Source: Rhodospirillaceae bacterium
GTDB taxonomy: Bacteria > Pseudomonadota > Alphaproteobacteria > MPNO01 > UBA2964
Direction of reading: 5' to 3'
Length of the DNA: 64,000 nt
Assembly (NCBI GenBank): GCA_002720855.1
Contig: PBIN01000004.1
Location: 62,001 to 126,000, forward strand
Part shown: positions 1-64,000 of the stretch, one piece after another
How positions within the stretch are numbered: position 1 is the stretch's first letter
Layout of the letters: every line of letters starts with the position of its first letter
Program-made: the position numbers and the translations under genes
Notes under the pieces: generated by a model
Seen by the model: the letters and a program-made list of their open reading frames with translations, nothing else
The model's database searches: none
Told to the model about the DNA's origin: nothing

Positions 1-359
1 ATACCACCTGGTGGGGCACTGCCGTAATCGACGAAAATGACGATCTCCATGGTTGTGTCGATGCGGTGAACGCGCTCCGCATGCGGACCCAGGAAAGTTT
101 TCCAAATTTTGGCGAGCTCGATGATCTGATCAATTTTGAGCAGATCCAGACCGGACTCGCGGGTGTTGAGGATGAATGGGTTTACATGCATCGCGGATTA
201 GGAATCCCCGATCGAATCAAACGGGATACTGACGGATATTTGATCGGCCCGCCAACGGACGAGGTGTTCCTGCGCGAAACCATGCAGGTGTATAAAAACC
301 TCATGATGAATGATCCGAACCTCATCATCGAGCGCGACATCGACGCTGTATTTGATTGA
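1..359 (+). CDS. Rieske ring-hydroxylating oxygenase alpha subunit, C-terminal part (5' end outside window)
   Basis: The reading frame is open from base 3, so the gene begins upstream and about 118 C-terminal residues are visible. They look like the end of the catalytic domain of a ring-hydroxylating dioxygenase large subunit; the tail EDEWVYMHRGLG is typical. The Rieske and mononuclear iron motifs lie outside the window and cannot be checked. The TGA stop at 357-359 shares a base with the ATG of the beta subunit, which supports the assignment and implies translational coupling. The complete enzyme would dihydroxylate an aromatic ring using electrons from a ferredoxin/reductase, neither of which is encoded here. 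The substrate cannot be told. Confidence 0.8.
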   Translation, partial: TTWWGTAVIDENDDLHGCVDAVNALRMRTQESFPNFGELDDLINFEQIQTGLAGVEDEWVYMHRGLGIPDRIKRDTDGYLIGPPTDEVFLRETMQVYKNLMMNDPNLIIERDIDAVFD

Positions 360-940
360 TGCAACACGACCCATCCCGCACTTCGTACTATGTTGGCGAT
401 GATTTTTATCAATCGCTGGTCGACAGCTATTCGGACTGGCAGACGGACGATTCCGAAATCACAGATCCAGAATTGCGGGACATCTGTCGACGGCTTCTCG
501 AGAAAGAAGCAAGACTTCTCGAACAGAATCGGCTCGACGACTGGCTAACCTTGTATGTACCCGAATGCGTGTACTGGGTGCCTGCCACGCCACATGGCGG
601 CGACCCTCGCACCGAAATCGCGGTGTGTTTCGACGACCGCCGCCGTGTCGAAGACCGGATATTTCGGCTGAAGAACGAATTTGCCTGGTCGCAACAACCG
701 CAATCACGAACGGCACGGCTTGTATCAAATGTGTCTGCCTTCGCGACAGGCGACGATAACATTCTGATGGTGCGTTCAACATTTTTGACCACTGAGTTTC
801 AGGCAGGCGACAAGCGGACTTACACCGGCTGGTATGGTCATAAATTCGAATTTCAGGAGGGTGACTGGAAGATAATCGTCAAGCAGGTCAACCTGATTGA
901 CTGTGATCAGAACCTGCGCAATCTCAGTATCATCCTTTAG
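359..940 (+). CDS. Aromatic ring-hydroxylating dioxygenase beta subunit
   Basis: This is a 193-residue protein of the small-subunit family (SnoaL/NTF2-like cone fold), the usual partner that builds the alpha3beta3 oxygenase. The segment near residues 60-75 (WLTLYVPECVYWVPATP) and the later stretch with GDDNILMVRSTFL match the family pattern. The subunit is structural and has no metal site. ATG at 359 overlaps the upstream TGA by one base; a TTG three bases earlier is possible but less likely. A TauD-type dioxygenase follows 11 bases downstream, so all three probably share a transcript. Confidence 0.85.
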   Translation: MQHDPSRTSYYVGDDFYQSLVDSYSDWQTDDSEITDPELRDICRRLLEKEARLLEQNRLDDWLTLYVPECVYWVPATPHGGDPRTEIAVCFDDRRRVEDRIFRLKNEFAWSQQPQSRTARLVSNVSAFATGDDNILMVRSTFLTTEFQAGDKRTYTGWYGHKFEFQEGDWKIIVKQVNLIDCDQNLRNLSIIL

Positions 941-951
941 CGGCGACAAGC

Positions 952-1791
952 TTGTCTTCAACGCCGTATCCATTCGACACAGTTCCGCTTTCTTCCAACC
1001 TCGCGACAGAGATTGTTGGGCTAGATTTAGCACACCCCCTCACCTCCGATACGATATCCGCCCTGAGGGAAATATGGGTAAAACGCGGTGTCCTGGTGTT
1101 TCGAGATAACGACCTTTCCGATGAAGACCATATTCGTTTCGCCAACTATTTTGGTACACCGAGCGAAACCAATACACAGTCAGATTTGGACCGCGACCCA
1201 AGAATTCTGCTGATCAGCAATATCCGGGAAGACGGCAAGCCGATCGGGGCGTTACCGGATGGCGAATTACAGTTCCATTCGGATTCCGCCTTTCACGAAA
1301 AACCGCTCATGGCAACGTCGCTCTATGGCGTAGAGGTACCTCAGCAGGGTGGCGATACTCTTTTTTCCAACACACAGGAAGCCTATGCCCACCTTCCGGC
1401 TGATATAAAAGAGCGCTTAGCGAGTCTCAATGCGGTCAATGCCTACGACTTCAAAACCCAGGTTAAACAGGGCAGTTACGATCGCGAGACCGGGCCGTAT
1501 GCCATACATCCCGTTGTAAGGACTCACCCCGAGACCGGAGAAAAATCAATTTACGTCAATCGGCTGATGACGGAAGAGGTTGAAGGGCTCTCTAAACCCG
1601 AGAGCGATGCGTTGCTTGAGGAACTATTCGAACAGATCGAAGATATTGAGTTTCGCTACGCACATGCCTGGAAACCCGGCGACCTTTTATTGTGGGACAA
1701 CCGTTTCGTTCAACATGCGCGTACGGATTTTCCTGCGACTGAGCGGCGCCTGCTCAGACGCGTCGGGTTGATCGGCGACAAACCGTTCTGA
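952..1791 (+). CDS. TauD/TfdA family 2-oxoglutarate-dependent dioxygenase
   Basis: The 279-residue protein belongs to the Fe(II)/2-oxoglutarate dioxygenases of the TauD/TfdA type, which hydroxylate taurine, alkylsulfonates, phenoxyacetates or other organic acids. The iron triad is visible: His109-x-Asp111 (QFHSDSAF) and His255 (QHARTDF), followed by the Arg that binds 2-oxoglutarate (RRLLRR, about 265). Length is normal for the family. The chosen start is TTG at 952, eleven bases after the beta-subunit stop; no in-frame ATG lies near. Position after a ring-hydroxylating oxygenase suggests a step on an aromatic side chain or ether, but that is inference. A paralogue with the same spacing of motifs lies at 30718-31578. 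Confidence 0.85.
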   Translation: MSSTPYPFDTVPLSSNLATEIVGLDLAHPLTSDTISALREIWVKRGVLVFRDNDLSDEDHIRFANYFGTPSETNTQSDLDRDPRILLISNIREDGKPIGALPDGELQFHSDSAFHEKPLMATSLYGVEVPQQGGDTLFSNTQEAYAHLPADIKERLASLNAVNAYDFKTQVKQGSYDRETGPYAIHPVVRTHPETGEKSIYVNRLMTEEVEGLSKPESDALLEELFEQIEDIEFRYAHAWKPGDLLLWDNRFVQHARTDFPATERRLLRRVGLIGDKPF

Positions 1792-1875
1792 ATAGAGGCG
1801 AGGAATCCGATTGATCGCCGCTCCGGCCGACCATAAACTTCCGGTCGAGATTGCTGGTAACGTGTCAGGATTGAT

Positions 1876-2529
1876 ATGACCATTCCTGTAAAGTTTTTAC
1901 AGTTGCTCCTAACCGGACTGGTTCTGCAGTTTGCCGCTCCGGTGACAGCCGCGCCTGTTCTTGACCAATCTCACGACCTTCCTGTCGATTCAGGTGGCTT
2001 GCTAGGGTACGGCAATTTTCTTCATCGCGCCCAGACTTTCACTGTAGGGCTTACCGGAACGCTTACCCGTGTTGATTTGCATGTTGGAAGATTTAACGCG
2101 GCTTCCGATCCCCTCTTATTCGATATTCGAACAACATCCGGCGGTATTCCAACCGAGCCCGATGCGGGCGCCAATATCCTGGAGAGCTAATCAATTGCGA
2201 TATCTGCCGTTCCCGTAATCGACGACTTTATCACAATAAATTTGGCAGGAATTTCTGTAACCGTTGGCGACGTTCTGGCCATTACGCTTCGGTCCAACGA
2301 CGCCGATGCCTACAACTGGAGTAGTTCGGGCGCAGGCGACTATACTGGGGGTAGCCCATTCTTGCGATTTACCCCGGGCTCCTGGCAAAACACCGCACCA
2401 GACCATGTATTCCGGACCTATGTCGATACCGCGGCGGTTCCCGAACCAGGTTCTTTGTTGGTACTGTTAATTGGTATTGCAGGTGTTATGGCCACACGAA
2501 ACAGTAAAACTGGTCTGGAAACGAACTGA
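1876..2529 (+). pseudogene. PEP-CTERM secreted protein interrupted by an in-frame stop
   Basis: Two open stretches in the same frame (1876-2190 and 2191-2529) join into one 217-codon gene if the TAA at 2188-2190 is read through. The first begins with a signal peptide (residues 1-25, ending VTAAP) after a good AGGA site. The second ends with the exosortase sorting signal VPEPGSLL, a hydrophobic helix and an Arg-containing tail (MATR). Such proteins are sorted by an exosortase and are usually linked to exopolysaccharide or the cell surface. The middle shows a beta-rich pattern and has no recognised enzyme domain. Because the stop separates signal peptide from sorting signal, the gene is probably inactive in this copy, unless the base is an assembly error. 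Confidence 0.75.
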
Positions 2530-2530
2530 G

Positions 2531-3286
2531 CTACTGTTTCTTCAACTTCGCCCGCTCTTCTTTGACAATCTGAGCTAAGGCCGCTTCGCCCACTGCGCCA
2601 GGAATCACGCGCTCTCCGATAACAAATGCGGGCGTGCCGCCAATGCCAAGCGCCGTCGCCAGGTGATAATTGTTGCGCAAAATTTCCTCGATTTTTGGAT
2701 CATTCATATCCTTGCGCAGTTTCGAGTAATCCATCTTCAAAGAGCTGGCGAGGGCGGCAATACTGTCTTCATCCGTCTGCCCCGCCATCAACCCATTATG
2801 AAATTCGATGTATTTCCCTTGCTTGTGTGCCGCGAGCGCTGCACGAGCAGCTGTAATTGATCCCGGCCCCAATATTGCAAACTCTTTATAGACAACCCGA
2901 ACGTTCGAATCTTTCTTGATCAAGGCCTTAACCGCGGGAAGAGCGCGCTTACAATATCCGCAATTGTAATCAAAAAACTCAACGACAGTCACATCACCCT
3001 TGGGGTTACCCCCCACCGGCGAGGTCTTATCAAAATATAGCTGCTCTTTACGTTCCTTCAGCGCAGCCTGGGCCTGTGCCTTTTTTGCAGCCTCTTCTTG
3101 CGCCCGCAAAGCCTCAATTGCCTGCCGAATAATGATCGGGTTCTTAAGGAGATAATCCTTGATGACGCCCTCAAACGCTTTGCGCTGTTCGGGCGTGACA
3201 GCCGATTTGTCTTGCGCTATCGCCATCGGCGAAATCAATACTGATCCGGCAATAGCGGTCGCGGTTAGTAACTTGTTCACATCCAT
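2531..3286 (-). CDS. DsbA-family periplasmic thiol-disulfide oxidoreductase
   Basis: The 251-residue protein starts with a cleavable signal peptide (about 1-24, ending PMAIA|Q). A charged helical region rich in Ala, Lys and Glu follows (about 55-82), then a thioredoxin fold with the active site Cys109-Gly-Tyr-Cys112 and the cis-proline loop GGTPAF near residue 217. This is the arrangement of DsbA-like proteins of the Com1/ScsC type, which oxidise or isomerise disulfides of exported proteins. The amino-terminal helix before the fold may mediate oligomerisation as in ScsC/DsbG relatives (inference). It ends two bases from the end of the convergent PEP-CTERM gene. Confidence 0.9.
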   Translation of the reverse strand: MDVNKLLTATAIAGSVLISPMAIAQDKSAVTPEQRKAFEGVIKDYLLKNPIIIRQAIEALRAQEEAAKKAQAQAALKERKEQLYFDKTSPVGGNPKGDVTVVEFFDYNCGYCKRALPAVKALIKKDSNVRVVYKEFAILGPGSITAARAALAAHKQGKYIEFHNGLMAGQTDEDSIAALASSLKMDYSKLRKDMNDPKIEEILRNNYHLATALGIGGTPAFVIGERVIPGAVGEAALAQIVKEERAKLKKQ

Positions 3287-3384
3287 ATCCTTTTTCCTAT
3301 GCCGCTTTTACCAGATTAATGGGGGAAACCACCTCAATTTTACGCGATCACAATGATCTATATTTCATAGATCATACCTACACG

Positions 3385-4602
3385 TTAATTCCCTTCCCTT
3401 CGGATCGTGATGAACTGGACAATCACCAAAAGGCTCGCGGCGATCAATAAACTTGTTATTAACCAGCCAACTAGAAATCTAGAAGCCTCATCAATCAGAA
3501 AACTTTCAAAAGGAGACAAGAGAAAAGTCAGTCCGCCCAAACAAACTTGAAAATAGGCGAGGCCAATGCCAAGAAATTTTTTCGGGGTTCTAAGCACAAA
3601 TAACTTGAGCAATGGGATACAAGTTATCCCAATCGTCAAACCAAACGAAAACAACAATATTCCCGATTTCAAAGATTCAGGGAACAACGACAGCATTGCA
3701 ATGAACGCTATCAATGCACCGCTGACTACAACACCGGCGATCCAATAAATCGGATTCTTTATAAAATCGGCAATTATGGCGCCTATAATGATACCTAACG
3801 AAATCACTAAATTAGAAGCAGCGATTGCGCGGCCGAAATTTTCAGTGCTAGGTAGCTGGCGTCCTGATAGCTCGTCCAAGTATACGGGAAGATAGGTTAT
3901 AACTGTATTCTCACGACCTGCCGTCAATGCAATCGCTAGACCGAGCATAATTAGGACGCCAAGCCCTTTACCTTTGAGGTCTTTAGCTAATGGTTTAATT
4001 GGATACGCGGGTGGCGACAAAATAATTCGTTTCACAACCAGTAGTACGCAAAAAGCAAATAGTGCTGTGACGATCACCATAATACCCAGGCTTAGACGCC
4101 AACCGACGAGTGATGAAATGAAGTGCGACGCAAACACAAAAATTCCGGCACCCCATCCGCTACAAAGCGCGGGAATTAAAAACCAGCGACCAAAGGACGG
4201 TTCCGGGACATGTCGACAAAATATTACCAATCCAATGAAAGGTAGCCCCGCAGCTCCTGCACCAAAAATAGCTGCACCAGCAAGCAAAACTAATAATTGG
4301 GGCGACAGAACAGTTATCGCTCCACCCAAAAGAACGCATACGAGCGCAATCTTTGAAGACCGATACTCGCCAACTCGATCAATACCGATACCTCAAAAAA
4401 ATAGAGAAACCACTCCCGCAAACGAAAATGTTGTGGTTACTTGGTTAAACTTTACGTATCTAATTCCAAGTTCACGCGTGATATCAAGGGCCGGCTTCAA
4501 CAAAGGGTTCGTGAAGAGACTGCCAACCAAGAATAGGCCACAGACGATAAATGCTACTCCACCAGCGGTATACGAATTTTCATGTTCCACGGTAAATACC
4601 AA
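3385..4602 (-). pseudogene. MFS transporter gene broken by an in-frame TGA
   Basis: Two leftward open stretches in the same frame, 4602-4393 and 4392-3385, would together encode a transporter of about 405 residues, the normal size for a 12-helix major facilitator. They are separated by a TGA at 4395-4393. Just past the stop the frame reads GIGIDRVGEYRSSKIAL, which is the loop 2-3 signature of MFS (D-R-x-G-x-x-R). The stop therefore sits inside a conserved part of a once intact gene. A downstream restart would give a 314-residue protein lacking the first two helices. The region looks more AT-rich than its neighbours. The substrate is unknown. Confidence 0.75.
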
Positions 4603-4611
4603 TAGACCCCT

Positions 4612-5616
4612 TCAAACCCTCAATTGATGAAACGGCTCCAATGCCTCTTTGGCAAAAATGTCTTCCGGGGTCAGGTGTTTCTTGGTTACACCCTGCTCAA
4701 AACAAAAGCGCAGGAACGCTTCAATCGTTGTGCGATTACGCTCAATACCGTAGGGCCAATAGTCGCCATCGGGGAAAAACTCATTCGCCGTGCGATCGAT
4801 ATATTGCTGAATCCATGGCAACCCGATTTGCGACACATTCATATCGCGCATCCGCCGAACTGAATTGTTCTTCGCCTCCTCGAAGGCATTGAAGAGATTG
4901 CGTGCGATCCACGGGTTGGCCTCATAGGTCGAGCGTTTAAGTGCGACGGTATGCATAATCGGGAATATCCCGGTCTGGCTAAAATACTCCCGCTCAACGC
5001 CTTCATATTCAGGATAAAGCCGCCTAATGGCCGGGTCGCCCGCCAGCATTCGACGCGGCGGGTCAGCAGTGATGAGGGCGTCGATATCGCCATCGACCAG
5101 CATATCTGCGAGTGAACCATCGGGCAGATTGGTGAGGCTGACACCTTCTGGCGGTTGTTCGGCGGTGTTATCGAGCCTTCCAGGAGAATTGGGTCCTAAC
5201 TGATACCAATCAATTTCCGCGAGCGGGATACCGATGGTTTCCGTGAGCCAGCCGCGCGCATAGGTGGTTGCGGTCTGTGCCCATTGTGGAAGCCCAACCT
5301 TTTTACCACGTAGATCCTCGGGCTTGGTAACGGAGCCGTCAGAGCGAATATAGACGCCTGAAAGACGAAACAGACGTGACGGGAAAACAGGGATTAATAC
5401 AAACGGTGCATCGCCGCGCGAAATGGCCTGACAGGACATGGCGAATGAGATTTCAGACACGTCCCATTCCTGATCCGCCAGGAAGCGTTTGAAGGTTTCT
5501 TCAACCTCCATCACCAGGCTGGTCAGGGTTATGCCGTCAGGTTTGACTGCGCCGGTAAACATATCCCGCACGTGATCGTAATCGTTGACCCCCATAGTCA
5601 GATGTATGTCCGCCAT
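4612..5616 (-). CDS. 4,5-dihydroxyphthalate decarboxylase-like / substrate-binding-fold protein
   Basis: The protein (334 residues from ATG 5616, which is preceded by AGGA) belongs to the family named after 4,5-dihydroxyphthalate decarboxylase. The family has a type-2 periplasmic-binding-protein fold and is related to NMT1/SsuA binding proteins. Family blocks are clear: VSEISFA, PFVLIPVFPSRLFR, DLRGKKVGLPQW, a TGIFPIMH motif and the tail LTPEDIFA. No signal peptide is visible, which favours a cytoplasmic enzyme over an ABC binding protein. It is transcribed away from the Rieske oxygenase starting at 5730 and probably acts in the same pathway, removing a ring carboxyl group from a dihydroxylated product (inference). 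A start 60 bases upstream is possible. Confidence 0.8.
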   Translation of the reverse strand: MADIHLTMGVNDYDHVRDMFTGAVKPDGITLTSLVMEVEETFKRFLADQEWDVSEISFAMSCQAISRGDAPFVLIPVFPSRLFRLSGVYIRSDGSVTKPEDLRGKKVGLPQWAQTATTYARGWLTETIGIPLAEIDWYQLGPNSPGRLDNTAEQPPEGVSLTNLPDGSLADMLVDGDIDALITADPPRRMLAGDPAIRRLYPEYEGVEREYFSQTGIFPIMHTVALKRSTYEANPWIARNLFNAFEEAKNNSVRRMRDMNVSQIGLPWIQQYIDRTANEFFPDGDYWPYGIERNRTTIEAFLRFCFEQGVTKKHLTPEDIFAKEALEPFHQLRV

Positions 5617-5729
5617 CTCGTCCTCACTAAATCCGTTGTTCGTGGGTGTGATACCACGGGGCTTGCCTATACGCACGTGCTGTAGCGTTCCGGCTAATGT
5701 TGACCTACCATCGGTCTGCGGAGGAAAAC

Positions 5730-7016
5730 ATGGCAGGTTGGGTCGACCACGAAAACGGGCTGGTGAACCGCGAGGCGTTCATTAGCGACGAAGTCTATCG
5801 GTTGGAGATGGACCGTATTTTCAATCGTAGCTGGATCTATCTGGGCCATGAAACCGAAATTCCCGAGACCGGCGATTATGTTGTGCGTGAGCTCGGAAAC
5901 GCGCCTGTCATTATTGTCCGGGATAGCGCGGAAACTATCAAAGTCTTGCTCAATAGTTGCCGCCATCGCGGTGCCAAGCTGTGTCGAGGCGATGCCGGAA
6001 ACACCAGAAACTTTGTCTGCCCGTTTCATGGTTGGGCATACGAAATCGACGGCACGCTAAGATCAACCGGTTTTGATCATCATTTCCGCGACGATACTGA
6101 TTTTGGAGCGATGGGTCTTGTCCCTGCCCCCAATGTCGAAAGCTTCCACGGCTTGATCTTTGCTTGCTGGGACGAAGAGGCGATCGGGTTACGGGACTAT
6201 CTCGGCGATATCGGCTGGTATCTGGAGACGTTTTTCAATCGCACGCCGGGCGGAATGGAAGTCCTGGCCCCGCCCCACCGCTGGCGCACCAAGGCGAACT
6301 GGAAAATCGGCTCACTGAACTTCATCGGCGATAGCCAGCATTCGCCGACAACCCATATAGGGCCTTCGACTCTCGATAATGCGCGAACCATTCGTGATGG
6401 TTTTCGTAAACACGGTCAGGACAGTTTCCACGTGGTGACCGATGAAGGACACGGCTGCACGCTTACCTATCTGGCCCCAGGCATGCCGGAAAAAAATTAC
6501 CACACCCATCCGGACGGCTTGAAACCGTTCTATGAGGAGTCTTTGAGCACCGATCAAGTCTCCATGTTGCATCACCTCCGGGTTTGCGTCGGTACCATCT
6601 TCCCCAATCTTTCATTTATAGAGAGTCAGGTTGGTGCCGGTGAAAAAGCTGTGATCGTGCGTCTTTGGCATCCGGTAAGCGGTACAGAAATGGAGGTGTT
6701 GAGTTGGGTATTCGCCGAAAAAGAAGCCGATCAGGAATACAAGGACCGTGTTCTTCGAAACGGTTTCCACAATTTCGGTGCCGCCGGCGTATTTGAGCAG
6801 GATGATATGGAGCTCTGGGCATCCGCAACCGTGGCGAGCGATAATTCCATCGCTCAACAATATCCGTACAGTTTCCAAACGGCCCTACCCTATCTGGATA
6901 CCCCTGCGGAGGATCACAATTGGCCAGGGCGCGCACACCGGCCTGCCGATACGGAAGTGGCACAATTTTGGTTCATGCAACGTTGGGATGCGCTGATGCG
7001 CTCAAACGAGCCATGA
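5730..7016 (+). CDS. Rieske ring-hydroxylating oxygenase alpha subunit
   Basis: This is the large, catalytic subunit of a dioxygenase. From ATG 5730, which has GGAGG seven bases upstream, the protein has 428 residues. The Rieske [2Fe-2S] ligands are Cys78-x-His80 and Cys97-x2-His100 (CRHRGAKLC and CPFHGW). The mononuclear iron ligands His204 and His209 lie in GDSQHSPTTH. A start at 5697 is possible but has no ribosome site. A beta subunit follows four bases downstream. Electron-transfer partners are not encoded nearby. The divergent decarboxylase-like gene suggests an aromatic carboxylic acid as substrate, which is inference. Confidence 0.92.
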   Translation: MAGWVDHENGLVNREAFISDEVYRLEMDRIFNRSWIYLGHETEIPETGDYVVRELGNAPVIIVRDSAETIKVLLNSCRHRGAKLCRGDAGNTRNFVCPFHGWAYEIDGTLRSTGFDHHFRDDTDFGAMGLVPAPNVESFHGLIFACWDEEAIGLRDYLGDIGWYLETFFNRTPGGMEVLAPPHRWRTKANWKIGSLNFIGDSQHSPTTHIGPSTLDNARTIRDGFRKHGQDSFHVVTDEGHGCTLTYLAPGMPEKNYHTHPDGLKPFYEESLSTDQVSMLHHLRVCVGTIFPNLSFIESQVGAGEKAVIVRLWHPVSGTEMEVLSWVFAEKEADQEYKDRVLRNGFHNFGAAGVFEQDDMELWASATVASDNSIAQQYPYSFQTALPYLDTPAEDHNWPGRAHRPADTEVAQFWFMQRWDALMRSNEP

Positions 7017-7020
7017 ATAC

Positions 7021-7524
7021 ATGAAACCGGTTTCAAACGACGAATATCTGACAATCCAGCGATTTTTGTACGCTGAAGCGGCTTTGCTGGACCAACGGGC
7101 CTATCAGGAATGGTTCGCTCTTTTGACAGACGACATCCGCTATCAAATCACTCTTGCAATCGGTCGTCCTCTTGAGGATGGAGAAATGAACACCGCGATA
7201 GTCGACGAAGACAGCTATGCACTCAAAATGCGGCTGGATCAGATATCGGACCCCCACCTAACTCATGCTGAAAATCCCCCGACGATTGCCAGGCGATTAA
7301 TTTTAAATGTCGATGCCCATCACGATGATCAGAGCGGCAACTTGAACGTAACCTCGAATATTTTGCTCTATGGAAACCGGCCTGGAGAGGTTGAAACAGC
7401 TTTGCATGCCGGAGCGCGCGAAGATGTTCTGCTTCAGACCGAGGACGGATTCAAAATAAAGACCCGGACGGTCAAACTCGCGCAAACCGTCCTTCCGAAC
7501 AGCACGCTAAGCCTGCTTTTCTAG
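7021..7524 (+). CDS. Aromatic ring-hydroxylating dioxygenase beta subunit
   Basis: The 167-residue protein is the structural partner of the alpha subunit that ends four bases upstream. It shows the short-subunit pattern: an early ALLDQRAYQEWFALLTDD block (about 18-36) and a C-terminal end rich in beta strands (VLPNSTLSLLF). It belongs to the SnoaL-like family and carries no cofactor. It is shorter than the first beta subunit in the window (193 residues) and clearly a separate lineage, so the two oxygenases are not recent copies. The next genes run in the opposite direction and end four bases later. Confidence 0.88.
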   Translation: MKPVSNDEYLTIQRFLYAEAALLDQRAYQEWFALLTDDIRYQITLAIGRPLEDGEMNTAIVDEDSYALKMRLDQISDPHLTHAENPPTIARRLILNVDAHHDDQSGNLNVTSNILLYGNRPGEVETALHAGAREDVLLQTEDGFKIKTRTVKLAQTVLPNSTLSLLF

Positions 7525-7528
7525 GCCA

Positions 7529-7957
7529 TTAATCCTCGCCGCCGCTTTCGGGAAAGGCTTCGAACTGGTGCAATTCGCCGGCATTTAAAGCATGCGCCTG
7601 GGCGCTGCGTGTAAAGATGTTGATTTGCGGTTTGTAAAGGCTGGGATCATCCAGCGTACCGGCGCTTAGTACGTATTGATCGTCCCAGTCATTTGACTGG
7701 CACAACACGTTTGAACCACATGTCGGACAAAAGCCACGCTCCATGTGCGTCCCGCGATCTGTTTCTTTGCCATAGAACTTAAGCTCACCATCGACATTCA
7801 TATCCGCCTTTGGAACCATGAGGCTGGAAGCAAACGCTGTACCGGTATAGCGCTGACAGTCCTTGCAATGGCAAAGACCGGAATAATAGGGGTTTTCCGG
7901 AATCGCAACTTCATATTTCACGCCGCCGCAGAGGCATTGTCCTGTCGCTTTGGTCAT
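7529..7957 (-). CDS. GFA / CENP-V domain zinc protein
   Basis: The 142-residue protein belongs to the Gfa family (glutathione-dependent formaldehyde-activating enzyme, CENP-V fold). Its zinc ligands are visible: CLCGGV near the start, CHCKDCQRYTGT (about 34-45) and FCPTCGS (about 77-83). The family is associated with formaldehyde-glutathione chemistry, but most members have unknown substrates. ATG at 7957 is used because GGGAGAAG precedes it; the frame extends 90 bases further without a ribosome site. It is the last gene of a leftward operon with a DUF899 protein, an SRPBCC protein and an ArsR regulator. Confidence 0.88.
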   Translation of the reverse strand: MTKATGQCLCGGVKYEVAIPENPYYSGLCHCKDCQRYTGTAFASSLMVPKADMNVDGELKFYGKETDRGTHMERGFCPTCGSNVLCQSNDWDDQYVLSAGTLDDPSLYKPQINIFTRSAQAHALNAGELHQFEAFPESGGED

Positions 7958-7970
7958 TATCTTCTCCCAA

Positions 7971-8672
7971 TCATTGGTATTTGTCGTGGTGACGGACCCA
8001 TTCCATACCATAAGAAAGATTATCCTCGTCCCGGCCTTTGGGAACAAGATCGAGATACTGATAGGTTCCCATCAGAGGGTCCAGCCCGCGCCCATAGCAT
8101 GAATAGGTATGATAGACGCTTCCATCGGCATCGAGAGCGAAGACGCTCATGCCTGGCGCCTCGGTCATGGGAAATCTGGTCATGCGGTAATTGTAATAGA
8201 CCTCGTTCTGAACTTCTTCTTCGGAATAACTAACGTCAAAATCGACGTTAAAGTCCGATCCAAGGCTCGATACCCATTTGAACCCCCAACCCATTCTCTC
8301 ACGAAAGGCGATGAGCTTATCCAAAGGCGCATGTGAAATTGCCACGAGCGAGACATCCCGCTGCCCTAAATGCGGGATAACCCCGTCATAATTTTCCGCC
8401 ATCAGAGAGCAACTCTTGCATCCTTCGTTCCAATCTTCGCCAAACATAAAGTGTTGAACGATGAGCTGGCTCCGCCCCTCGAATAGGTCCGCAAGCGTCT
8501 CTTCGCCCGCTTCACTCTGAAAACGATAATCCTTATCGATCTTTACGCGCGGCAATTTGCGGCGTGCGGCCGATACAGCATCGCGCTGACGGGTGAGCGC
8601 TTTCTCCTGCTCCAGCAATGCGAGGCGTGCTTCAAGCCATTCTTCACGAGATGCCGTTTTAGGATTGGCCAT
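7971..8672 (-). CDS. DUF899 thioredoxin-like protein
   Basis: The 233-residue protein is a DUF899 member, a family with a thioredoxin-like fold and no settled function. Seen in the sequence are the amino-terminal helix with EEWLEARLALLEQEKALTR, the block MFGEDWNEGCKSC near residues 76-88 where the peroxiredoxin-like site would sit, and the C-terminal YSCYGRGLDPLMGTYQYLD. It lies 13 bases downstream of the SRPBCC gene and 13 bases upstream of the GFA gene. ArsR-SRPBCC-DUF899 sets are common in proteobacteria, and the regulator upstream probably controls the whole unit. Confidence 0.9.
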   Translation of the reverse strand: MANPKTASREEWLEARLALLEQEKALTRQRDAVSAARRKLPRVKIDKDYRFQSEAGEETLADLFEGRSQLIVQHFMFGEDWNEGCKSCSLMAENYDGVIPHLGQRDVSLVAISHAPLDKLIAFRERMGWGFKWVSSLGSDFNVDFDVSYSEEEVQNEVYYNYRMTRFPMTEAPGMSVFALDADGSVYHTYSCYGRGLDPLMGTYQYLDLVPKGRDEDNLSYGMEWVRHHDKYQ

Positions 8673-8684
8673 TTTATTCCTCCT

Positions 8685-9146
8685 TCATTCTGAAAGAACT
8701 TTTTCAAGACATTCGATTGACCCCTCCCAGCCTTCGCGGTGTTGATCGCAAGCTTCCTGGTCAATGAATTTGGTCTGTTTAAACCGCAATTCTGTTGCGG
8801 CGCCGACCTCAACGAAATCAACCTCGACAAGCATCTCATGGCCCATCGAGCCGTCTTCCTGTTCCCATTGCCATGAAAACACGATACGCGCCGGTGCGTC
8901 GATTTCCTTTTAGTGACCGTGAGCCCAATGATCCCCATTCTTCTCACCGTGAATGCAAATCCTATATGCGCCGCCAATTCTTAAGTCGGTTTCAGCGACC
9001 GGACAGGTGCATTCGCCCGGTCCCATCCAGCGTACCAACCATGATGGGTCGGTCCAGGCTTTGAACAAAACTTCGCGGGGAAAGTTAAATTGTCGCGTAA
9101 TCTCCAGGATAATATCGTCTTCCTCCAAAATCGTATCAGCTGTCAT
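8685..9146 (-). pseudogene. SRPBCC (AHSA1-type) gene interrupted by an in-frame TAA
   Basis: The frame from ATG 9146 to 8685 would encode a 153-residue START/SRPBCC protein of the AHSA1-like type. It begins MTADTILEEDD, and residues 15-60 carry the block ITRQFNFPREVLFKAWTDP followed by RWMGPGECTC. It is cut by a TAA at 8912-8910. The text around the stop, HGH*KEIDAPARIVFSW, fits the family, where a Tyr usually stands at that place; a single TAC/TAT-to-TAA change explains it. The gene overlaps the ArsR gene by 11 bases, an arrangement seen in many ArsR-SRPBCC operons. It is probably a pseudogene, or an assembly error. Confidence 0.78.
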
Positions 9147-9510
9147 TTTTCGGCGTCCTCTTTTGGCCCTTACGTTGTGAGCTCGGTGATTTAAGCTCGG
9201 ATTTAAGAAATTCTTCCAACGCATCGAAACGCGACTCCCAGAACTCACGATAGCGTTCTAACCATCCCGCTACCTCCATGAGTGGTTCCGGGTTCAACGC
9301 ACAGCGTCGCCATTGCGCCTCGGTTTTCCGTTCGATTAACCCCGCTTGCTGCAAAACTTTCAGGTGTCGGGAAATCGCTGGAAGAGAAATTTCGAATGGG
9401 TCGGCCAATTCGCCGACTGATGCCTCGCCTTTTGCAAGTCGCGCGAGAATTGCTCTTCTCGTCGGATCAGATAAAGCGGAGAAGGTCGAACTTAAGGGAT
9501 CGGTTTCCAT
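9136..9510 (-). CDS. ArsR-family transcriptional regulator
   Basis: The 124-residue winged-helix protein starts METDPLSSTFSALSDPTRR, the typical ArsR opening. Its recognition helix is in ISLPAISRHLKVLQQAGL (about 41-58). The metal-binding ELCVCDL box of arsenic/cadmium sensors is absent, so it is not a classic metal sensor. It belongs to the branch that pairs with SRPBCC proteins. It heads a leftward operon with the SRPBCC, DUF899 and GFA genes. A symmetric TTTAACT-N20-AGTTAAA element just upstream of its start is a likely operator for autoregulation. Confidence 0.9.
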   Translation of the reverse strand: METDPLSSTFSALSDPTRRAILARLAKGEASVGELADPFEISLPAISRHLKVLQQAGLIERKTEAQWRRCALNPEPLMEVAGWLERYREFWESRFDALEEFLKSELKSPSSQRKGQKRTPKNDS

Positions 9511-9512
9511 AA

Positions 9513-9546
9513 TTTAACTATCTTATTAATTAACATATAAGTTAAA
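9513..9546. promoter_or_regulatory. Dyad operator candidate upstream of the arsR operon
   Basis: Perfect 7-base arms TTTAACT (9513-9519) and AGTTAAA (9540-9546) share their centre exactly with an inner palindrome TTAATTAA (9526-9533). The block lies 3 bases upstream of the arsR ATG in a very AT-rich stretch that would also hold the promoter. A nested symmetric AT-rich site directly before an ArsR-family gene fits the family's usual self-repression. Confidence 0.7.
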
Positions 9547-9596
9547 TAAAGAGGAAATACTCACGAGTCAAGAAACGAAGTTCCTAATTTCGATAA

Positions 9597-11171
9597 CTAT
9601 CCGTCTTCGCGAAGTTTAAAACGTTGTATTTTTCCGGTCGCCGTTTTTGGCAAATCGTCCAAAAAGTGGAACCACCGCGGATATTTGTAGCGCAATAGTC
9701 CCTCGCGACAATGTTCGACCAATGCCTGTTCCATGGCGTCCCCTGCATCCTGAATATCATTCAGGACCACATAGGCTGCGGGTTTCAACAATCCATCCTC
9801 ATCCGCATGCCCAACGACGGCTGCTTCCAGTACTTTTGGGTGTTCGATAAGCCGCGCCTCGATTTCGAAAGGCGAGCACCAAAGCCCGCCGACCTTCATC
9901 ATATCGTCTCCGCGCCCCGCATTGCGGTAGTAACCTTCTGCGTCGCGGTAATACATGTCGCCGGTATTCAGCCACTCCCCCTTCATTATTGCAGCAGATT
10001 TTTCTGGGTTATTCCAATACTGTCGCGCCGCCGATTCACCTTTGGCCCACACAGTTCCTATGACATCGGGTTCAGTGATCTCATCCTCATTGTCATCGAC
10101 CAACTTTATCTCATAACCGGAAACCGGTTTTCCGGAAGTACCGTATTTATAGTCGTCGGGCCGGTTGGAAATAAAAATATGTAGATTTTCGGTCGACCCG
10201 AGGCCGTCCATGATCAGTGTGCCTGTTTGTTCTTTCCAGCGTCGGAAAACATCGCCTGGCAAGGCTTCGCCAGCGGAAATGCATAATCTTAAAGAGGAAA
10301 GATCTGGTTGGTCTGATTCCATTGCGCGCAATTGCTGTGCGTAGAGTGTTGGCACGCCGAAGAATACTGTCGGGCGAAATTTCTCGATCATTTCGAAGCT
10401 CATTGCCGGCGTAACCTTTTGATCAGATAAGGAAATTGTCGCACCAACCCAAAGCGGAAACGTCATTGCGTTTCCAAACCCATAAGAATGAAACAACTTA
10501 CTGACGGAAAAAACCGTATCGTCTTCACGCAACCCCGCAGTGTTTTTGGCAAATCGTTCAGAGGTGCACACCATGGACCGGTGCGGATGCACGACACCTT
10601 TTGGATTGCCGGTTGATCCCGAGGAATAGAGCCAGAAACAGTCATCCAGGCTGGTGGTTGCTGCCGCTTCAAGGTCTGCTGACGCCGTCGTCACGTCCTC
10701 AGCGAGTTGTTCCGCCACAATGACCTGCCTTGGATTGTGCGACGAGCCTTCGAGCGCCGGTTTGAGGATTTCAGAAAACTGAAGGCTATAGACAAACCCC
10801 GCGCAGGCGGAGTCAGCGATAAGGTATTGATAATCCTCTATTCTAAGGAGCGTATTGACCGGCGCAGGGATAATTCCCGCTTTGATCGCGCCAAAAAACA
10901 TCGCGATAAAATCCGGGCAATCCCGGACGACCATCATCAACCGGTCACCAGGTTCAATACCGAGTGACAATAGATGGTTCCCGTACTGGTTTACCCGATC
11001 GTTGAGCTTTTGATAGCTCCATTTCTCGTCAACGGTCTGAATTGCAACTTTCCCTGCGCGACCCTCACTGAGATGGCGCTCAATAAACGGTACAGCCACA
11101 TTGAATCGAGGCGCAAAATTCAGCGCGTTTGGAACTACCGACCGATCCACCTCAACGATATTGTCCTGCAT
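9597..11171 (-). CDS. Benzoate-CoA ligase family acyl-CoA synthetase
   Basis: The 524-residue AMP-forming enzyme has the adenylation motif YSSGSTGNPKGVVH (about 178-191). It also has GLGSTENLHIFISN (A5-like), the hinge TGDMYYRDAEGYY and the C-terminal catalytic lysine in PKTATGKIQRFKLR. Overall it follows the benzoate-CoA ligase family (benzoate, hydroxybenzoates, aminobenzoates). It would activate an aromatic acid with ATP and CoA in the cytoplasm. It is transcribed away from a molybdenum hydroxylase of the type that includes 4-hydroxybenzoyl-CoA reductase, which makes a joint role in aryl-CoA metabolism plausible. The exact substrate cannot be told. Confidence 0.85.
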   Translation of the reverse strand: MQDNIVEVDRSVVPNALNFAPRFNVAVPFIERHLSEGRAGKVAIQTVDEKWSYQKLNDRVNQYGNHLLSLGIEPGDRLMMVVRDCPDFIAMFFGAIKAGIIPAPVNTLLRIEDYQYLIADSACAGFVYSLQFSEILKPALEGSSHNPRQVIVAEQLAEDVTTASADLEAAATTSLDDCFWLYSSGSTGNPKGVVHPHRSMVCTSERFAKNTAGLREDDTVFSVSKLFHSYGFGNAMTFPLWVGATISLSDQKVTPAMSFEMIEKFRPTVFFGVPTLYAQQLRAMESDQPDLSSLRLCISAGEALPGDVFRRWKEQTGTLIMDGLGSTENLHIFISNRPDDYKYGTSGKPVSGYEIKLVDDNEDEITEPDVIGTVWAKGESAARQYWNNPEKSAAIMKGEWLNTGDMYYRDAEGYYRNAGRGDDMMKVGGLWCSPFEIEARLIEHPKVLEAAVVGHADEDGLLKPAAYVVLNDIQDAGDAMEQALVEHCREGLLRYKYPRWFHFLDDLPKTATGKIQRFKLREDG

Positions 11172-11332
11172 GACTTACTCCAACGAATTTCCGCCAATTT
11201 TGCGGCATTTTACCGTTTACGCAAATGGTTCCCATTATTTCAGTAGTTTATTAGATATGATTGCGGCGATTAGCCCCAGACCAGCGGGTTGATTTTATGG
11301 CAAATAGCTGGCACCACCTTGGTTTCACGAAG

Positions 11333-11361
11333 ACGGCTCTGCGACTTTCGAGCCGTTTTTT
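11333..11361 (+). terminator. Intrinsic terminator-like hairpin before the Mo-hydroxylase operon
   Basis: ACGGCTC (11333-11339) pairs perfectly with GAGCCGT (11350-11356) across a 10-base loop, followed by a run of six T. It has the shape of a Rho-independent terminator on the plus strand but sits only 22 bases before the start codon at 11383. The gene to the left points away. It could therefore act as a leader attenuator or end a small transcript from 11172-11330. No known riboswitch fold was recognised upstream. Confidence 0.6.
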
Positions 11362-11382
11362 GACTGAATTTGGATTTTCTTA

Positions 11383-14349
11383 ATGGCCGACGCGGCAGAA
11401 GCAAAAAAATACCTCGGACAGCCAGTTGAGCGCGTCGAAGACGAGATCCTTCTTATGGGCAAGGCCCAGTATTCGGATCATCTACCGACCCGCGCGGGGA
11501 CACAGCATGCCGCTATTCTGCGGTCACCGCACGCGCACGCCAAAATAATTTCTGTCGACACCAGCCGTGCGGAAAAAATGCCGGGTGTTACTGCCGTAAT
11601 GACAGGTGACGATGTCAGAGAAATGTCGGAAGCCTTTTTGATTGTTTTGCGCCAACCTATCAATCAATGGGCATTGGCGGTCGAAAAGGTCCGATATGTC
11701 GGAGAGCCTGTCGCCCTCGTTGTGGCCCGCGATCGCTACATTGCGGAGGATGCACTTTCTGAAATCGATGTCGTTTACGAACCCATGAAACCGGCAATCG
11801 ATCAGGAAGAAGCGGTTTCTGACGATGCGCCAATCGTCCATGAGACTGTCGGCAGCAACGTCGTCTCAACGCGGAATTTCTCATATGGTGATCCAGAGGC
11901 CGCTTTCGCGGAGGCGGATAAAGTCGTCAAACTGAAAATTCGTTACCCACGAAATTCGCAAACACCGCTGGAAGGCTTCGTCGTTACTGCGGATTATCAT
12001 CCCGGCGAAGACCTATATGACGTTGCGTCAAACTATCAGGGCCCATTCACTTCTCACCCGGTGATGTCGATGGCATTAAGGGTCAAGAATTCGCAACTCA
12101 GGATGCGGACCCCTCAGTGGTCGGGCGGCGGTTTCGGCGTCAAGGTCCAGATATTTCCATACGTCGTTCTAATCTGCATTGCCTCAAAGAAAGTGGGCAA
12201 ACCGGTTAAGTGGGTTGAAGATAAGTTGGAACATTTGTCGGCCGCGGCGGCAGCACCTAACAGACTGATCAAAATGGAAGCTGCCGTTAAAAGCGACGGA
12301 ACGGTTACAGGGTTCAGGTTTGACCAGCAGGATGATTATGGTGCGTTTCTTCGCGCGCCCATGCCGGGTCCGCTTTATCGGATGCACGGGATTCTGACCG
12401 GCGCCTACGATATTACGAACCTCGCCGTGACCAACCGCGTGGTGATGACCAATAAATGTCCTTCCGCCATGGTGCGAGGCTTCGGTGGGCCGCAAATGTA
12501 TTACGCCATCGAACGGATAATGCACAAGGTTGCTGTCGAGCTAGAAATGGATCCGCTCGATGTCATCCGTAAAAACCTGGTTCCGGCAGGTGTGTTCCCG
12601 TATCGCGCCGCAGCAGGCGCTTTACTCGATTCTGGAGATTATCCCGCTGCGATCGAAAAAGCTGTCGAAGACGGGGCGCTTGATGAACTCAAAAAGCGGC
12701 GTGACGAACGGCGCGCTGCGGGTAAAAAATATGGCATTGGCTATGCTGCGATCGTGGAACCGGCACAGTCCAATATGGGCTATCTCTCCAATATTCTGCC
12801 CCGTGATGAGCGGCAACGGAATCCGAAGGGCGGCGCTGTCGCCAACGCGACAGTAAATGTCGACCCGCTTGGAACCGTTAGTGTAACCGCTGACTCAATT
12901 CCTCAGGGCCAGGGACACATGACAATTCTGTCGCAGATCGTCGCCGATGTTCTTGGCCTGACCCCTGACCATATCAAGGTCAATCTCGATTTCGACACGG
13001 CGAAAGATGCCTGGTCAATCGCTACCGGCAACTATTCATCCCGCTTTTCCTCAGCAACTGCTGTTGCCTGTCAAAAGGCTGCCGAAAAAGTAAGGGCGAA
13101 GCTTTCACGCATCGCCAGCCAGACGCTCAACGTGCCACCCGACCAGCTCGAATTCGTTGAAGGAAAAATTCGTGACACTTCCAACATCGAAAACGCCATC
13201 AATTTTTATCGCGCCGCCGGCTCGGCTCACTGGACACCGGGCAATTTGCCTGACGAGATGGAACCCTGCGTGCGCGAAACAGGATCCTGGTCACCGCCGG
13301 AATTAGAATCCCCGAATGACAAAGATCAAATAAATACGTCGCTTACTTACGGATTTGTCTTCGATTTCTGCGGGATCGAGATTGATGACGATACCGGTGA
13401 GGTCAAAATTGACCGATATGTGACGCTTCATGATTCCGGAACTTTGCTGAATCCCCTCATTGCTGATGGACAGGTACACGGCGCGTTCGCTTGGGCTGTT
13501 GGTTGTGCTCTTTACGAAGAATTCGTCTATGGAGATGATGGCAGCTTCCTTACAGGGACATTTGCGGATTATCTGGTGCCGACCTCCTGGGAGGTGCCAG
13601 AACCCGAGATTATTCACATGGAGTCCCCTTCCATGGTGACGCCGTTGGGCGCAAAAGGCATTGGGGAAGGCAATTGCATGTCGACGCCCGTCTGCCTTGC
13701 AAATGCTGTTGCGGACGCACTTGACGTTGACGACCTCACATTGCCGCTAACGCCAGCAAAAATCAGCGCTCTCATTCATGGCGAAGAGAAACCGCCAACC
13801 AATGACACAATTGCAGCGGATACGAGCACTAAAGGCGAAGGCAACGTCCTGCAAGGCAGTGGAGAAACTGTCGTCCCAGGGGAACCTCAAGACGTGTGGG
13901 ATACACTTCTTGACCCAGAGGCGCTGGCAGCGGTTATTCCTGGCTGCCACAAACTCGATCAAGTGGGTGACAATAGCTATGAAGCGGATGTTTCGCTCGG
14001 CGTTGGTCCGGTTCGCGGACGTTTCAAGGCAAACGTCGCCCTTTCAGATATGATTGAACCGGAAAAAGCTACACTTTCTGGTGGCCTCATTGGTCCGTTG
14101 GGCGCATCACGAGGTTCAGGCCATGTAACCTTGAGTGCAGCAGATGGCGGAACGAAAGTTGCTTATGATTACGCTATTGAACTGAGCGGTACTGTTGCGT
14201 CCGTGGGCGGACGTCTCCTAGAAGGCGCTGCCAAGGCGCTCGTTAATCAGTTCTTCCAAAGACTCGGTGCACAGGTAGGCGGCGAGCCAGTGACTGGAGA
14301 TGAGCCGTGGTGGCGCGGACTTCTCCGCAGTTTAGGACTTGTTAAATGA
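11383..14349 (+). CDS. Xanthine dehydrogenase-family Mo-binding large subunit fused to a CoxG domain
   Basis: The protein has 988 residues, about 200 more than the usual large subunit. Residues 10-790 are a molybdopterin-binding hydroxylase subunit. It has RVEDEILLMGKAQYSDH at the start, GGGFGVK for cofactor binding, QGQGHMT, and GIGEGNC with the catalytic Glu near the end. From about 830 to 970 follows an SRPBCC/CoxG domain (VWDTLLDPEALAAVIPGC, GGLIGPLGASRGSGH). CoxG is normally a separate protein that assists CO dehydrogenase. The copper-site motif AYxCSFR of form I CO dehydrogenase is absent (MVRGFGGPQ instead), so this is not a true CODH. It likely hydroxylates or reduces an aromatic or heterocyclic compound with the two following subunits. 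Confidence 0.88.
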   Translation: MADAAEAKKYLGQPVERVEDEILLMGKAQYSDHLPTRAGTQHAAILRSPHAHAKIISVDTSRAEKMPGVTAVMTGDDVREMSEAFLIVLRQPINQWALAVEKVRYVGEPVALVVARDRYIAEDALSEIDVVYEPMKPAIDQEEAVSDDAPIVHETVGSNVVSTRNFSYGDPEAAFAEADKVVKLKIRYPRNSQTPLEGFVVTADYHPGEDLYDVASNYQGPFTSHPVMSMALRVKNSQLRMRTPQWSGGGFGVKVQIFPYVVLICIASKKVGKPVKWVEDKLEHLSAAAAAPNRLIKMEAAVKSDGTVTGFRFDQQDDYGAFLRAPMPGPLYRMHGILTGAYDITNLAVTNRVVMTNKCPSAMVRGFGGPQMYYAIERIMHKVAVELEMDPLDVIRKNLVPAGVFPYRAAAGALLDSGDYPAAIEKAVEDGALDELKKRRDERRAAGKKYGIGYAAIVEPAQSNMGYLSNILPRDERQRNPKGGAVANATVNVDPLGTVSVTADSIPQGQGHMTILSQIVADVLGLTPDHIKVNLDFDTAKDAWSIATGNYSSRFSSATAVACQKAAEKVRAKLSRIASQTLNVPPDQLEFVEGKIRDTSNIENAINFYRAAGSAHWTPGNLPDEMEPCVRETGSWSPPELESPNDKDQINTSLTYGFVFDFCGIEIDDDTGEVKIDRYVTLHDSGTLLNPLIADGQVHGAFAWAVGCALYEEFVYGDDGSFLTGTFADYLVPTSWEVPEPEIIHMESPSMVTPLGAKGIGEGNCMSTPVCLANAVADALDVDDLTLPLTPAKISALIHGEEKPPTNDTIAADTSTKGEGNVLQGSGETVVPGEPQDVWDTLLDPEALAAVIPGCHKLDQVGDNSYEADVSLGVGPVRGRFKANVALSDMIEPEKATLSGGLIGPLGASRGSGHVTLSAADGGTKVAYDYAIELSGTVASVGGRLLEGAAKALVNQFFQRLGAQVGGEPVTGDEPWWRGLLRSLGLVK

Positions 14350-15173
14350 AACCAAAAGCTTTCGATTATTTGAAGGTTTCTTCCGGAGAGGAAGCTGTCG
14401 CCGCATTGGCGCAGGGCGGGGAAGACGCGCGTATAATCGCTGGTGGTCTTTCATTAATGCCGATACTCAATTTCCGGTTGGCAGAACCGAGTATTCTAAT
14501 CGACATCTCTAAAGCCGATTCGCTTAAGTATATTCGTGAGGTTGGCAAATTTGTCGAAATCGGTGCTGCGACCCGGCAGGCAGATTTGATGAGATGGGAT
14601 GGGACGGAAAGCAAGTTACCGCTTCTTGCCGCCGCCTTCCCGTTTATCGGACATTATCAAACTCGCGCCAAGGGTACCGTGTGCGGTTCGTTGGCCCATG
14701 CCGACCCAAGCTCTGAACTGCCGCTTTGCCTTGCAGTCCTCGGTGGAGAAGTTGATCTTCAATCAACAGGTGGAAAACGAACCCTTTCAGCTGACGAATT
14801 TCAAACCGGCATGCTTTCTACCGCCAAACAAACGGGAGAAATGGTTGTCGCGGCCCGTTATCCCACTGCAAAGGCTGGCGAAGGCTACGCTTTTACGGAA
14901 ATGGCACAACGCCGTGGCGATTTCGCAATAGTTGCCCTCGCGGCTGTTGCCAATGCAGATAAAATTAGACTGGGAATCGGCGGCGTCGCAGATTGCCCAA
15001 CGGTTCGCGAATGGGATATTTTAGAGGGCAGTGCGCTCGACGACGCATTAAATGAATTTGCATGGGATTTAGGAGGGTATGACGATATTCACGCAACAGC
15101 GCGTTATCGCCGTGAACTGGTTCGACGCCTTGGTCGTCGGGTAGTTGAGGAGGCCAAGTCATGCCGCAACTAA
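14346..15173 (+). CDS. FAD-binding medium subunit of the molybdenum hydroxylase
   Basis: The 275-residue protein is of the CoxM/HcrB/NdhF type. The FAD-binding block AGGLSLMPILNFRLAEPS (about 32-49) and the second block TRAKGTVCGSLAHADPSSE (about 107-125) are clear. It carries electrons between the iron-sulfur subunit and the outer acceptor. ATG 14346 overlaps the TGA of the large-subunit gene (ATGA), and its own end overlaps the small-subunit start by 13 bases, so the three are translationally coupled. There is no sign of the extra [4Fe-4S] loop of 4-hydroxybenzoyl-CoA reductase beta, which is about 320 residues; the short length argues against that exact enzyme. Confidence 0.9.
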   Translation: MKPKAFDYLKVSSGEEAVAALAQGGEDARIIAGGLSLMPILNFRLAEPSILIDISKADSLKYIREVGKFVEIGAATRQADLMRWDGTESKLPLLAAAFPFIGHYQTRAKGTVCGSLAHADPSSELPLCLAVLGGEVDLQSTGGKRTLSADEFQTGMLSTAKQTGEMVVAARYPTAKAGEGYAFTEMAQRRGDFAIVALAAVANADKIRLGIGGVADCPTVREWDILEGSALDDALNEFAWDLGGYDDIHATARYRRELVRRLGRRVVEEAKSCRN

Positions 15174-15655
15174 ATAAAGGGGCGCACCATCCAGTCACGC
15201 TGACCCTGAACGGTGACGAAGTAACCGGCCATGCTGAACCGAGAATGCTGCTGAGTGATTTCCTGACACATGAAATCGGTATTACAAGCTGTCATGTTGG
15301 CTGTGAACATGGCGTATGTGGTGCCTGTACGGTCCTGGTGGACGGCACCGTCATGCGGGCATGCCTCACACTGGCGGTTCAAGCGGATGGCACCGAAGTG
15401 GAGACTGCAGAAAACCTTGCAAGTGATGACGGCGAACTGTCCGGGCTTCAACAGGCCTTTAAAAAGCATCACGGCCTACAGTGCGGCTATTGCACGCCTG
15501 GAATTTTGATGTCTCTCACGGCGTATCTGAAGGAAAACCCCAAGCCTACCGAAGAAGAGCTGCGAGATATGCTATCCGGCCATTTGTGCCGCTGCACCGG
15601 ATATGTCGGCATGGTGAAAGCCGTTCTCGATTACTGCGAAAATCAGGAAACCTGA
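15161..15655 (+). CDS. [2Fe-2S] small subunit of the molybdenum hydroxylase
   Basis: The 164-residue protein has the two iron-sulfur domains of the CoxS type. The plant-type cluster uses Cys48, Cys53, Cys56 and Cys68 (GCEHGVCGACTVLVDG). The helical domain has CGYCTPG and CRCTGYVGMVKA near the C-terminus. It passes electrons from the molybdenum centre to FAD. The start at 15161 lies inside the end of the medium-subunit gene. Gene order large-medium-small differs from coxMSL and is common in uncharacterised Mo hydroxylases. Confidence 0.93.
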   Translation: MPQLNKGAHHPVTLTLNGDEVTGHAEPRMLLSDFLTHEIGITSCHVGCEHGVCGACTVLVDGTVMRACLTLAVQADGTEVETAENLASDDGELSGLQQAFKKHHGLQCGYCTPGILMSLTAYLKENPKPTEEELRDMLSGHLCRCTGYVGMVKAVLDYCENQET

Positions 15656-15698
15656 TCTTCTGGCAATCAGATCGAGCTAGTCGACACTCCTTAGAAGA

Positions 15699-17168
15699 TT
15701 ACCCTAGCTCAGCTTCCCAGCGGTCTAGTAATGCGGTGATGCGCTCAATTGACGGCACTTTGTCAAAGGCATTGGCATAGGAAGCCGATGCCCTGACGGG
15801 ATCACCCGCAAAATACCGTTCATAGAGTTGCTGGCGGCCCGAAAAGCTCGTCAGCGCCGCGTCACATGCGAGCCTGAATAATCTTATCCGCTCATGGGAA
15901 TCGATATTGGCCGCCTGGAAATATTTTTCGATCTCCGGCGACAATTCACTATCGAGCATCTTGAACGACGGCACCATAAACAGACCACCCGCACCAATCG
16001 TCTGAATGATTTCGCAGGCGCGGCGAAATTGCGGAGGGAACATAAATTTCACAGTCTGCAGCGCCTCCCGCCGCGGCACGACTGTGCCGCCGGGACCATT
16101 AAAACAATCGATCTCCGATGTCCGGATGCAGGCCTCAACCCATTCCGCCACATGGATCAGTTCCGCCAGCATATTCTGAATATGCATAAACTGATCAACG
16201 TTGGTAGACCGTGCAACGGTGACCGCCAAATCTCGCATGAATTCAGCCTTGGCGAGGTCTTTGGTGGCAAATTGGTGTGACGTATGGGTATGGGTATGGG
16301 TATTCCGCTGGGCATTGTTATAAATCTCGACATCGCGATAGATGAATGTCCGCTCCCACGGCACCAACACATTGTCGAACAGGATCATGCAATCGCTGTC
16401 ATCAAAATGGTTGGACAGCGGATAATCCATCGGTGAACCGGCGTTTTGGTGTACGACCGATGGCCGCGCAATCAACCTTAGACCGGGCGTGTTCACCGGA
16501 ATGACAAACCCGAAAGCGTGGCTTTTCGCTTCCTCGGCATCGGTCAATGGATATGACGGCGCTGGCATTACAACAATGTCGTCTGCAATCGCCGCCAACG
16601 TGGCCAGCATACGGACACCATTGATAATGAACCCCTTGTCGTTGTCTTCAACTATTCGGGCCGCAATATCTTTGACCTGTGCATCGGGGGCACGAGAACG
16701 ATCAACCTGAGGGCTGACAAGCGCATGTGTGGTGACGACGTCATTCTCACGTGCATATTCATAATATGCGGAAACATTCTTTCCGAACTGGCTTTGCTCG
16801 GAGTCAAAGGCATCACTAGCCGCAGCATAGGATGACAGCATGACATTCATGAAATCCGGGCTGCGGCCAAACATGCCGCAGGTATAGTCGTTCCATGTTT
16901 TAAACATTTCCCGGCGGCGGGTGAGGTCTTCGGTAGACTTTGGTTGAATGAAAGACAGACCGACCCTGTCGCCCGTGGTCGGCGACTCGTAGGTCATCTT
17001 GTCAATCATTTCGGGCTTATTCTGCAAGTCGCACAGTTCAGCCATAGTCTTGGCGCCACCGGCGAAACGGATGTCTTTGGTGACATCTTCCACGCGTTCG
17101 CCGTCACACCAGATTTCGCGATCATCGCGAAGACCTTCGAGATACTCAGCCCCTGTCCTGATACCCAT
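15699..17168 (-). CDS. HpaB-family flavin-dependent aromatic monooxygenase / acyl-CoA dehydrogenase-fold enzyme
   Basis: The 489-residue protein belongs to the 4-hydroxyphenylacetate 3-hydroxylase oxygenase family. It opens MGIRTGAEYLEGLRDDREIW and has MFGRSPDFMNV near residue 100, the typical GRSPD block. A middle flavin/substrate region (FDNVLVPWERTFIYRD) and a long helical C-terminal part follow. The enzyme uses reduced FAD from a separate reductase, which is not in the window. The [4Fe-4S] cysteines of the related 4-hydroxybutyryl-CoA dehydratase were not seen. Around residue 290 is an unusual His-Thr run, NTHTHTHTSHQ, coded by a tandem hexanucleotide. It is the last gene of the leftward six-gene set that starts at 22834. 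Confidence 0.85.
   Translation of the reverse strand: MGIRTGAEYLEGLRDDREIWCDGERVEDVTKDIRFAGGAKTMAELCDLQNKPEMIDKMTYESPTTGDRVGLSFIQPKSTEDLTRRREMFKTWNDYTCGMFGRSPDFMNVMLSSYAAASDAFDSEQSQFGKNVSAYYEYARENDVVTTHALVSPQVDRSRAPDAQVKDIAARIVEDNDKGFIINGVRMLATLAAIADDIVVMPAPSYPLTDAEEAKSHAFGFVIPVNTPGLRLIARPSVVHQNAGSPMDYPLSNHFDDSDCMILFDNVLVPWERTFIYRDVEIYNNAQRNTHTHTHTSHQFATKDLAKAEFMRDLAVTVARSTNVDQFMHIQNMLAELIHVAEWVEACIRTSEIDCFNGPGGTVVPRREALQTVKFMFPPQFRRACEIIQTIGAGGLFMVPSFKMLDSELSPEIEKYFQAANIDSHERIRLFRLACDAALTSFSGRQQLYERYFAGDPVRASASYANAFDKVPSIERITALLDRWEAELG
16283..16303. repeat. Tandem hexanucleotide repeat (TATGGG)3.5 inside the HpaB-family gene
   Basis: Three full TATGGG units plus a partial fourth stand in a row. 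Read on the coding strand this gives alternating Thr and His codons (ACC CAT). Because the unit is six bases, slippage would add or remove a His-Thr pair without shifting the frame, so it could vary between strains. Confidence 0.85.
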
Positions 17169-17257
17169 AGCCTACCTGTCTACTAATGTTCTTTTGCGGT
17201 CAGCTTATCCCGCCGACGGGTGCAGGGGCAAATCTCGTGGGTATTTTAGTTGTAGAC

Positions 17258-18649
17258 CTAACGTTTAGGCATTTTTTTTCGGCAACTCGCCAGTAGCGAA
17301 AGCACCTCAAACGGTTCCTCTACGAGCATATAACAAGGTATCCCCTTGGGTTCGAGGTTCTCTTTTGCTGCCACATTGTGTTTATGTTCACCCATAAATG
17401 TTACATAGACCGGCTTGCTGGGATATTTTTTGGACAGGTCGACAATAAAGTCCATTTTGGGTACGCCGGTTTCCGTAGTTAGCATCATGATAACGACGAC
17501 TGCATCGATATTGCGGTCAGCAAGAACAGCATCCAACGCGTCACCATAGGCTTTTTCGTACCCGACGAGACCAACACTGCCAAATATGTCGACCGGATTG
17601 CGCATGCGGATAAAGGGCGGCGCGAATTTCTGCAGCCGTTTACATGTCTTGTCCTCAAGGTCGGGCACTTCCAAATCGAGAGAACGGCAGATGTCCGTCA
17701 GGCATACGGTAAACGCTCCCGACGGCGACAAAAACGAAACGCGATTTCCGCGTGGCAGGCTTTGCGCATCCAGTGCTTTCGCGACCTGAAATAAATGCGA
17801 ATACTTCCGGAGCCGTGTTACGCCCGCCTGTTCTATGGCGCCGTCAACGACCCTTCCATCGGCAGCAAGCGATCCGGTATGAGCGACGGCCGCGGCAGCA
17901 CCAGCATCAGAAGCCCCGCCCTTCAGCAGAAAAACTGGCGTGTCTTGGGAAACGCGTCGCGCAACCCGCAAGAACCGTTTCGGATTTTTAATGCTCTCTA
18001 AGTACAAAAAAATCGACTTGGTTTCTTTATCGGCACCGTAAAATTCCAGCAAATCACACTCGTCGAGATCAGCCTTATTGCCGAGCCCGCAAGACCTGGC
18101 GATCCCGAAGTTTTCTGCCGACATGATATGGCGCAGCGAAATACCGCAGAAGTTTCCGGTCTGCGTAATGTAGGAAACCGAACCGCGAGGAATTTCGCCT
18201 AACGGGAAGAAGCTCGAGGTGTAAGACGATGGTACGGAAACATGGCCTGTGGTGTTGGGGCCCAGAACACGCACGCCGGATTCTCGAATAGCGGCGATCA
18301 GTTCCTCCTGTAGGGCTTCGCCGACCTGATCCACTTCGGAAAAACCGCTGGCAGCAAGCACGATTGCTTTTATGCCCTTGGCGCCAAGTTGTCGTACCGT
18401 TTCCGGCGTATGGGTTGCCGGCAGCGTGACAACCGCCTGATCGATATTGTCGGGAAGTTCTTCGATAGATTTATATACTTTGAACCCTTCAATTTTTCCG
18501 CCACGGGGATTAACGAGATAAACTTTGCCTTTGTACCCGGCATCTCGCATGTTCTTGACGACGACGTTGCCTGGCTTTCCTGGAGTCGAAGAAGCACCGA
18601 TGACACATACACTCTTCGGTTCAAAAAACTTCTCCATCACATCTGCCAT
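17258..18649 (-). CDS. NDP-forming acyl-CoA synthetase, alpha (CoA-binding) subunit
   Basis: The 463-residue protein is the alpha chain of the ADP-forming acetate/acyl-CoA ligase family (succinyl-CoA synthetase superfamily). An N-terminal CoA-binding Rossmann domain (SVCVIGASSTPGKPGNVV, about 13-30) is followed by two flavodoxin-like ligase domains. The phospho-histidine site is visible in AAVAHTGSLAADGRV, and GPNTTGHVSV marks the CoA-ligase loop. It forms acyl-CoA from an acid (or ATP from acyl-CoA). The beta chain ends one base upstream. In a ring-cleavage operon it may activate the acidic breakdown product; the acyl chain is unknown. Confidence 0.88.
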   Translation of the reverse strand: MADVMEKFFEPKSVCVIGASSTPGKPGNVVVKNMRDAGYKGKVYLVNPRGGKIEGFKVYKSIEELPDNIDQAVVTLPATHTPETVRQLGAKGIKAIVLAASGFSEVDQVGEALQEELIAAIRESGVRVLGPNTTGHVSVPSSYTSSFFPLGEIPRGSVSYITQTGNFCGISLRHIMSAENFGIARSCGLGNKADLDECDLLEFYGADKETKSIFLYLESIKNPKRFLRVARRVSQDTPVFLLKGGASDAGAAAAVAHTGSLAADGRVVDGAIEQAGVTRLRKYSHLFQVAKALDAQSLPRGNRVSFLSPSGAFTVCLTDICRSLDLEVPDLEDKTCKRLQKFAPPFIRMRNPVDIFGSVGLVGYEKAYGDALDAVLADRNIDAVVVIMMLTTETGVPKMDFIVDLSKKYPSKPVYVTFMGEHKHNVAAKENLEPKGIPCYMLVEEPFEVLSLLASCRKKMPKR

Positions 18650-18650
18650 A

Positions 18651-19364
18651 TCAGGAAGAAGTCCCGTCGGCCTCGTCGTCGGAAAGTACGATCAAAGCAT
18701 CAACCGCTACGGCCTTTGAACCGCGAATGATCAAGGGGTTGATATCAATTTCCTCGATTTCGGGGTGATCAAGAGCGACCTGCCCGACAGCCATCAGCGA
18801 ATGGCATAAAATATCGAGATCGGCGGCAGGCATGCCACGAACCGCATCGAGGATTTTGTGGCCGCGAATAGACCGCAGCATTTCGCGCGCATCCTTTTTG
18901 CGCAGTGGTGCCACTCTGAACGTTACGTCCTGCAGAATTTCAGTAAAGATGCCGCCAAGACCGAACATCACTGCGGGCCCAAATGACGGATCGCGATGCA
19001 TGCCAATCATAATTTCTCGAGATCCCGAGACCATTTCCTGAACCAGAAACGCGCCCTCGTAATTCTTGCCCGCACGTTTAGTCAGCGTTTTAAACGCCGC
19101 AATCAAGGCAGACTGCGACGCGAGATTAACGGCAATAAGCCCCTTCTCGGTTTTATGTGCTTCGTCGGCAGAGCACGCCTTAAGAACCACCGGGTATTTA
19201 ACCTTTTTTACGGCCGCTTTTGCCTCTGATTGGGAGGAAACCAACACTTCCCGGCTAACCGGCACACCGTAAGCAGACAGTACGCGCTTGCTGTCATATT
19301 CAGACAATGTCTTTTGCCCATTTGAACGGGCAGCCTTGATTATGCGCTCTGTCCGACTTGCCAT
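18651..19364 (-). CDS. NDP-forming acyl-CoA synthetase, beta (ATP-grasp) subunit
   Basis: The 237-residue ATP-grasp domain protein is the partner of the alpha chain that starts one base downstream. Family features seen are LSEYDSKRVLSAYGVPVSRE (about 19-38), the nucleotide-binding stretch VVLKACSADEAHKTEKGL, VQEMVSGSREIMIGMHRDP, and the end EIEEIDINPLIIRG. Length matches stand-alone beta subunits. It supplies ATP or GTP binding and phosphoryl transfer to the alpha-chain histidine. It starts four bases after the quinone oxidoreductase gene ends. Confidence 0.9.
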   Translation of the reverse strand: MASRTERIIKAARSNGQKTLSEYDSKRVLSAYGVPVSREVLVSSQSEAKAAVKKVKYPVVLKACSADEAHKTEKGLIAVNLASQSALIAAFKTLTKRAGKNYEGAFLVQEMVSGSREIMIGMHRDPSFGPAVMFGLGGIFTEILQDVTFRVAPLRKKDAREMLRSIRGHKILDAVRGMPAADLDILCHSLMAVGQVALDHPEIEEIDINPLIIRGSKAVAVDALIVLSDDEADGTSS

Positions 19365-19368
19365 GCGA

Positions 19369-20361
19369 TCAGCTCCGACCGGTTGTTAGGACCAGTTTTC
19401 CGGGGCTCTTTGTTGCCTTGAATTGAGATAGCGCAGTTTGAAAATCATTCAGATCATACGTCCCCTCGATGCGAGGCGCGATTTTACCTTCGGCGAGCAG
19501 TTTTAGTACATCTTCAGCTGCTGCCTTAATAACGCTCGGCTTAAACCGAAAGTGAAGGTCCAACGCCATACCGACCAGTGTTACGTTTTTGACATTAAAG
19601 TAATTTGCTCGCGCTGTTGGAATACCGGCAATAAAGCCTATGCACACAATACGGCCAGCAAATGCAAGTGTACGAAGCGCCGCCGTAAAGATATCGCCTC
19701 CCAACGGGTCAAGTACGATATCAACACCTTCCTTACCCGCTGCGGCAAAGACCTGCTGACGAAGGTTTTCATTGATATCATCGACAGAAAGATCGATTAC
19801 CGCGTCAGCCCCGTTCTCTAAAACAATCTTGCCGCGTTCTTCTGACGAACTGCCGCCTACAACAAATGCACCATGCGCCTTGGCAATTTGTACGGCGGCA
19901 AGACCGACGCCTCCGCTGGCACCTAAAATCAGGACTTTATCTCCTGGCTGATATCCGCCGCGTTCCATCAATGCGACCCAGCTCGTCATGTAAACCGTTG
20001 CCATTCCGGCGGCGGTCACATAATCCACATCATCAGGCAGATGAAAACACCGGACAGTCTGCGCAACACAGGTCTCTGCATAGGCGCCCCATGGCACGAT
20101 GGCCATTACCCGGTCACCCACCTTAAAGCCTGTAACATCGTCACCGACGCCAGAAATTACACCGGCAACATCACGACCTGGCGTAAAGGGCCGCTCCGGC
20201 TTGGTCTGATAGAGACCTTGCATCATCAGCGTGTCGGGAAAATTAATGCCGATGGCATGAATATCGATCAGCACTTCTCCAGCGCCTGGTGTTGGTGGAT
20301 CAATCTCACCAAGTTTATGGCTATCAACCGGTCCAAATTCTTCGACTAAAACCGCACGCAT
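19369..20361 (-). CDS. NADPH:quinone oxidoreductase-like MDR protein
   Basis: The 330-residue protein is a medium-chain dehydrogenase/reductase without the catalytic zinc ligands, as in quinone oxidoreductases and crotonyl-CoA reductase-like enzymes. Blocks: RPFTPGRDVAGVISGVGDDV (about 58-77), the NADPH site LILGASGGVGLAAVQIAKA (about 145-163), and a C-terminal APRIEGTYDLND. It would reduce an enone, enoyl-CoA or quinone intermediate. Its position between a Rieske oxygenase (68 bases upstream) and the acyl-CoA ligase pair suggests a reduction step in ring or chain degradation (inference). Confidence 0.88.
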   Translation of the reverse strand: MRAVLVEEFGPVDSHKLGEIDPPTPGAGEVLIDIHAIGINFPDTLMMQGLYQTKPERPFTPGRDVAGVISGVGDDVTGFKVGDRVMAIVPWGAYAETCVAQTVRCFHLPDDVDYVTAAGMATVYMTSWVALMERGGYQPGDKVLILGASGGVGLAAVQIAKAHGAFVVGGSSSEERGKIVLENGADAVIDLSVDDINENLRQQVFAAAGKEGVDIVLDPLGGDIFTAALRTLAFAGRIVCIGFIAGIPTARANYFNVKNVTLVGMALDLHFRFKPSVIKAAAEDVLKLLAEGKIAPRIEGTYDLNDFQTALSQFKATKSPGKLVLTTGRS

Positions 20362-20429
20362 TGACCTGTCCTTAATATTGAAAAGCGGGCGGACCCTATC
20401 ATCCGTGCGAACTGCAATAAAGGGCGCTT

Positions 20430-21728
20430 TTACGGTGCCATCAACCGCGCCCAGGCAACAAACTGCGCACGCTGTGGCAATTCACCCGTACCGGTATTTA
20501 TGATGTCGCCATGGTTGTCCTTGTGATCGGTATCCAGTCCACGGGCGAACCACACCCACTCTGAATTTTCGGCGTTTGCACCTTCCTGGCATCGGTGAAA
20601 ATTCTCCAAATCGTCGGTCTGAATTAGCGAGGCCGCGGAATGCGTCACGTTGAGGCCACGAATAATATCCTGGTTCATTTCATCCGGTACGCCCTCGAAC
20701 AATACCGGCCATACCATAATTTCCGTTCGATCAACCGAGATCGGATAAATTACCCGTACATGCTGATTTAGCGCCTGAAGAGACATATTTGGGTAGAAAG
20801 CGGTGTTGTGCCGGCGGGGCGCGAGAACCTCGGCCAATCTTTCAGGTGTATGCTTACCCTCCAGACTTTCAACATAACTTTGATAGATCGGATCATCGCG
20901 TTTTTTATCTGCCACTGGCTGATGCCCCGTATAGCTGTGGCCATTTTCTGCGGCGCCCCAGGCCTCGCGCTGCTCCCAGCGTTTAGCTGCGGCGCCTGCA
21001 TCGCTGATAGACGAGCCGGAATCATCGCCTTTGCGCCTGGAGAATTGTTTCCCTTGCCGATTGAGTGTCGATTCATGGCTAAACGGCACATGATACATAT
21101 CGACGGTGTTCTCTAATTGAAATTTCCAGTTGCCCCGAAAAACGTATCGGTGGATACCGGCGGTAAGACGCACCTTGCCCGATGGTGAACGATCTGCAAT
21201 GTCATCGATGCTCTGGCGAACAGGTCCCAACCATGTGTCAAGAGACTCCGCATCTTCGTCCAGACAGGCAAAAACAAATCCACGATAATTATCGACCTTG
21301 GGTAGTTGCCGCATGCCAAGCCCGGGATCACTCATATCAAGTGACTCGCCATAACCACGTGGCATGGAAACGGCCTCGAGATCGCCATTCGTTTTGAAAG
21401 TCCAGCCATGATACGGGCATTGGAAGGGTTGAGCATTGCCACGGGGCTCAACGCAAACCTTAGCCCCACGATGGCCGCAACTATTATGAATAACGTAAAC
21501 CTCGCCGTCCGTGTGACGGCACATAATAACCGGACGCTTACCCATGGTCCGGGTCACATAATCGCCGAATTCCGGAACTTCGCTATCATGGCCGATATAA
21601 ACCCAGGCACGCCCAAATATGCGATCCATTTCAAGGTCGAAGATCGCAGGGTCGGTATAGACGGATCGGTGGACCCGGTCCGCATGGACCAGATCTCCGA
21701 CATCTATTTGCTGCAAAATGCTATCCAT
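20430..21728 (-). CDS. Rieske ring-hydroxylating oxygenase alpha subunit, without beta subunit
   Basis: The 432-residue protein has a complete Rieske site, Cys84-x-His86 and Cys104-x2-His107 (SCGHRGAK, CPYHGW). The mononuclear iron site is Asp210, His213 and His218 (ENTVDMYHVPFSHES). It starts five bases after the ornithine cyclodeaminase-like gene. No beta subunit, ferredoxin or reductase is adjacent. It may therefore work as an alpha3 oxygenase, like many demethylases and carbazole-type enzymes, or borrow the beta subunits encoded elsewhere. The middle has a charged insert (GKQFSRRKGDDSG) not present in the other alpha subunit. Confidence 0.92.
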   Translation of the reverse strand: MDSILQQIDVGDLVHADRVHRSVYTDPAIFDLEMDRIFGRAWVYIGHDSEVPEFGDYVTRTMGKRPVIMCRHTDGEVYVIHNSCGHRGAKVCVEPRGNAQPFQCPYHGWTFKTNGDLEAVSMPRGYGESLDMSDPGLGMRQLPKVDNYRGFVFACLDEDAESLDTWLGPVRQSIDDIADRSPSGKVRLTAGIHRYVFRGNWKFQLENTVDMYHVPFSHESTLNRQGKQFSRRKGDDSGSSISDAGAAAKRWEQREAWGAAENGHSYTGHQPVADKKRDDPIYQSYVESLEGKHTPERLAEVLAPRRHNTAFYPNMSLQALNQHVRVIYPISVDRTEIMVWPVLFEGVPDEMNQDIIRGLNVTHSAASLIQTDDLENFHRCQEGANAENSEWVWFARGLDTDHKDNHGDIINTGTGELPQRAQFVAWARLMAP

Positions 21729-21733
21729 CGTTC

Positions 21734-22834
21734 CTAAATCGTAAACTGGGCATCTTCAGGAAACTCGTTAGCAATAAACAGGTCAGCAGGCAATTCCGTC
21801 CCTATGCCTTGTTCCCGGGCTATCTCTATTACCCGCTTACAGACCGCGGCAAACTGAATGCCCATTCCAACATTGTTGCTATGCACCGTAATTTGCGAAT
21901 TTCCCATACGGCCAGGGAATTTTCCTGTGCAAAGGGCGGACAGCTCGGTGATGTAGTCCCACGACACCATCTCCTTTCGAATGGGTTTCATAATCTCGGG
22001 CTGCAAATCCTGCTTCACTTGAGAAATCGAATTGACGACGATGATATCCGCTTTTTGCATCACTTCATCGTCGAGCTCCCGGCGGGCATCCCAATACGGC
22101 GCACCGATCATACCCGTGATATGCATGCCTTCCTCAAGCCATTCGCCTTTAATGAACGGGTCAGTCGCGGTCGTTGCGGTAAACACAACATCCGAACCAC
22201 GGACAGCTTCCTCCGATGTATCGACCGCAACGGCCTCCACATTAAATTTCTGGCCAACCCATTGGGCAAATTTTTCGCGTCGTTCCGGCCTGATGGAATG
22301 AACCTTAACAGTCTTGATGGTAGGACGAATCGCAAGCAATGCCATTATCTGCCCTACCGCTTGCTGGCCGGTACCGATCAGTCCGGCAACCTCAACATCG
22401 GGCCGAACCAGGTATTTAGCCGCAACACCCGACGTCGCTCCGACACGCAATGGAGATATCGGTTCATCCTGCACGATGCCAAGCAGCTTCCGGCTTTGCA
22501 TCTCCCAAACCAGAACAAGCCCGGTCATACCGCCGACGAACTGTTTGCGTTTTTCACCACCGATAAAGGGAAATGTAACGTGTCGCACGCCGAGGCGAAC
22601 CGCAGCAACATCCTGACACGGTACTGCACCGGGAATAACATTCATAAAGAACCAGCGCCGCTGTTCATCATCCGGAAGGGGGATATGAATCCGCCGCCGA
22701 TTGATTACCTGTGCATTGTCATGGCCAAGATCCTCATAGGCCTCTTCGACGAGGTCTATGGCTTCTTCCATAGGCAATAGGCCCCGAACGTCGTCGTTCT
22801 TGAGTACAAGAACGGTATCTTCTTTTGCGGTCAT
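21734..22834 (-). CDS. Ornithine cyclodeaminase / mu-crystallin family NAD(P)-binding protein
   Basis: The 366-residue protein starts with the family pattern VLVLKNDDVRGLLPMEEAID (about 8-27). It has the Rossmann segment EVAGLIGTGQQAVGQIMAL (about 147-165) and GSDVVFTATTATDPF. Members include ornithine cyclodeaminase, alanine dehydrogenase (archaeal) and ketimine reductases. It is the first gene of the leftward catabolic set and leaves 110 bases to the divergent MFS gene. A role in handling an imine or amino-acid-like intermediate would fit a nitrogen-containing aromatic substrate, but this is speculation. Confidence 0.87.
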   Translation of the reverse strand: MTAKEDTVLVLKNDDVRGLLPMEEAIDLVEEAYEDLGHDNAQVINRRRIHIPLPDDEQRRWFFMNVIPGAVPCQDVAAVRLGVRHVTFPFIGGEKRKQFVGGMTGLVLVWEMQSRKLLGIVQDEPISPLRVGATSGVAAKYLVRPDVEVAGLIGTGQQAVGQIMALLAIRPTIKTVKVHSIRPERREKFAQWVGQKFNVEAVAVDTSEEAVRGSDVVFTATTATDPFIKGEWLEEGMHITGMIGAPYWDARRELDDEVMQKADIIVVNSISQVKQDLQPEIMKPIRKEMVSWDYITELSALCTGKFPGRMGNSQITVHSNNVGMGIQFAAVCKRVIEIAREQGIGTELPADLFIANEFPEDAQFTI

Positions 22835-22873
22835 CGCCGTCGGCCTCCCTGACCCGCCAGACCTCTGCTTCGC

Positions 22874-22892
22874 CCAGTTTCTATGAAACTGG
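22874..22892. promoter_or_regulatory. Perfect 8-base inverted repeat in a divergent promoter region
   Basis: CCAGTTTC and GAAACTGG are exact complements separated by TAT, giving a 19-base dyad. It lies between the divergent starts at 22834 and 22945. It has the size of a binding site for a dimeric repressor or activator; no regulator gene adjoins it. Confidence 0.6.
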
Positions 22893-22913
22893 TCTATTTC
22901 GCTAGTCCAGCCT

Positions 22914-22923
22914 TGTCCGGACA
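22914..22923. promoter_or_regulatory. Perfect 10-base palindrome TGTCCGGACA
   Basis: The palindrome TGTCCGGACA is extended by AGCC/GGCT flanks with one unpaired base, giving a dyad of about 19 bases (22909-22927). It lies 22 bases from the MFS start codon and 22 bases from the other dyad in the same intergenic region. It is a candidate operator controlling one or both divergent catabolic units. Confidence 0.55.
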
Positions 22924-22944
22924 GGCTATTCTAGCAACACAATC

Positions 22945-24300
22945 ATGTCAGATGTTCAAAACACAACCAATTCAGAAACCAAAGATGTCCCTCTAAGGAC
23001 ACAGCTTGCGGTATATGGCATCGGCACATTCAGTACGACCACCCATTTTATGATGATGGTGATTGTCCCTATTTGGGCGCGCGTAAATATGGGCATTCCC
23101 GAAGGCTTCACCCTCGGGTTCGTCTTGGGGTGTCGTCCGCTTTTGTCGCTTTTTCTTTCGATCCACGCCGGTGCGATGATGGATTCGCTCGGGACAAAAA
23201 GGGTGATGATCTTTGTCGCCCTATTGAGTCTTCTTACGCCCTTTATGTATCCGTTATTACCCTTTGTTTTCGCACTCATAATCATTCAGCTTTTATCCGG
23301 CTCGTGCGATTCTATTGGTTGGATGGGCGCGCAAACTTTGGTCGGCCAGGTCATGCATGGACGAACCAAATACGCGGGACGACTAGGGGCAATTATTCGA
23401 ACAGGCCACATTATTGGACCTCCCGCAGTAGGGGCGGTATGGGATCTGGTAGGCCCCAATGCAGCTTTCAGTCTTGTTGGCTTGAGCGGGCTGGGGTTTG
23501 TTATTTCTGTTCTTATGTTACCCAAAATTCCGGCGCCCAAGACCGGGAGTCGGGAAACTATCGAAACGCCCCGCGCTCCGATAAGGTGGCGCACTCTGTT
23601 ACCCAATCCCAACGATTATATAGCCTCTTTGAAACTTCTCGCCTCGCCAACAATTGCGATCATCGTGATGCTTGGCATGATGGTTCATATTGGGAACAAC
23701 ATCCAAAGCACCTTCTACATCGTTTGGTTAGAGAAATATGTCGGAATACCTGCAACACTAATTGGTTTCTTGATCTCCTTTTCATCTGCAATGGCTGCCG
23801 TTGGGTCATTGCTCGCGGCCCCTTTGCGGCGGCGCTATAATGCGTTCTGGGTTTTATGGACGACAATAACGACCGCCTTAATACTGATTTCTATCACCCC
23901 ACTCTTAGGCAAATCCATAATAGTCGATAGCGTCAGGGGATCAGTTGGTTGGCTGATCGAAATTTCGCCGTTGATTGCTGCCTATTTTGCATTTTGCTTT
24001 ATTGCCGGACTCAGATCTGTCTTCAACGGTGTCCATCAGCCACTGGTTATTACGTTGATGCTCAGTACAGTGGGTCCCAATGAAAAAGGGAAAGCAATCG
24101 GTCTCCGTGGCACTGCAAATCGAATTACGTCTATGATAGGCCCATTTTTGCTTGGAATTTTGGCTGGCATGGTTGGGTTGGAATATGGGTTTTACATTAT
24201 CGGGATACTTTCTTGCTCATTCATGCTTTGGTTGGCTTGGTTGATGCTCAAACATCCCGAAATTCACGAAATACAATACACAGCAAGAGAAAGACAATGA
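22945..24300 (+). CDS. MFS transporter (12 predicted helices)
   Basis: The 451-residue integral membrane protein has the MFS loop 2-3 signature in HAGAMMDSLGTKRVMI (about 71-86) and a repeat of hydrophobic helices in two halves with a central polar loop (PKTGSRETIETPRAPIRWR). It heads a rightward set with the SDR that overlaps it by four bases and probably imports the substrate of the divergent catabolic unit. The substrate cannot be read from the sequence. Start ATG 22945 has no strong ribosome site. Confidence 0.88.
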   Translation: MSDVQNTTNSETKDVPLRTQLAVYGIGTFSTTTHFMMMVIVPIWARVNMGIPEGFTLGFVLGCRPLLSLFLSIHAGAMMDSLGTKRVMIFVALLSLLTPFMYPLLPFVFALIIIQLLSGSCDSIGWMGAQTLVGQVMHGRTKYAGRLGAIIRTGHIIGPPAVGAVWDLVGPNAAFSLVGLSGLGFVISVLMLPKIPAPKTGSRETIETPRAPIRWRTLLPNPNDYIASLKLLASPTIAIIVMLGMMVHIGNNIQSTFYIVWLEKYVGIPATLIGFLISFSSAMAAVGSLLAAPLRRRYNAFWVLWTTITTALILISITPLLGKSIIVDSVRGSVGWLIEISPLIAAYFAFCFIAGLRSVFNGVHQPLVITLMLSTVGPNEKGKAIGLRGTANRITSMIGPFLLGILAGMVGLEYGFYIIGILSCSFMLWLAWLMLKHPEIHEIQYTARERQ

Positions 24301-25091
24301 GGCTTCAAGACAGAATTGCAATTGTTACAGGTGCGGCTGGTGGAATCGGCGAAGGTGTCGCAAAGGCATATGCGTCAGAGGGCGCAACTGTCCTGGCTGC
24401 TGATCTCAACGCGGCGGGCGCTGCGGAAACGGCGGACGCGATTAAGAATGACGGTGGCAACGCATCGAGTTGCGAAGTCGACGTGACCAACCCCGACGCC
24501 GTTGGGGAAATGGTCGAAAAATTTTCAGCTGATAACGGCCGACTTGATATTATTGCGAATGTTGCAGGCACAGGGCAACGTCACAGCTTTCTCGAAGCAA
24601 CCACCGAAGAGTTTGACCGCGTTATGCGGGTCAACTTGATGGGGACGTTCATATGCGCCCAGGCCGCCGCCCGGGAAATGGTCAAACAAAATTATGGCCG
24701 CATTGTCAATATCGCGTCCATTGCCGGCACCCGCGCCGGTTCCGGTCGTACGGCCTACGGAACCTCTAAATCCGCCGTCATCGGCTTAACGAGGCAGGCT
24801 GCACTCGAACTTGCGCAACACGGAATTACGGTGAATGCCGTTGCGCCGGGCCCAGTCGACACCCCATTGACCCGGGTAACTCACAACGATGTCACGCGCG
24901 AAGGCTATAAACAGCTCATCCCAGTAGGACGATATGGCACAGTCGACGAAATGGCGGATGCGGCGGTATTTTTGGCGGGAGAACAAGCTGCTTACGTTAA
25001 TGGTCATATACTTTATGTCGATGGCGGTTACATTGCCGCGGGCATCTCAACTGACTTTGGCGGCGCGGTAGATCCAACCGCTAAGAAATAA
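24297..25091 (+). CDS. Short-chain dehydrogenase/reductase (SDR)
   Basis: The 264-residue classical SDR has the cofactor motif TGAAGGIGEGVA (about 13-24), NVAG (about 88-91), Ser near 141 in NIASIAG, and the YGTSK catalytic pair (Tyr155, Lys159). The C-terminal end INGHILYVDGG-like block (VNGHILYVDGGY) is typical. It oxidises or reduces a hydroxyl/keto group with NAD(P)H. The start is ATG 24297, overlapping the MFS stop as ATGA. The frame is open 84 bases further upstream, but that part is the end of the MFS gene in another frame. Confidence 0.9.
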   Translation: MRLQDRIAIVTGAAGGIGEGVAKAYASEGATVLAADLNAAGAAETADAIKNDGGNASSCEVDVTNPDAVGEMVEKFSADNGRLDIIANVAGTGQRHSFLEATTEEFDRVMRVNLMGTFICAQAAAREMVKQNYGRIVNIASIAGTRAGSGRTAYGTSKSAVIGLTRQAALELAQHGITVNAVAPGPVDTPLTRVTHNDVTREGYKQLIPVGRYGTVDEMADAAVFLAGEQAAYVNGHILYVDGGYIAAGISTDFGGAVDPTAKK

Positions 25092-25097
25092 GACGCC

Positions 25098-25232
25098 ATG
25101 CGAATCGATATCTACATTCACGTTTTTCCATTTAATTGCTTTGATCAGATGTCCAGATCCGCATCGAGGCTGGAAAATATCAGCGAGCATACCTTGTACA
25201 CTGGAAATGCCGAACGGTTGATGAAGTTGTAA
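25098..25232 (+). pseudogene. Amidohydrolase (ACMSD-like) N-terminal remnant, 44 codons
   Basis: A short frame begins six bases after the SDR stop and reads MRIDIYIHVFPFNCFDQMSR before ending at TAA 25230-25232. Its opening MRIDIYxHxFP matches the first metal-binding strand of amidohydrolase-2 proteins such as ACMSD-type decarboxylases, which are normally 290-340 residues. Only about 40 residues remain before the next gene. This looks like the stump of a deleted decarboxylase/hydrolase gene that once sat between the SDR and the Mo hydroxylase. The match is from the motif alone. Confidence 0.5.
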
Positions 25233-25248
25233 CCCGGTATCAAATTCG

Positions 25249-27579
25249 ATGACGATTGACCTAACAGTAAAAGAAGGAGAAACCGGTTTCGGTTCGCCTA
25301 TTCGCCGAATTGAAGATGAGCGGATGCTTACCGGCAAAGGGCGTTATGTAGACGATATGTCGATGCCCGACATCGCATACGCTCATGTTGTCCGCTCGCC
25401 TCACGCGCACGCACGGATTTTGAACATCGATGCAACAGCTGTATCGGCGGCTCCAGGTGTCATCTTGGTGCTGACCGGGCAAGATGTCATTGACGAAAAG
25501 ATCGGCGATCTGACCTGCCACTCATTTCCAAAATTGCCGCCGGACAGCCCGTCGTTTTGTCCGACCCAACCTGTTCTTGCGCGCGACAAAGTTCGCTACG
25601 TCGGAGAAGGTGTCGCTCTTGTCGTTGCTGAATCGTTGGCTCAGGCTGAGGATGCCGCCGAGTTGCTGGAAATTGACTTTGATTTGTTGCCAGCCGTCAC
25701 CACCGCCAACGCGCATGCGAAGGACGCGCCGCAGGTTTGGGATGATGCCGAAGGCAACACCAGCTTCGAAATTTCCTCGGGCAACGCTGATGAGGTCGAT
25801 GCCCAGTTCGAAGCAGCTTTTCATGTGAGCAAGATCAAGGTGCAATATCCCCGCGCGACAGCCTGCACGATGGAGCCACGCGCAACGCTGGGTTACCAAA
25901 ACCAGTTAGACGGTCGATTCACCTTATGCAGCAGCACGCAGGAACCGCACGAGGTCAAGCATGTCGTCTCGCACATCCTCGGCATGTCTCAACATGATCT
26001 CCGTGTCGTAGCAACGGATGTAGGCGGAGCCTTCGGCATGAAGGGACAGGTTTATCCTGAGGATGTGCTGGTCGTATGGGCCTCCCGAAAGCTGGACCGG
26101 CCGGTAAAGTGGACCGCAGATCGCAGCGAAGCTTTGGCGACAGACATGCATGGCCGGAGTCCGAAAGCTGAAGCAGCCATTGCGTTTGATAAGGACGGTA
26201 AAATTTTGGCTTTGAGAACTGAGGTCATCGTCGAGGTTGGCGCCTATCTCAGTATCTGGGCCGCGGTTCCACCGCGCAATGCAACGATTAGCTTTCCGGG
26301 CGCTTATCACATTCCCCAGATACATGCGTCGGTCAAAGCGACTTTTACCAATTCAACCCTTCTAGGCCCCTATCGTGGTTCAGGCAAACCGGAAGCGTCT
26401 TACACGCTCGAACGGCTCATGGGAAATGCCGCTCGTGAAATGGGGATCGATCCCATTGAGCTTCGTCGCCGAAATCTTATCGAACAACAAGCGATGCCAT
26501 ATCAGACTCCCGGTGGATACGTTTATGATACCGGCGATTTTGAAACCGTCCTCGATAAAGCCATCGACCTGGCCGACTGGCACGGGTTTGAGTCCCGAAA
26601 AACCAATGCTGAAAAACAGGGACGGCTACGTGGCATTGGATTGGCGCTGCATTGCCAACGCGCCGGCACATTTTCCGAACGAATGGAAATCCGCGTAGAT
26701 CAGGACGGGCTTGTCGCGGCCCACGTTGGTACGCTCTCGACCGGCCAGGGCCATGAAACAATGTTCGCTCAAATGGTGTCGGGCTGGCTTAGCGTCCCCA
26801 TTGAAGATGTCCGCGTGTTCCAGGGTGACACCGATAAGGTTCTTTTCGGACGTGGCACCTTTGCGCAACGCAGCATGGCGACAGGCGGGTCGGCTTTAAA
26901 GCGCGCCGCCGACGAGGTCATAGAGAAAGGCCGACGAATAAGTGCCTGGATGATGGAGGCATCGGAAACTGACGTCGACTTTGAAGATGGCGAATTTAAA
27001 GTCGCTGGCACTGATCGATCTGTGAGTTTCCGCGAAGTTGTTAAAACCTCATATCTCGGCGCGGGCCTGCCACAGGAGTTTGGAATAGGACTCGATGGCG
27101 TGGGCAATCACGACGGCACCTATACCTTCCCCAACGGATGCATGATTTGTGAAGCAGAGGTTGACCCTGCTACGGGTCAAATCTCCGTTGATCGGCTTTA
27201 CGCCATTGATGATGTCGGAGCGATGGTCAATCCGCTTACCCTTGAGGGGCAGTTGCATGGATCAATCGCCCAGGGTCTGGGCGAAGCTTTAATGGAGCAA
27301 ATTCTCTACGACCCCGAAAGCGGGCAGCTTCTTACAGGTTCCTTTATGGATTACGGAGTGCCACGCGCCGAAATGATGCCGGATATTATTTCCGGCGTCT
27401 CGCTTGTTCCATCGACGAATAATCTTCTCGGAGTCAAAGGAGGAAGCGAGGCGGGCAATTGCGGTATGCCATCCGCTATCATTCACGCCGTATTGGACGC
27501 CTTATCTCCCCTAGGGGTAACGGACGTGCCTATTCCAGCTACGCCGGAGCGTGTCTGGCAAGCTATACAAAACGCCTGA
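25249..27579 (+). CDS. Xanthine dehydrogenase-family Mo-binding subunit, solitary
   Basis: The 776-residue protein is a full-length molybdenum hydroxylase large subunit. It has SPIRRIEDERMLTGKGRYVDD at about 15-35, GGAFGMKG, the loop LLGPYRGSGKPEASYTLERL, GQGHETMFAQMV, and GGSEAGNCGM with the catalytic Glu. The active-site loop is PYRGSG, so the copper-binding cysteine of CO dehydrogenase is missing. There are no adjacent FAD or iron-sulfur subunits; it may share those encoded at 14346-15655 or elsewhere. It closes the rightward set MFS-SDR-remnant-Mo hydroxylase and likely hydroxylates a heteroaromatic or aldehyde substrate (inference). Confidence 0.9.
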   Translation: MTIDLTVKEGETGFGSPIRRIEDERMLTGKGRYVDDMSMPDIAYAHVVRSPHAHARILNIDATAVSAAPGVILVLTGQDVIDEKIGDLTCHSFPKLPPDSPSFCPTQPVLARDKVRYVGEGVALVVAESLAQAEDAAELLEIDFDLLPAVTTANAHAKDAPQVWDDAEGNTSFEISSGNADEVDAQFEAAFHVSKIKVQYPRATACTMEPRATLGYQNQLDGRFTLCSSTQEPHEVKHVVSHILGMSQHDLRVVATDVGGAFGMKGQVYPEDVLVVWASRKLDRPVKWTADRSEALATDMHGRSPKAEAAIAFDKDGKILALRTEVIVEVGAYLSIWAAVPPRNATISFPGAYHIPQIHASVKATFTNSTLLGPYRGSGKPEASYTLERLMGNAAREMGIDPIELRRRNLIEQQAMPYQTPGGYVYDTGDFETVLDKAIDLADWHGFESRKTNAEKQGRLRGIGLALHCQRAGTFSERMEIRVDQDGLVAAHVGTLSTGQGHETMFAQMVSGWLSVPIEDVRVFQGDTDKVLFGRGTFAQRSMATGGSALKRAADEVIEKGRRISAWMMEASETDVDFEDGEFKVAGTDRSVSFREVVKTSYLGAGLPQEFGIGLDGVGNHDGTYTFPNGCMICEAEVDPATGQISVDRLYAIDDVGAMVNPLTLEGQLHGSIAQGLGEALMEQILYDPESGQLLTGSFMDYGVPRAEMMPDIISGVSLVPSTNNLLGVKGGSEAGNCGMPSAIIHAVLDALSPLGVTDVPIPATPERVWQAIQNA

Positions 27580-27650
27580 TAAACACTGGATTAAACGCTT
27601 ACTCCACCTTCCAAACCGTCGACGAAATTGGCTGCGCCTTCCATTGCTGC

Positions 27651-27668
27651 GTGCTCGTAGACGAGCAC
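27651..27668. repeat. Perfect 18-base hairpin between convergent genes
   Basis: GTGCTCGT and ACGAGCAC are exact 8-base complements around AG. The element lies in the 160-base gap between two converging genes. No T run follows on either strand, so it is not a classic terminator, but it may end transcripts or protect 3' ends. Confidence 0.6.
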
Positions 27669-27739
27669 TTGGCGACAGAAAGATAATAAGAATTTCGATC
27701 GGCAACGGCTTTTTTGGTGATGTCTTCCTGTTCTTTCTG

Positions 27740-30286
27740 TTAACTCTTCAGTTTCTTGCGTTCTTTCGACGAACCAACCGATTTAGGCGCGGTCTTTTGG
27801 ATGAGCTTGGTTAATTCGAGAAATCTCTTTTCCAATTTTTTCTTCTCATTCGACGAAAGTCTTCCTTTACCGGTTGGCGCGGCAAGGCAGGTTTTGCCAT
27901 CGGAGTATTTGAAGAGGCCGGATTTCGAATCCCGGTTCCAACCGGCGTTCGAATAATTCTTGAACGTATCTCCAACCGCTTTGATAACACTTCCCTTGGC
28001 TCCCTTTACGTCTGGCGTGACACTGGTCGCAGTGGCAACCTTTGATCTGGCTGAATCAATCCAGAGTTTTCTCAACTTAAACTTCTTTCCATCCAAATAG
28101 CGTTGCACGAGTTTTCCATGGCTGACGCCAAATGCCTGACCGGAGTAAAGTGTAGATGTTTTTTTGCAGGTCGCCTCGCGCGCAAACTCATCTTTGCCAA
28201 CATGCATGCATTTCTTGGTTTTTGCGTTTTGATAAGTAAATGCGCAACTTTCGACGCCTACTAATGAAAAGGTGGGCAGCTTCTTCATCAGCCCGAAATG
28301 AGCCTTCGGAAGGCCGGGAAAGCTTTGTTTTGGATCAAACACCTGTCCCTCAGTAATGCACATCACGGAGGTGGTCGCCTTGCCTTTTCCTTTTGAGGAC
28401 TTGATTTTCTTGGCGCCAGCAGAAAAGTCTTTGAGCGATGCGAGTTTCCGTAGTGCAAAACCATTTGCCGCACCCGCACGCGCCGTTGCAATTTGCGTCA
28501 ATCTGCCTGCAGCGTCACGAGTGAATTTTTGCTCCCTTATACCGGTACACTCCCGAAGTTCCAGCTGATAGCCATCGCCATAAGAACCATCCGCTTCAAT
28601 GGTCGTAACACAACGACCCATTTGTCGAATTTCGCCATATGGTGTCAGCGCATAATCCTGGTAGGTGCTGTTATTGTTACATTTCCGCCCCACGACTTTC
28701 CGAAACTTATCGTCGCCTGAGGTCTCCAAACATCGTTTGTGACCTTTGTTAGAATTTGCGAGACGCACATAACCCTTGAAAATCGAGCCATCGGGCAACT
28801 CGTTGGTCACCACCCATTTTTGAAGGGCATTTGAACTGCATTTTTCAAGCGTGAAGAGGGAACCAAGGCCTCCGGGTTTGCCGCTTGCTTTTTTTGGTTT
28901 AAGCCCCCGAATTAGATTTTTTGCGTCAAACCGTATTTGCTGGAGCCCCTTTGGGTGCGCCGACAGACAGAGTTTGGTTCCGCGTTTTTTAATCTGCCCG
29001 CTGCTCGTTAACCGCCAGGACTGATTGTCTTTTTTCTTTCTTTGCTGTCCACCTTGTTGGAGCAATACCGCCAGACCCAGGCCATGTTGCCTTTCAGTAC
29101 ACTCATCAACTTTGACCAGGGCACCGGCCTTCAGTGCACTCGCTGTGAGACAGTCTCCAAGACTGCGAATTTGTCCATTCCAGCGGAATGAAAATCCTTG
29201 ATTGAAATCACCATTGCAGGCCCAAAGAACCGCAGCAGGGATGGTCATTTGGTCCACCTGCAGCTTGGACCGAACCTCCATGCAAAGATTTCCGGATGAC
29301 CGGATCATCGCGTGGGCCGGCAAAATACGGCCCTTCTGATCTACATTTGTCGGCTGTAAATCCCATTCTGCAGATTTATCTGTACAAGCTGCGAGCGTAA
29401 TCGGTTTGACGCCAAATTTTCCTGGGCGGGTCGAGCGCGCGAGACACATTTTTGTGCCCTTGAGTTTCATCTTGGAACCGACCCATTCCCAATTCTTGTA
29501 TTTGCCCTCGCATTTGGAAAGACCAAGCCTTGTCCCAGCTCTATTGGAAGAAGCGGTGACACACTCAAGCTCGTTGCGGAGCTCACCGCTGCTCCGTAAA
29601 TCGAAGACCTGATAATCTCCACCGTCGCAATTATATTCGACGAGAAGCCCATCAGCGCCATCAATACAGGTCGAACCACCTGGCGTACGGTAGGAGACCG
29701 TATAGATGGATTTTTGCGGAAGCTCTGTCAGCGCCGCGAGATCGGCAACCGGTTCATGATCAAATTGTTGGGTTCGGGAGCTCGAATTACATTTGGCGAG
29801 CTTCAGACTATTGCGATCAAAACCGGCGCAAAGGCCGTTGGCAATAGAGAGTTGTTTCTCATGCATTCTCCACTTTTGCAAAGGCGTATCGGTGCAGGTT
29901 TCCAAGTGAACCTTATCGCCAATATCTGGTCCGGTTGCTGCAAGGCACGTCGCTTTTTTACTTGTACTGCTGCCGATGGAAACGAAGTCGCCGCTCGGAC
30001 TGAAGCGGAAAAGCAAATTGTCTTTTGTCCCCTTGCAGGATCCAAAGGAAAGTTTGTCTTTACTCGCGACAAGGCATTTATTGGCGCTGGCCACCTTATA
30101 TTTCGCACCCTTGAGTGGGATGGAGGTGCTGATCGCACCGGCATTGCCCCAATTGGGCGGTATGAACGGTTTGCCGCCAGATTTCCCTTTGCCGCCTGAA
30201 GATTTGCCGGAAGAGCCACCACCGAAAAAGCCTTTTTTAATTTCCTTGACCGCTTTTTCGCCGAGTTTCTTGGCAACATCGCCCAT
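27740..30286 (-). CDS. Very large ricin-B-type lectin repeat protein
   Basis: The 848-residue protein has a helical start (MGDVAKKLGEKAVKEIKKGF), a Gly/Ser/Lys linker (about 22-39), then a chain of beta-trefoil repeats. At least ten Q-x-W-like motifs are visible, for example LQKWRM, YQVFDL, AEWDL, FSFRW, QSWRL, LQKWVV, YQDYAL and EQKFTR. Paired cysteines follow the pattern CLAA...LETCTD in most repeats, as in ricin B lectins. No signal peptide or membrane helix is seen. The carbohydrate ligand is unknown and no catalytic domain was recognised. The frame stays open for 33 codons upstream of ATG 30286 without another start codon, so the true 5' end may be damaged. It is a single gene with no operon partner. 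Confidence 0.75.
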   Translation of the reverse strand: MGDVAKKLGEKAVKEIKKGFFGGGSSGKSSGGKGKSGGKPFIPPNWGNAGAISTSIPLKGAKYKVASANKCLVASKDKLSFGSCKGTKDNLLFRFSPSGDFVSIGSSTSKKATCLAATGPDIGDKVHLETCTDTPLQKWRMHEKQLSIANGLCAGFDRNSLKLAKCNSSSRTQQFDHEPVADLAALTELPQKSIYTVSYRTPGGSTCIDGADGLLVEYNCDGGDYQVFDLRSSGELRNELECVTASSNRAGTRLGLSKCEGKYKNWEWVGSKMKLKGTKMCLARSTRPGKFGVKPITLAACTDKSAEWDLQPTNVDQKGRILPAHAMIRSSGNLCMEVRSKLQVDQMTIPAAVLWACNGDFNQGFSFRWNGQIRSLGDCLTASALKAGALVKVDECTERQHGLGLAVLLQQGGQQRKKKDNQSWRLTSSGQIKKRGTKLCLSAHPKGLQQIRFDAKNLIRGLKPKKASGKPGGLGSLFTLEKCSSNALQKWVVTNELPDGSIFKGYVRLANSNKGHKRCLETSGDDKFRKVVGRKCNNNSTYQDYALTPYGEIRQMGRCVTTIEADGSYGDGYQLELRECTGIREQKFTRDAAGRLTQIATARAGAANGFALRKLASLKDFSAGAKKIKSSKGKGKATTSVMCITEGQVFDPKQSFPGLPKAHFGLMKKLPTFSLVGVESCAFTYQNAKTKKCMHVGKDEFAREATCKKTSTLYSGQAFGVSHGKLVQRYLDGKKFKLRKLWIDSARSKVATATSVTPDVKGAKGSVIKAVGDTFKNYSNAGWNRDSKSGLFKYSDGKTCLAAPTGKGRLSSNEKKKLEKRFLELTKLIQKTAPKSVGSSKERKKLKS

Positions 30287-30389
30287 CGCTTTGCCAATTT
30301 CTTCAGGTTTCGTTGGCTTGAATTTGAGATCGAAATTGACCGGCTGATCGAAAGCCTCGAATTTACCTGATACGGCGGCGCCTGACTAT

Positions 30390-30605
30390 TTAGGTTTCGT
30401 GGGTGCCGTCGCACAGCGGTGGGTTCTGGGTCCGTTTACAGCCGCAGAATGTCACCGGCCGATCCCGCTTCGCCACATATAAAACGGGTTCAATGCCGGT
30501 TCCCTTGTGTGAACCGTCGCAAAAAGGGGGGCTGGCGGTTCTGCCACAGGCACACCACCAATATTCCTGACCTTCCTCGACAAACCGTTGGTAGTATAGC
30601 GCCAT
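30390..30605 (-). CDS. CDGSH iron-sulfur domain protein
   Basis: The 71-residue protein carries two CDGSH [2Fe-2S] motifs, CACGRTASPPFCDGSH and CGCKRTQNPPLCDGTH, each with the three Cys and one His ligand set. This double-motif layout matches the mitoNEET-related type found in bacteria. The role is probably redox or iron-sulfur transfer in the cytoplasm, not settled for bacterial members. It stands alone between a divergent dioxygenase and the lectin gene downstream. Confidence 0.92.
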   Translation of the reverse strand: MALYYQRFVEEGQEYWWCACGRTASPPFCDGSHKGTGIEPVLYVAKRDRPVTFCGCKRTQNPPLCDGTHET

Positions 30606-30717
30606 ACCGGTTTATCCTTTTACCTCTGTACACCTCATATATTTTTAGAACGAGACCCGGCGGTTCACAAGTGCCGCGCCTCCGGTTACCCTGACATCGG
30701 GTACAGGGAGGAAAGAC

Positions 30718-31578
30718 ATGGCAAGATCTTTCGACACACGACCTTTATGTCCGGCACTTGGTGCCGAGATCATCGGTCTCGACATAACCGCGCCGCTTGA
30801 TGATGAAACAATGCAGGATCTATACGATGCCTGGCGCGACAATATTGTCCTGCTGTTCAACAAGAAAGATATGACGCAGGAGGAACAGCTTCGCTTTGCC
30901 GCGTGCTTCGGCAAGATCGGTGAGCGTCCAAAACCCAAAGACGCACGGCCTGAAGACTACAGCAAGCTGGATGCCGCCTTTATGCTGGTGACCAACATCC
31001 GCGAGAACGGCAAGCCCATCGGCACGCTGCCCGATGGTGAGATGATGTTCCATCACGACACAATCTACAAAGAGCGCCCGCATATCGGCACCTTGCTCTA
31101 TGCCATCGAAGTCCCTTCCGTGGGCGGCAACACAAAATTCACCAACCTTTACAAGGCGTATGACGCACTTCCCGACGATGTCAAACAGAAGATTGATGGC
31201 CGCAAAGCGCTTCACCTTTATGACTATGACCGCATATCGGAACGCAACACGGCTGAGGGCGCGGGTGATTTGCTGGAACGCTATTCGCACCCGGTTGCCA
31301 TTACCCACCCCCGGTCAGGCCGCAAGGCGCTTTACGTCAACCGCCTGATGACCGCAGAGATCGAAGGCCTGTCGCATGACGAGAGCGAAGAGATTCTAAA
31401 CCTGATGTTCGACACCGCGGAACGCCCCGAGCATGTCTATGACCATAAATGGACGCCTGGAGATCTTCTGTTGTGGGACAATTTTTGCTCATCGCATGCC
31501 CGCACAGATTTTTCAGACGGCGAGGTCCGCCTTCTCCGCCGGTGTCAGGTGGAAGCCGAGAGCGCACCGGCTGCTTAA
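30718..31578 (+). CDS. TauD/TfdA family 2-oxoglutarate-dependent dioxygenase
   Basis: The 286-residue protein has iron ligands His112-x-Asp114 (FHHDTIY) and His260 (SHARTDF) and the 2-oxoglutarate Arg in RLLRRC. A strong ribosome site, GGGAGGAAAG, lies just before ATG 30718. It is a paralogue of the dioxygenase at 952-1791, sharing the block NIRENGKPIGTLPDGEMMFHHD-like around the active site (first 20 residues of it: NIRENGKPIGTLPDGEMMFH). It has no operon partner; the substrate is unknown but is probably an organic acid. Confidence 0.88.
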   Translation: MARSFDTRPLCPALGAEIIGLDITAPLDDETMQDLYDAWRDNIVLLFNKKDMTQEEQLRFAACFGKIGERPKPKDARPEDYSKLDAAFMLVTNIRENGKPIGTLPDGEMMFHHDTIYKERPHIGTLLYAIEVPSVGGNTKFTNLYKAYDALPDDVKQKIDGRKALHLYDYDRISERNTAEGAGDLLERYSHPVAITHPRSGRKALYVNRLMTAEIEGLSHDESEEILNLMFDTAERPEHVYDHKWTPGDLLLWDNFCSSHARTDFSDGEVRLLRRCQVEAESAPAA

Positions 31579-31684
31579 GGTCGATGGATGTCACCCGGTG
31601 GTGCATGACCGAACGCCAATACATTGCGGGTATACCCGTGGAAGAACTTTTTAACCCTAGTCGCATTGGGCAATATGTAGAGGA

Positions 31685-31771
31685 TGGTGCCCGCTGCCGG
31701 ACTCGAACCGGCACGCCCTTTCGGACAACGGATTTTAAGTCCGTTGCGTCTACCAATTCCGCCAAGCGGGC
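31685..31771 (-). tRNA. tRNA-Leu (anticodon UAA)
   Basis: The leftward 87-base sequence folds as a class II tRNA. The acceptor stem GCCCGCT pairs with AGCGGGC and the discriminator A plus encoded CCA end at 31685. The D-arm is GGCGGAATTGGTAGACGC, and the anticodon loop CTTAAAA sits between ACGGA and TCCGT. There is a variable arm, and the T-loop is GGTTCGAGTCC. It decodes UUA/UUG leucine codons. Confidence 0.95.
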
Positions 31772-31871
31772 ACTGACACGTTCGTCAAATCGAACTGGCG
31801 GCAGAAACTAGCGTGAATCGCACGGTCAGGGAAACCGAAACAAGCAACAAGCCGCCGAAAAAGGTTCCTGT

Positions 31872-33155
31872 TTATTCAATATGCTTTTTCTCCAAAGCCG
31901 CGGCAGTCGTCTTGGCACGGCCCAACATCCAAAGCCAAATCAAAAGGCATAAAACGCCTCCCGCGGCGACGCCCCATCGAATTCCGACGTAGTCAGCCGC
32001 CGTCCCCATCGCGAGCGCGCCAACGGCCGGACCACCTCTGGTCACCATACCGTATAGACTCATAACCCGACCGCGCATCGACCCTTCGACGGCGTGCTGC
32101 ATCAACATCTGTGTCGCCGTGCCACCATAAATGTTCGTAATGCCGAGAATGAATATGCAAATGAGTGCAAACGGATACCAGTCGGTTGCCACAAATCCTA
32201 AAATACCCAACCCGGTAACCAGCAAGGCAATAATTGTCAGCCGGGTTAGCCGTTCAACATGGCCGCGCTGCGCCAGCAAAACTGCTGCAATCAGCCCGCC
32301 CGCACCCGACGCAGCCGTCAACTCACCGAGACCCTTTGGCCCCCTACCGAAAACGATATCGGCAAATTCCGGCAGAATTTCCAGCAACGCTTTTCCGCCC
32401 ATCGCCATGGCGATCAAGAGAACCAGTGCCGGGCCAATACCTGGGTGACGTGCCGCGTAATTTATCCCTTGGACCAGTTGGTTCAGCATGCCACTGGAAC
32501 CACGTGGTTCCTCTTCAATACGAACGGGACGAATGACCCACAATGCAGCAATGAAAAACACAAAGGTGACGGCATTAAATAAAAACGCGACGCCAACATT
32601 CCAATACTCAATGAGTAGCGCGCCGGTAACAGGACCGATGACCCTTGCAAGATTGAAGATGGCTGAATTGAGAGCAACAGCGGGCGGTATGAATCTGTGC
32701 TCGACGAGATTTGGGACCATAGAAAGGCGTGCCGCCGTGTTGAGCGCCCAGGCAATACCGAGAAAAAGCGTCCAGCCGATCAGCCACCAGACATCGCTCT
32801 CTTCCGAAAATGCGCCCGCGAGATACATCCAGCCAAGTGCAAAGGCCTGCACCATGCCCATTGCCTGACTAATGATCGATAAATAGCGTCTGTCGTAGCG
32901 ATCAGCCAATACGCCGGCAAAGGGAGTCAAAAGGAGCGTCGGCACGAGATCGGCGAATACCACCATGCCGACCCAAAAACTTGACCCCGTTAATTCCCAG
33001 GCCAGCCAGGCGGCGGCAAGCCGGTGTGCCCACATTCCAAACAGGGAAATTGTGCTCCCCGCAGTGTAGATGCCGTAATTCCACTGACTTAGAACGCTGA
33101 TGATCCCGGGGTCTGAAGTTTCTTTTTGGTCCGGTGATGGACTTTCTGACGTCAT
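31872..33155 (-). CDS. MFS transporter, MFS_3/EntS-like; third of three tandem paralogues
   Basis: The 427-residue protein has 12 predicted helices and the family marks of the EntS-like MFS: WAHRLAAAWLAWELTGSSFW near the start, GVLADRYDRRYLS (loop 2-3), and NTAARLSMVPNLVEHRF in the middle. It is the last of three adjacent leftward copies (35709-34489, 34427-33162, 33155-31872) with the same architecture. Family members export siderophores or other small molecules. It follows the second copy by six bases, so they are cotranscribed. Confidence 0.88.
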   Translation of the reverse strand: MTSESPSPDQKETSDPGIISVLSQWNYGIYTAGSTISLFGMWAHRLAAAWLAWELTGSSFWVGMVVFADLVPTLLLTPFAGVLADRYDRRYLSIISQAMGMVQAFALGWMYLAGAFSEESDVWWLIGWTLFLGIAWALNTAARLSMVPNLVEHRFIPPAVALNSAIFNLARVIGPVTGALLIEYWNVGVAFLFNAVTFVFFIAALWVIRPVRIEEEPRGSSGMLNQLVQGINYAARHPGIGPALVLLIAMAMGGKALLEILPEFADIVFGRGPKGLGELTAASGAGGLIAAVLLAQRGHVERLTRLTIIALLVTGLGILGFVATDWYPFALICIFILGITNIYGGTATQMLMQHAVEGSMRGRVMSLYGMVTRGGPAVGALAMGTAADYVGIRWGVAAGGVLCLLIWLWMLGRAKTTAAALEKKHIE

Positions 33156-33161
33156 AAAAAT

Positions 33162-34427
33162 TCAATTGCCTTGTTGACGGCTATCCTGGGCTGTCATTTC
33201 GAGGTTGGCGACCATGGTTTTTCGCCGGCGCAGCAACCAAAAAAACACGCCAAGACAAATTATGGCACCACAAGCCATCGCCGCCTGAAAACCAACGAAT
33301 TCCGCTGCACTCCCCATCGCCAACGCCCCCAGCGCGGGACCTCCCCGGAACACCATACCGTATAGGCTCATGACACGACCACGCATTGCACCATCGACCG
33401 CATTCTGCATGAGCGTCTGTGTCCCGGTACCGCCTGAAACGGTTGCGACGCCGATGAGAAACGAACAGAACAATCCGAGAATGAAATTGTCGGTGGCCGT
33501 AAACCCGGCGATGCCAACCGTCCCGAGTATGAGCGCCCCAAAAATAATTCGGGTCGTGCCGATAACGGTGCCCCGCTGCGCCAGCCAAACGGAAACCATC
33601 GTGGCACCCAGAGCGGCAGCGGCCATCAATTGACCAAGACCTTCGGGACCCAAATGGTAGACCGTGTCTATCACGCCCGCCAAAAGCTCCAGCACAGGCT
33701 TCAACCCAAGCGCCAATGCAACAATCAAAACCAGAGCCGGGCCTATCCCCGGATGCTTTGCCGCATATCGCATGCCTTCAGTTGCCTGAATGAACATGTT
33801 GGCCGTACTGCGTGCACCCCGCTCATCCCGTATCATCTGCGCATGAACTAGGCAGAATAAAAAGATCGAGAAAGTGATGGCATTGATCAGAAACGTTACT
33901 CCGGCACCAAACGCAGCAATTAAATAACCTGCAGTCATGGGCCCGATGAAACGCGCAAGATTGTAAAGAGCCGAATCCATCGCGACCGCTGACGGCACGT
34001 GCTGGCGTTCCAAAAGGTTGGGCACCATCGACAGGCGCGCCGCAGTATTAAAAGCCCAAACGATACCGATAAACAGTGTAAGTCCGATGAGCCACCAAAT
34101 ATTCAAATGACCGGTAAATGCCAGTACAGCCAGGACAAGTGCCTGCAACATTCCTAAAAACTGTGTGATGAACATCATGCGGTGCCGGTTCACCCGATCG
34201 GCGACGACACCTGCGATCGGCGTAAAGATGATGGTCGGCAAAAGGTCAGCCGTAACGACAACACCGAGCCAAAATCCCGATTTGGTGAATTCCCAGGCCA
34301 GCCAGCTAACCGTTAACCTTTGACACCAGATGCCAATAAGTCCGATGCCACTGCCGGTAAAATACCAAGCAAAATTACGCTGGCGCAGGGCAGCGGAAAT
34401 TGCGTCAAAATTTGTGTAACGAGCCAT
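33162..34427 (-). CDS. MFS transporter, MFS_3/EntS-like; second of three tandem paralogues
   Basis: The 421-residue membrane protein has the same landmarks as its neighbours: WCQRLTVSWLAWEFTKSGFW, GVVADRVNRHRMM, and NTAARLSMVPNLLERQHV. The same blocks in the first copy (WAQRTAVGWMAWEFT and ATAARLSMVPNLLEAQF) show the three are paralogues, clearly diverged and not recent duplicates. Downstream differences, such as the DTVYHLGPEGL loop, suggest distinct substrates. It lies six bases upstream of the third copy and 61 bases downstream of the first. Confidence 0.88.
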   Translation of the reverse strand: MARYTNFDAISAALRQRNFAWYFTGSGIGLIGIWCQRLTVSWLAWEFTKSGFWLGVVVTADLLPTIIFTPIAGVVADRVNRHRMMFITQFLGMLQALVLAVLAFTGHLNIWWLIGLTLFIGIVWAFNTAARLSMVPNLLERQHVPSAVAMDSALYNLARFIGPMTAGYLIAAFGAGVTFLINAITFSIFLFCLVHAQMIRDERGARSTANMFIQATEGMRYAAKHPGIGPALVLIVALALGLKPVLELLAGVIDTVYHLGPEGLGQLMAAAALGATMVSVWLAQRGTVIGTTRIIFGALILGTVGIAGFTATDNFILGLFCSFLIGVATVSGGTGTQTLMQNAVDGAMRGRVMSLYGMVFRGGPALGALAMGSAAEFVGFQAAMACGAIICLGVFFWLLRRRKTMVANLEMTAQDSRQQGN

Positions 34428-34488
34428 TTTTCGGACTAGATACTACCGAAATTGAGCCGGTTCATCATACTGAGATTTCTTGAACCGG

Positions 34489-35709
34489 TCATTCCAGCGC
34501 CGAGCGCATGGATCGCCAGCGTGGCACGATCCAAACCAACACGGGAATGCACAGAATGACGGCGCCAGAAATAAAAGCCAACTGCAGGCCGAACTGATCA
34601 CCCGAATATCCCAAAAGAAGCGCTCCAAATGCAGGCGCGCCACGGTGAAGCATCCCGTAAAGGCTCAGCACCCGTCCTCGCATCGCGCCTTCGACGGCGT
34701 GCTGCATAAGTGTTTGAACGCCAGTACCCGTCAGGATAATGGAACTGCCCGCGATAAAGGAACCGATCAGGCCAAGCCATAGATGTTCGGTCGCACACAT
34801 GACTATGACACCCAGCGGCCCAACGAGCAGTGCGGAAAGCGTAATGTTCGTTAGGCCTTCAATACGGCCGCGCATCCCAAGCCAAACTGCTGAAACTACC
34901 GCGCCACCCCCGCCAGCAGCGGCAAGCTGGGCAAATCCATTTACACCGGAATTGAAAACATCGTCGGCCAGACCGGGTAGCAGGTCTAAAATTGATTTTA
35001 CACTAACGGCTAATACTGTCAGCACGACAAGCATGGGACCAATGCCGGGGTGCTTAGCGGCATAGCGGATGCCTTCAATGGTTTGGGAGAACATACTTCT
35101 CTCCCGGCCGCTGGATTCGTGACGGACAAGGCGGATGTTCATCAAGCAAACCAGAAAAATGAAATACATTACGCTGTTAAATAAAAATGGGCCGACATTT
35201 CCCGTTACCGCAATCAGACCGGCAGCTATCAACGGGCCAACAACCCGTGCTGTGTTATAAATCGCGGCATCACTTGCCACTGCAGAGGGCACAAATTGTG
35301 CTTCCAGAAGGTTGGGAACCATCGATAAGCGCGCTGCCGTCGCGAAGGCCATCGCTGTACCCAGCAACAATGTCAGAAAAAGTAAGGAATAAATATCGAT
35401 CCAGTCGGTGAAAACGAGAACAGTCAATACTACCGCCTGCAAAAAGGCGACCGTCTGGCTATAGAGAGATAGCTTACGGCGGTCCATGCGATCGGCAATT
35501 ACCCCGGCAATCGGTGTAAGAAGGACAGTGGGTATCAAGTCGGCAAAGGCTATCAACCCTACCCAGGTCGCTGAGTGCGTGAATTCCCAAGCCATCCAGC
35601 CGACCGCTGTACGCTGTGCCCACATGCCGACAAGCGAAATGCCTGCCCCGCTCATATAAATTGCAAAATTGCGCTGCGTCCACGCGCCTGCAAAGTGAGA
35701 AAATGCCAA
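34489..35709 (-). CDS. MFS transporter, MFS_3/EntS-like; first of three tandem paralogues
   Basis: The 406-residue membrane protein begins MAFSHFAGAWTQRNFAIYM and has the loop signature GVIADRMDRRKLS and a central MRGRVLSLYGMLHRG segment conserved in all three copies. Together with the next two genes it makes a run of 3.8 kb of paralogous transporters. It follows the small membrane protein by four bases, so the whole set appears to be transcribed with the CinA-type gene. Confidence 0.88.
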   Translation of the reverse strand: MAFSHFAGAWTQRNFAIYMSGAGISLVGMWAQRTAVGWMAWEFTHSATWVGLIAFADLIPTVLLTPIAGVIADRMDRRKLSLYSQTVAFLQAVVLTVLVFTDWIDIYSLLFLTLLLGTAMAFATAARLSMVPNLLEAQFVPSAVASDAAIYNTARVVGPLIAAGLIAVTGNVGPFLFNSVMYFIFLVCLMNIRLVRHESSGRERSMFSQTIEGIRYAAKHPGIGPMLVVLTVLAVSVKSILDLLPGLADDVFNSGVNGFAQLAAAGGGGAVVSAVWLGMRGRIEGLTNITLSALLVGPLGVIVMCATEHLWLGLIGSFIAGSSIILTGTGVQTLMQHAVEGAMRGRVLSLYGMLHRGAPAFGALLLGYSGDQFGLQLAFISGAVILCIPVLVWIVPRWRSMRSALE

Positions 35710-35713
35710 GGTG

Positions 35714-35905
35714 TCAACCGCCTTTAGACTGCGCGATCAGAAACATGGAGATCGCCGCGAGCAGGAGACCGATATTGAGCGGCCAGAATCCTTTGCGGCG
35801 ATTGGCGTCATCAATATTCTGGTTCCGCAGGACGGTGATGCCACGCCAAATGAAGACGCAGCCGACGCCGAATACGGCCCCAAGTATCGTCGCGTCCCAA
35901 TCCAT
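35714..35905 (-). CDS. Small two-helix membrane protein, unknown function
   Basis: The 63-residue protein has two hydrophobic stretches (about 5-21 and 43-58) joined by a charged loop with DDANRRKGFWPLN. Its ATG directly follows the TAA of the CinA-type gene with no gap, and the MFS gene begins four bases after its end. This close packing supports a real gene. No family was recognised. Confidence 0.65.
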   Translation of the reverse strand: MDWDATILGAVFGVGCVFIWRGITVLRNQNIDDANRRKGFWPLNIGLLLAAISMFLIAQSKGG

Positions 35906-36700
35906 TTATTCTGGCTCGGCCGAGGCTTGCGCCGTTTCCGGGTCTTCTTCCACAGGGTTTCCACCGAGATCGCGCATGGCCTGCATAGTCTCTGCATGCG
36001 CCTGATCGAGTTGTTCGGCATCTCTGCCGCGCAAAACAACTGACACCATAAAGCGTCTGTCGTCCCGCATTTGAGGATAACTGCCGATATCGATATCCGG
36101 ATATCTGTCCTGAAGCGCTGTAAGCGCATCGGCGATTGTTCCTTCCCCAAGATCCATAGCCAATCCACGCGCCAAAACTTTTGAGCCACCATCGAGGTGC
36201 TTTTTCGCCTCATCGAACATCGTCTGCATGATCCGGGGCACTCCGGCCATAACAAATACGTTTTCAATCTTGTAACCGGGCGCAGCGCTGATTTCATTTT
36301 TGAGAAGAACGGCCCCCTCGGGAAAGGTTGCCATGCGAAGCCGTGCATCATTCATAACTTCACCCCGTGCTTCCACGCGCTCGGTCATCAGGGCTACTGT
36401 TTCTGCATCCTGATACATGCCAACACCAAACGCTGCTGCGACGCATTCCGATGTAATGTCATCATGTGTGGGGCCGATGCCGCCCGTCGTAAATACGTAG
36501 TCGTATTCGGCACGCGCCTTATTGATAAGGTCGATGATCGTATCGGGAACATCGGGAATAACGTGCGCCGCACCAAGTTGAATACCCTGCTCGTTCAGGC
36601 CCTTCGCGATGTAGGCTAGGTTCTTGTCCTGTGTCCGGCCTGAGAGCAACTCATTGCCGATCAGTATAAGACAGGCTTGTACAATTTTTGACTCAGCCAT
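35906..36700 (-). CDS. CinA N-terminal (molybdopterin-binding, MoCF-like) domain protein
   Basis: The 264-residue protein has the MoCF/CinA-N fold: ACLILIGNELLSGRTQDKN near the start, the YDYVFTTGGIGPTHDDIT block around residue 66, and PEGAVLLKNEISAAPGYKIE. It lacks the C-terminal amidase half (PncC) of full CinA, as many proteobacterial versions do. Members may act as NMN/nicotinamide or FAD/ADP-ribose hydrolases; the role of this short type is unsettled. ATG 36700 was chosen because the family begins there; 57 more bases are open upstream. It heads the operon that includes the three MFS genes. Confidence 0.87.
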   Translation of the reverse strand: MAESKIVQACLILIGNELLSGRTQDKNLAYIAKGLNEQGIQLGAAHVIPDVPDTIIDLINKARAEYDYVFTTGGIGPTHDDITSECVAAAFGVGMYQDAETVALMTERVEARGEVMNDARLRMATFPEGAVLLKNEISAAPGYKIENVFVMAGVPRIMQTMFDEAKKHLDGGSKVLARGLAMDLGEGTIADALTALQDRYPDIDIGSYPQMRDDRRFMVSVVLRGRDAEQLDQAHAETMQAMRDLGGNPVEEDPETAQASAEPE

Positions 36701-36837
36701 CTTTTCTGGTCCCGTTTGTGATGCGCCTTGTATAGCGCGCTGAAACGGAACTTGCACCCCTGAGACGCGGTGCTCTCAGGTTTCAGAATGATTGATTTTT
36801 CCCTAGTGTAGAATTCAGAAAACACAGGGGAATTGAT

Positions 36838-37734
36838 ATGGAAAGTAAAGGACAACGGCTCCGCAAACTCATCGAAGCTCCCGAAATCCTTATATGTCCG
36901 GGCGTGTATGACGGGTTCAGCGTGCGAATGGCAGCGAAGTACGGGTATGGCACTGCCGTTATCTCTGGTGCCGGCGTGTCGGAATGCCATTTGGGTTGGG
37001 CCGACAAAGGCATTATGGGATATGAGGAGAATGTCCGCGTATGCCGTGCACTCGCCGATTGTTCGGAAGATCTTCTGCTTCAGGCCGATGCCGATACGGG
37101 TTATGGCAATGCGGTCAATGTTCATTTTGTCGTTCGAGGCTTCGAGGCCGCCGGCATGGCGGCGGTGATGATCGAGGATCAGGTTTGGCCAAAGAGATGC
37201 GGTCACCTGCAGGGCAAATCGGTAATCCCCGCCGATGAAATGGTCGACAAAGTCAAGGCCGCGGTCGACGGACGCCGCGATGATAAATTTGTCATCAAAG
37301 CACGTACTGATGCCGCCGGACCGCTCGGAATTAACGCGGCGATTGATCGCATGAATATGTATGCAGAAGCCGGTGCCGATGTGCTATTTGCCGATGCGCT
37401 GCTTTCCGAAGAAGACATCGCCAATGCAGCAGCGAGTGTGCCAAAACCGCTAACCGTGAATATGGGGCTTGGTCTTCTGTTCCGTGGCACAACGCCGTTG
37501 ATCCATCCCAAGCGACTGCAGGAGATGGGTGTCGCTATGGTCAGCTACCCAAGGCTGATGTCGACCGGTGCTGTTCGGGGCATGGCAAATGCGATGGATG
37601 CGCTTGGCGAGATGATCGAGGGCGACGAACCGATTGAACGACCTGACCTGCTCGTGCCGTTTAAGGACCTCAACAGCCTCGTTGGAATTGATTATCTTGA
37701 TGAGCTGGAAGACCGATACGCGGCCAAGGATTAA
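36838..37734 (+). CDS. Isocitrate lyase / PEP mutase family protein
   Basis: The 298-residue TIM-barrel enzyme shows ILICPGVYDGFSVRMAAKYG at about 17-36, QADADTGYGNAVNV (metal-binding Asp residues) near 80-93, and IEDQVWPKRCGHLQGK near 110-125, where the catalytic Cys sits as in isocitrate and methylisocitrate lyase. Family members cleave or rearrange C-C or C-P bonds (methylisocitrate lyase, oxaloacetate hydrolase, PEP mutase, carboxyPEP mutase). The start at 36838 has an AGGGGAA site. No partner genes of propionate or phosphonate metabolism are adjacent, so the substrate stays open. Confidence 0.88.
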   Translation: MESKGQRLRKLIEAPEILICPGVYDGFSVRMAAKYGYGTAVISGAGVSECHLGWADKGIMGYEENVRVCRALADCSEDLLLQADADTGYGNAVNVHFVVRGFEAAGMAAVMIEDQVWPKRCGHLQGKSVIPADEMVDKVKAAVDGRRDDKFVIKARTDAAGPLGINAAIDRMNMYAEAGADVLFADALLSEEDIANAAASVPKPLTVNMGLGLLFRGTTPLIHPKRLQEMGVAMVSYPRLMSTGAVRGMANAMDALGEMIEGDEPIERPDLLVPFKDLNSLVGIDYLDELEDRYAAKD

Positions 37735-37813
37735 GCGGCGGATTAGACGTCTTTTCCAAGGTTGTCACCCGACGCTATAGTCACAAAACAGTAGAAATTT
37801 AGGGCATAAAATT

Positions 37814-38947
37814 GTGACCGAGACACCCGATCAACCTGAAAACGTGGCTGAACCTGGTGCCGAAGATGGCGCAGCACCTGCCGAAGAAATGCAAGTCGAG
37901 TATTCTGTGTCAGCGGGTCTCGCACAGCGGCTGGCCCGGCACACCATTTCGCTCGCGGTAACGTCGTATCAATCGGGCCTGCTCTATTGCATTGGTCTCA
38001 ATGCGCAGGGCGGGATAAACGTTCATCAGACGGCGATGCCCAAACCGATGGGGTTATGTCTGGACGGGGAGACCGGTCTTGCCATGACCGCCGGATATCA
38101 AATCATGAGATTTGAGAACGTACTGCAACCGGATCAGCGCATTAATGAGACATTTGACGCATGCTTTGTTCCTCGACGGTTTCATGTGACAGGCCAGCTG
38201 GATGCGCATGATGTCGGTATTGATGAAGATGGCCGCGTAATATTCGTGAACACGCGTTACAATTGCCTGGCGACGACGTCCGCTCGCCACAGTTTTGAAC
38301 CGATCTGGCGGCCGTCCTTTATCTCCGCATTGGTCAATGAGGATCGTTGCCATCTCAACGGCCTCGCTATGGAGAATGGCAAGCCACGATACGCAACGGC
38401 GGTTTCACGATCCGATACCATCGATGGGTGGCGTGACCGGCGGTCAGACGGTGGTGTGGTCATTGATATCGAAACCAATGAGATCGTTTGCGAGGGACTG
38501 TCGATGCCCCATTCGCCGCGACTTTACCGCGACGACTTGTGGGTTCTAAATTCGGGCACGGGCGAGCTCGGAAAGATATCCGGGCTTGAGACCGGTAAAG
38601 GTACATTTGAGCCCCGAGCCTTTTGCCCGGGTTTCCTGCGTGGCCTGACGTTCCATGGTAACTTTGCTTTCGTAGGGCTGTCGAAACCCCGCTACAAGCG
38701 TTTCGAAGGCCTTGCGCTCGACCAACGGCTACAAGATGCAGATTCGGAACCCTGGTGCGGCATCCAAATCATCGACCTCGCTTCAGGGACCTGCGTAGAC
38801 TGGTTCCGTATCGATGGTGCAGTCGGCGAACTTTATGATGTTGAAGTTATTCCCAACGGCGTCTGGCCGATGGCCGTACCACCCTGGTCAAATGAAGCGG
38901 CAGAGCTGATCACGCTCGCACCTGAGCACTCAAATACCAACCAATAA
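37814..38947 (+). CDS. TIGR03032 family protein (DUF4915, beta-propeller-like)
   Basis: The 377-residue protein matches the TIGR03032 family: the start of the core SLAVTSYQSGLLYCIGLNAQ, DEDGRVIFVNTRYNCLAT, EDRCHLNGLAMENGKPRYAT, and LSMPHSPRLYRDDLWVLNSG. These features occur in order. Function is unknown; the repeats suggest a propeller. A 25-residue acidic tail precedes the core and no signal peptide is seen. The start is GTG at 37814. The next gene runs in the opposite direction and ends 17 bases later, and its product is a TIGR02466-type dioxygenase. Confidence 0.88.
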   Translation: MTETPDQPENVAEPGAEDGAAPAEEMQVEYSVSAGLAQRLARHTISLAVTSYQSGLLYCIGLNAQGGINVHQTAMPKPMGLCLDGETGLAMTAGYQIMRFENVLQPDQRINETFDACFVPRRFHVTGQLDAHDVGIDEDGRVIFVNTRYNCLATTSARHSFEPIWRPSFISALVNEDRCHLNGLAMENGKPRYATAVSRSDTIDGWRDRRSDGGVVIDIETNEIVCEGLSMPHSPRLYRDDLWVLNSGTGELGKISGLETGKGTFEPRAFCPGFLRGLTFHGNFAFVGLSKPRYKRFEGLALDQRLQDADSEPWCGIQIIDLASGTCVDWFRIDGAVGELYDVEVIPNGVWPMAVPPWSNEAAELITLAPEHSNTNQ

Positions 38948-38964
38948 AGAAATGGTAGAGAATT

Positions 38965-39651
38965 CTATCGCGCAACTGTAGCGGCGACCGCCTGTCTGAT
39001 CGATGCCGGCGCGGGTTTTGGGGCTGCCGGCTTGGCAGCAACCACTTCGGCTTCAAGGTTAAAGGCAATCGAAATACGTTCACCTTTGCCAATGAACGGG
39101 TTGACGAAATGGTTAAGCCAGCCCGGCCACAGCAAGAGCAGACCTGACTCCGGACAAATCCGTTCCTTGCCACCATGAAGGTTACCCGGACGCGGGTCTT
39201 GGAACTCGATCCAGCCATTAAAATCTGGCTCAGGTTCAGGTTCTCCTATGCATACATAGTAGCATCCGGACCAAACGGCTCCTGGATGATTGTGGATTTT
39301 ATTGTAGCCGCCGTCGCGAATTACATTCGCCCAACAACCGCCAAATAGTTTGACGTCTATTTCGCCTTCAATTCCCGGCGGCAACATACTGGCCGTCATA
39401 TCGCGGCCAGCCTCCATAATAGCTGTTTCCAACACGCGAACTTCCGGCTCTGCCCATTCGAGAAGATCAGCACTGGAATGCCACCCTCCTACATTACTCG
39501 CGGTGAGCCCGTCGCTTATACGCTCGCGTTCGAGGACGATGTCTCGAAGACGATCATTCAGCTGTTGAACGTCTGGCAGCGTCCGCTGCATCATCACGGT
39601 CGGAAAAACCTGTCGTAAATCGCCTTGGTTCATAGAACCCCGCTGCCCCAT
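38965..39651 (-). CDS. TIGR02466 family putative 2-oxoglutarate/Fe(II) oxygenase
   Basis: The 228-residue protein matches TIGR02466. It has NVIRDGGYNKIHNHPGAVW (His-x-Asn-His at about 116-119), the ECYYV-like strand SGCYYVCIGEP, and the distal GWLNHFVNPFIGKGERISIAFN with the second His and the Arg. Such proteins are predicted to be Fe(II)/2OG oxygenases with uncharacterised substrates. A second Met at residue 7 (39633) is an equally possible start. The C-terminal tail is rich in Ala, Pro and Lys. The convergent TIGR03032 gene may be functionally linked. Confidence 0.8.
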   Translation of the reverse strand: MGQRGSMNQGDLRQVFPTVMMQRTLPDVQQLNDRLRDIVLERERISDGLTASNVGGWHSSADLLEWAEPEVRVLETAIMEAGRDMTASMLPPGIEGEIDVKLFGGCWANVIRDGGYNKIHNHPGAVWSGCYYVCIGEPEPEPDFNGWIEFQDPRPGNLHGGKERICPESGLLLLWPGWLNHFVNPFIGKGERISIAFNLEAEVVAAKPAAPKPAPASIRQAVAATVAR

Positions 39652-39924
39652 TCACGCCATAACCGCGGCGCCGTTATGCAATCGTGATCATAACTCACAG
39701 TCACGTGATTGCGGGGACTATACAGGGAATACCTTAGAAATCACAAGGATATCGAAACTTCATAAAAGTCACTGCTGCAATTTAAAAACCGTTATTGTCG
39801 CGCCAATAGCTTGCTGATGTGGCATAATCATGCGATTGAGCAACAAAATGGTAAGCTTCAGCACGCTAATTTCTTCTTTTTCGTGTTGAATTGCGGAATT
39901 ACCAAGAGGTAGACGGGTCGAGAC

Positions 39925-40716
39925 GTGGAAGGATCATTGATTACCATTCATACCGACGAAGATTTCGAGGCGATGAGGCGTGCAGGAAAGCTCGCTGCCG
40001 AAGTCCTCGATTTCATAGCACCCCACGTCGTGCCCGGAGTAACAACCGGCGCTCTCGATCAGCTCTGCCATGATTACATTATCGAGCATAACGCCATCCC
40101 ATCGCCGTTAAACTATCGCGGTTTTCCAAAGTCCATCTGCACTTCAATCAACCATGTTGTCTGTCATGGCATCCCCGGTGAGAAGATTTTGCGCAATGGC
40201 GATATTGTGAATATCGATATTACTGTGACATTGGATGGCTGGCATGGCGATACCAGCCGGATGTTTCCGGTTGGCAATGTGGGCGTAAAGGCCAGACGTC
40301 TAATGGATGTCACTTATGAAGCATTGATGCGGGGTATTGAGGTTGTCCGTCCCGGAGCCACAGTTGGCGATATCGGTCACGCGATTCAGAGCTTTGTCGA
40401 AAAAAAGCGCTTCTCGGTGGTCCGCGACTTCTGCGGTCATGGGCTAGGCCGCGTATTTCATGCGCCACCCAGTATCTTGCATTATGGCGTACCCGATGAA
40501 GGGCCGGAAATTCGCGAAGGCATGTTTTTCACCATCGAACCGATGATCAATGCGGGACGATATGAAACAAAAATCCTGTCTGATGGCTGGACAGCGGTGA
40601 CCAAGGACCGGTCTCTCTCAGCGCAGTTCGAACATTCGATCGGCGTTACAAAAGATGGGCATGAAATCTTCACCACCTCGCCCGCCGGTCTAAACCAACC
40701 GCCGTATAACGTTTAA
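39925..40716 (+). CDS. map: Methionyl aminopeptidase, type I
   Basis: The 263-residue enzyme removes the initiator Met from nascent proteins. Type I landmarks are all present: ALDQLCHDYIIEHNAIPSPL, the metal-binding Asp in IVNIDITVTLDGWHGDTSRM, His in CGHGLGRVFH, Glu in FTIEPMIN, and the last Glu in FEHSIGVTKDG. The start is GTG 39925. It is followed 71 bases downstream by radC, an adjacency common in alphaproteobacteria. The 273-base gap before it holds the promoter region and an imperfect inverted repeat around 39676-39711. Confidence 0.95.
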   Translation: MEGSLITIHTDEDFEAMRRAGKLAAEVLDFIAPHVVPGVTTGALDQLCHDYIIEHNAIPSPLNYRGFPKSICTSINHVVCHGIPGEKILRNGDIVNIDITVTLDGWHGDTSRMFPVGNVGVKARRLMDVTYEALMRGIEVVRPGATVGDIGHAIQSFVEKKRFSVVRDFCGHGLGRVFHAPPSILHYGVPDEGPEIREGMFFTIEPMINAGRYETKILSDGWTAVTKDRSLSAQFEHSIGVTKDGHEIFTTSPAGLNQPPYNV

Positions 40717-40787
40717 GGATCAAGCCTCTTCCTGACACCCGCTCTCAACGCTAAGCTGTTTCCAGATAGCTTATTTCGCGGAAAAAT

Positions 40788-41474
40788 ATGGCTCAGGAAA
40801 AACCTTCTGATCAAAAGGGTCACCGGCAGCGGCTCCGGCAGCGATTTGTCGAGGCGGGCCCCGGGTCACTGGCAGATTACGAGATGCTGGAACTATTGCT
40901 GTTCCATGCCATTCCGCGTCGAGACACCAAGCCCACGGCCAAACGGCTTATCGAGAGGTTCGGGTCCTATGCCGCGGTTCTGCGAGCCGACGTGAAGGCA
41001 CTTAGCCAGGTCAAAGGCGTTGGAGAGACTACCTCGATCATGTTGAAATCCGTCGCAGATGCCGCCGAACGTTTGGCCCGCGATGAAGTCATGGACCGGA
41101 TTGTCCTAAGCAGCTGGGATGAGCTGATGGATTATCTCAAGATCAGTATGGCGCGGCAGGAAACTGAACGATTTCGCATCCTATTTCTGGATGTCAAAAA
41201 TGCGTTGATCGCTGATGAAGAGCAGCAGACCGGAACGGTCAATCATGCTCCGGTTTACCCGCGAGAAGTTATCAAACGCGCTCTAGAACTTGGCGCCAGT
41301 GCCTTGATCTTGATCCACAACCATCCGTCGGGCATTCCCGATCCATCCCCGGCAGATATCGATATGACCCGTAAAGTTGAGGAGGCTGGCGAACAGCTGG
41401 GCGTTCGTCTGCACGATCACATCATCGTCGCGCGAGAAGGCACATTCAGCATGCGTGCAGAGGGATTGATATAG
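40788..41474 (+). CDS. radC: RadC family JAB-domain protein
   Basis: The 228-residue protein has an N-terminal helix-hairpin-helix part (KALSQVKGVGETTSIML) and a C-terminal JAB/MPN domain with the metal motif HNHPSGIPDPSPADID and LHDHIIVAREGTFSMRAEGL. The cellular role of RadC is still debated despite its name. Its last 269 bases (41206-41474) are repeated at 43835-44103 with about 87 percent identity, so this 3' end may be of foreign origin. Normal length for the family. Confidence 0.93.
   Translation: MAQEKPSDQKGHRQRLRQRFVEAGPGSLADYEMLELLLFHAIPRRDTKPTAKRLIERFGSYAAVLRADVKALSQVKGVGETTSIMLKSVADAAERLARDEVMDRIVLSSWDELMDYLKISMARQETERFRILFLDVKNALIADEEQQTGTVNHAPVYPREVIKRALELGASALILIHNHPSGIPDPSPADIDMTRKVEEAGEQLGVRLHDHIIVAREGTFSMRAEGLI
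41206..41474 (+). repeat. radC 3' repeat, copy 1 (intact gene)
   Basis: The 269-base segment aligns without gaps to 43835-44103. I counted about 33 mismatches by eye, about 28 of them synonymous. It starts at the shared TGATC and ends at the TAG stop. Both copies point the same way and bracket the lipid cassette. Confidence 0.88.
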
Positions 41475-41478
41475 ACTG

Positions 41479-41607
41479 ATGTCGGTTTTTACCTATTCAG
41501 ATTACAAAACAATGACTGGTGCGGCGCCTGTGCCAAAACTATTTGAGTTGCAGACGGGCCGCCCTAACGGAAATGGAGAAAAAATTGGAGCCAATCCTAT
41601 CGATTAG
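41479..41607 (+). other. Short unassigned frame of 42 codons
   Basis: An ATG five bases after the radC stop opens a 42-codon frame (MSVFTYSDYKTMTGAAP...) ending at TAG 41605-41607. It has no clear ribosome site and I recognise no family. It lies at the left edge of the inserted cassette and could be a remnant of a longer gene or chance. Confidence 0.2.
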
Positions 41608-41619
41608 AAAGGCTAGACT

Positions 41620-42234
41620 ATGGTGAGCGTGTATGATCTCAAGCCGCGCTTCCAGGATGTCCTGCGCCCATTATGCAAAGGACTCGCCAAACTAGGCGTC
41701 ACCGCCAATCAAGTTACTATTGTCGCAGTCATCCTTTCCGCAATCCAAGGACTTTGGATCATTATCGATCCTAGTTCCCCGTTGCCCTATTTGGTTATGC
41801 CTGTCGTTCTTTTTATTCGCATGGCCCTGAATGCAATTGATGGGATGCTCGCCCGCGAGTTCGATATGAAAACCCCACTTGGCGGCATCCTGAACGAAAT
41901 GGGAGATGTAATTTCCGATACGGTTCTATATCTGCCACTTGCACTGCATCCTTCAGTTCCATTGTGGCCTCTCGTGGTTGTCGTCTGCCTGAGCATAATG
42001 GTGGAAATGATCGGCGTCATAGGCGTGCAGGTGGGTGCCAGCCGAAGATATGACGGTCCATTTGGAAAAAGCGATCGCGCCTTTGTATTCGGACTCGGTG
42101 GGATTTTCCTCGGGCTCGGCATTATGAATGCAACCTGGGCATTCTGGTGTCTCGTGGCGGCAGGGGTTTTCTCGGTTGTGACAATTATTAATCGCGGACA
42201 CAAAACGATTACGGAATTGGCAGCCGATGATTAA
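41620..42234 (+). CDS. CDP-alcohol phosphatidyltransferase (YnbA-like)
   Basis: The 204-residue membrane protein transfers a phosphatidyl group from a CDP-activated lipid to an alcohol. The family signature is present as NAIDGMLAREFDMKTPLGG followed by NEMGDVISD. The first Asp of the usual DxxDG is Asn, as I recall for YnbA-type members. Five to six hydrophobic helices are seen. It is the first gene of a three-gene lipid cassette with a CdsA-like gene overlapping it by eight bases and a PlsC-like gene. The cassette looks more AT-rich than map and radC. Confidence 0.87.
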   Translation: MVSVYDLKPRFQDVLRPLCKGLAKLGVTANQVTIVAVILSAIQGLWIIIDPSSPLPYLVMPVVLFIRMALNAIDGMLAREFDMKTPLGGILNEMGDVISDTVLYLPLALHPSVPLWPLVVVVCLSIMVEMIGVIGVQVGASRRYDGPFGKSDRAFVFGLGGIFLGLGIMNATWAFWCLVAAGVFSVVTIINRGHKTITELAADD

Positions 42235-43182
42235 TGCCATTCCGGATACCGTTCTTGTAACTTTGATCAGTCTTTACGCGATTTTGGCGCTGGCCTCTGT
42301 CATAAATTTCACGCTTAAACGAATTAAGCCAGACAGAGACTATCGAGAGCTTACGCAAAGAACGAATTCGTGGTGGATCATGATCACGATATTCGCGATT
42401 GCGATTATCGCCGACCGCGTCATCGCGATTATATTTCTTGGATTTGTCAGTTTTCTGGCGCTCAAGGAATATTTTTCTCAAATACCAACACGCCGTGCTG
42501 ACCGACGGGTAATTTTTTGGGCATATTTGGCGATCCCGTTTCAATATTATTGGGTTCACGAATATTGGTACGGGATGTTCATTGTTTTTATTCCCGTTTG
42601 GGTCTTCCTATTTCTGCCCATGCGCATGTTGTTCTGGGCAAGACTGAAGGTTTCATACGAGCAGCGGGCACCCTTCATTGGGGACTAATGATCACGGTAT
42701 TTAATCTTAGTCATGCCGCGTATTTCCTTTCACTCCCGACCATCGACAAACCCGGCACCGGTAGCGTTGGCCTATTGCTGTTTCTGATAATTTTGACTCA
42801 ATTCAATGACGTAGCCCAATTTGTTTGGGGCAAATCCATTGGTGGCAAAAAGATCATTCCAAGCGTAAGCCCCGGCAAAACCTGGGCGGGTTTCATTGGT
42901 GGGGTAATCACAACCGCTTTTGCGGGATATCTGTTGGCGCCATATCTCACGCCCATCGTGGGTTGGCATCAGTTTGTCGCGGGTGCTGTGATCGCAATTG
43001 CTGGATTCCTCGGTGACATCACAGTGTCAGCCATTAAACGTGATCTTGGCGTAAAGGATTTCAGCAGCTTTATACCTGGCCATGGTGGTGTCCTTGACCG
43101 GGTTGACAGTCTTACTGTTAGCGCCCCGGTCTTTTTCCATCTCGTATTTTATTTCTACTACTGGCCAACGTTACAGACATGA
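42227..43182 (+). pseudogene. CDP-diacylglycerol synthase-like (YnbB/CdsA) gene with a frameshift
   Basis: The gene begins at ATG 42227 in one frame (RTNSWWIMITIFAIAI, then LPMRMLFWARL) and continues in another frame from about 42628 (GKTEGFIRAAGTLHWGLM to YWPTLQT). A single lost base near 42626-42631, for example a G giving RMVVLGKTEGF, would join both into a 318-residue CdsA-family protein. The C-terminal half carries the CDP-DAG synthase signature in SAIKRDLGVKDFSSFIPGHG with LDRVDSL. It would make CDP-diacylglycerol from phosphatidate and CTP at the membrane. As written it yields a truncated 153-residue protein; assembly error and real decay are both possible. Confidence 0.82.
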
Positions 43183-43817
43183 GCCAACTTCTCAGATATG
43201 CCTTTTTCATTTTTCTCGTTCGGCCTGTTGTTTTAATTGTAATGGGCTTGAATATCCGTCGGCGCGAACTGCTGCCTGACCGTGGTCCTGCAATTATTAT
43301 CGCGAACCATAATTCGCATCTCGACACGATGGTCCTGATGTCGTTAATGCCGCTACGTTTACTCAAAAATACCCACCCGGTCGCGGCGGCGAATTATTTC
43401 TTGCGCAATCCCGTGACTGCCTGGTTCGCCACCAAGATTATCGGAATAATTCCCATTTCCCGAAAAAATGCCAAAGGCAATCCGCTTGCCGGTTGTTTTC
43501 AGGCGCTCGAAAAGGAGGCGATCTTAGTTATTTTCCCGGAGGGTTCCCGCGGCAACCCAGAAGATTCGATGTCGGAATTCAAACAGGGCATCCGCGTCAT
43601 CGCACGAAAATTCCCAAATGTGCCGGTTTCCCCTGTCTTCCTTCATGGACTCGGCAAGTCGCTGCCAAAAGGTGAAGCACTTTTTGTGCCATTTTTCTGC
43701 GATGTTTTTGTCGGCGAGTCGTTCAGATACGAAGCTGAAAAATCCGATTTCATGGAAAGTCTTCGGTCCTCGATGAATACTCTAGCATCAGAGGGTGAGT
43801 TCCCACCGTGGGATTGA
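43179..43817 (+). CDS. 1-acyl-sn-glycerol-3-phosphate acyltransferase (PlsC-like)
   Basis: The 212-residue membrane-associated enzyme has the acyltransferase motifs NHNSHLD (His-x4-Asp, about 43-49) and VIFPEGSRG (about 114-122). An N-terminal hydrophobic helix anchors it. It would acylate lysophosphatidate to phosphatidate, feeding the CdsA-like and CDP-alcohol steps of the same cassette. ATG 43179 overlaps the previous stop (ATGA). The radC fragment begins 17 bases after its end. Confidence 0.88.
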   Translation: MSQLLRYAFFIFLVRPVVLIVMGLNIRRRELLPDRGPAIIIANHNSHLDTMVLMSLMPLRLLKNTHPVAAANYFLRNPVTAWFATKIIGIIPISRKNAKGNPLAGCFQALEKEAILVIFPEGSRGNPEDSMSEFKQGIRVIARKFPNVPVSPVFLHGLGKSLPKGEALFVPFFCDVFVGESFRYEAEKSDFMESLRSSMNTLASEGEFPPWD

Positions 43818-43834
43818 ATGCCAAGACCTTTAAC

Positions 43835-44103
43835 TGATCTCTGATGAAGAGCAACAGACCGGAACGGTCAATCACGCCCCTGTTTATCCCCGAGAAGTTA
43901 TCAAACGTGCCCTTGAACTTGGCGCCAGTGCCTTGATCCTGATCCACAATCATCCTTCGGGCATTCCCGACCCATCCTCGGCAGATATCGACATGACACG
44001 TAAGGTCGAGGAAGCCGGCGAACAGCTGGGCGTTCGACTACATGGTCACATTTTCGTCGCCCGCGAAGGCACATTCAGCATGCGGGCCGACGGATTGATT
44101 TAG
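43835..44103 (+). pseudogene. Truncated radC 3' fragment (copy 2)
   Basis: The 269-base segment reads in frame as the last 88 codons of RadC (DEEQQTGTVNHAPVYPREVI to FSMRADGLI, stop TAG) without a start. It aligns end to end with 41206-41474. Protein differences are few: Ala to Ser, Pro to Ser, Asp to Gly in the LHDH motif, Ile to Phe, and Glu to Asp. The high share of silent changes shows that both copies evolved under selection as radC before they came to share this locus. Its stop overlaps the end of the convergent sugar isomerase-like gene. Confidence 0.85.
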
Positions 44104-45152
44104 TCTTCCGCCTCGATCTCAGCCCATGTGTTGCGGACAAATTGCGCGATGGCGGCGTTTTGGCCGATGAGTGAAAATTTCGCGTTATGGCCGTAATCCG
44201 GCAGGTTAATCATCTCCGTCGTAATGTAATCAAGCCGTCTCTCGGGATCAGCCTTGTGATATCGCAGCACTTTACGGACAACTTCCTTTGTCGGCTCCAG
44301 CTTGTATGCATGCCAGGGTGAGTGCCACTCGCCCGGCGCGGGTTTGGTGAAGGGGTACATGATGCCGCGTCCCGTTACGGGCTCCGCGTCATCGGGTAGT
44401 GTCGGCATTCCAGCGACGGGAACACCAGGCTGTTGTACCGACCATATATTCTTGGGTCCGTTGGGCACAGCAGAGCGCACCTGTAACCACCGTACGATAC
44501 CAAGCTCAAGCCATTCATCGCACAGATTGCCCTCTTCAAACGGATCCAAAATCAAACGCCCGGATTCAACATCTTCACGAATGCCAGAAATGTCCTGCTC
44601 TTCCGGGTTGTCGATCTTGAAATTCACATGGCTGTAATCGAGCGTGTAGTTGAAGGGAATCCCCTTTGCCTGCACCGCCAAAGCTACGGGCGTAACACGG
44701 CTAAAATCTTCGGACCACATATTGACGTGAAGCTCATAGGCAGGTTCGACACCGAGTTTCATCGCCTCGTCATAGGTGTTGAGATAACTGTCGACGATTT
44801 CCTGATCCGTCACCGCATGCCCGTCTGCGTGATGCGTAAAGATCATGATGTTATGCATCTTGGCGCCGAATTCCTTGGCGATTTGGAGATTATCGGAAAG
44901 AAGCGGCTCGTCCTGACCAAGCCGGTAGAACCAGCTTACAGTAGCGATAGGTAAATCATACTTCTCAATTGCAGCACGATATTCGTCGATGCTGTCACGC
45001 AGGGGAATGCGATCAAAATAATCGAAAACACCAGTTTCCTTCACGAGCCGGAATTGCTCGTCAATCGATGCCTCTTCAAGCGAAATAGGATTTTCTATCG
45101 AAGAATCCTGCGCGCCACGGCCATTGCAGCCGATTAGAAAATCATTTGTCAT
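44100..45152 (-). CDS. TIM-barrel sugar phosphate isomerase/epimerase-like protein
   Basis: The 350-residue protein belongs to the AP endonuclease 2/xylose isomerase-like TIM-barrel group. Metal-ligand positions are suggested by NIMIFTHHADGHAVTD, EPAYELHVNMWSEDF and FNYTLDYSHVNF. The N-terminal part starts with DFLIGCNGRGAQDSS. The substrate is unknown. It has no operon partner and its end touches the radC fragment. The adjacent TerC gene runs in the same direction 68 bases upstream. Confidence 0.78.
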   Translation of the reverse strand: MTNDFLIGCNGRGAQDSSIENPISLEEASIDEQFRLVKETGVFDYFDRIPLRDSIDEYRAAIEKYDLPIATVSWFYRLGQDEPLLSDNLQIAKEFGAKMHNIMIFTHHADGHAVTDQEIVDSYLNTYDEAMKLGVEPAYELHVNMWSEDFSRVTPVALAVQAKGIPFNYTLDYSHVNFKIDNPEEQDISGIREDVESGRLILDPFEEGNLCDEWLELGIVRWLQVRSAVPNGPKNIWSVQQPGVPVAGMPTLPDDAEPVTGRGIMYPFTKPAPGEWHSPWHAYKLEPTKEVVRKVLRYHKADPERRLDYITTEMINLPDYGHNAKFSLIGQNAAIAQFVRNTWAEIEAED

Positions 45153-45220
45153 TAGTACTCCACCGTTTTCCTGCCTTTACCTTAGGGGCGCCGACGGTGG
45201 CTCACAACGGCTGAATACGC

Positions 45221-45862
45221 CTAAATCCCAGCGATTTCCGCGATTTCAATACTGCCGCGCCATATCATCGCGGCGGCAACATAAACAATAAGCAATAGCC
45301 CGATATAGCCGATCCAGTGATGTTTCTGGAGAACACGCGCAATAAGCGTAGCGCCAACACCCATAAGAATAACAGAAAGAGCCAAACCAATTACCAAGGC
45401 AGACATGTGATTATTGGCCGCGCCTGCCACGGCCAAGACGTTATCGAGCGACATTGAAATATCGGCGATGGCGACTTGTAAAACAGCGGCTTTCAGAGTC
45501 TTTCTCGGTGCCGGAGCGCCTTCACCAACCACGGTTCCGCCACCACCTTCCGCTGCAAGCATCGCCTGCGCTTCTGCTTCTTCCCGCAAATCACGATATA
45601 GTTTCCAGCACACCCAGAGCAGCAGCAAACCACCGGCCAGCGTCAATCCGATGATGTTCAGGAGCTCCATCGTGACGCCGGCGAAAATAATCCGCATGAC
45701 AACAGCAAGCGCAATTCCGTAAACAATGACTTTCTTGCGGTGTTCTGGTGCCACGCCAGCAGCCGCCATGCCGACAACAATGGCATTGTCTCCGGCAAGT
45801 ATCAGATCGATAAGAATGACCTGACAAATTGCGATGAATTCGGGATAGCTGACTTCAAACAT
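45221..45862 (-). CDS. TerC family integral membrane protein (YjbE-like)
   Basis: The 213-residue membrane protein has the TerC hallmarks: LIDLILAGDNAIVVGMAAAG (about 18-37) and ADISMSLDNVLAVAGAA (about 132-148), each with the conserved Asp-Asn pair. Seven helices are predicted, with a Gly-rich loop between (AEGGGGTVVGEGAPAP). Members are linked to manganese or other metal export. The expected manganese riboswitch (yybP-ykoY) was looked for in the 253-base gap upstream, and nothing convincing was seen. Confidence 0.88.
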   Translation of the reverse strand: MFEVSYPEFIAICQVILIDLILAGDNAIVVGMAAAGVAPEHRKKVIVYGIALAVVMRIIFAGVTMELLNIIGLTLAGGLLLLWVCWKLYRDLREEAEAQAMLAAEGGGGTVVGEGAPAPRKTLKAAVLQVAIADISMSLDNVLAVAGAANNHMSALVIGLALSVILMGVGATLIARVLQKHHWIGYIGLLLIVYVAAAMIWRGSIEIAEIAGI

Positions 45863-45929
45863 ACTGTCAGCGATTATACTCTATCAAGAAATAGCCTCAT
45901 AAATTCAGCATCTTATAAAAAAGACACCG

Positions 45930-45946
45930 TATGCCCATTTGGCATA
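45930..45946. promoter_or_regulatory. Small dyad between terC and the cupin gene
   Basis: TATGCC and GGCATA are exact complements around CATTT. The element lies in the divergent region 45863-46115, which otherwise shows no recognisable structure. It could be an operator, but 6-base arms may be chance. Confidence 0.3.
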
Positions 45947-46115
45947 AGTGACGCCGGTTGTCTTATCTTTCAAGGGGTAGACCTAACTTTTAATACTCAC
46001 GTTTCTGTAACGTATTTTTCAAAATTTGCCAATGCAACGCCCCTGTTATAGGCGTCCCATTGTAGATGCTGCCATTTCATGGCATCACCCGATCAAATCA
46101 TCAAGGAGTTCAGCA

Positions 46116-46667
46116 ATGGTTAAACCGATCAGGCGCGTCGTTACAGGGCATGACGAAAGCGGAAAAGCCGTGGTTATCATGGACAGTGACGCAACGAATG
46201 TTGTTACGTCGGAACACAGGCCAGGCGGGCGCACCAATCTTTGGCGGACAACCTCTATGCCCGCCAGCTATGGCGGGGACAAGGATGAAGCGGACGCGGT
46301 TTTCGACGTTGAACCACCGCCCAACGGCGTGAATTTCCGAATTTCCGAATTTCCACCAGAAGACCCTGAAGTGATGGCGACACTCGACGGGACAAAGGCC
46401 TTCGGCGAGGTCGGTGCAGCACATCGCGTAGTCGAAGGCGCGCGACATCCATTTATGCATCGTACCGAAACCGTTGATTACGGTATCGTTCTCGAAGGCG
46501 AAATAGATATGTTAATGGATGAGGAAGACATCCACCTGAAAGCCGGAGACGTCATCATCCAGCGAGGTACGAACCATGCCTGGGCGAACCGTTATGAAGA
46601 ACTGTGCCGGATTGCGTTTATCCTGATCGACGGAGTGGACGAAGACGGCAAGAAACGGGACGGATAA
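46116..46667 (+). CDS. Cupin domain protein
   Basis: The 183-residue protein has a cupin barrel. The motif region is FMHRTETVDYGIVLEGEIDM (about 108-127) and the second, KAGDVIIQRGTNHAWANR (about 140-157), contains His residues that would bind a metal. This matches bacterial cupins of the type that follow aromatic or sugar catabolic genes, but the substrate is unknown. The start at 46116 has AAGGAG eight bases before it. The methyltransferase gene begins nine bases after its end. Confidence 0.87.
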   Translation: MVKPIRRVVTGHDESGKAVVIMDSDATNVVTSEHRPGGRTNLWRTTSMPASYGGDKDEADAVFDVEPPPNGVNFRISEFPPEDPEVMATLDGTKAFGEVGAAHRVVEGARHPFMHRTETVDYGIVLEGEIDMLMDEEDIHLKAGDVIIQRGTNHAWANRYEELCRIAFILIDGVDEDGKKRDG

Positions 46668-46675
46668 AATACCTT

Positions 46676-47290
46676 ATGTCCGAAGAGCCAATAGAAAGCT
46701 GGAAAGACTATTACAAAAAAACCGGCGCTCGACCGCCGCGTGAGACGTTGCTGTTTGCCCTCGACAAATTCGAAGAAGAACGATCAACCGGCGGGGTCAA
46801 CTTGCGAGCGATAGACCTCGGCTGTGGAAATGGCCGGGATACAGTTGAACTATTGCGGCGCGGTTGGCAGGTCTTCGGCGTGGACGCCGAACAAGCGGCG
46901 ATTGATGGGCTTCGCCAACGCGATGAAGTCGGCGAAGGAGCCATGCTGGAAACCGCGACATCGCGATTCGAAGACATCGATCTGCCCGAGTCCGAGTTGA
47001 TCAATTCAAGTTTCGCCTTGCCGCTGGTCTCCCCGCAGGACTTTCCGGATCTTTGGGATAAAATGCTAATGGCCCTTGTTTCTGGCGGGCGCATTAGCTG
47101 TCAGCTATATGGGGATCGCGATAGTTGGGTCGGCGACCCCGGTATCACCTTCTTCGCCCGTAGCGCCATCGATGCGCTGCTTTTCCCTCTCGACGTTGAA
47201 TATTTCCGTGAGGAGGAAGACGACAGCACAACACCGCGAGGCCAGCAAAAACACTGGCATATCTTTCACATTGTGGCCCGTCGGCCGTAA
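46676..47290 (+). CDS. Class I SAM-dependent methyltransferase
   Basis: The 204-residue protein has motif I AIDLGCGNGRDTVELLRRG (about 43-61), the acidic end of the next strand (FGVDAEQAAIDGL), and motif post I SSFALPLVSPQDFPDLWDKM near 120-139. It follows the cupin gene closely. The family is related to TehB-type and small-molecule methyltransferases. The C-terminal end HWHIFHIVARRP closes the sheet. The substrate is not identifiable. It converges with purC and ends 10 bases before its end. Confidence 0.88.
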   Translation: MSEEPIESWKDYYKKTGARPPRETLLFALDKFEEERSTGGVNLRAIDLGCGNGRDTVELLRRGWQVFGVDAEQAAIDGLRQRDEVGEGAMLETATSRFEDIDLPESELINSSFALPLVSPQDFPDLWDKMLMALVSGGRISCQLYGDRDSWVGDPGITFFARSAIDALLFPLDVEYFREEEDDSTTPRGQQKHWHIFHIVARRP

Positions 47291-47300
47291 TCGAGAGCCC

Positions 47301-48269
47301 CTAGGAGAAATACTCAGGCAACGCAGATTTGAGATTTGCCCGCACTCGATCGCCAACCGGCTGATCACCTGCAGGATGCTCAAATTTTAGGCCCGTGACC
47401 TGCTCGTAAAGCGCAATGTATTTGCCGCTGAATTCAACAATAGTTTCGTTGGGAATTTCCGGAATCGGATCCTTATACGGATCACACTTCCCGGCAATCC
47501 ATAACCGCAAAAACTCTTTATCGAGGCTTTCCGGTTCTTTCCCGTCAGCCAGTCTCTGATCATAGCTTGACGCAAGCCAATACCGGCTTGAGTCGGGTGT
47601 GTGCACCTCGTCGGCCAAGGTAATGGCGCCGCTCTCATCGAGACCAAACTCGTACTTAGTATCGACCAAGATCAGTCCATTTTTAGCCGCTACTTCGCGA
47701 CCACGTGCGAAAATTGCCAGACTAATACGGGCCAATTCATCCCACTGCTCCTGGCTCAGCAACCCCTGAGCCACAATCTCCTCTGGCGTAATCGGCGCAT
47801 CGTGATCCCCTTGTGCCGCCTTGGTCGTCGGCGTCAAAATGGTTTCAGGCAGTTTCTGGTTCTTTGTAAGCCCCTCCGGAAATTCAATGCCGTAAAGGGT
47901 CCTTTCACCACGTTCATACATTGGCCAAATGCTGGTTTCCGTTGATCCGGTAATATAATCGCGCACCACCATCTCTACCGGCAGCATCGACAAGTCTTTT
48001 GCGATGATCACATTTGGATCCGGATAATCGATAACATGGTTTGGGCAGATATCTTCCGTCTGATCAAACCAAAAACGGGCTGTTTGGTTTAAGACCTGGC
48101 CCTTATATGGCACCGATGCCAAAACCTGATCAAAAGCGGATTGTCGATCTGTTGCGACCATAACGCGACGTCCATCGGGCAACGCGTAGGATTCACGTAC
48201 TTTACCCTGTTCAAAATTAGGGAGTTCAGGAAATTGAGCTTCACCAAGACAAGAATTTGAAAGATCCAT
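47301..48269 (-). CDS. purC: Phosphoribosylaminoimidazole-succinocarboxamide synthase, long type
   Basis: The enzyme joins aspartate to CAIR in purine synthesis. The protein has about 322 residues from ATG 48269 (334 from a TTG at 48305). Family blocks are GKVRESYALPDGRRVMVATD, PVEMVVRDYITGSTETSIWP, LILVDTKYEFGLDESG and ADEVHTPDSSRYW. The length is that of the yeast ADE1-like type rather than the 240-260 residue type usually located beside purS in alphaproteobacteria. It stands alone here, about 15.5 kb before purS. The intergenic region to the divergent hydrolase holds a 16-base palindrome at 48328-48343. Confidence 0.92.
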   Translation of the reverse strand: MDLSNSCLGEAQFPELPNFEQGKVRESYALPDGRRVMVATDRQSAFDQVLASVPYKGQVLNQTARFWFDQTEDICPNHVIDYPDPNVIIAKDLSMLPVEMVVRDYITGSTETSIWPMYERGERTLYGIEFPEGLTKNQKLPETILTPTTKAAQGDHDAPITPEEIVAQGLLSQEQWDELARISLAIFARGREVAAKNGLILVDTKYEFGLDESGAITLADEVHTPDSSRYWLASSYDQRLADGKEPESLDKEFLRLWIAGKCDPYKDPIPEIPNETIVEFSGKYIALYEQVTGLKFEHPAGDQPVGDRVRANLKSALPEYFS

Positions 48270-48327
48270 CGTACCAGCCGGAATTTGGTTGAAATTAGAC
48301 AACAAATATCGGAATGCCGGAGCGAAT

Positions 48328-48343
48328 CGGCTAGAGCTAGCCG
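48328..48343. promoter_or_regulatory. Perfect 7-base dyad between purC and the divergent hydrolase
   Basis: CGGCTAG and CTAGCCG are exact complements around AG. The element lies in the divergent region between start codons at 48269 and 48418. The position suits a shared operator, but no regulator is known. Confidence 0.4.
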
Positions 48344-48417
48344 TATGGCGGCTGAAGAATCTTGTGTATAACTTTCAACAAGAAATTTAGTTGTCCAGTT
48401 ACGGGGAGAGCAAGACC

Positions 48418-49305
48418 ATGCCAATGAATGAACGGAAGTTCATCGATGTCGGTGGAATTCGCACCTGCTATTACGAACAGGGCGACGGCCCGATCATGAT
48501 TTTGCTGCATGGTGGAAATTTCGGATCAAACGATGCCGCTGATTGCTCGCTCGACTGGGGTTTAAATTTTGATGGTCTCTCCGAGAAATATCGCGTGATC
48601 GCCATAGATAAAATCGGACAGGGATATACCGAGAACCCGTTGAACGACGACGACTACACGATGGCTGAAGTGGTTCGCCATGCATGCGCAACTCTTGATG
48701 CACTTGAAATCAATGCCGCCCATCTGGTCGGTCATTCTCGTGGCGGCTATGTCACCTGCAGAATGACCATGGAAAGACCCGATCTCGTCAAGACCTGCAC
48801 CATAGTCGACAGCAATAGCTGCGCGCCCGGAATCGGGTTAAACGAGATCGTGCTCGCAAATCCACCCGAACCCCGCCTCACAGCTGAAAGCCAACGGTGG
48901 ATCATGGAGCATTATTCATACAGCCCCGCGCATGTCAGCGACGAATGGATTGACGGGTTGGTAGAGGTTGCGCAGCAAAACAGCTACCGCGAAGCCTGCC
49001 ACAAGATGGCCGCTTCCGGCGATGGACTCCGTCATACGCGGTTTTTACCGGCACTCGCCAAAGACAAGATCAATATGTTTGCGTGGATCCGTGACCACGG
49101 CATGGACCGGCCTACCCAACTCATTTGGGGCTATAACGATCCAACCGCCCCTATCGAAATGGGACGGGCGCTTTATGAGATGATTGCCGCCCGGGAACGA
49201 CAGGCACAGCTGAACGTTTTCAATGAATCAGGACACTTTACGTATCGCGAGCACCCTGAGGCTTTCAACGCCTGCCTGAATGCCTTTATTGAGGGTGTTG
49301 TCTAG
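48418..49305 (+). CDS. Alpha/beta hydrolase (MhpC-like)
   Basis: The 295-residue protein has the alpha/beta hydrolase fold. The oxyanion region is ILLHGGNFGSND (about 25-36), the nucleophile elbow LVGHSRGGYV (Ser near 104), and the catalytic His is in FNESGHFTYREHPEAF near the end. The start at 48418 has GGGGAGAG upstream; a 27-base extension is open. Similar proteins are C-C bond hydrolases or esterases in aromatic catabolism. It converges with the tryptophan halogenase gene, overlapping its stop by four bases. Confidence 0.88.
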   Translation: MPMNERKFIDVGGIRTCYYEQGDGPIMILLHGGNFGSNDAADCSLDWGLNFDGLSEKYRVIAIDKIGQGYTENPLNDDDYTMAEVVRHACATLDALEINAAHLVGHSRGGYVTCRMTMERPDLVKTCTIVDSNSCAPGIGLNEIVLANPPEPRLTAESQRWIMEHYSYSPAHVSDEWIDGLVEVAQQNSYREACHKMAASGDGLRHTRFLPALAKDKINMFAWIRDHGMDRPTQLIWGYNDPTAPIEMGRALYEMIAARERQAQLNVFNESGHFTYREHPEAFNACLNAFIEGVV

Positions 49306-50885
49306 GCTACGCCGAGCACCTTGCGCGCCGCCTGATTTCTGAGCTCCGTCAAAAACTCGTAATGTCTCGGCAAATGCTGCGCATAGTTAGTTTTTAATTT
49401 CTGCATCTGCGCAACATAGTCTTGCCAGTCGCTTTGATCGATTGACCCTTCGAGGGGGAAATCCACGTCATCAAATCGCCCTTTGGCATAAAGCACCGAC
49501 AGAAAACTCGGCGGCCCAAAAAGGTTTATCCCTGAAATATCTGCATCACCCGGCAAAATATGCTGCCACAGCGCCATGTTTTCCTGCAGACTTGCGGGCA
49601 CGTCGATTTCATTCCGTGCGGCAAGCCAAAACGGCTCCTGCCGGTTCGACGTTAGATAGTGCATCACAATAAAATCAACGATGTTGTCGTATAGCTCGCC
49701 AACCGAACGGTTGAAACGGTCCGCCAAAGGCTGACTGATCGACCGATCAGGAAAGTTAGCGGCAAATAAACGCAATGTTGCCGATATCGTATGTATTGCC
49801 GTGGCCTCCAGCGGCTCAACGAACCCACCCGACAGGCCGATTGCAACGCAATTCTTAACCCAGGTTCGTTCACGCCTACCGACATGCATCTGGATCGCGC
49901 GGGGCTCCTCGTCAACCGTAAAACCTTTGCCTTCCAAATGTGCGATGAACTCGTCGCGCGCTTCTTCATCCGTTCTGAATGCACTTGAAAAGACATAGCC
50001 TGTGCCAACACGGTTATAGAGCGGAAGGTTCCAAACCCAACCAGCCCCAAGCGCCGTCGCTGTTGTGCAAGGTTCAATATTCTTTGCATCGATATGCGGC
50101 AGCTGAATTGCCAATGCACGATCGCAGAGCAATTGCTTATTCCAGGGATGGAAAGGTTCACCCAACGCATCACCGATTATCAATCCGCGAAAGCCCGTGC
50201 AGTCGACGACCATTTCAACCGGGTGTGCGCCGCCTTCCTCCAGGGTCAGCTCACTTACGAACCCGTTCTCATCAAGAGTCACATCAATGACGTCGTCACG
50301 GATATAGTTGATGCCACGCGCCAAGGTGACATCGCGAACGTAATTCGCGAACAGCCCCGCATCGAGATGATAAGAATAACTGATGACCCCTTCAAAATTA
50401 TTGCCACCGAACAGGCGAGGCGCATATTGCCCCGCGATCATTGCCGCATTCGGCAATAAAGTCTCAATCAGGCCGCCGGGTCCATTCTTGGGGCCGTAGC
50501 GATGATAGTGATAGGTAGGGTTTTTTCCCTGGATCGGCTCCGGTGCATCGAATGGGTGAAAAAATTCGATTCCGCTACCATTTTTATCTAAGTTCCAATT
50601 CGCAAAGCGCACAGCATATTTGAATGAAGCGTTGCAGCGCTGTAAAAACTCGCCTTCATCGAGACCAATGCGCTGCAGGAGCGCGCGCATTCCCGGCACC
50701 GTCGCTTCTCCGACGCCTATTGTCGGAACGCGCGGCGATTCTATCAGTGTGATTTCAACCTGTGGTCCGTCGTGCCGCTCGTTGAGGAACGTCCCCAACA
50801 TCGCTGCACTTAACCAACCGGCTGTGCCACCACCGACAATAGTCACCTTATCAATTCTGTTCAGCGATGCTTTTGTACTGGCCAT
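49302..50885 (-). CDS. Tryptophan halogenase-like FAD-dependent enzyme
   Basis: The 527-residue flavoenzyme has the FAD motif VGGGTAGWLSA (about 17-27), GVGEATVP, a Lys at 89 in NASFKYAVRFANW equivalent to the active-site Lys of PrnA, and the W-x-W-x-(I/L)-P signature AGWVWNLPLY (Trp283, Trp285). It also has GGFVEPLEATAIH, where the second catalytic Glu is expected. These are the features of flavin-dependent halogenases, which chlorinate or brominate tryptophan or related aromatic compounds through HOX and need a flavin reductase. No reductase is nearby. Similar sequences in marine bacteria often have unknown substrates, and some may not halogenate. Confidence 0.88.
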   Translation of the reverse strand: MASTKASLNRIDKVTIVGGGTAGWLSAAMLGTFLNERHDGPQVEITLIESPRVPTIGVGEATVPGMRALLQRIGLDEGEFLQRCNASFKYAVRFANWNLDKNGSGIEFFHPFDAPEPIQGKNPTYHYHRYGPKNGPGGLIETLLPNAAMIAGQYAPRLFGGNNFEGVISYSYHLDAGLFANYVRDVTLARGINYIRDDVIDVTLDENGFVSELTLEEGGAHPVEMVVDCTGFRGLIIGDALGEPFHPWNKQLLCDRALAIQLPHIDAKNIEPCTTATALGAGWVWNLPLYNRVGTGYVFSSAFRTDEEARDEFIAHLEGKGFTVDEEPRAIQMHVGRRERTWVKNCVAIGLSGGFVEPLEATAIHTISATLRLFAANFPDRSISQPLADRFNRSVGELYDNIVDFIVMHYLTSNRQEPFWLAARNEIDVPASLQENMALWQHILPGDADISGINLFGPPSFLSVLYAKGRFDDVDFPLEGSIDQSDWQDYVAQMQKLKTNYAQHLPRHYEFLTELRNQAARKVLGVA

Positions 50886-50940
50886 AATTTCGATGTTACT
50901 GCAATTGCGGGATCATCATATAGAGACTGTTGATTTGCTT

Positions 50941-52317
50941 CTATTGTAGAAATGTCTCCGTCATCCATCGGCCTATTTGCCCGAGCGAATAATCCTGATG
51001 TTTGTTTCCAAGCAACTGTACACCTAAAGGCAGACCGGACAGTTCAAGCAAGGGAATATTCCAGGCGGGCGCGTCGAGACAGGATGAAGGGTCACCATAA
51101 ACAGAATCCCCCGTTGCATTGCCTAGGGGGGGCATGGTCGGCGTTGAAAGTGTGATAAAGCCCTCAGCTTTACCTTCCAAGTCGAGGAACGCGGCACGCA
51201 ACCTATAGAGGGCGGAAAGAGTTTCACGGTAGGCATCAAGCGACATTTCTTCACCAGCTTCAAACCGTTCGACCATCCGATCCTCAATTTGGTCACGACC
51301 GAGATCGCGGACAAGAAGCGCTGGCCATTTTATTTCCCAGGCCGCGAGATCTGGTTGAAATTCCGGTATTGTTTCCAGAGCTTTCTCAAACGTTTCAATG
51401 GCGGGGTCGTCCACGCGAGAGAGAATTTCCACGCCTTTTTCCTCCAACTCGGCCAGAAATTCTTCAAACTGCTTCTTTATGCCCTTTTCGGTTATCGCCC
51501 AGCCGAGCGTGTCTAGACGAATGAGCCGATTCGGTTTGACGGCGGAAATATCCGCCTCGCCAAACAGACCGGGGTGCCCCGGATCGCCACCAACGGTCTG
51601 GGCGATATGCCATGCCGTTCGCCAACAATCGATAATATTACTGCCGTGGATTCCAATAGTACTGTAGCTCGGTGAGCGCCAAAGCATTCCGCCTGAATGC
51701 ACCGCACCGAAGGTCGGCTTCAAGGCAACATTGCCGCAAAAGCTTGCAGGCCGGAGTACCGACCCCCGTCCTTGACTACCGATTGCAATCGGTAACATTC
51801 CGGCACCGACAAGCGCCGCCGAACCGCTAGACGATCCGCCGGGACTGCGATCTAGGTCAAAGGGGTTTCTGGTGTCAGCTGGTTGACCGGAACCAAGCTC
51901 CGGGAGTGTCGTCTTTCCCAGAATCACCGCACCGCCTTTTCTCAACGCATAGATATGTGCGGAATCGAAACGGTGCCGTTCGCCTTCCAGCAACGGACTA
52001 TTCAACTCGGTCGGAAAATCGGCAGTCTTGAATAAGTCCTTTACGGCAAATGGCATACCATCGATACGGGTGAGCGGTTCTCCAGCGTTATATCTCTCTG
52101 TTGATTGGTCGGCGGCGGCGCGGGCAGCGGCAACATCCATTGTGACGAATGCTTTGATTTGCGGTTCACGAATTTCAATAACCTCAAGACAGCGTTCTAA
52201 ATATGCACGCGGTGTATCGCGACCATCCGCAAACCCTTTTACGGCGCTATGAAAGGAACAAAGCTGGACGGTGCGGGGGTCGTAACTCTCGGGGACAACA
52301 GGGAGTTCTGACGACAT
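50941..52317 (-). CDS. Amidase (amidase signature family)
   Basis: The 458-residue enzyme shows the amidase signature. The Lys of the catalytic triad is in FAVKDLFKTADFP (about 91-103). The Gly/Ser-rich block RSPGGSSSGSAALVGAGML follows, and the catalytic Ser in GSQGRGSVLRPASFCG. It hydrolyses amide or carbamate bonds. The usual acidic residue of G(T/S)DxGGS reads GSQGRGS here, a mild departure. ATG 52317 begins at the family start. It is divergent from the following hydrolase gene with 108 bases between. Confidence 0.87.
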   Translation of the reverse strand: MSSELPVVPESYDPRTVQLCSFHSAVKGFADGRDTPRAYLERCLEVIEIREPQIKAFVTMDVAAARAAADQSTERYNAGEPLTRIDGMPFAVKDLFKTADFPTELNSPLLEGERHRFDSAHIYALRKGGAVILGKTTLPELGSGQPADTRNPFDLDRSPGGSSSGSAALVGAGMLPIAIGSQGRGSVLRPASFCGNVALKPTFGAVHSGGMLWRSPSYSTIGIHGSNIIDCWRTAWHIAQTVGGDPGHPGLFGEADISAVKPNRLIRLDTLGWAITEKGIKKQFEEFLAELEEKGVEILSRVDDPAIETFEKALETIPEFQPDLAAWEIKWPALLVRDLGRDQIEDRMVERFEAGEEMSLDAYRETLSALYRLRAAFLDLEGKAEGFITLSTPTMPPLGNATGDSVYGDPSSCLDAPAWNIPLLELSGLPLGVQLLGNKHQDYSLGQIGRWMTETFLQ

Positions 52318-52425
52318 CGTTTGGCTGCCTTCGCAAGACTCTATGTGAAAAAAACTAGGACACATGGCGGGACGTCGCAAGTTAGGTCACAATACAGCAA
52401 TCGATTTGGCTCACAGACGACGAAC

Positions 52426-53739
52426 ATGACAAAAAAAGGTATTTGGGAACCGCCCGCGACGCTCGATAAGGAAACGCTCATCAAATTATCGGATGAGGTA
52501 CTTTCACGGCCCGATATATCATTCGGGGAAACCGAGCACATATTCAGGATCGAAGCGCTGGGGTTGGACTGGGATGTCGGCGTCATGATTTACGAACCGA
52601 CTGACCAAAGCCTTGTTCCAACGGGTGCAGATGGCAAGAAGGTAGGGATGTTCGTCCTGGCAGGCGGATCCGGCGATTACCGGGCAATGGAACAACTCAC
52701 GCGACTGATCGTTCGCAAATTTGGCTATAGAATTGCAACAATGACCTATCCCGGGAGGTTGTATCTATCCGACCCTTCCCGAAACTGGCCTGGAGACACA
52801 ATAGCCGCCGACGGCATTGTTCGTACGCCGATATGGCAACATGACGAGTTTGTCTCCCCTGAAGAATTTGACCTTATCGTCGATGAGAGCCTGCGCGCTC
52901 GTTACGGACGCCGCATGGTTGCCCGTGCCAAACCTGGAACCCGGTTTTATGATCGTATGGCTGCCTGGCCGGCGGCTTTTGAAAAGGCAATGAAAACGGT
53001 TTGCCGAGATCATTTGCCGGAGGACGAATTTTCAATTTATGTCCATGGCCATTCAACGGGTGGTCCTTTTGTCCATTTACTTACACAACGTGTTGAGAAT
53101 GTTCGGGGTGTCGTTGGCATCGAAAATTCCCCGTTCGGGTACATGTTTTCCAAAATGGTTGGCTACGAATGGGACGGGCCTTTCAACGACCTGCTTGTTC
53201 GTACATGGCGCGATATTGCCCGATATCGTGGTGCGGAAGTACGTAGCGAAGAGGGCGAACAAGGATTGATGCGCCTGCCCTGGATCATGGAAGAGGTATT
53301 TGAAGATTGGGAAAAAACACTTACCCAGCCTCAGTTTAAAGCCGAATACCCTCTGCATTACGCGGCTGATCATGCTTTGGAAGCAGCGGCCCGTGCCGCA
53401 GCCCAAAGACTTGAAATGGATCAAGCAGATACGGCAGCACTTGTTGATCAATTTGTCGGATATGGACGTGAACTCAACGGCCCAGAGGTAAAACCTGTAC
53501 CCCCTATCCTCTTATCAATCTGCAAACACAGCCGGGACCATACAGAGAAGGTATATGATGAAATTGTGCTACCCATGTTTGCGGCCATGGACCCAGCGCC
53601 CAAAGTACGCCTGACCAAACTCGGTACCGGGAGCCATCATTACGAGTATCCAGAGGAAGGTCTACCGGAAGGTCTCGTTGGCCCCATCACCGGTCTATGG
53701 CATGAAGCCATTATGGAAGGTTATTACCTTGAAAACTGA
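52426..53739 (+). CDS. Alpha/beta-hydrolase-fold protein of unknown type
   Basis: The 437-residue protein has an FVLAGGSGDYRAMEQL stretch (about 79-94) and a nucleophile elbow HGHSTGGPFVH (Ser near 210). A helical stretch follows, and SHHYEYPEEGLPEG is near the end, where the catalytic His may sit. I recognise no named family. A hydrolase or esterase role is inferred from the GHSTGG box alone. ATG 52426 starts the core; 105 bases upstream are open without a ribosome site. It is followed 20 bases later by an ABC exporter. Confidence 0.7.
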   Translation: MTKKGIWEPPATLDKETLIKLSDEVLSRPDISFGETEHIFRIEALGLDWDVGVMIYEPTDQSLVPTGADGKKVGMFVLAGGSGDYRAMEQLTRLIVRKFGYRIATMTYPGRLYLSDPSRNWPGDTIAADGIVRTPIWQHDEFVSPEEFDLIVDESLRARYGRRMVARAKPGTRFYDRMAAWPAAFEKAMKTVCRDHLPEDEFSIYVHGHSTGGPFVHLLTQRVENVRGVVGIENSPFGYMFSKMVGYEWDGPFNDLLVRTWRDIARYRGAEVRSEEGEQGLMRLPWIMEEVFEDWEKTLTQPQFKAEYPLHYAADHALEAAARAAAQRLEMDQADTAALVDQFVGYGRELNGPEVKPVPPILLSICKHSRDHTEKVYDEIVLPMFAAMDPAPKVRLTKLGTGSHHYEYPEEGLPEGLVGPITGLWHEAIMEGYYLEN

Positions 53740-53759
53740 CGAGGTTAACAACCACAAGT

Positions 53760-55589
53760 GTGACGATGGCACTGCCTGACTCTACCGCGCCGCCATCAGA
53801 TCGAAAGGCCTTCCGACTATTCTTGCCATTCTTGTGGCCCAAGGACGATCCGGGGATAAAACTACGCCTTGGATTCACGATCTTTTTTCTGTTTTCGGTC
53901 GCCGGTCTAAATTCCGTTTTGCCGCTTTTGTTCGCAAGTGCCATCGACAGTTATAGCGGCAAAACAGACAGTGGATCGCCGGTATTTTTAATCACGACCT
54001 CGGTCGTCGGACTCCTATTTGTGTACGGTTTTGTTCATTGGTTTAGCAGGGCTTTAAACGAGGTGCGTTGGGCCATCTATGGTCGAATAGAGCAACGTAT
54101 TCGACGCCGGGTTGGGATGGTCGTTTTCAAACATCTTCATAATTTGTCCCTGCGCTATCATTTACAAAAACGCACCGGTTCGCTCAGCCGTATCATGGAA
54201 AATGGTATCCGCGCGATCGAGGACCTTCTTTTTGATTGCATATTTCTCGTACTTCCTTTCGTTGTGGAGATTGTGCTCGTTGTCGTAGTAATGCTGATCT
54301 TCCTCGATGGCATTTTTGCGCTTCTGTTGTTTGCCACATTGATCCTTTATTTGACCGCACTCTTTGTTGGCTCAGAGTGGCTTCGTAAATATCAGCGCCG
54401 TGCCATTAGGGTTGGGACAGAAGCACATGGAAAAGCCGTCGACAGCATCATCAATTACGAGACGATAAAATATAGCGGCAATGAAGATTATGTCGCCGCC
54501 CGCTACGACCGCGCTTTGTCTGAAGAGGAAGAACTAACGGTACGATCACTGACATTGCGGAGTTTAACCGGCTTTGTTCAAGTGAGCATTCTGGGTTTTG
54601 GCATAATATCTATTGTTGTAACTGCTGGCGGGCGAGTCGTTGAAGGAGTCATGACCATTGGTGCGCTGGTGGCCGTAAATCAGTATCTGTTGCAACTGAT
54701 CCGCCCTCTCGACCGGCTCGGTTTTGTCTACCGCAATATAAAGAAAGCGCTGGTTGATCTCGAGCAGATGCTCTCATTGCTCGAAGAACAGCCGGAAATT
54801 ACCGACAGCCCAACAGCTCAAACTTTGACAGACGGGCCTGGTGCCATTCGTTTTGACAAGGTCTCGTTTGCCTACGATTCAAGACGGCCTGTTCTCAAGA
54901 ACGTTTCATTTGAAGTTCCGGCGGGTAACACTATCGCCCTGGTTGGGCCCAGCGGTGCAGGCAAGTCCACAATTGGCAGACTTTTGTTCCGCTTTTTTGA
55001 CGTCACTGATGGAACCATTTCAATCGACGCGCAGAATATTGCCGATCTAACTCAGGATTCATTGCATTCCGCTATTGCCGTAGTACCGCAAGACACAGTG
55101 CTGTTTAACGAGAGCCTATTTTACAACATTGCCTTTGGCCGCCCGGACAGCAGCGCAGAAGAGGTCATCAACGCCGCCAAACTCGCGCAAATTCATGATT
55201 TTATCGAAATGCTGCCCGACGGCTACAACAGCCTGGTTGGCGAACGCGGCTTGAAACTTTCTGGTGGCGAAAAACAGCGAATAGCGATTGCGCGCGCAGC
55301 GTTAAAGAATCCACGCATTTTCTTATTCGATGAAGCGACGTCTTCGCTCGATAGCGAAACGGAGACGGCAATTCAGCAAAATCTCAGCGCCATATCAGCA
55401 AGCACCACCACAATTATGATTGCACATAGGCTTTCCACTGTAACGCATTCCGACGAAATTCTGTTCATTGAGGATGGCGAAGTTGTTGAACGGGGTAACC
55501 ATGAAACATTGTTGGCGCATCAGGGACGCTACGCTGAATTATGGTGGCGTCAGCAGGAAGACCCCGATGCCGATTTGGCAATTGCCTGA
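53760..55589 (+). CDS. ABC exporter of the Atm1/HMT1 type (fused permease and ATPase)
   Basis: The 609-residue half-transporter has six helices in its first 330 residues with the Atm1-like text TGSLSRIMENGIRAIEDLL. An ATPase domain follows: Walker A VGPSGAGKSTIG (about 397-408), Q-loop AVVPQDTVLFNESL, signature LSGGEKQRIAIARA (about 500-513), Walker B IFLFDEATSSLDSET. Homodimers export glutathione-bound iron-sulfur precursors or heavy metals in mitochondria and alphaproteobacteria. The start is GTG 53760 or ATG 53766. The Bcr/CflA-type MFS follows 12 bases after its end. Confidence 0.9.
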   Translation: MTMALPDSTAPPSDRKAFRLFLPFLWPKDDPGIKLRLGFTIFFLFSVAGLNSVLPLLFASAIDSYSGKTDSGSPVFLITTSVVGLLFVYGFVHWFSRALNEVRWAIYGRIEQRIRRRVGMVVFKHLHNLSLRYHLQKRTGSLSRIMENGIRAIEDLLFDCIFLVLPFVVEIVLVVVVMLIFLDGIFALLLFATLILYLTALFVGSEWLRKYQRRAIRVGTEAHGKAVDSIINYETIKYSGNEDYVAARYDRALSEEEELTVRSLTLRSLTGFVQVSILGFGIISIVVTAGGRVVEGVMTIGALVAVNQYLLQLIRPLDRLGFVYRNIKKALVDLEQMLSLLEEQPEITDSPTAQTLTDGPGAIRFDKVSFAYDSRRPVLKNVSFEVPAGNTIALVGPSGAGKSTIGRLLFRFFDVTDGTISIDAQNIADLTQDSLHSAIAVVPQDTVLFNESLFYNIAFGRPDSSAEEVINAAKLAQIHDFIEMLPDGYNSLVGERGLKLSGGEKQRIAIARAALKNPRIFLFDEATSSLDSETETAIQQNLSAISASTTTIMIAHRLSTVTHSDEILFIEDGEVVERGNHETLLAHQGRYAELWWRQQEDPDADLAIA

Positions 55590-55601
55590 CCCGGCCAACC
55601 A

Positions 55602-56804
55602 ATGACACGCACGAACTATCTCATTTTGGTAATCCTGCTGGGAATTTTGCAGGCAATGCCGCCTTTCTCGATTGATACTTCACTGGTGGCAATTCCTGCC
55701 ATGGCCCGGGATCTCATGTCGGATCCCGGCAGTATTCAGCTCACCCTACCCGCCTATGTATTCGGAGCGGCATTAGGGCAGCTTATTCTATCTCCGCTCT
55801 CAGACAGATTTGGCCGCAAAACCATGATGCTATGGGGAGTCACCGGCTATATTCTGGCTGCCATCGGCTGCGTTTTTGCAACCAGTGTTGAAATGCTCGC
55901 TTTCATGCGGTTTTTGCAGGGCTCTTCAACATTCTCGGGCCGGATTTTACCACGCGCTATGGCCCGCGATCTTTACGACCGGGAAGAAGCGGCGAAATTA
56001 CTCTCCTATATGGCGGTTCTGAGTGGCATCGCGCCAATTGTCGCACCGCTGATTGGGGCCCACCTGCTCGACACCGCGGGTTGGCGTTCGATCTTTATGT
56101 TCATGGTCGGCTACGGGGTCCTCGTCCTTATCCTGATTGCGATTTTTCTCAAAGAGAGCCTCCCGCCAGAACGCCGCATTAAGCTGGTCCCTGCAACGAT
56201 GGCAGCCAATTTGATTGTAATTGTCCGTAATCGTGTATTCCTGAGCTATGCGGCGTGCATCATTTGTACGATGGGCGGGCTGATGTGTTTTCTGACCAGT
56301 TCGTCCAGTGTCATCATTCTCGCTTTCAAACATACACCACGAGAATACGCATACGCGTTTGGCGGTATCATGATCGCGTATTCCCTGTTCAGCTTTATCG
56401 CCGGACGTATTGTCGGTCGGTTTGGTATCGACGGTGTCATTCACGCCGGTGCGGCGATTGGCTGCCTTTCGGGAATGGCTATGTGGGGATGCGCCATAAT
56501 CGGCATTAACGACATTTGGGCGATTATTGTCCCTATGTTTGGCTATATGGCTGCGCTTGCTTTTATCCTGCCGCAAGCGACCGCAGGTGCTTTGTCACCA
56601 TTTGGCGACATGGCGGGTTCCGCGATGTCCAATCTGGGATTTATCCAGACCTGTATCGCTGCAGCAATTGCCGCACTCTCCGGGTTTCTCTACGACGGAA
56701 CCCAAATGCCGATGGCAACCATCATTGCGCTTCTCGGCATCGGCTCCCTGGTTTCATATTATGGGTTGGTGAAACGGCTCAAAAGGCCTGTGCCGACAGA
56801 GTGA
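55602..56804 (+). CDS. Bcr/CflA family MFS drug transporter
   Basis: The 400-residue membrane protein begins MTRTNYLILVILLGILQAMP and shows the loop signature PLSDRFGRKTMMLWGV (about 66-81), with the Bcr/CflA features PFSIDTSLVAIPAMARDL and SSTFSGRILPRAMARDLYD. Twelve helices are predicted. Members export drugs, sulfonamides or cysteine. It sits 12 bases after the ABC exporter gene and may share its transcript. Confidence 0.9.
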   Translation: MTRTNYLILVILLGILQAMPPFSIDTSLVAIPAMARDLMSDPGSIQLTLPAYVFGAALGQLILSPLSDRFGRKTMMLWGVTGYILAAIGCVFATSVEMLAFMRFLQGSSTFSGRILPRAMARDLYDREEAAKLLSYMAVLSGIAPIVAPLIGAHLLDTAGWRSIFMFMVGYGVLVLILIAIFLKESLPPERRIKLVPATMAANLIVIVRNRVFLSYAACIICTMGGLMCFLTSSSSVIILAFKHTPREYAYAFGGIMIAYSLFSFIAGRIVGRFGIDGVIHAGAAIGCLSGMAMWGCAIIGINDIWAIIVPMFGYMAALAFILPQATAGALSPFGDMAGSAMSNLGFIQTCIAAAIAALSGFLYDGTQMPMATIIALLGIGSLVSYYGLVKRLKRPVPTE

Positions 56805-56880
56805 GGTCTGGTTCCACGAGTCGGGGTTTTCTGATACACCGCTTATAGTTTCCAACCAACGAAAGAAGCAGGCAAAGTCC

Positions 56881-58179
56881 ATGATTCCCCGCTATAGCCG
56901 ACCCGATATGGCAAAAATTTGGGAGCCCGAAAACAAGTTCCGGATCTGGTTTGAGATCGAAGCTCACGCCTGCGATGCACAGGCCGAACTCGGGGTCATT
57001 CCAAAAGATGCGGCGAAAGCTGTATGGGATCGCGGAAAATGGGAAATTGACCGGATTGACGAGATAGAGCGTGAAACAAAACATGATGTTATCGCGTTCC
57101 TGACCAATCTCGCCGAACATGTCGGTGATGAAGCCCGGTTTGTTCATCAGGGCATGACGTCATCTGATGTGCTTGATACCTGTTTGGCCGTTCAAATGAC
57201 TCAGGCAGCCGATATCCTAATTGCTGATATCGAAGCACTCCTCGCGGCCCTTAAAAAACGTGCTTTGGAACATAAAGACACCATCTGTATCGGACGGAGC
57301 CACGCCATTCATGCAGAACCAACCACCTTCGGTGTCAAACTCGCAGGCCACTATGCGGAGTTTGCGCGCAATCTGGACCGACTGAGGACCGCACGCGCCG
57401 AAGTGGCTACCGTCGCCATATCAGGGGCCGTTGGTACCTTTGCCAATATCGATCCTGCGGTCGAAGAGCATGTCGGCAAAAAAATGGGTCTCACACCCGA
57501 ACCGGTTTCAACCCAGGTTATTCCGCGCGACCGGCATGCGATGTACTTCTCCGTTCTTGGCGTCGTCGCCAGTTCTCTGGAACGGCTCGCAGTGGAGATC
57601 CGCCACATGCAGCGTACCGAACTGCGCGAAGCCGAAGAATTTTTCTCGCCAGGGCAAAAGGGCTCTTCCGCGATGCCTCACAAACGAAACCCTGTTCTGA
57701 CGGAAAACATTACCGGCCTCGCGCGTATTGTGCGTTCAGCTGTGACTCCGGCAATGGAGAATGTCGCCCTTTGGCATGAGCGCGACATTTCACACTCGTC
57801 TGTCGAACGCATGATTGGCCCGGATGCAACGGTTACGCTGGACTTTGCTCTGGCGCGGATGACTGGTGTCATTGAGAAGCTGATGGTTTATCCGGAAATG
57901 ATGCAACGCAATCTTGATGGGCTTGGTGGGCTGGTATTTTCTCAGCGCGTCCTCCTGGCCCTTACCCAAGCGGGGATGAGCCGCGAAGGTGCTTATAGTG
58001 CGGTTCAACGCAATGCCATGAAGGTATGGGAAGCGGACGCGGATTTCCTGACCGAGCTAAAGGCCGATGAAGAAGTCAAAAACCACATGACCGACGAGGA
58101 CCTAACGGCCCTCTTCGATATCACCTATCACACCAAGAATATCGATGTGATATTTAACAGGGTGTTCGGCGAAAGCTGA
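56881..58179 (+). CDS. purB: Adenylosuccinate lyase
   Basis: The 432-residue enzyme cleaves adenylosuccinate and SAICAR in purine synthesis. Family marks are YSRPDMAKIWEPENKFRIWF (about 4-23), FVHQGMTSSDVLDTCLAVQ, and the fumarase/aspartase-superfamily signature GSSAMPHKRNPVLTENI (about 261-277). A general acid/base His is in GRSHAIHAEPTTFG. It starts 76 bases after the MFS gene and is followed by an RNA methyltransferase two bases later. Normal length. Confidence 0.95.
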   Translation: MIPRYSRPDMAKIWEPENKFRIWFEIEAHACDAQAELGVIPKDAAKAVWDRGKWEIDRIDEIERETKHDVIAFLTNLAEHVGDEARFVHQGMTSSDVLDTCLAVQMTQAADILIADIEALLAALKKRALEHKDTICIGRSHAIHAEPTTFGVKLAGHYAEFARNLDRLRTARAEVATVAISGAVGTFANIDPAVEEHVGKKMGLTPEPVSTQVIPRDRHAMYFSVLGVVASSLERLAVEIRHMQRTELREAEEFFSPGQKGSSAMPHKRNPVLTENITGLARIVRSAVTPAMENVALWHERDISHSSVERMIGPDATVTLDFALARMTGVIEKLMVYPEMMQRNLDGLGGLVFSQRVLLALTQAGMSREGAYSAVQRNAMKVWEADADFLTELKADEEVKNHMTDEDLTALFDITYHTKNIDVIFNRVFGES

Positions 58180-58181
58180 CC

Positions 58182-59615
58182 GTGGGGCAACGGCCACAGC
58201 GAAAAATCGAACTGGACGAAGCTGCCGAAACCGTCATTGAACGTTATGGCGATCTCTCTGGCGATAAGGCTGCGTTTACGGCGGCGCTGGAGACGCCTCT
58301 TCCTGTTTGCCTCTGGGCCAACAGTTTACGGATCAAATCCAAAGAACTGGAAGACAAGCTGATTGCCGAGGGGTTTGACCCTTCACCAGTTGCTTGGAAT
58401 GAAAATGCCTACCGCCTTCCCCCGGGATCGCGTCCCGGGCGAAGCTGGCTGCATAAGGCCGGGTTACTCCAGATACAGGAAGAAGCTGCGCTGTTGCCGG
58501 TAAAGCTTCTTGCTCCCCAACGGGGCGAATGCATCCTGGATTTATGTGCTGCTCCCGGCAACAAGGCCGCGCAAATTGCTATCGCTCTCGAGAACCGCGG
58601 CACTGTCATTGCCAATGATAGCCATGTTGGTCGTCTCGCGCCGTTTCAAGCGGCAATTGCCCGTCTCGGTTTTCTCAATGTTACGACGACCACCATGGAT
58701 GGGGCTCAATTCCCGCTCGAAGCGGGACCATTTGACAGGGTTCTGGCCGACGTTCCGTGCTCTGGTGAAGGTACAATTCGCAAGGGACCCGGAAAACATA
58801 CACCCGTACCGGACAACTTTCGTGACTGGCTAAGGGGTAAACAACGAGCATTGCTGCGCCGGGCGATTGATCTCTGTAAACCCGGCGGCCGCGTTGTCTA
58901 TTCGACCTGCACATTCGCGCCGGAAGAAAACGAAGAAATCATCGATGCGATCCTGTCAGAGCGCTCCGATGTTGAACTAATTTCCCCCGAGCCAACGCTA
59001 TTTGGAACCTCGACGGGAATTTCGAAGTGGCAAGGAAGGTGCTATTCCCAAGAACTGGCGAATACAATGCGAATCTGGCCACACCTGTCAGGCACCGGCG
59101 GTTTTTTTGCTGCGGTTATGGTGAAATCCGGCCCGTCATCAAAGGTACTGTCCGACAAGACCCCGGAAATAGATGCTAACGCGCGACAGGTTATGGAAAA
59201 TTTCATCAAATATTTTGGTTTGCCCTCAGAAACCTTCGATGGCTTGCAAACAGTGCGTGCTGGGCGCCGATTAAAACTTGTGGCGACGGATCACCGAATT
59301 CCCGAATTAGAGGAAGTTCTCGCAAGTGGCCTAACGCTTACCGGAGACAGCGCAAAAGTTCCAAAGCTCTCCACCGAGGCCGCGATGGCGTTTGGCAGTC
59401 AGGCCACCCGGAATGTCGTCGATCTCGATGATGACCAACGTACGTCATATTTGTCCCATCAAACCCTTACGCTGTCCCCAGATCAGTGCATCGCCTGCAA
59501 TGATCGCGGTTATGTCATTGTCCGATCAGAGGGTCTCGCACTCGGTGTCGGGATGATCCAAAAAACGGCAGACACGACATCTCTGGAAAGCTTGTTTCCC
59601 CAGAACTGGCCATGA
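58182..59615 (+). CDS. RsmB/NOP-type RNA (cytosine-5) methyltransferase
   Basis: The 477-residue protein has the SAM domain with LDLCAAPGNKAAQIAIAL (about 117-134), the two cysteines in DVPCSGEGTIRKGP and YSTCTFAPEENE typical of RNA m5C enzymes, and a C-terminal extension (about 320-470) with RNA-binding-like text (CNDRGYVIVRSEGLALGVGM). It methylates cytosine in rRNA or tRNA; the target is not clear. GTG 58182 follows the purB stop by two bases, so the two are cotranscribed. Confidence 0.88.
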   Translation: MGQRPQRKIELDEAAETVIERYGDLSGDKAAFTAALETPLPVCLWANSLRIKSKELEDKLIAEGFDPSPVAWNENAYRLPPGSRPGRSWLHKAGLLQIQEEAALLPVKLLAPQRGECILDLCAAPGNKAAQIAIALENRGTVIANDSHVGRLAPFQAAIARLGFLNVTTTTMDGAQFPLEAGPFDRVLADVPCSGEGTIRKGPGKHTPVPDNFRDWLRGKQRALLRRAIDLCKPGGRVVYSTCTFAPEENEEIIDAILSERSDVELISPEPTLFGTSTGISKWQGRCYSQELANTMRIWPHLSGTGGFFAAVMVKSGPSSKVLSDKTPEIDANARQVMENFIKYFGLPSETFDGLQTVRAGRRLKLVATDHRIPELEEVLASGLTLTGDSAKVPKLSTEAAMAFGSQATRNVVDLDDDQRTSYLSHQTLTLSPDQCIACNDRGYVIVRSEGLALGVGMIQKTADTTSLESLFPQNWP

Positions 59616-59701
59616 TGCCCTTTTCACCACCACAAGACGCGCTAAAGTTGCTAAAAACGAAGAGAGAGTCGGCGGGAATCTAGCGAGCCTGCCGCCTTGG
59701 A

Positions 59702-60385
59702 ATGAATGATCGATTTTTTAAATTCCCGCATACTGCCCATATCGCATGGTTCGGCGAAGAGCTGCCCCGTGCCGATAAATTGGCATCTACAGAAGATGTG
59801 AAACATTTGTTCGAAGATGATGTTGTCATCGAAGAAAAAATTGACGGCGCCAACATAGGTATTTCTATAGATGAAACCGGCATCGTTCGTGTTCAAAATC
59901 GGGGCGCATATTTGGAAGAGCCCTTCAGTGGCCAGTTCTCACGCCTAACCTCATGGTTGGCGCAGCACGAGCAATTTCTTAATCAAAAACTAAATCAGAA
60001 TATTATTCTTTTCGGTGAATGGTGCGCTGCAGTCCATTCGATTGAGTACACGAGACTTCCTGACTTGTTCCTCTTATTCGATGTCTATGATCGTGATGCA
60101 GAGCAATTCTGGAGCACTGATCGGCGCAATGCGATTGTCGAAGGTGGTGAGATACACTGTGTTCCGAGAATTCAATCTGGCAGGACGAATTTAACAGAGC
60201 TCATTGACCTATTATCCGATCAAACTAGCAGGTATGGCGATCAACCAGCAGAAGGGTTGGTCGTGAGACGCGACGATGAAATTTGGAGTACGGCGCGCGG
60301 AAAGCTAGTCCGTAAAGAATTCGTTCAAACCATAGACGAACATTGGAAAAGCAAGAGAATACGTTGGAATCGCCTTGAGGTGTAA
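59702..60385 (+). CDS. Stand-alone RNA ligase-like nucleotidyltransferase
   Basis: The 227-residue protein shows the covalent nucleotidyltransferase motifs of RNA ligases: motif I EEKIDGANIGI (Lys46), motif III-like LFGEWCAAVHS near 103-113, motif IV AEGLVVRRDD, and motif V KLVRKEF near 200-206. It would use ATP to join RNA ends or repair them. It lacks the C-terminal domain of phage T4 Rnl2 and has no partner kinase or phosphatase gene nearby. The base composition looks more AT-rich than its neighbours, which hints at transfer. Confidence 0.82.
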   Translation: MNDRFFKFPHTAHIAWFGEELPRADKLASTEDVKHLFEDDVVIEEKIDGANIGISIDETGIVRVQNRGAYLEEPFSGQFSRLTSWLAQHEQFLNQKLNQNIILFGEWCAAVHSIEYTRLPDLFLLFDVYDRDAEQFWSTDRRNAIVEGGEIHCVPRIQSGRTNLTELIDLLSDQTSRYGDQPAEGLVVRRDDEIWSTARGKLVRKEFVQTIDEHWKSKRIRWNRLEV

Positions 60386-60434
60386 ACGTGTTCTAAAAAC
60401 AATCCTGATTGCCTCGACGGAATTGCCCTAAGGG

Positions 60435-61187
60435 CTACCGCCCTAAATGCTTCTCAAAAAAAGCCGCTCCAAGCTTTTGAACCGTTTTTACCGCGTTTGG
60501 ATCGTAAAGAAGTTTGAGACCAATATGGTCCTGACGGGCCGATTTATGCCGCGGGTTGTCAAATGCCCGATAGACGCCCGGCAAAAGATGTAGCGTGACA
60601 TTCTTTTGGTCTTGTACCGCCTTGCAGGAATCCTGATATCGCCGCGGTTCCTTGTCCCCGAGAAAGACCGCGACGGGAAATTCGGCCTGAGTGCCGCTTC
60701 GGTCTAGGATAATGCAGTTCCCATACATCGCGATCCCTGCCTTGAAGCTGTTGCCTTTTGGAGAGGTCGTGCCACGGGCCGCGAGAACATTAACAGTTAT
60801 TGCTCCCATACCGCCGCCCATCACGGCAATGCGCTTCGCATCCACGTCCTTGCGTGCCGCCAAGGCACCCAGAGCTGCCAACGCATCGTCGCGGCGGCCA
60901 TCGGCAGAACCGACAACCCACCGCCGCGAACACCGATCAACACCCATCGCCGCAAACGTGTCATGGCTGTAGACCACATATCCCTGCTTTGTCCAAAACG
61001 CGGGCCAGAAATCGATAACGGGGCCACGCAAACCGCCACAAGCATGCAGTAATATGATAGCCGGGTGAGGCCCGGCGCCTTTTGGCTTAAAAATTTGACC
61101 GTTTAGCCCCGCTGCGTGAGCAGCAGAGAGTCCGGAAAATAATATCCAAATTGATATTACGTTGATGATGGTGTTTCGGTGCAACAT
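60435..61187 (-). CDS. Dienelactone hydrolase family protein with missing nucleophile
   Basis: The 250-residue secreted protein has a signal peptide (about 1-25, ending LSAAHA) and a dienelactone hydrolase fold. The oxyanion region is ILLHACGGLRG, and a His appears near the end (ARQDHIGLKLLYDP). The elbow that should hold Ser or Cys reads AVMGGGMGAITV, so Gly stands in the nucleophile place (codon GGC, one change from AGC Ser). Unless the alignment is off, this copy may be inactive. Function unknown. Confidence 0.8.
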   Translation of the reverse strand: MLHRNTIINVISIWILFSGLSAAHAAGLNGQIFKPKGAGPHPAIILLHACGGLRGPVIDFWPAFWTKQGYVVYSHDTFAAMGVDRCSRRWVVGSADGRRDDALAALGALAARKDVDAKRIAVMGGGMGAITVNVLAARGTTSPKGNSFKAGIAMYGNCIILDRSGTQAEFPVAVFLGDKEPRRYQDSCKAVQDQKNVTLHLLPGVYRAFDNPRHKSARQDHIGLKLLYDPNAVKTVQKLGAAFFEKHLGR

Positions 61188-61280
61188 ACAAAACTCGCCA
61201 GAAATAGTTCCGACCTTAACACGTGAGTATCCAAGAAAACCCGTCGCTCGGAGACGAAACCTGATTGCTGGAATAATTAG

Positions 61281-61805
61281 CTAGCTGGCGACTTTTGGAC
61301 CAACGATGACCCAAAAGCCAGAGGGCGCGCCTTGCAGATGAATGATTTCAAAATGTTCGCAAAGACGGGGCAGCCACCAAGATGTTGGTTTCTGAATTAA
61401 GTGTGCGTTTCGGCCGTCAGGAAGCGTTTTTATTGCCGGACCGGTATCAATCGTAAACAAACCGACTTTCTCCACAATTCTGTGCAAATCGTCGAGAACC
61501 GCGTCGAGAAAGGACATTTCGATATGCTCAAGGACATCAATGCAACAAACGAGGTCTGCCTTCCGGGGCTCGCCATATTCAGGAAATGCCGGGTCGTAAG
61601 CAAAATAGTCAAAGTCCATTTTGCCTAACTCATGCAGTTTTTTCTGTAAATTGCACTTTCCCGCCCCATAGTCGGATATTGATCTTGCCTTCGCTTGTTC
61701 TGCGAGATCTTTGACAAGAGGTGCGTAATGCAGCGAGGCAACACCATAGTTCGGGTTTTCATGTAGCTTTTGCTGCTGAGCAAGGTATTCAGGAGAAATC
61801 GTCAT
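61281..61805 (-). CDS. SAM methyltransferase-like protein
   Basis: The 174-residue protein has SISDYGAGKCNLQKKLHELG (about 42-61) as motif I, FDYFAYDPAFPEYG, and CIDVLEHIEMSFLD near 87-100 as the post I region. It is a shortened methyltransferase-type fold and similar short versions occur next to surface sugar genes. The substrate is unknown and no operon partner is visible. Confidence 0.78.
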   Translation of the reverse strand: MTISPEYLAQQQKLHENPNYGVASLHYAPLVKDLAEQAKARSISDYGAGKCNLQKKLHELGKMDFDYFAYDPAFPEYGEPRKADLVCCIDVLEHIEMSFLDAVLDDLHRIVEKVGLFTIDTGPAIKTLPDGRNAHLIQKPTSWWLPRLCEHFEIIHLQGAPSGFWVIVGPKVAS

Positions 61806-61878
61806 CGATCGTCCCGGCTAACGAATATTGTTGCCGCACTATACTTTGTTTGGTGAACGCCACAAATTAGAGACTACC

Positions 61879-62148
61879 ATGGAAACACTTCCCAGAAATG
61901 TCACCGCTTACAAACGGACACCAACCTTTACTGAAGAGACTGTTCCAGGAGGTCTGCTGAAAGACCACTCAACAGCTGATGGTGTGTGGGGTCTTATTCA
62001 GATCGAAAGCGGGAAGTTGGAATACACCATAGGCGATGATGAAATTCACGAGCTGACACCGGGTAATGACGGTGTCGTCCAGCCGACCGTCACCCATCAT
62101 ATCCGGCCCATCGGCGAGGTCGCATTTTTTGTCGAGTTTTACAAATGA
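61879..62148 (+). CDS. DUF1971 small cupin-like protein
   Basis: The 89-residue protein has the fold of the TehB C-terminal domain: LPRNVTAYKRTPTFTEETVP, then VWGLIQIESGKLEYTIGDDE and VQPTVTHHIRPIGEVAFFVE. Members occur alone or fused to tellurite-resistance methyltransferase TehB. The chosen start ATG 61879 fits the family beginning; the frame is open 51 bases upstream. The convergent MmcQ gene overlaps its end by 10 bases. Confidence 0.87.
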   Translation: METLPRNVTAYKRTPTFTEETVPGGLLKDHSTADGVWGLIQIESGKLEYTIGDDEIHELTPGNDGVVQPTVTHHIRPIGEVAFFVEFYK

Positions 62149-62498
62149 AGCCCCAGCTCGGCCTGCTTTTTCTTGGTCAGACCGCGCGCAACAATTTTAT
62201 GCGACTGGGTAATATAGTCCTTGAGGTCTTCGTCCGATAAGCCCGGCTTATCATAATGCTGAATCCACTTCATCCCGCGGGACGCAAGATAGGGAGCGGG
62301 ACGCAGTCCCGGTTGTTCCTGGAGAAATTCATAGGCGATATCGGACACCTTAAAGGCAAAGGCCGGCTCTTTTTCCTTCCAGCCGCCAATTGCAAATACC
62401 TTGCCGCCTACTTTCCAAACATTTGAGCCCCCCCACTGCACGACGTGGGATGTCGCTGGCAATCCGGCACAAAACTCGTTGAATTCTTCATCGGTCAC
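62139..62498 (-). CDS. MmcQ/YjbR family protein
   Basis: The 119-residue protein matches MmcQ/YjbR: FCAGLPATSHVVQWGGSNVWKV-like opening (FNEFCAGLPATSHVVQWGGS) and AFKVSDIAYEFLQEQPGLRP and PYLASRGMKWIQHYD follow. The fold resembles a DNA-binding double-wing protein; function is unknown. It is the first leftward gene after the DUF1476 gene, separated by 33 bases. Confidence 0.88.
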   Translation of the reverse strand: MTDEEFNEFCAGLPATSHVVQWGGSNVWKVGGKVFAIGGWKEKEPAFAFKVSDIAYEFLQEQPGLRPAPYLASRGMKWIQHYDKPGLSDEDLKDYITQSHKIVARGLTKKKQAELGLHL

Positions 62499-62531
62499 AA
62501 GTACCCGCCACCTATAGATTTTTGAGTGTTG

Positions 62532-62858
62532 CTAGGCCTCGTCTTCAATCTGCTGACGCGCTGTATCGCCTAGAATGTCCATCTGTTTGCGCAATTCTGA
62601 TTCATCTATCGGCGAGCCTTTATCGTTCAGATCGCCAAGAAGTTTTCGGACGACATCGGCATCCCCTGCTTCTTCAAAGTCGGATGCGACAACTTCTTTA
62701 GAGTATTCCTCGGCAGCGTCATCACTAAGTCCCATTATTTCCGCTGCCCACAAGCCCAACAATTTGTTGCGGCGCGCGGTTATTTTGAACAGCATTTCCT
62801 GATCGTGCTGGTATTTGGCTTCATACCCTTTTTCGCGATCCTTAAAGCCATCAGCCAT
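62532..62858 (-). CDS. DUF1476 protein (zeta-type F1-ATPase inhibitor family)
   Basis: The 108-residue protein is of the alphaproteobacterial DUF1476 family: FKDREKGYEAKYQHDQEMLF near the start and ARRNKLLGLWAAEIMGLS after it. In Paracoccus the member is the zeta subunit that inhibits the F1-ATPase (known for the family). The N-terminal region fits the inhibitory helix. It is divergent from the NRDE protein and lies about 0.95 kb from purS, a neighbourhood usual for this family in alphaproteobacteria. Confidence 0.93.
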   Translation of the reverse strand: MADGFKDREKGYEAKYQHDQEMLFKITARRNKLLGLWAAEIMGLSDDAAEEYSKEVVASDFEEAGDADVVRKLLGDLNDKGSPIDESELRKQMDILGDTARQQIEDEA

Positions 62859-62918
62859 ATTTTATGTCTCCTCAAATGCGCACATTGGCGCTCGTTTATT
62901 TCAGTATCTAATGTAAGC

Positions 62919-62939
62919 GGTTGCGTCCTTTGCGCAACC
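62919..62939. promoter_or_regulatory. Stem-loop in the DUF1476/NRDE divergent region
   Basis: GGTTGCG (62919-62925) and CGCAACC (62933-62939) are perfect complements around a 7-base loop. It lies 20 bases before the NRDE start and 61 bases from the DUF1476 start. No T run follows. It may be a regulator site or an mRNA leader hairpin. Confidence 0.35.
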
Positions 62940-62958
62940 CAGTCATAACGCCCGCGAA

Positions 62959-63714
62959 ATGTGTACCGTCGTCTTTTTACGCCGTCCCGAACATCGTTGG
63001 CCCCTTATACTGGGTGCCAACCGTGACGAAATGATGAATCGTCCGTGGCGTCCGCCCGGTCGTCACTGGCCGGATCGTGAAAATGTCGTTGCCGGAATTG
63101 ATGAACTTGCCGGCGGGTCATGGCTGGGTATGAATGATGAAGGTGTTGTCGCGGGTATTCTCAACCGAAAGGATTCTCTTGGTCCGGACGAGAACCTGCG
63201 AAGTCGTGGCGAAATCGTTCTTGAGGCGCTTGATCATACAGACGCCGTGTACGCCGTAGAAGCCCTCGCGGAATTGAGCCCTGCAGCCTATCGAAGCTTC
63301 AATCTATTCGTGGCAGATAACCGGGATGCCTGGTGGCTGCGCAGTCTTGGTCCGGACGCTAAGAAAGTCGAGATATTCGAAATACCCGAAGGCATCTCCA
63401 TGTTAACGGCATGGGATTTAAATGCCGATGATTCCGTTCGAACAGGCTTCTACTTACCCCAATTTCGTAACGCAATGCCTCCCCATCCTGAAAAGGGCGA
63501 CTGGCGCTTGTGGGAGACGTTGATGGGGTCTACCGACCATGCTGAAGGCGCTGTTCCGGGCGAGGCGCTATTCATCCAAACTGATCGAGGGTTTGGAACG
63601 TTATCGACAAGCCTTATAGCTCTAGAATCACCCGAAATCCTAAACGCCAAAAAGATCTGGCAATTTCTCGACACCTCAAAAAACGACGCGGAATTTATCT
63701 CTGTTGAAGTTTAG
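62959..63714 (+). CDS. NRDE family (TANGO2-like) protein
   Basis: The 251-residue protein starts MCTVVFLRRPEHRWPLILGA and then has the hallmark NRDEM, with a conserved GGSWLGMNDEGVVAGILNR block (about 54-72). The N-terminal Cys resembles an Ntn hydrolase nucleophile. Members include eukaryotic TANGO2, whose proposed role concerns haem or lipid handling. The bacterial function is unknown. It is followed 90 bases later by purS. Confidence 0.9.
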   Translation: MCTVVFLRRPEHRWPLILGANRDEMMNRPWRPPGRHWPDRENVVAGIDELAGGSWLGMNDEGVVAGILNRKDSLGPDENLRSRGEIVLEALDHTDAVYAVEALAELSPAAYRSFNLFVADNRDAWWLRSLGPDAKKVEIFEIPEGISMLTAWDLNADDSVRTGFYLPQFRNAMPPHPEKGDWRLWETLMGSTDHAEGAVPGEALFIQTDRGFGTLSTSLIALESPEILNAKKIWQFLDTSKNDAEFISVEV

Positions 63715-63804
63715 CTGACAAAACATGTCCGAGCATTGTTGGGAATCTGCAAACTTGCTATAGCTTGATTGCATCTTGCTGCGGGGTTGAAACAGGGACT
63801 TAAC

Positions 63805-64000
63805 GTGAAAATACGCGTCCATATTACGCTCAAAAATGGCGTTCTCGATCCGCAGGGCAAAGCGATTTCGAACGCGCTCGGCTCGCTTGGTTTCACCGGA
63901 ATTAACGATGTCCGCCAGGGTAAATTCATCGAGGTTGATGTGGCGGAAAGCGATCCTAAAAAAGCCCGAGCTGCAGCCGACGAAATGTGCCGCAAGTTGC
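63805..64000 (+). CDS. purS: Phosphoribosylformylglycinamidine synthase subunit PurS (partial, runs off the end)
   Basis: The first 65 residues are visible from GTG 63805: KIRVHITLKNGVLDPQGKAI, then LGFTGINDVRQGKFIEVDV and KARAAADEMCRKL. This is the start of PurS, the small subunit that bridges PurL and PurQ. purQ and purL are expected further on (inference). No purC gene precedes it, unlike the usual alphaproteobacterial order; the long-type purC lies at 47301-48269. Confidence 0.93.
   Translation, partial: MKIRVHITLKNGVLDPQGKAISNALGSLGFTGINDVRQGKFIEVDVAESDPKKARAAADEMCRKL

Follow-up and report, generated by a model that had tools for sequence, protein, structure and literature searches.

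Organization of the radC locus

The window analyzed here, a 64,000-nt stretch of a Rhodospirillaceae genome, contains an intact radC gene whose 3′ end recurs beyond a cassette of three lipid genes. The features of the locus are:

39925-40716, + strand: map-like gene (ORF), the conserved left neighbor of radC
40788-41474, + strand: radC, intact, 228 aa (ORF; Pfam RadC, PF04002)
41206-41474, + strand: left copy of the radC 3′ end (direct repeat), probably the incoming one
41475-41619, no strand: spacer between radC and the cassette, without a blastn match in L033-L038
41620-42234, + strand: YnbA-like CDP-alcohol phosphatidyltransferase (Pfam PF01066)
42227-43182, + strand: CdsA/YnbB-like phosphatidate cytidylyltransferase, frameshifted (CTP_transf_1, Pfam PF01148)
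43179-43817, + strand: PlsC-like acyltransferase (Pfam PF01553)
43835-44103, + strand: right copy of the radC 3′ end, codons 140-228 plus stop (direct repeat)
44100-45152, − strand: convergent gene, AP_endonuc_2/xylose-isomerase-like TIM barrel (match just below the Pfam cut-off)
45221-45862, − strand: terC-like membrane protein gene (Pfam TerC), the genus-wide right border of a variable interval

The product of the map-like gene is presumably methionine aminopeptidase (map), and L192 and L193 have homologues at this place. The cassette, set off by spacers of 145 nt on the radC side and 17 nt on the right side, has the three Pfam families of CDP-alcohol phosphatidyltransferase, CdsA and PlsC in one row. 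An earlier note on this DNA had named three phospholipid genes; Pfam bears out the families, but the CdsA-like gene is broken by a frameshift as assembled, with halves (42227-42688 and 42517-43182) that each fit their own part of one Pfam model. All NCBIfam matches of the cassette are below the cut-off, and the models nearest to the YnbA-like gene are inositol-phosphate lipid synthases. ORFs and Pfam reveal the three lipid genes only and no integrase or recombinase in the cassette, as the earlier note had stated. The base composition of the cassette is just slightly low and proves nothing, because purC has the same value (0.494).

YnbA matches (E 1e-8) occur in 22 of 386 genomes of the class, the window genome included. 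Among 19 YnbA loci inspected, about 2.5-3.6 kb each, the order is YnbA-CdsA-PlsC in eight and YnbA-PlsC-CdsA in three. The idea that the lipid cassette is a radC specialist was rejected: none of the 19 loci has a RadC match (up to ~1.5 kb on either side), and in 17 of the 21 other YnbA genomes with a listed radC place, radC is on another contig or far off.

Divergence of the two radC ends

The last 269 nt of radC recur in the same direction and without gaps. Exact alignment gives 33 mismatches (87.7% identity), of which 28 are silent and five change an amino acid (A142S, P188S, D210G, I213F and E225D), in agreement with the earlier description. The pair is the sole direct repeat of >33 nt listed by a repeat search within 38000-48000, and a DNA search of the source genome finds only these two copies. 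When 33 random substitutions were simulated, a mean of 8.8 and a maximum of 18 were silent (5000 trials); dS between the two copies is 0.65 and dN is 0.025. The pattern upholds the earlier claim that each copy diverged as part of a working radC in a lineage of its own. At all five amino acid differences the derived state is that of the right copy and never that of the left, which indicates that most of the silent divergence predates the right copy's loss of function.

The two copies cluster in a tree with 97% support, and the closest species pairs of the genus have dS values of 0.82 and 0.85 for radC (the pairs computed range from 0.82 upward). Because the copies group together and their dS is below that of the species pairs, the donor was probably a near species; no donor species was found among the genomes compared.

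The right-hand junction helps to tell native from incoming sequence. In the related genome G007, which lacks the cassette and represents the empty site, radC adjoins the TIM-barrel gene directly, with the same 4-nt overlap as the right copy in the window; the earlier note had suggested looking for such a relative. Because the right copy keeps this junction, it is most simply read as the displaced native end. The left copy would then have arrived with the cassette, as had been proposed, and the radC gene at 40788-41474 would combine a native 5′ part with an imported 3′ part. Homology to the left of 43835 was not detectable (alignments anchored there, p 0.73 over 60 nt and 0.82 over 30 nt). In the window copies the mismatches are distributed evenly with no visible crossover point, and the longest identical stretch is 24 nt, internal to the repeat.

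A variable interval within the genus

The arrangement is not common to all relatives: among seven readable genus genomes, the map-terC interval has six gene orders, the comparison being between species rather than strains. Three genomes have differing cargo behind radC and one has the TIM-barrel gene alone, while the first gene of the cassette is found in one of nine genus genomes, the window's own (several of the nine are incomplete). The search for other cargo at the same place, also suggested earlier, was successful, for example, in G002, which has a displaced radC end of 87 nt that departs from this genome's radC gene at four positions, each of them silent. We consider it probable that the radC-terC interval is a hotspot of gene exchange.

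Displaced radC ends in other genera

Two overlapping surveys of the class, of 386 and 397 genomes, covered radC only and so give no rate relative to other genes. Genomes with multiple matches among those listed were inspected, chosen by eye from genome tables, and of those with single matches only G513 and G598. The resulting counts are lower bounds, since short displaced ends escape the protein search; for example, the displaced ends of G590 and G442 are below the protein cut-off and visible at the DNA level. An intact radC, cargo without a recognized integrase and a diverged, displaced 3′ end occur together in at least three further genera (G131; G613; G737/G590). With G002, these cases support the earlier suggestion that radC 3′ ends are a recurring place of entry. 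In G131, for which G228 is the empty-site counterpart, a 10-kb chemotaxis operon separates radC from a displaced radC end of 79% identity; the displaced ends of G613, G737 and G590 are 91%, 85% and 83% identical, with radC intact and differing cargo. Grouped with G737/G590 is G442, a scar with tandem radC ends but no cargo. The displaced ends of three species of genus g287 are old and form one cluster (99%). No integrase was found among the scanned cargo proteins of the window, G002, G131, G613 and G737.

The displaced ends begin at different codons (window numbering): 140 in the window, 201 in G002, about 177 in G613 and 186 in G737/G590, as expected if there is no single fixed core site. A fixed integrase core near codon 140 had been suggested by G000, G131 and insertions at codons 130-136; a shared start at codon 140 was rejected, because the displaced ends of G002, G613 and g287 begin elsewhere and the G131 copy may extend leftward in decayed form (anchored alignments: p 0.039 and 0.040 for 60 nt, 0.28 for 100 nt).

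The right copy of G131 is uneven, with 22, 17 and 20 matches in the first three 30-column blocks and indels in two of them, followed by 25-28 matches per 30 without indels. Such unevenness would be expected if a crossover had taken place in a fragment that was displaced beforehand. From column 485, a part picked post hoc, G228 agrees with the right copy at 17 sites and with the left at eight; over the whole alignment the left copy is ahead (42 versus 20 sites), owing to decay of the right copy in its 5′ part.

Outside the class, the radC 3′ end is at a single place in each of the 5374 matching E. coli genomes (of 5426), so that the site is not hot there by a search for near matches, which copies diverged by more than about 15% would escape. 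Phage records matching the RadC C-terminus number 42, all at <60% identity, and PHROGs gave no match for five proteins.

Mechanism of cassette entry

We favor, as the probable explanation, that the cassette entered a hotspot on donor DNA bearing a radC 3′ end, and that the native end was displaced. The three-gene phospholipid cassette would stem from a different species within the genus and have entered together with that species' radC 3′ end. Recombination would have occurred inside radC, most likely in a RecA-dependent manner; the radC side would have provided homology, and on the other side either the donor molecule was circular or the join was illegitimate. The donor's version would thereby have replaced the final ~90 codons of radC, and left the native last 269 nt stranded past the cassette, still beside their native convergent neighbor. 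Since the donor would supply a working gene end, radC would survive and the site could be used again. Homologous recombination is the likely route, given the absence of an integrase and the differing boundaries; its particulars (RecA, and a circular or linear donor) are inferred. Since a few distant relatives have this arrangement with other cargo, the end of radC seems to serve repeatedly as an entry point for foreign genes without their own recombinase.

The main rival is a lost integrase: a site-specific element with a replacement 3′ end would have inserted the cassette at a core in radC, and the integrase would later have been lost or have acted in trans. We regard this as possible, though not probable. 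radC is indeed an integration site in the same class. Where radC is truncated at the HNHP codons (177-180, window numbering), the protein directly behind it is a tyrosine integrase in six of six scanned cases; G087 has a serine recombinase at radC codon ~133; and radC is split at codon ~130-136 in G513 and G598, the latter with a below-cut-off integrase match. Excerpts of the published account also describe Mesorhizobium ICEs and IMEs that target radC, in most cases with recombinases of their own (PMC8627217). Moreover, the displaced end of G613 begins at the HNHP core, which elements with an integrase use, so that some restored structures may have started with an integrase. Against this, the cassette has no integrase gene, and its spacers are only 145 and 17 nt long; there is no short core repeat at both borders, the longest identical run being inside the repeat; codon 140 is outside the HNHP core and boundaries vary among the restored cases rather than holding a fixed radC position; and the scanned integrase-bearing elements truncate radC rather than restore it.

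The insertion could also be older, with a relative's complete structure (radC, cassette, displaced end and TIM-barrel gene) passed on by a double crossover in the flanking genes. The five amino acid changes of the right copy imply that the displacement is not brand new, and the old displaced ends of g287 set a parallel. We judge such a two-sided exchange improbable, in view of the presence of the first cassette gene in the window's genome only among the nine, and it merely shifts the original event elsewhere. An assembly artefact, in which sequences from two strains or from two species in one metagenome bin were joined at radC, might be suspected from the 15 contigs of the genome and the CdsA frameshift, but is very improbable: both copies are inside a 169-kb contig that is collinear with relatives on either side, they differ by 12%, and the structure is also found in the single-contig genomes G002, G131 and G613. 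Finally, a local origin of the repeat, in which the radC 3′ end was duplicated in tandem and the two copies were later parted by an insertion, which the earlier note would have accepted if the copies clustered, is rejected with near certainty even though the copies are each other's nearest relatives, because a freed duplicate would change at all codon positions, and the silent divergence is far too large and the amino acid divergence far too small; the clustering points instead to a near donor.

Returning to entry on donor DNA, a more speculative version, which we put forward tentatively and consider rather unlikely, is that the radC 3′ end is a portable homology arm. Recombinase-free cassettes of Alphaproteobacteria would circulate by means of the diverged radC ends at their borders, releasing the cargo plus one end as a circle that re-enters another radC by a single crossover. 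Excision and re-entry would then have left their traces in the cargo-less tandem ends of G442 and in the uneven right copy of G131, and every re-entry would leave a working radC.

Relationship to known systems

Elements in tRNA genes carry a replacement 3′ end of their target gene. Prophage e14 does likewise in E. coli icd, where its own diverged 3′ end takes the place of the native one and makes the gene whole; it carries an integrase, whereas the window cassette, which resembles it in the gene-completing diverged end, has none. radC is also the target of phi105 and the Tn554 family (PMC3764409, PMC10101025, PMC6008420). Such phages, ICEs, IMEs and transposons bring their own recombinases. 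The window cassette shares with these and with the Mesorhizobium elements the use of radC as a target, but differs in lacking a recombinase, in its boundary at codon 140 and in leaving radC whole.

Integrase-free hotspots and the minimal mobile elements (MMEs) of Neisseria are closer in another respect. The portions consulted describe differing whole-gene cassettes between the same conserved genes, with no recombinase gene (PMC3082526, PMC5635113), and propose homologous recombination in the flanking core genes (PMC3082526; Oliveira et al. 2017, PMC5635113). The window cassette is likewise a recombinase-free, varying cassette between conserved genes, and the diverged radC end and differing boundaries fit homologous recombination, with no crossover point or donor seen. 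As far as those portions describe MMEs, it differs in that part of the border gene is present twice, the diverged donor copy having replaced the 3′ end and the native fragment being kept. Homology-facilitated illegitimate recombination, described for species with natural competence and for conjugation in E. coli (PMC3240628), combines homology at one end with an illegitimate join at the other and would yield the anatomy of the window. No report of a displaced radC end was found in the literature searched, as far as the accessible text of those sources extends. Integration at radC and integrase-free hotspots are thus already known, and it is the gene-end-replacing version that looks new.

Many hotspots of gene exchange have no recombinase, and the entry of their cargo is argued mainly from statistics. 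Where a gene end has been displaced and can be dated, it preserves a record of the event, from which the foreign side and the distance of the donor can be read. It also means that insertions need not destroy a DNA-repair gene. Because the structure recurs in at least four genera, its signature (an intact gene, cargo and a diverged, displaced 3′ end) can be searched for at other genes, and such a search could gauge the share of recombinase-free entry.

The displaced radC end

The complete radC gene of the window is followed by a second copy of its own 3′ end, and the two copies enclose three phospholipid genes (the cassette):

40788–41474, + strand: radC, complete (open reading frame)
41206–41474: last 269 nt of radC, left copy of a direct repeat
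43835–44103: right copy of the repeat, aligned without gaps and with 33 mismatches

Exact alignment agrees with the earlier note, which had described a gapless recurrence with roughly 33 mismatches, about 28 of them silent. There are 28 silent and 5 amino acid-changing differences, whereas 33 random changes would include a mean of 8.8 silent ones and a maximum of 18 (5000 trials). No radC homology is detectable upstream of 43835 in an anchored alignment leftward of the right copy, and a DNA search found no third copy of the radC 3′ end in the window genome.

Comparison with G007, a member of the same genus, identifies the native copy. Its radC site has no cassette; radC (7204–7890 of locus L035) overlaps a convergent AP_endonuc_2/TIM-barrel gene (6155–7207) by 4 nt, and terC follows. 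The right copy likewise overlaps, by 4 nt (44100–44103), the same gene (the TIM gene; 44100–45152, − strand), which places it in the native position, as expected from the earlier proposal that the cassette carried its own radC end and displaced the resident one. The 145 nt between the left copy and the cassette have no blastn match in loci L033–L038. When the differences are polarised against G002, G003 and G007 (all congeners), 5/5 amino acid changes are derived on the right copy and none on the left; the silent changes comprise 14 on the left, 7 on the right and 7 that are unclear. Because amino acid changes are confined to the right copy while silent changes fall on both, the right copy is a released fragment, having been functional radC during most of the divergence.

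In the tree built from the terminal 269 nt, both copies pair against the other genus members with 97% support. Between them dS is 0.65 and dN 0.025; dS is 0.85 for G002–G007 and 0.82 for G003–G007, the remaining computed pairs being higher and one undefined. Pairing in the tree, together with dS below that of the species pairs, indicates that the donor of the left copy was a close species within the same genus. Local duplication, the meaning that the earlier note attached to clustering of the copies, is rejected: the copies do cluster, yet their amino acids are conserved to a degree that a released duplicate could not have kept, and so their clustering points to a close donor. The repeat itself is genuine and its original interpretation largely correct.

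The cassette genes

The three genes encode a CDP-alcohol phosphatidyltransferase (YnbA type), a CdsA-type cytidylyltransferase and a PlsC-type acyltransferase, the families originally assigned; the CdsA-type gene (42227–43182), however, is split by a frameshift in this assembly, where genuine decay and assembly error are indistinguishable. The YnbA-type protein has matches in 22 of 386 genomes of the class, including the window's (E 1e-8), the closest outside it at 54% identity. Among 19 examined YnbA loci, the order YnbA-CdsA-PlsC occurs in eight (L159, L160, L161, L164–L167 and L171) and YnbA-PlsC-CdsA in three. The cassette is an unremarkable kind of lipid gene cluster with a patchy distribution. 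Its GC content (cdsA 0.44–0.49, ynbA 0.51, plsC 0.49) is slightly low compared with the window (0.518), and comparable to that of purC close by (0.494).

A variable site within the genus

Of nine genomes sampled from the genus, seven are readable across the site between map and terC (in G004 the contig stops beside terC, and G005 has no TerC match), and at this hotspot they have six gene orders:

Gene orders between map and terC
Window genome: map, radC, cassette, radC end, TIM gene, terC
G002: map, radC, two unknown reverse genes, 87-nt radC end, terC
G003: map, radC, response regulator and GGDEF/EAL genes, terC
G007: map, radC, TIM gene, terC
G001 (L036): radC degraded, stopping at about codon 124 and adjoining terC
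G006 (L192) and G008 (L193): no radC; map adjoins terC, about 85 and 50 nt away

The arrangement is not shared by all of these relatives; universal sharing is what the earlier note would have taken as a sign of age. The displaced fragment and the intact radC end of G002 differ at 4/87 positions, all silent, and the two genes beside the fragment have no Pfam or PHROGs match. G003 has no second radC end at blastn E 1e-4. In G008, near-identical map–terC loci (L190 and L191) occur on two contigs, which points to a mixed bin; its listed contamination is 8%.

A homologue of the TIM gene with 82% identity occurs in G019 (L129), from another family of the order, and most genomes of the window's own genus and family have distant relatives of it or none. 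The gene may itself be mobile.

Other genera

RadC matches were found in 329 of 386 genomes of the class and 382 of 397 in an overlapping phylum sample. After the first survey we re-read 39 genomes (34 with more than one match, besides the window genome and G002, plus five relatives), and after the second 65 (63 multiple-match genomes new to the reading, plus two with short frames). A case had to combine a complete radC with a displaced 3′ end on the same strand, no more than about 10 kb downstream. Five genomes qualify, namely the window's, G002, G131, G613 and G737, and G590 and G442, congeners of G737, were added at the DNA level, giving at least seven genomes in four genera, in keeping with the suggestion that radC 3′ ends are a recurrent entry site. 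Outside the class, where the query is weak, there was none in 46 re-read genomes.

The cargo varies. In G131, a single contig of 1.4 Mb, it comprises MCP, CheR, CheW, CheB, response-regulator and CheA genes, and the displaced end is 79% identical to the intact radC. In the congener G228, the convergent gene found in G131 (there DUF3800) directly adjoins radC. From alignment column 485 on, a limit set post hoc, 17 sites match G228 in the right copy and 8 in the left, which fits a native right copy; counted over all columns, the left copy is ahead by 42 to 20, since the right copy is decayed in its 5′ part. This uneven decay hints that an earlier displaced fragment was re-used. The three cargo frames scanned in G613 include an AraC-type regulator as well as a protein whose matches to propeller repeats are weak. 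The cargo of G737 is one FMN-dependent dehydrogenase gene, and that of G590 a gene equal to it in length and with a similar start. G442 (L182, about 1374–1643 of the reversed locus) has two radC ends in direct tandem, 82% identical, with no cargo, and the right end groups with the displaced ends of G737 and G590 (99%). These may be a scar after cargo loss, or an insertion without a cassette.

Mechanism

A native 5′ part followed by a foreign 3′ end, the cargo and the native 3′ end would be the outcome of a single recombination event within radC, the donor DNA bringing both a radC end and the cargo. For a circular donor a single crossover would be enough; the far end of a linear donor would have to join illegitimately within radC. 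Displaced ends start at codons 140, 201, about 177 and 186, and such differing starts argue against one fixed core, although that of G613 begins on the HNHP core. An integrase that once inserted the cassette and was later lost is therefore a serious, if less probable, alternative.

Integrase and recombinase insertions break radC, whereas the integrase-free cassettes preserve it. A tyrosine integrase lies directly behind radC in 6/6 genomes scanned (G075, G090, G116, G191, G269 and G312), with radC cut at the HNHP codons (177–180) and the codons from ~175 onward left at the element's far end; G542 and G669 have the same break, as judged from their radC matches. In six single-contig cases 9 to 125 kb separate the two pieces of radC, whereas those of G116 and G542 are on different contigs. 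In G087 a serine recombinase lies at codon ~133, and radC is split at codon ~130–136 in G513, G598 and probably, at a contig break, G144.

Two further loci are of note. Close to the far end of its integrase element, G090 (L142) has two fragments of the radC 3′ end that share 90% identity over 157 nt, perhaps from two successive insertions. At the start of a reversed contig of G200 (L152), a long palindrome seen by eye near the contig end comes before a radC end that begins at about codon 135; it is possibly a recombination site.

Related phenomena are minimal mobile elements (PMC3082526) and hotspots without an integrase, where recombination takes place in the core genes on either side (PMC5635113). 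The portions of these papers and of the other literature considered contain no description of a radC 3′ end that is both replaced and displaced. The radC cassettes are not a novel type of system but what looks like a new form of integrase-free hotspot insertion.
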